From NCBI GenBank assembly GCA_026692885.1, contig JAPLNJ010000308.1, forward strand, positions 1 through 10,136: DNA of 10,136 nt, in the 5' to 3' direction. Numbering within the stretch: position 1 is the stretch's first letter; each line of letters starts with the position of its first letter. This stretch comes from Planctomycetota bacterium (GTDB lineage Bacteria > Planctomycetota > Planctomycetia > Pirellulales > Pirellulaceae). The notes under the pieces were generated by a model. That model worked only from the letters and a program-made list of their open reading frames with translations. It was not told the origin of the DNA and did not search any database. The position numbers were made by a program, and so were the translations under genes. Shown here piece by piece: positions 1 to 10,136 of the stretch.

Positions 1-363
1 CAGGCGTCTCTCGACGAAATAACGGAGGGCTTCGCCAACTGCCTCCCCATCTTCGGGCCATCGGACAGGGAACGGCAACACGGCTACGCTGTTGTGGTTC
101 AGTGCCTCGTGGAATCCGTGCCCGATCTCGTGAGCCACGGCTTCAGCTTCGCACCCCAGAAATAGCTTGATAAAGCCTGTGTCTTCGCTCTCGCCCTTCC
201 AGGCCGCCGTGCCCACCTCGTCCACCCACTCGTACCACAACACCCTCTTGAAAGGTAAGCCGATTTCCAGAAGCAGGTCGTATGTGGCCTGCTCGACCCG
301 ACTCACGTCTTCAAGTTTGGGATGGCACTTCATGGCGTTGACCCCATAGCCGAATCCCGTCAC
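1..363 (-). CDS. Putative zinc metalloprotease (HEIGH motif), partial, C-terminus beyond left edge
   Basis: The reading frame is open for 121 codons from a GTG at 363 to the window edge. GTG overlaps the TGA of the upstream gene (GTGA), which suggests translational coupling; an in-frame ATG at 333 is an alternative start, and neither has a strong ribosome binding site. Residues 78-85 read HEIGHGFH, a zincin-type HExxH motif with an extra histidine three residues on. About 25 residues later comes an acidic helix (E104, E107, E111, in the segment EAVGEALRYF) that could supply the third zinc ligand, as in gluzincins or ImmA/IrrE-like peptidases. No signal peptide is visible, so a cytoplasmic role is likely. 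It is the last visible gene of the minus-strand element operon. ImmA/IrrE peptidases commonly regulate mobile elements by cleaving repressors, but the family assignment is only inferred and the spacing is not a perfect ImmA match. Confidence 0.65.
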   Translation of the reverse strand, partial: MTGFGYGVNAMKCHPKLEDVSRVEQATYDLLLEIGLPFKRVLWYEWVDEVGTAAWKGESEDTGFIKLFLGCEAEAVAHEIGHGFHEALNHNSVAVLPFPVRWPEDGEAVGEALRYFVERRL

Positions 364-731
364 TTAGCCTTCTTCTTCGCCTTGGGCTTGGCCTTCCTCG
401 CCAGCACCTTTTCCTTGCCGGCCTTCAGGATCGGCTGGGCCGCCTTGGCACACGCCGCAATCCACTGCATCGTCGCGATAGCCTCGTCGTACCGCTCGGC
501 CAGTTCTTCGGGGTTGTCTGCGGTTCCCTTGGCGATTTCGATGACCGGATCGTTCGCCCGGAACCAAACCTGGGAGAACTTGCGAAGCCATGCCTCGCTT
601 TCATGCAGCAGCTGATCCAGGCGACCTTCCAGTGTCGCAGGTGCTGACGGTCGTGGCCCCGACTTGGGCCATTTGTAGTGGCGGAACGTGTACACGTCAT
701 CTGCCTTCGGGTTTCGCTTGAACTGTGTCAT
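360..731 (-). CDS. Small protein with lysine/alanine-rich basic C-terminal tail, function unknown
   Basis: It encodes 123 residues from ATG 731. The start is chosen for a good ribosome binding site (GGAG at 743-740, 8-nt spacer); the frame stays open upstream to a TTG at 1010, but that extension has low-complexity, proline/arginine-rich composition. The N-terminus is hydrophilic with aromatic residues (DVYTFRHYKWPKSG). The middle (about residues 33-100) looks alpha-helical and acidic to amphipathic. The last 20 or so residues are a KAKPKAKKKAK-type tail, resembling the histone H1-like tails that bind nucleic acid. I do not recognise the family. The stop overlaps the start of the downstream HEIGH protease by 4 bases, so the two are probably co-translated. 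It lies downstream of a terminator that follows the helicase gene, so it may have its own promoter in 732-1006. Confidence 0.72.
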   Translation of the reverse strand: MTQFKRNPKADDVYTFRHYKWPKSGPRPSAPATLEGRLDQLLHESEAWLRKFSQVWFRANDPVIEIAKGTADNPEELAERYDEAIATMQWIAACAKAAQPILKAGKEKVLARKAKPKAKKKAK

Positions 732-1006
732 GGTGCGTTCTCCAGTGCTGGTTGGGATTCTGGGAAACCGGGGGCACATCGGCCGGTCGCCGTCTGGTGC
801 CGGGACGCCGACCAACATGATGGGCCAAGAACGCCCGCTTCGCAACTGGCCTGCCCGCCAGGATCGCCCTAGCGCGTCTTCGATATGCTGCGGGTCCAGT
901 ATTGCCGCGTTCGGTCCCGCCGTAGGCTCGCCTTTGCCGGCCGAGACGGGATCTGGTCGGAGTGGCTCAGCCATCGCGGCCACGAGCGGACGGCGAAACG
1001 GCAGGG
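732..1006 (-). other. Spacer between element helicase terminator and small basic protein
   Basis: About 275 bases separate the terminator from the next gene start. On the minus strand the frame of the downstream gene stays open through it, so an N-terminal extension beginning at TTG 1010 or an internal ATG cannot be excluded. The composition and the well-placed ribosome binding site at 743-740 argue against it. I see no clear promoter. Confidence 0.35.
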
Positions 1007-1049
1007 CCAAAAGAAACGCCCCCGGTCCCGTGGTCGGGAGCCGGGGGCG
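1007..1049 (-). terminator. Intrinsic terminator after the element helicase gene
   Basis: Bases 1017-1025 (CGCCCCCGG) pair perfectly with 1041-1049 (CCGGGGGCG). An inner stem, 1026-1030 (TCCCG) with 1035-1039 (CGGGA), closes a 4-nt loop, with a single G bulge at 1040. Read on the minus strand the hairpin is followed at 1016-1007 by TTTCTTTTGG. It starts 53 nt after the helicase stop. No T-tract follows on the plus strand, so the direction is minus. Confidence 0.65.
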
Positions 1050-1101
1050 TGTGCACGTTCACAAGAACCGAGACGCTGGGGATCTTCGGATACCCCGGTG
1101 T

Positions 1102-2799
1102 CTATTCACCGTCCTCCGGGATCGGCTCTTTCGACAGCAGGCTGAACCGGTATCGAGTCGTGACCTTGCCATCCTCGAAACGACGCCGGCCCTTGTCCAG
1201 TTGCACCGCCACAGTTTCGTCGGTGGTTTCCACCTCGAACGTCTCGTCGCGGTGTGCCGAGAAAACAAGCCCCAGGCCCCGCTCGCGGCCAGCCTGTGTA
1301 TCGCGGTCGGCCTCCGGGATCAACCGCTTGGTCAGCCCCAAGTCCCCGGCCACGAGCACCCATTCCCCTGTCCGCAGCCATTCGTTCGGCCGAGCCGCAC
1401 CGAGCAGGCCGAGACCGCTGCGGAGCGGATCATCCTCCGTCTTGCGGACCCTGAGGTTTCCAAGGAAGCCCTTGAACCCAGCGACCATGAGGATGCCCCC
1501 GATTGTTCGAGCCCATCCGCTGAATGGGTGCTTGGCGGTGTCATCCAACGGTTGTCCTTCCGCCTTCCAGCGGGCAATCAATCCTCGCAGCTCCGACGCG
1601 ATCTCTTCGCGGTGAGCGGGGAGGTACTCCAACTTCGGATTGCCGATCGGCGATTCGCGACGGGCGACGTCGCCCACCGGGTTCAGGTGAATCGGCAAGG
1701 CTCGGTTCATCAAGTCCTCGCTGATCTTGCCGAAGTTTGTCGAGGCGGCGACCACCAGATTATTGGTCCGCCTGGTGGCATCGCCCGTACCGGTGCTGAA
1801 GAGTACCGGTTGGGGATCGGTCAAGAATCGCTCCAGAAAAGCAGACCCAACCGTCTCGTTGCCCTTCAGCCGGATGTTTTCGATGTTGATCACGCCCAGG
1901 TCCGAATTGTGTTTCACCAGCAAGACGAAGTTCTTCTGTAACGCCCAATCGGCTCGCTCGTACGAAACGGACGAGAGCGGCGTCTGGCCGGCTGCAAAGG
2001 CAATAATAGTGTCCTTACCGCCATGCGACTTCGTACTGGTCACCGCCACCAGCGGCTTGGCCCCCGGCCAGAAGTTCCGCAGCATGACGGTCAGGGCGGC
2101 GGCGACGGCGTTGGTCCGGTCGGACTCGCTGTCGAACACCATCACGTCCAGGAAGCGATTCATCGCCTCGGGGGTGAACTTGGCGGTGGCCGTTTTGCCG
2201 ACGTAGTAGATCCGTTGGCCCGGGCCACCGTCGTTGTAGCCTGGCTCGGTGAGCACGAAGCCAGGCAGAAACATCGGTGAAGAGACAACCAAGTCCAGCG
2301 GACGCAACTGCTGAAGAAATGCCTCGGAGGCCAGCATCGTGCTCAAGTGCGTGGCCGAGGGCATACTGCCCGCTGGCTTGCTTTTCTTGAAGACCTTGAT
2401 CCGTACTCGATCCGCGATTGCTGGGGCCAATTCGGAACCCTTTGCGATCGTCTTGGGCATAATCAACGGACACGACGACGCCATCAGCAGGCCACTGCCG
2501 TGTTGCGGAGCCCGGTAGAGGTCGCCGCACTCCGCGAGCCGCTGTCCAAGGTCCACATAGTTGTCCACAGGCGGGGCGTCGTCGTCCCACAGGAACGGCT
2601 TCGTGTCCTGCAAGGCTTGGGGACTCGGAAAGTCGGAACCGGCCGAACCCATTTCACTGCCGGTACAAATGATCAAAGCGTCCGGGACCACCGCGGGCTT
2701 CGTAGCGGTCTGTACCGCGATGGCCGTTTTCCTGGAATCGGCGGGGGGCGATTTCAACAAAGCAAGCTCGCCGCCATTGGAGTTCTTCTTACCAATCAT
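1102..2799 (-). CDS. AAA+/P4-like helicase-ATPase of mobile-element replication type
   Basis: It encodes 565 residues. ATG 2799 is chosen because AGGA (2809-2806) sits 6 nt upstream and the ATG overlaps the preceding stop (ATGA); a GTG at 2868 in the same frame is less likely. Residues 251-266 carry a variant Walker A loop (TSTKSHGGKDT, with GGKDT in place of GKT/S). Residues 302-310 (GVINIENIR) may hold an acidic metal-binding segment. Residues 349-372 (VVAASTNFGKISEDLMNR then ALPIHL) match the sensor-1/arginine-finger pattern of phage P4/D5-type primase-helicases, where a Thr-Asn is followed by a Leu-x-x-Arg motif (here LMNR) and a conserved PI-L strand. The N-terminal ~200 residues are not recognised and show no clear primase motif; the C-terminal ~100 residues look like a beta-rich, DNA-binding-type extension. 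Such proteins drive replication of satellites and integrative elements, which fits the nearby tRNA attachment site. The precise subfamily is uncertain. Confidence 0.88.
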   Translation of the reverse strand: MIGKKNSNGGELALLKSPPADSRKTAIAVQTATKPAVVPDALIICTGSEMGSAGSDFPSPQALQDTKPFLWDDDAPPVDNYVDLGQRLAECGDLYRAPQHGSGLLMASSCPLIMPKTIAKGSELAPAIADRVRIKVFKKSKPAGSMPSATHLSTMLASEAFLQQLRPLDLVVSSPMFLPGFVLTEPGYNDGGPGQRIYYVGKTATAKFTPEAMNRFLDVMVFDSESDRTNAVAAALTVMLRNFWPGAKPLVAVTSTKSHGGKDTIIAFAAGQTPLSSVSYERADWALQKNFVLLVKHNSDLGVINIENIRLKGNETVGSAFLERFLTDPQPVLFSTGTGDATRRTNNLVVAASTNFGKISEDLMNRALPIHLNPVGDVARRESPIGNPKLEYLPAHREEIASELRGLIARWKAEGQPLDDTAKHPFSGWARTIGGILMVAGFKGFLGNLRVRKTEDDPLRSGLGLLGAARPNEWLRTGEWVLVAGDLGLTKRLIPEADRDTQAGRERGLGLVFSAHRDETFEVETTDETVAVQLDKGRRRFEDGKVTTRYRFSLLSKEPIPEDGE

Positions 2800-3116
2800 G
2801 TTATGTCCTTTTCTGTCGGCGATCGGGACCCCGCCCGACACACCCGACACACTACACACACCCGGCACACCACCGACGATGGCGGTTGATTTTTCGCCTC
2901 CTCGTCGAGGTGTGCGAGGACCGCCCCGTAGTTGTAGGGTCGGTAAACTTCGTCATCACTTGCTGATGTATCGAAGCCAACGCGGTCGGTACGTCGAGGC
3001 TCCGAACGGAGCAACGGCAGACCGTACGCGAACGCACGTGGCAATTTGCGATACGCCGAATCGGGCATTCGATTGGCATTGGAAGACGAAGAATCGCGAT
3101 GCGATCTACGCAACAT
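2796..3116 (-). CDS. Small hypothetical protein with CxxCxxCxxC C-terminal cluster, first gene of element operon
   Basis: It encodes 106 residues from ATG 3116, chosen for a GAGGG ribosome binding site with a 9-nt spacer; a TTG at 3125 overlaps that site and is less likely. Its stop overlaps the helicase start by 4 bases (ATGA), which supports a real, coupled gene. The N-terminal half is basic (arginine and serine rich). The middle reads DDEVYRPYNYGAVLAHLDEE, which looks like ordinary folded sequence. Near the end is CRVCVVCRVC, four cysteines with exact CxxC spacing, encoded by a low-complexity GTGTG-rich tract. No family is recognised. The cysteines could bind zinc or simply reflect the repeat. 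The next reading frame through the same repeat runs into the helicase, so a frameshifted fusion of the two proteins is also possible. Confidence 0.5.
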   Translation of the reverse strand: MLRRSHRDSSSSNANRMPDSAYRKLPRAFAYGLPLLRSEPRRTDRVGFDTSASDDEVYRPYNYGAVLAHLDEEAKNQPPSSVVCRVCVVCRVCRAGSRSPTEKDIT

Positions 3117-3308
3117 TATTCTCAACCCTCGCCAATCGGTGTGTTAGGGCCAGACCCGGCGTTAGCCGAACCCAGCCATCCAGGGCATTTCGTTGCCCAT
3201 ACCTTCTGACTAACACCAACTTGTCGGCTCAAAGTCGCCAAGGGCTAAGAGGCCCAAAGTTTGGCGGCCACGCCAACGACACACTATCGATCCGAGGGTA
3301 CTCAGAAA

Positions 3309-3340
3309 TCACGTCCTGTTCTAAAACAGGATCAACGTGA
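3309..3340. promoter_or_regulatory. Inverted repeat, candidate operator
   Basis: TCCTGTT (3314-3320) and AACAGGA (3325-3331) form a perfect 7-bp inverted repeat around CTAA. Outer arms TCACGT (3309-3314) and ACGTGA (3335-3340) extend it with a 3-nt offset. It sits about 200 bp upstream of the first element gene, has no T-tract, and looks more like a dimeric regulator site than a terminator. The role is inferred. Confidence 0.35.
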
Positions 3341-3751
3341 CATGCAGGCATCCTATCGCTTGCCGACGCTTAGTCAAGATGCCGCAGCCAAAGATTTTTC
3401 AGGCCGTCGCGGCGAGCAACCGACTACGAAGCGGCAGACGGCACGTCTAAGCCCAACCCCTGGCCACGAGGTCATCTCCCTGCGACGACAAGGGTGTATG
3501 GTGCGGCAACGGTGAGGGAGGGGTCGCCCCAAGTGCCGCTGCGTGACGCAGCCCCAGGCACGGGCCTAGTGGCACGCTGGACACTCAAACGGCCCCACGG
3601 CCCTTGGACGCAAGCTGCGAGCGGCTGGTGGGACTGCGGCCGAAATCACCATTCCGCCACAGCACTCCACCCACTATGCGTAGGCAAGATTTCCTGGTCT
3701 TGCGGACCGTTTGATGAGGGCTTACGATGCTTGTTCGAACGGCAGTTTTGT

Positions 3752-3775
3752 CCCCCCACTAATCCCCCCACTAAT
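3752..3775. repeat. Tandem duplication of CCCCCCACTAAT
   Basis: Two perfect head-to-tail copies of the 12-mer CCCCCCACTAAT occupy 3752-3763 and 3764-3775. They lie 16 bp before the phased 13-mers and 112 bp before the tRNA fragment. Confidence 0.85.
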
Positions 3776-3790
3776 GAACAAAATCTGCAT

Positions 3791-3869
3791 TTGGTTGAAG
3801 CGTTGTCAAAACTTGGTGAAAGCGTAACACCTTGAATTGCAAGCACTTGGGGAAGAGTGGTGAAAGCGT
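3791..3869 (+). repeat. Three phased 13-mer repeats next to the attachment site
   Basis: TTGGTTGAAGCGT (3791-3803), TTGGTGAAAGCGT (3813-3825) and GTGGTGAAAGCGT (3857-3869) start 22 and 44 bp apart, about two and four helical turns, so all present the same DNA face. The second and third share 12 identical bases; the first differs from the second at two positions. They end 18 bp before the tRNA fragment. Arm-type integrase sites, excisionase sites or replication iterons are all plausible. Confidence 0.65.
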
Positions 3870-3887
3870 GGTTTAGGCATTTAAGGA

Positions 3888-3929
3888 CTACGGAACCGAA
3901 GGTTACAGGTTCGAGCCCTGTTGGGTGTA
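3888..3929 (+). tRNA. 3' half of tRNA-Arg(ACG): attachment-site remnant, not a functional tRNA
   Basis: Every 3' structural element of a tRNA is present with canonical lengths: anticodon loop CTACGGA (3888-3894, anticodon ACG), 3' anticodon stem ACCGA (3895-3899), 5-nt variable loop AGGTT, T arm ACAGG-TTCGAGC-CCTGT (3905-3921), 3' acceptor strand TGGGTGT (3922-3928) and discriminator A (3929); CCA is not encoded. The expected 5' strands (TCGGT before the anticodon loop, ACACCCA at the acceptor) are absent upstream. An intrinsic terminator follows 7 bases later, so this is the native tRNA 3' end. Tyrosine-recombinase elements commonly integrate at such tRNA sites, restoring a whole tRNA at one end and leaving the displaced 3' piece at the other. 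Here the element is inferred to lie to the left. Confidence 0.8.
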
Positions 3930-3936
3930 CTCCGAG

Positions 3937-3966
3937 AAGGCCAGTCCAGATAGGACTGGCCTTTTT
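3937..3966 (+). terminator. Intrinsic terminator of the tRNA-Arg gene
   Basis: GGCCAGTCC (3939-3947) and GGACTGGCC (3953-3961) form a perfect 9-bp stem with loop AGATA, extended to 11 bp by AA/TT, and followed by TTTTT (3962-3966). It directly follows the tRNA 3' half and would end its native transcript. Confidence 0.9.
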
Positions 3967-4001
3967 CGTTTCTGTTACTCAAATCGTTTGCAGCATTTGG
4001 C

Positions 4002-4218
4002 TTACGGCATCCACTTTCCTGCCTGCCAATCTTGTTTTCCGTTCATCGCGTCGACGCTGTCGAGTGGGAGAAACAGGTCGCTGTAGTATTCGCGAAACGC
4101 CGGCAGCAGCCAGAGGGAGGAAGGTGGGGCCAAGCACACAGCGAACGATGTGGCGCAGGTGGTTTCTTTCGGCGGCCAGATTGGGAAGGCAGGTGATCGG
4201 AAATTTGATTTCCCACAG
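4002..4218 (-). pseudogene. Possible decayed gene remnant, unidentified
   Basis: On the minus strand the frame ending at TAA 4004-4002 gives a natural-looking C-terminus (FREYYSDLFLPLDSVDAMNG, then QDWQAGKWMP) with good codon use. Further upstream that frame becomes cysteine/proline-rich and implausible, while another frame reads LWEIKFPITCLPNL and LRHIVRCVLGPTFLPL. This suggests one gene broken by a frameshift near 4100, with no start left. I do not recognise the family, and it may be chance. Confidence 0.25.
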
Positions 4219-4234
4219 GAACTGGGGCTAGAAT
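4205..4234 (+). promoter_or_regulatory. Candidate sigma-70-type promoter for the ceramidase-like gene
   Basis: TTGATT (4205-4210) and TAGAAT (4229-4234) are separated by 18 bp. Transcription would begin near 4241, about 90 nt before the ATG and just before the double inverted repeat at 4244-4312. The -35 match is only partial. Confidence 0.4.
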
Positions 4235-4243
4235 GACTACCTC

Positions 4244-4312
4244 ATGATCGGTGCTCGCCCCAGCTCAGTGCAAGGGGACAGGCACCGATCATCCGTGACC
4301 GGAGCCTGTCCC
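4244..4312. repeat. REP-like element of two interleaved inverted repeats in the leader
   Basis: ATGATCGGTGC (4244-4254) pairs perfectly with GCACCGATCAT (4282-4292), and GGGACAGGC (4275-4283) pairs with GCCTGTCCC (4304-4312). The arms overlap at 4282-4283 and interleave, so the two hairpins exclude each other. The GGGGACAGGC/GCCTGTCCC core resembles intergenic palindromes scattered through planctomycete genomes and linked to REP-associated IS200-like transposases (from memory, unverified). It ends 21 nt before the ceramidase ATG, so it would be transcribed into the 5' leader. Confidence 0.7.
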
Positions 4313-4333
4313 ATTTTGATCGGAGAGTCGCTC

Positions 4334-5854
4334 ATGAATCGCATCCTGCATCGGGCGTTATTGTCGCTGCTGACCTGCTCCTGCCTGACCGGCACCCTGG
4401 CGACCGCCGCCGAGTCGCCGCGAAGCGGGCAACTGCTTTTCGGCTGGGCCAGCCAGAGTATCACGCCGGACAAGCCTGTGGCGGTCGGTGGCCAATACCA
4501 TACGCGGATCAGCGGCGTGGTCCACGATTCCCTCTCTGCCACGGCGTTGGCCATGGAAACTCGCGATGCGCAAGGCAGCATCGACCAGGCCGTGATCGTC
4601 TCGTGCGATTTGTCGCTCATTAGGCACCAAACCCAGGATCGTGTCCGCGAACTGGTACGGCCACAACTGCCGGACCTGGACGTAGAGAAGATCCTGGTCT
4701 CGGCCACGCACACTCACACCGCGCCGGCGCTGACCGACACGGACGAAACCAATTTGCATCCCTACGACTTTATCGGCAGTTGGGCCTATCGGATCCCGGC
4801 GAACCAAGCCGCCGTGATGCGGCCGGCTCAGTATTTGGCGTTTCTGGCGGAGCGGATCAGCGCGGCGGTCGTGGAAGCATGGAAGACGCGGCAGCCCGGC
4901 AGCCTGAGCTCCGCGCTCAGCCACGCCGAGATCGCTCACAACCGCCGCGCGGTATATGCCGACGGCACGGCGCGGATGTACGGCGACACCAGCGATCCGA
5001 AATTCTCACACATCGAGGGCGTCTCGGACCATTCCGTGGACGTGCTGTTCTTCTGGCGAGACCATACGCGGCTGGCGGGGCTGGCCATCAACGTCTACTG
5101 CACCGCGCAGGAAATGGAAGGCGAGAACTGCCTCTCCGCCGACTTCTGGTACGATGCGCGGAAGCTGCTGCGGGAGAAGTACCACGCGGACCTGTACGTC
5201 CTGCCGCTGGTCGGAGCCGCCGGTGATCAATCTCCGCACCTGTTGTGGAACAAGAGTGCCGAGGCGGCGATGCGGCAGCGCCGCACGTTGACCAGCCGTG
5301 AGGAAATCGCACGACGAATCCTGCGGGCGGTCGAGGACGTGGAATCGTTGGCACGCCAGAATCCGCAACGCGAGTTGCTGTTTCAACATCGCGTGGCCCG
5401 CGTGCCGCTGCCCGTCTGGCAGGTCTCTGACGAACGCTGCGTTCAGGCTCAAGCCGTGGTTGAGGCAGGCCTGGACAAGACCGAGTCGCTGCCCAGCCCA
5501 GAGTACATCAACTGGCGAGTCAGCCGGACGCTTGCTGCCCGCCACGCTATCCAGAAGCAGGAACCATGCTACCAGGCCGAACTGCACTTCCTCAGGTTGG
5601 GCGAATTGGCGGTGACGACGAATCCTTTCGAGCTCTTCGTGGACTACGGCTTGCAGATCAAAGCCGGCAGTCCCGCGGTGCAGACCTGCGTGGTGCAACT
5701 GACGGCCGACTGCGCCGCCTATCTGCCGACCGAACGAGCCGTCCGCGCTGGGGGTTATAGCGCTCGCATCGACGACGGCGTGGTCGGCCCCGAGGGCGGG
5801 AAGGTCCTCGTCGAGCAGACCGCCCGCATCCTGAAGGAAATGTGGGGCAAGTGA
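4334..5854 (+). CDS. Secreted neutral/alkaline ceramidase-like protein
   Basis: It encodes 506 residues. ATG 4334 is chosen because GGAG (4322-4325) lies 8 nt upstream and a signal peptide follows at once (hydrophobic residues 8-24, cleavage near ATAA-ES); the frame extends to 4244 only through the repeat. It fits the neutral/alkaline non-lysosomal ceramidase N-terminal family, zinc amidases that hydrolyse N-acyl sphingosine: GWASQSITP (37-45), metal-binding HTHTAP (126-131), HNRR (202-205), GAAGDQSPH (294-302, with S300 at the usual serine nucleophile position of GDxSP), TNPFELFVDYG (429-439), and YLPTERAV followed by GGYSA (463-477). It is shorter than classical ceramidases (about 650 residues) and lacks their C-terminal immunoglobulin-like domain, as is common in planctomycete members. 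The substrate may not be ceramide. It looks monocistronic, with the nearest plus-strand gene 628 bp downstream. Confidence 0.92.
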   Translation: MNRILHRALLSLLTCSCLTGTLATAAESPRSGQLLFGWASQSITPDKPVAVGGQYHTRISGVVHDSLSATALAMETRDAQGSIDQAVIVSCDLSLIRHQTQDRVRELVRPQLPDLDVEKILVSATHTHTAPALTDTDETNLHPYDFIGSWAYRIPANQAAVMRPAQYLAFLAERISAAVVEAWKTRQPGSLSSALSHAEIAHNRRAVYADGTARMYGDTSDPKFSHIEGVSDHSVDVLFFWRDHTRLAGLAINVYCTAQEMEGENCLSADFWYDARKLLREKYHADLYVLPLVGAAGDQSPHLLWNKSAEAAMRQRRTLTSREEIARRILRAVEDVESLARQNPQRELLFQHRVARVPLPVWQVSDERCVQAQAVVEAGLDKTESLPSPEYINWRVSRTLAARHAIQKQEPCYQAELHFLRLGELAVTTNPFELFVDYGLQIKAGSPAVQTCVVQLTADCAAYLPTERAVRAGGYSARIDDGVVGPEGGKVLVEQTARILKEMWGK

Positions 5855-6482
5855 GAGCTTGCGAGGGCGCGCTGCTGCCTGGAGGACATCTTTCGCAACC
5901 GCAAAGGGAACTGCGGTAAAGGTCCTGGTCTACGGCGGCCAAGGCTTCTGGCTGTGCCAATAACGGCTTTCGCAGGGACGCTTCTCCTGGTGGCCCAGCA
6001 GCGACACCGCGGTCATCGCCCTCTTCTTTACCAGTCCGCAGCATGCCGGCGTCAGAAATCAAAGGGGTCAGTCAGAAATCAAAGGGGTCAGGTCAGAAAT
6101 CAAAGGGGTCAGGACTCATTGATTCGCGTTCTTGAGAGATGTTAAGCTCTGGGCATGCCACGACCAGTCTCCAGATCGGGGCGTTTCCGCCGTAGCCAAT
6201 AGCGGCGGGACGGAAGCGTATCAACGATCGCCGAAGGATAGCGTTGGCATTTGCTTTTCCGTCCCCTTCTCCCGGAGTGCCGGCAAAAGCCAGTGGTGTT
6301 TCGGCTGGGGCTCGCCTGCTGGGCGACTGGTCGCCTATCGCCACTGGGGGGCAAACGACGGAGACACCACCACAGCGATTGCCCGCTGCTGAGCTACGGA
6401 CGGCTTGCGGGCCGTTCCGGGAAAGGCAAGAATGATACCCTATCGCGAGCTTCCTGGTGCCTCTTGATCTTGGAGTCGACCC
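5855..6482. other. Intergenic region with palindromes and REP-like repeats, no gene
   Basis: No convincing gene is present. There is a short inverted repeat ACCGCA/TGCGGT (5898-5917) soon after the ceramidase stop with no T-tract, a triple 20-mer repeat (6051-6111), and a palindromic block at 6290-6347 with arms CCAGTGG (6290-6296) and CCACTGG (6341-6347) around GGCGAC-TG-GTCGCC (6322-6335). I found no clear promoter for the downstream gene. Confidence 0.5.
6051..6111 (+). repeat. Three copies of a 20-bp REP-like unit
   Basis: The unit GTCAGAAATCAAAGGGGTCA occurs exactly at 6051-6070, 6071-6090 and 6092-6111, with one extra G before the third copy. After the last copy, GGACTCATTGATTC completes an AATCAA/TTGATT inverted-repeat arm. 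The AAAGGGGTCAGGACTC core resembles repeats seen between planctomycete genes (from memory). The copies touch each other with no spacers, so this is not a CRISPR array. Confidence 0.9.
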
Positions 6483-8207
6483 ATGTTGCATATTCTCGTT
6501 CGTCATGGTGCGTTGGGTTTCCGTCTTCTCTCGCTGATCGTGGTCTTGACCACGACATCTCGTGACTCGTACGCACAGGCCGGCGGCGAACTGCGCTACA
6601 AATGGCAACCGAATGCGACACTGGCCTACGAGATCGAGGTCACCGCGGATACTCCCGCCGCCCTGGAAACGTACAAGGGTCATGCGGGCTATACCCTGGA
6701 TGGCAGCGAGGGTGGGCAGTTCAAGCTGACCTGCACGGGCGGCCTGATTGTGTCTAAGACACCGAAAGGCAACGCGTCCAGCGATCCCTGGGACGGTCCG
6801 CGTTTTCGGGGGCCACCGCGTCTCGGCAGCAACCCCTTTCCAGGCTTGGGACGCTGCACGACCAAGTTCTCCATGACCCCGCCGGGTGAAATCCGAACCA
6901 TGGAAGGCAGCTCTCAGTTGCCTTGCCTCTTGGGCCACCTCTCGTTGCTGGTCATCGAGCACTTCCCGGAGGCCAATCAGCAGAGTTGGAAGCAGGAGAG
7001 TGGCGTAGCGATCGTGGAACGGGACGAGGATGACCGAAGATTCGGCCCGCGTTTCGGCCCGTTCGCGACGGCCCCAAAAGAGAAGCAGAGCGCTGGCTCG
7101 ATCTCGACCTCGTATACGATCGCCGAGTCGCAGGGCGACTTGGTGGTAATCAACAAGCAGTTCCAGCTGCGCTCGCCGGGCGGGGACGAACGGTTCGAGA
7201 TCAACGGGAGCGGTCCCTGGACCTTTAACCGCACGCTCGGCGTGCCCGAGAAACTGGATTTCCAACAGCAGATCATGGTAACGACGAAGAACGTGACCAT
7301 CACCATTCCGATGACGATCAAGTATCACCGGCTTTCCGACGCCGATTGGAAGAAGGTCCAGGAGGAGGAACACCAACGCTTCGAGAAACTGGCCCGTGCA
7401 CACGCCGAGGCCAAGGCCAAAGCGGACGAGCAAGCCAAGATCGAGGGGGCGACTCCACTGACGCGAGATCAGCGACTTTCGCTCCTGGCCGACGTCCGCT
7501 CGGGTGATCACTGGCGGACGACGAAGGCGCTGGACAAGCTGGCCGCCAGGACGCCCAAGGGGGCCGACAAGGAGATCGTCGACGCGATCTACGCCGCCAC
7601 GAAGAGCGATAATGTCTTCATTCGGCAGGCCGCCCAGAAGGCGCTCAAGCCCTGGGCGCCAGACCTCGAGCGCAAAGCCAAGTTGAATGAGGCCTTTCAG
7701 GGACCGCAAGATGTGACGCCGTCGGATCGGCCCGTGACCCAGCGGACTCCCTTGCCCGTCGGACTCATTCTCTGCGTCCGCGACTTCGCCGGTTGGCATC
7801 CCGTCGAAGTCAGGGAACTGCTGTCTGGCGGCAAAGTGAAAGTCCAGTTTCGAGGTTGGGGTCAACGGGAGGGCGTCTTTGCCCGTGCGGATTTGCGGCT
7901 CGCGCCGGAGGATTTGGATCAGCCCGCCCTCGGCGACCAGACCGCTAAGCAGTTGCGCGGAGAAACAGGAGCGGAATCAGAAACGACGGACAGCGGTATC
8001 GCGTCGTATCGCACTTGGATGGACGATACGGGCAGCTTCAAGATCGAAGCTGAGTTCCTCGGCGTGGCTGAGAATAAGGTCCAATTGCGGCGTAAGGATG
8101 GCCGCGAGGTCAAAGTGCCGCTGGCCAGGCTGAGCAAAGCCGACCAGGAAGAAGTCAAGAAGCTGCAGCAGAAGGCCGCGGCAGCCAATCCCTTCGAGCC
8201 TGAATAG
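6483..8207 (+). CDS. Secreted SHD1-domain protein with HEAT-like and Tudor/SH3-like segments
   Basis: It encodes 574 residues from ATG 6483 (GGAG at 6472-6475, 7-nt spacer). Residues 1-33 look like a signal peptide (LLSLIVVLTTT core, cleavage near AQA-GG). Residues 34-286 form a beta-rich extracytoplasmic region of unknown family. About 287-322 is a highly charged helix or coiled coil (EEEHQRFEKLARAHAEAKAK). About 327-393 is helical with HEAT-repeat spacing (VFIRQAAQKALKPW). About 426-478 resembles a Tudor/SH3-like barrel (GWHPVEVRELLSGGKVKV). About 508-558 is an SHD1 domain (SYRTWMDDTGSFKIEAEFLG, then VPLARLSKADQEEV). SHD1 domains are widespread in secreted planctomycete proteins, where their role is largely unknown; in yeast Sla1 the domain binds a peptide sorting signal. 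It probably mediates protein contacts outside the cytoplasm rather than catalysis; no catalytic motif was seen. Confidence 0.9.
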   Translation: MLHILVRHGALGFRLLSLIVVLTTTSRDSYAQAGGELRYKWQPNATLAYEIEVTADTPAALETYKGHAGYTLDGSEGGQFKLTCTGGLIVSKTPKGNASSDPWDGPRFRGPPRLGSNPFPGLGRCTTKFSMTPPGEIRTMEGSSQLPCLLGHLSLLVIEHFPEANQQSWKQESGVAIVERDEDDRRFGPRFGPFATAPKEKQSAGSISTSYTIAESQGDLVVINKQFQLRSPGGDERFEINGSGPWTFNRTLGVPEKLDFQQQIMVTTKNVTITIPMTIKYHRLSDADWKKVQEEEHQRFEKLARAHAEAKAKADEQAKIEGATPLTRDQRLSLLADVRSGDHWRTTKALDKLAARTPKGADKEIVDAIYAATKSDNVFIRQAAQKALKPWAPDLERKAKLNEAFQGPQDVTPSDRPVTQRTPLPVGLILCVRDFAGWHPVEVRELLSGGKVKVQFRGWGQREGVFARADLRLAPEDLDQPALGDQTAKQLRGETGAESETTDSGIASYRTWMDDTGSFKIEAEFLGVAENKVQLRRKDGREVKVPLARLSKADQEEVKKLQQKAAAANPFEPE

Positions 8208-8313
8208 TTCCCGCTGACAGACTGCCAGCTGGCTTTGAGCCGGCGATTGGGTATCCTCTTGGGGCATCGGCTGAAGCATTTTCCCTGACACCAATGGACG
8301 GGAGCAGCGCCGA

Positions 8314-8911
8314 ATGGAAGGACCCCAAAGCAACCGACGGATCGTCTTGGGAATGGGCACGGGACAGTGTGGAACCGTATTGCTTGCCCAGATTCTGGGC
8401 AAGCAGCACGACGCGCGCGTGACCCACGAGCAGCCACCCTTGCTGCCGTGGAACCGCCGGCCTGGAGTTCCCGGAATCCGCGAACGGGTGCAGCGCCTGC
8501 TGGCCACACGTAAGGCGAGACTGGTGGGGGACGTGGCCTCGTTCTACCTGCCCTACGCCGAAGATGCCATCGAATTCAACTCGCAAGTCCGTATCGTCTG
8601 CCTTCGTCGGCCGTGCGACGAGGTGGTCGCCGGTTTTTGGAAGTTCCTGGATCAGACGGTGCCGTTTCCCATCAATCACTGGGCGCAGTAGCCGGCTCCC
8701 GGATGATACCACGATCCCATTTGGACGCGGATCTTTCCGCAGTACGACACGCCGGACCGAGAAGATGGCCTCCGTCGCTACTGGGAGGAGTACTATGCGG
8801 CCGCGCCGAAGGATTGATTCGACGCTTTCCGGACAATATCCGCGTGTGGGACACGGACGTGCTCACCTCCGAAGAGGGCGTGCGCGAGGTGTTGTCGTTT
8901 GTGGGCATCCA
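8314..8911 (+). pseudogene. P-loop sulfotransferase pseudogene (two nonsense codons, one frameshift)
   Basis: ATG 8314 (GGAG 9 nt upstream) starts a 125-residue frame with sulfotransferase features: the 5'-phosphosulfate loop VLGMGTGQCGTVLL (residues 11-24, with Q where R is usual), VGDVASFYLPY (71-81) and the 3'-phosphate segment VRIVCLRRPCDEVVAGF (92-108). TAG at 8689 ends it, and TGA follows in frame at 8704. The same frame then resumes typical family sequence (YHDPIWTRIFPQYD, then RRYWEEYYAAA) to TGA 8815. The conserved end (EGLIRRFPDNIRVW, then SEEGVREVLSFVGI) continues one frame over, needing a 1-nt deletion or 2-nt insertion near 8803-8808. Homology stops at about 8909. Intact members transfer sulfate from PAPS to sugars or other acceptors. 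Several independent lesions and loss of the C-terminus make it inactive. Confidence 0.87.
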
Positions 8912-9398
8912 AAGCCCACAATCCAGCGTGCCCAGCACTCCCGCCAGTCCGCAAATAGAGCTCGTGCCGTCCGTCTGCCTGGTAGGGTGACCTACGTTCC
9001 AAGAGCACCCACTGCCGGACCCACTCGGCGACGCCGGCCTGACTCAACTGCTCAAGACTGGCAGGCTCATCCGGGTCGTTCGCCCCGGTCTTACGAAAGT
9101 GATGGGCAAGCAAGATGGTGCATCCCGTCGCCTGGCCCAACGCGGTCAGTGGTGCCAACGCCGGCCCCATCGCGAATACGTTTGACGCCTGGCCGGCCGT
9201 GCGCGCGTCCAGGAGGGTGAGATACAACGGGTCGATGACTGCAACCTCGATTCCCCGTTGACGGATCACTTCGCCCATCGCGGCCAGGTGATCGTCTCGG
9301 CAGAGTTTGGGCAGGTCGAAAGACCAGTAGACTTCGGCAGCGTCTACGCATCCGCCCAACGTAGGACAAACGTCCCGCGCTGCGGATACAGGCGGGCC
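8907..9398 (-). pseudogene. RepA-like (RecA-fold) replicative helicase fragment, both ends missing
   Basis: The minus-strand frame contains the C-terminal half of a RepA-like AAA ATPase as found on plasmids and integrative elements: AAEVYWSFDLPKL, the Walker B strand GIEVAVIDPLYLTLLD, TILLAHHFRKTG, AGVAEWVRQWVLLERRS and RHELYLRTGGSAGHAGLWALD with the usual order and spacing. The frame is open from 9506, but upstream of about 9398 it becomes arginine/glycine/serine-rich filler. The Walker A loop and N-terminus are not found in any frame; a piece in another frame (ERFVVGRPRPACI) may be a scrambled relic of the strand before it. Downstream, homology ends at the aspartate encoded by 8909-8907, exactly where the convergent sulfotransferase pseudogene begins. 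It is interpreted as a remnant of a mobile element, truncated by a rearrangement. Confidence 0.75.
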
Positions 9399-10136
9399 GG
9401 GGACGGCCAACGACGAACCGCTCCGCGAGCGGTCGCGGGATTCGGCACCCTGGCGCAGGTTGCGGCCGAGCCGGCCTGGCGACGCACACCCGGTCTCGCG
9501 CGCCACCGCACGGCGTGCAGCCGAGCCTGCGGACTATTGGGCTGTGGTTCGGGACGTTGCCCGCCCCACGGCCGAATCGCCCGCCGTTATCTGCCGCTCG
9601 CCGCTCCCGGCCGGTCGTGACGTTCCTCGACGGGTACGAGCTTCCGCGACGGTCGCAGCATGCTCGCCGAGACGGCGGCGGAGCCAGGCTGCCCGCACCT
9701 CCGGCTGTCACCGCATCCTGGCGTCAGCCGCTGCGCCCCCCAAGCCGGACCGTTGCCAGCACTGACAGCAGTTCGCAACCCTGCAATCCAGGCCCCGGCC
9801 GTGAGTCCCCCCCACCCCCATGCCATCCGAAGCCCCCGCCGAAACTAACAGAAGCTGACATGCACCCGTGTGGCGGAGGCAAGCATCCCTCATGCCTGTT
9901 GGTCGAACACGCTACCGACTGGCGCTGGCTGCAAGAACGCATTGCATGGGTCCTGGACTCGCCCAAGAAAGGGCGGCATGCTCAATAAGGCAGCGATACC
10001 CTGCAACTGATCGTCCAAGAGGCTTGATGAGGTACCCTCGCCGCTCTGAAAGCCAGCTTGACTACCAGTCCTTCCATGCATAGCCCGCTTGGGGTTCGTC
10101 GGAGAGGGAGCTTGGCCAGCGATTACTCCGTGGAAG
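9399..10136. other. No recognisable gene; probably decayed DNA
   Basis: Many overlapping frames are open, but their products are arginine, proline and alanine-rich, as expected of random GC-rich DNA. One plus-strand piece (VEHATDWRWLQERIAW, near 9900-9950) looks like natural protein and could continue after a stop as GSDTLQLIVQEA, but it has no clear start or family. No repeat, tRNA or promoter stands out. Confidence 0.4.

Follow-up and report, generated by a model that had tools for sequence, protein, structure and literature searches.

The right end of a probable integrative element at a tRNA-Arg(ACG) half, and an arm motif pointing to a likely new clade of planctomycete integrative elements

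The 10,136 nt analysed here (the window) make up an entire contig, and positions 3888–3929 within it are very probably the attR site of an integrative element, generated by a tyrosine integrase of the lambda/L5 kind recombining at the anticodon loop and stem of a tRNA-Arg(ACG) gene. This reading is based on a tRNA 3′ half that has no 5′ half, the equal break point of relatives, a matching pair of element ends in genome G101 and an arm motif placed at a fixed spacing from the half. The far end of the element and its integrase lie beyond the contig. At a wider scale, it is likely that planctomycetes harbour an undescribed clade of integrative elements, in which both attP arms carry one arm signal, (CCCCCCACTAAT)x2, at constant distances, the core changes from one tRNA gene to another (Arg ACG, TCG, CCG, probably CCT, Lys CTT and CAT) and one arm usually lies inside the integrase gene, as the C-terminal LVGGLVGG. 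The features of the window are:

1–3887, no strand: right part of the integrated element, ending at the half tRNA and carrying the arm signal at 3752–3775; regarded as a single element
1102–2868, minus strand: primase/helicase-like protein of mobile elements, 588 aa (PHROG families)
3752–3775, plus strand: tandem pair CCCCCCACTAAT-CCCCCCACTAAT, proposed arm-type sites of the integrase on the P arm (tRNA association and fixed attL/attR distances)
3792–3803, plus strand: TGGTTGAAGCGT, the first copy of a 12-nt repeat that is found three times from arm to core; candidate sites for an excisionase or the integrase
3814–3825, plus strand: TGGTGAAAGCGT, second 12-nt repeat of the same family
3858–3869, plus strand: TGGTGAAAGCGT, third 12-nt repeat, at the position of a common GGAAAGCGT-like block in aligned attR arms
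3888–3902, plus strand: CTACGGAACCGAAGG, where the crossover is proposed; it covers the anticodon loop and the 3′ side of the anticodon stem (the intact-tRNA match starts at 3888)
3888–3929, plus strand: 3′ half of tRNA-Arg(ACG), probably the displaced host half (attR); it has no 5′ half, and chimeric joining restores a tRNA
3937–3966, plus strand: intrinsic terminator that presumably belongs to the tRNA-Arg gene
4334–5854, plus strand: ceramidase-like gene, first on the chromosomal side (PF04734 in many of the homologues listed)

The segment 3888–3929 is a tRNA 3′ half, extending from nucleotide 32 to the discriminator of a planctomycete tRNA-Arg(ACG), and reads CTACGGA (loop, 32–38) ACCGA AGGTT ACAGG TTCGAGC CCTGT TGGGTGT A. 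An intact tRNA-Arg(ACG) gene (L083) has the form GCACCCC-TAGCTCAATTGGATAGAGCATCGGT-CTACGGA-ACCGA-AGGTT-ACAGG-TTCGAGC-CCTGT-GGGGTGT-A, from which the half differs at one position, in the acceptor stem (counted by eye on the printed rows). The initial annotation, which had described these 42 bases as a tRNA-Arg(ACG) 3′ half running from the anticodon loop to the discriminator, had the coordinates right, with 41 of 42 bases matching L083. With up to 3 mismatches allowed, a 25-nt piece of the half has a single occurrence in the window and none in 200 shuffles. Neither strand of the window holds a 5′ half (at up to 9 substitutions in 32), as had been claimed, or a D-arm (up to 5 substitutions in 19), and no second copy of the half was found in the window at up to 13 substitutions; ARAGORN called no tRNA there and Rfam gave no match at E≤1. 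A matching 5′ partner, GCACCCA, is present in a relative (G046), and when the 5′ half of this G046 tRNA was joined to positions 3888–3975 the product was called as tRNA-Arg(acg), with every stem formed and one acceptor pair being G-T.

The half is followed, as the initial annotation had stated, by a terminator with perfect arms of 11 bp (3937–3947 and 3953–3963), a loop of 5 and a T-run, for which the hairpin scan counted 14 pairs. A hairpin with a T-run likewise stands behind the half of another genome, G109 (by eye), and the terminator at 3937–3966 is presumed to be native to the tRNA-Arg gene. A 3′ half without a 5′ half, followed by the downstream DNA of the tRNA gene (the nativeness of the terminator being presumed), is the arrangement of a tRNA-integrated element. 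The exact 42-mer had no match in the genome_contigs or viral_contigs collections and none, with up to 3 mismatches allowed, in 7 genomes that have relatives of the ceramidase-like protein; the junction DNA matched nothing in plasmid and phage DNA. There is no clear shift in base composition at 3888, and this measure is uninformative on the boundary.

The same scar was found in relatives. A tRNA-Arg pattern was searched for in 147 relatives of the Pirellulaceae MAG that carries a 74% ceramidase-like locus, and 145 genomes matched. Fourteen places of tRNA-Arg(ACG) type, mostly from genomes picked for having several copies (G101, G109, G121, G136, G110 and G124), were then compared; 5 were complete genes and 9 were halves. 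In all nine halves the match is lost at nucleotide 32, with unrelated DNA leftward (at L140 it is lost one base further, by chance), so that these are insertions of the same kind as that in the window. In G101, a full tRNA-Arg(ACG) (C1:350081) and a half (C1:390385) lie in direct orientation with 40.3 kb between them, a tyrosine integrase (350195–351766) directly follows the full tRNA, and a double motif is found at 350196 and 390250; this pair is a complete element of the type that the initial annotation had proposed. Its view of the window half as a tRNA integration scar is thus supported by the like break of nine relatives' halves, by the G101 pair with its integrase and by an arm signal at attR distance. 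Other halves among these places (in G109, G121, G136, G110 and at G101 C1:521884) belong to elements with the same tRNA-Arg(ACG) and the same break at nucleotide 32 as the window but, unlike it, the stretches fetched around them do not contain the double CCCCCCACTAAT motif, and these elements therefore presumably use other integrases. In G110, one element end was seen in three copies (L135, L136 and L137) with very similar left arms, a tRNA-Arg half that breaks off within the acceptor stem and different DNA behind each copy.

The left flank of the window half aligns with element ends of other genomes. Compared with the flank of the G101 half, it has in common a tandem pair, CCCCCCACNAAT twice, amid otherwise diverged DNA. 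With up to 1 mismatch, the double motif was found in 9 of 346 genomes of the order, once per genome, and the motif read backwards in none of the 346; all nine places adjoin a tRNA, complete in seven cases and a half in two. The 2-mismatch level is noisier, the reversed motif giving 3 hits in 28 genomes. The double motif also turned up in one viral contig (L157); this lacks a tRNA and was taken as a chance match. The search was also reversed, from protein to DNA, with the integrase of G259 as a query against class genomes; for members of the (CCCCCCACTAAT)x2 clade, an integrase of the P0241 family would be expected. Relatives at E≤1e-30 were present in 35 of 397 genomes, at no fewer than 30 loci; among those listed, 24 have at least 49% identity and 6 have 38–41%. 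The motif was recovered at 19 of the 24 closer loci (17 within 1 mismatch of the degenerate form, one with 2 and one with 4), 5 of these 24 being in genomes already found by the motif search; at the limits used it was missing from the other five closer loci and from all six of the more distant ones.

The distances of the motif from the tRNA are fixed. For this comparison, 44 motif sites in 24 genomes were classified, namely every site with 0–1 mismatch and one with 2 mismatches (G662); another 2-mismatch hit (L226, in G299) failed the stricter expression and stayed outside. Nucleotide 32 was located by means of the T-loop, 60–160 nt upstream and 60–200 nt downstream of the motif, and one site (G655d) was re-read after a spurious 66-nt hit had been dropped. 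The sites are partly orthologous (G510, G531, G535 and G581), so not all of them are independent. Twenty are attL-like, with an intact tRNA upstream and the motif starting 115–118 nt right of nucleotide 32, and nine are attR-like, with a tRNA half downstream and the motif starting 135–136 nt left of nucleotide 32. In the window this distance is 136 nt, which places its double 12-nt motif among the attR sites of the (CCCCCCACTAAT)x2 clade. Six sites carry an attL-type arm at 114–117 nt with only a half tRNA, as expected for junctions of tandem elements, and at L232 (G447) one half lies between both arms, in an attP-like layout. Another six consist of a P arm with 12–16 nt of core and then unrelated DNA that carries open reading frames; they represent three places in G655 (L208, L229 and L230) and one orthologous place in G535 (L237), G531 (L238) and G510 (L222). 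They may come from integration at secondary sites, in which case the crossover would be narrowed down. Three sites (G657, G662 and G510d) were unclassifiable, being at contig ends or without a recognisable tRNA. The target tRNAs include Arg ACG, TCG and CCG, Lys CTT and CAT, and the half of G183 resembles Arg CCT (by eye).

The two clade integrases used as queries detected no integrase in the window, and that of the window element would be expected at its left end, beyond the contig. For the clade integrase, the predicted model (pTM 0.50) has lambda Int as its best structural match (Foldseek TM 0.38, query), and a catalytic and a core-binding domain, as in heterobivalent tyrosine integrases, are recognised in it; the structural matches span only residues of about 101–515, not the arm-binding domain. 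In the N-terminal region, three strands and a helix are predicted for residues 10–64. A PDB sequence search with the integrase gave no hits; its listed homologues include proteins from Stieleria, Roseiconus and Gimesia. Between arm and core stand three 12-nt repeats, spaced by 22 and 44 nt, whose three-copy score was unreached in 300 single-base shuffles; they have a weak parallel in G101, at nearly equal offsets (9/12 bases), and none in G183.

In the mechanism that we propose, a tyrosine integrase coded near the left end of the element, beyond the contig, would carry out an exchange between a tRNA 3′ half borne by the element and the tRNA-Arg(ACG) gene of the chromosome, inside the anticodon loop and the 3′ anticodon stem. 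At the far end an intact tRNA would be rebuilt with the half of the element, and the half of the host, with its terminator, would be displaced to 3888–3966. A crossover within 3888–3902 is proposed, because the match to intact tRNAs begins at 3888 and the six truncated P arms keep just 12–16 nt of core. The integrase, of the heterobivalent lambda/L5 kind, would bind the core, and its N-terminal domain would bind the tandem 12-bp arm sites (CCCCCCACTAAT)x2 flanking the core, to the left by about 136 nt and to the right by about 117 nt, counted from nucleotide 32; the TGGTGAAAGCGT repeats spaced by 22/44 nt between arm and core are probably sites of an excision factor. The half tRNA, the direct-repeat pair of G101 and the arm motif with its spacing are observed, whereas we infer the roles in binding, the precise place of the crossover, an excision factor and the presence of a clade integrase in the window element.

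As the motif can be read both as DNA and as protein, (CCCCCCACTAAT)x2 might be conserved solely as the code for the C-terminal integrase peptide LVGGLVGG. Among the matches listed, 91 of 120 integrase homologues have a peptide of this form exactly 30 residues from the C-terminus, and reading frames, which were checked at 10 attR sites (window included) and 15 of the 20 attL sites, place the attL motif inside the integrase frame, at the 3′ end of the gene, in 12 of 15 cases. However, no integrase frame covers the motif at any of the 10 attR sites or at 3 of the 15 attL sites (two in G447, one in G420), its distance is still fixed there, and the pair is interrupted by a stop codon at 5 of those 10 attR sites; the window frame that spans the motif has 110 open codons and no similarity to integrases. 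These observations make a purely coding role very improbable and favour the motif being selected as DNA, with the peptide as a by-product. The half itself could also be read in other ways. Some bacterial tRNA genes carry group I introns in the anticodon loop, which is where the break lies, and a split or intron-bearing gene would have its 5′ half upstream; in the window, neither such a half nor an intron core (at E≤1 in Rfam) was found, while the left flank aligns with the element ends of other genomes and carries the arm motif at attR distance, leaving this explanation with a negligible probability. An assembly chimera, in which unrelated sequences were joined at a tRNA repeat, is suggested by the shortness of the contig, which is probably metagenomic, and by the fact that a common tRNA half is a plausible point for a false join. 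Yet a join inside the half would still leave an element end leftward, with the P-arm motif at 136 nt as in nine relatives; a chimera is therefore improbable and, if there were one, the false part could be the pairing with the chromosomal flank.

The attR reading leaves room for doubt about the composition of the element. The initial annotation had defined 1–3887 as mobile; the right edge at the half tRNA stands, and, with the left end and the complete tRNA lying off the contig, we infer that the whole of this segment is one element. The primase-like gene (1102–2868) matches a PHROG family of unknown function (1.4e-8) and DNA polymerase/primase (5.9e-4). Its product belongs to a large family, found in 21 of 346 genomes of the order, six of which have close (45–54%) relatives; 27 pattern matches in viral_contigs were tried as relatives and none was confirmed. 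The gene is not a usual cargo of the integrase clade: of the 28 genomes with the integrase clade or the motif, it was found only in G101, outside the motif element, so that the window element is either unusual for the clade or a mosaic, and its left, primase-like part could be another element. The mosaic would combine an arm and a half derived from a motif-type element with a primase-like part that represents a second element, nested or recombined. The absence of the gene from 27 of the 28 clade or motif genomes speaks for it, as does that of the double motif from all five primase regions fetched outside G101 (L130–L134, 9.5–20 kb each), whereas 1–3887 contains no further copy of a tRNA half and replication genes are often exchanged among mobile elements; we regard a mosaic as possible but less likely than a single element. 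As a separate observation, a second tRNA-Arg(ACG) half in G101 (L128, C1:521884), without the double motif, bounds a stretch with a 50% relative of the window primase-like gene, 7.7 kb away and oriented, relative to the half, as it is in the window.

Some other observations concern the remaining parts of the window. On the element side, a tandem 18-nt repeat in two copies (ACACACCCGACACACTAC, 2838–2873) lies at the start of the primase-like gene, and the minus strand of 1–363 encodes a protein with a HEIGH motif (zinc-peptidase-like, by eye) that has no Pfam or PHROG match at E≤0.01. On the chromosomal side, overlapping short inverted repeats (of the AAGGGGACAGGCACCGATCA type, 4244–4315) directly precede the ceramidase-like gene, many listed homologues of which carry PF04734, which we take to be the ceramidase family. 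The product of this gene has a 95% relative on a 12-kb contig and further relatives at 70–78%. Among the matches listed, the closest locus, at 74%, is that of the Pirellulaceae MAG (L001); the stretch fetched from it holds no tRNA and, for this reason, it did not provide an empty site for the window locus. By these similarities the host is a planctomycete, perhaps one of the Pirellulaceae. Three near-tandem copies of GTCAGAAATCAAAGGGGTCAG (6051–6112) are placed between two genes. The region 8314–10136 contains short overlapping open reading frames (8314–8691 and 8613–8990), followed on the minus strand by AAA_25 gene remnants whose match is limited to the end of the profile; this is probably what is left of a second mobile element, located on the chromosomal side.

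If the clade is as proposed, a single sequence would tie together a protein and its DNA site. A half tRNA would become a usable signpost, since the motif and its spacing would locate both element ends in fragmented planctomycete genomes, and the motif would supply exact DNA sites for asking how an integrase clade keeps its arms and yet changes its tRNA target.

Elements integrated in tRNA genes are, as a general kind, already known, and the integrase clade with a common arm motif seems to be new: among open-licence papers on planctomycete integration sites or on the motif letters, nothing relevant to this clade or its arm motif was found. With lambda integrase, the clade integrase shares the predicted fold, with core-binding and catalytic domains. 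The attP of lambda also has arm sites on both sides of the core, whereas its attB is outside any tRNA and the sequence of its five arm sites is not that of CCCCCCACTAAT; the window site lies in a tRNA and its arm sequences differ. A closer likeness is found in the mycobacteriophages of the Boilgate/L5 type, temperate and tRNA-targeting phages with a tyrosine integrase. In PMC10865867, these are described as having a common core of 30–45 bp that includes the tRNA 3′ half, with an anticodon-loop site being common, the tRNA rebuilt at one junction and putative pairs of arm-type sites flanking the core; the tRNA-half core, the anticodon-loop site, the tRNA rebuilt at one junction and the flanking arm pairs are as in the planctomycete clade. 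These are phages; the window element may be a phage, a satellite, a conjugative element or an island. Unlike them, the planctomycete clade belongs to another host phylum, has another arm pair, which is abutting, C-rich and made of 12-bp units, and often encodes one of its arm pairs in the integrase gene.
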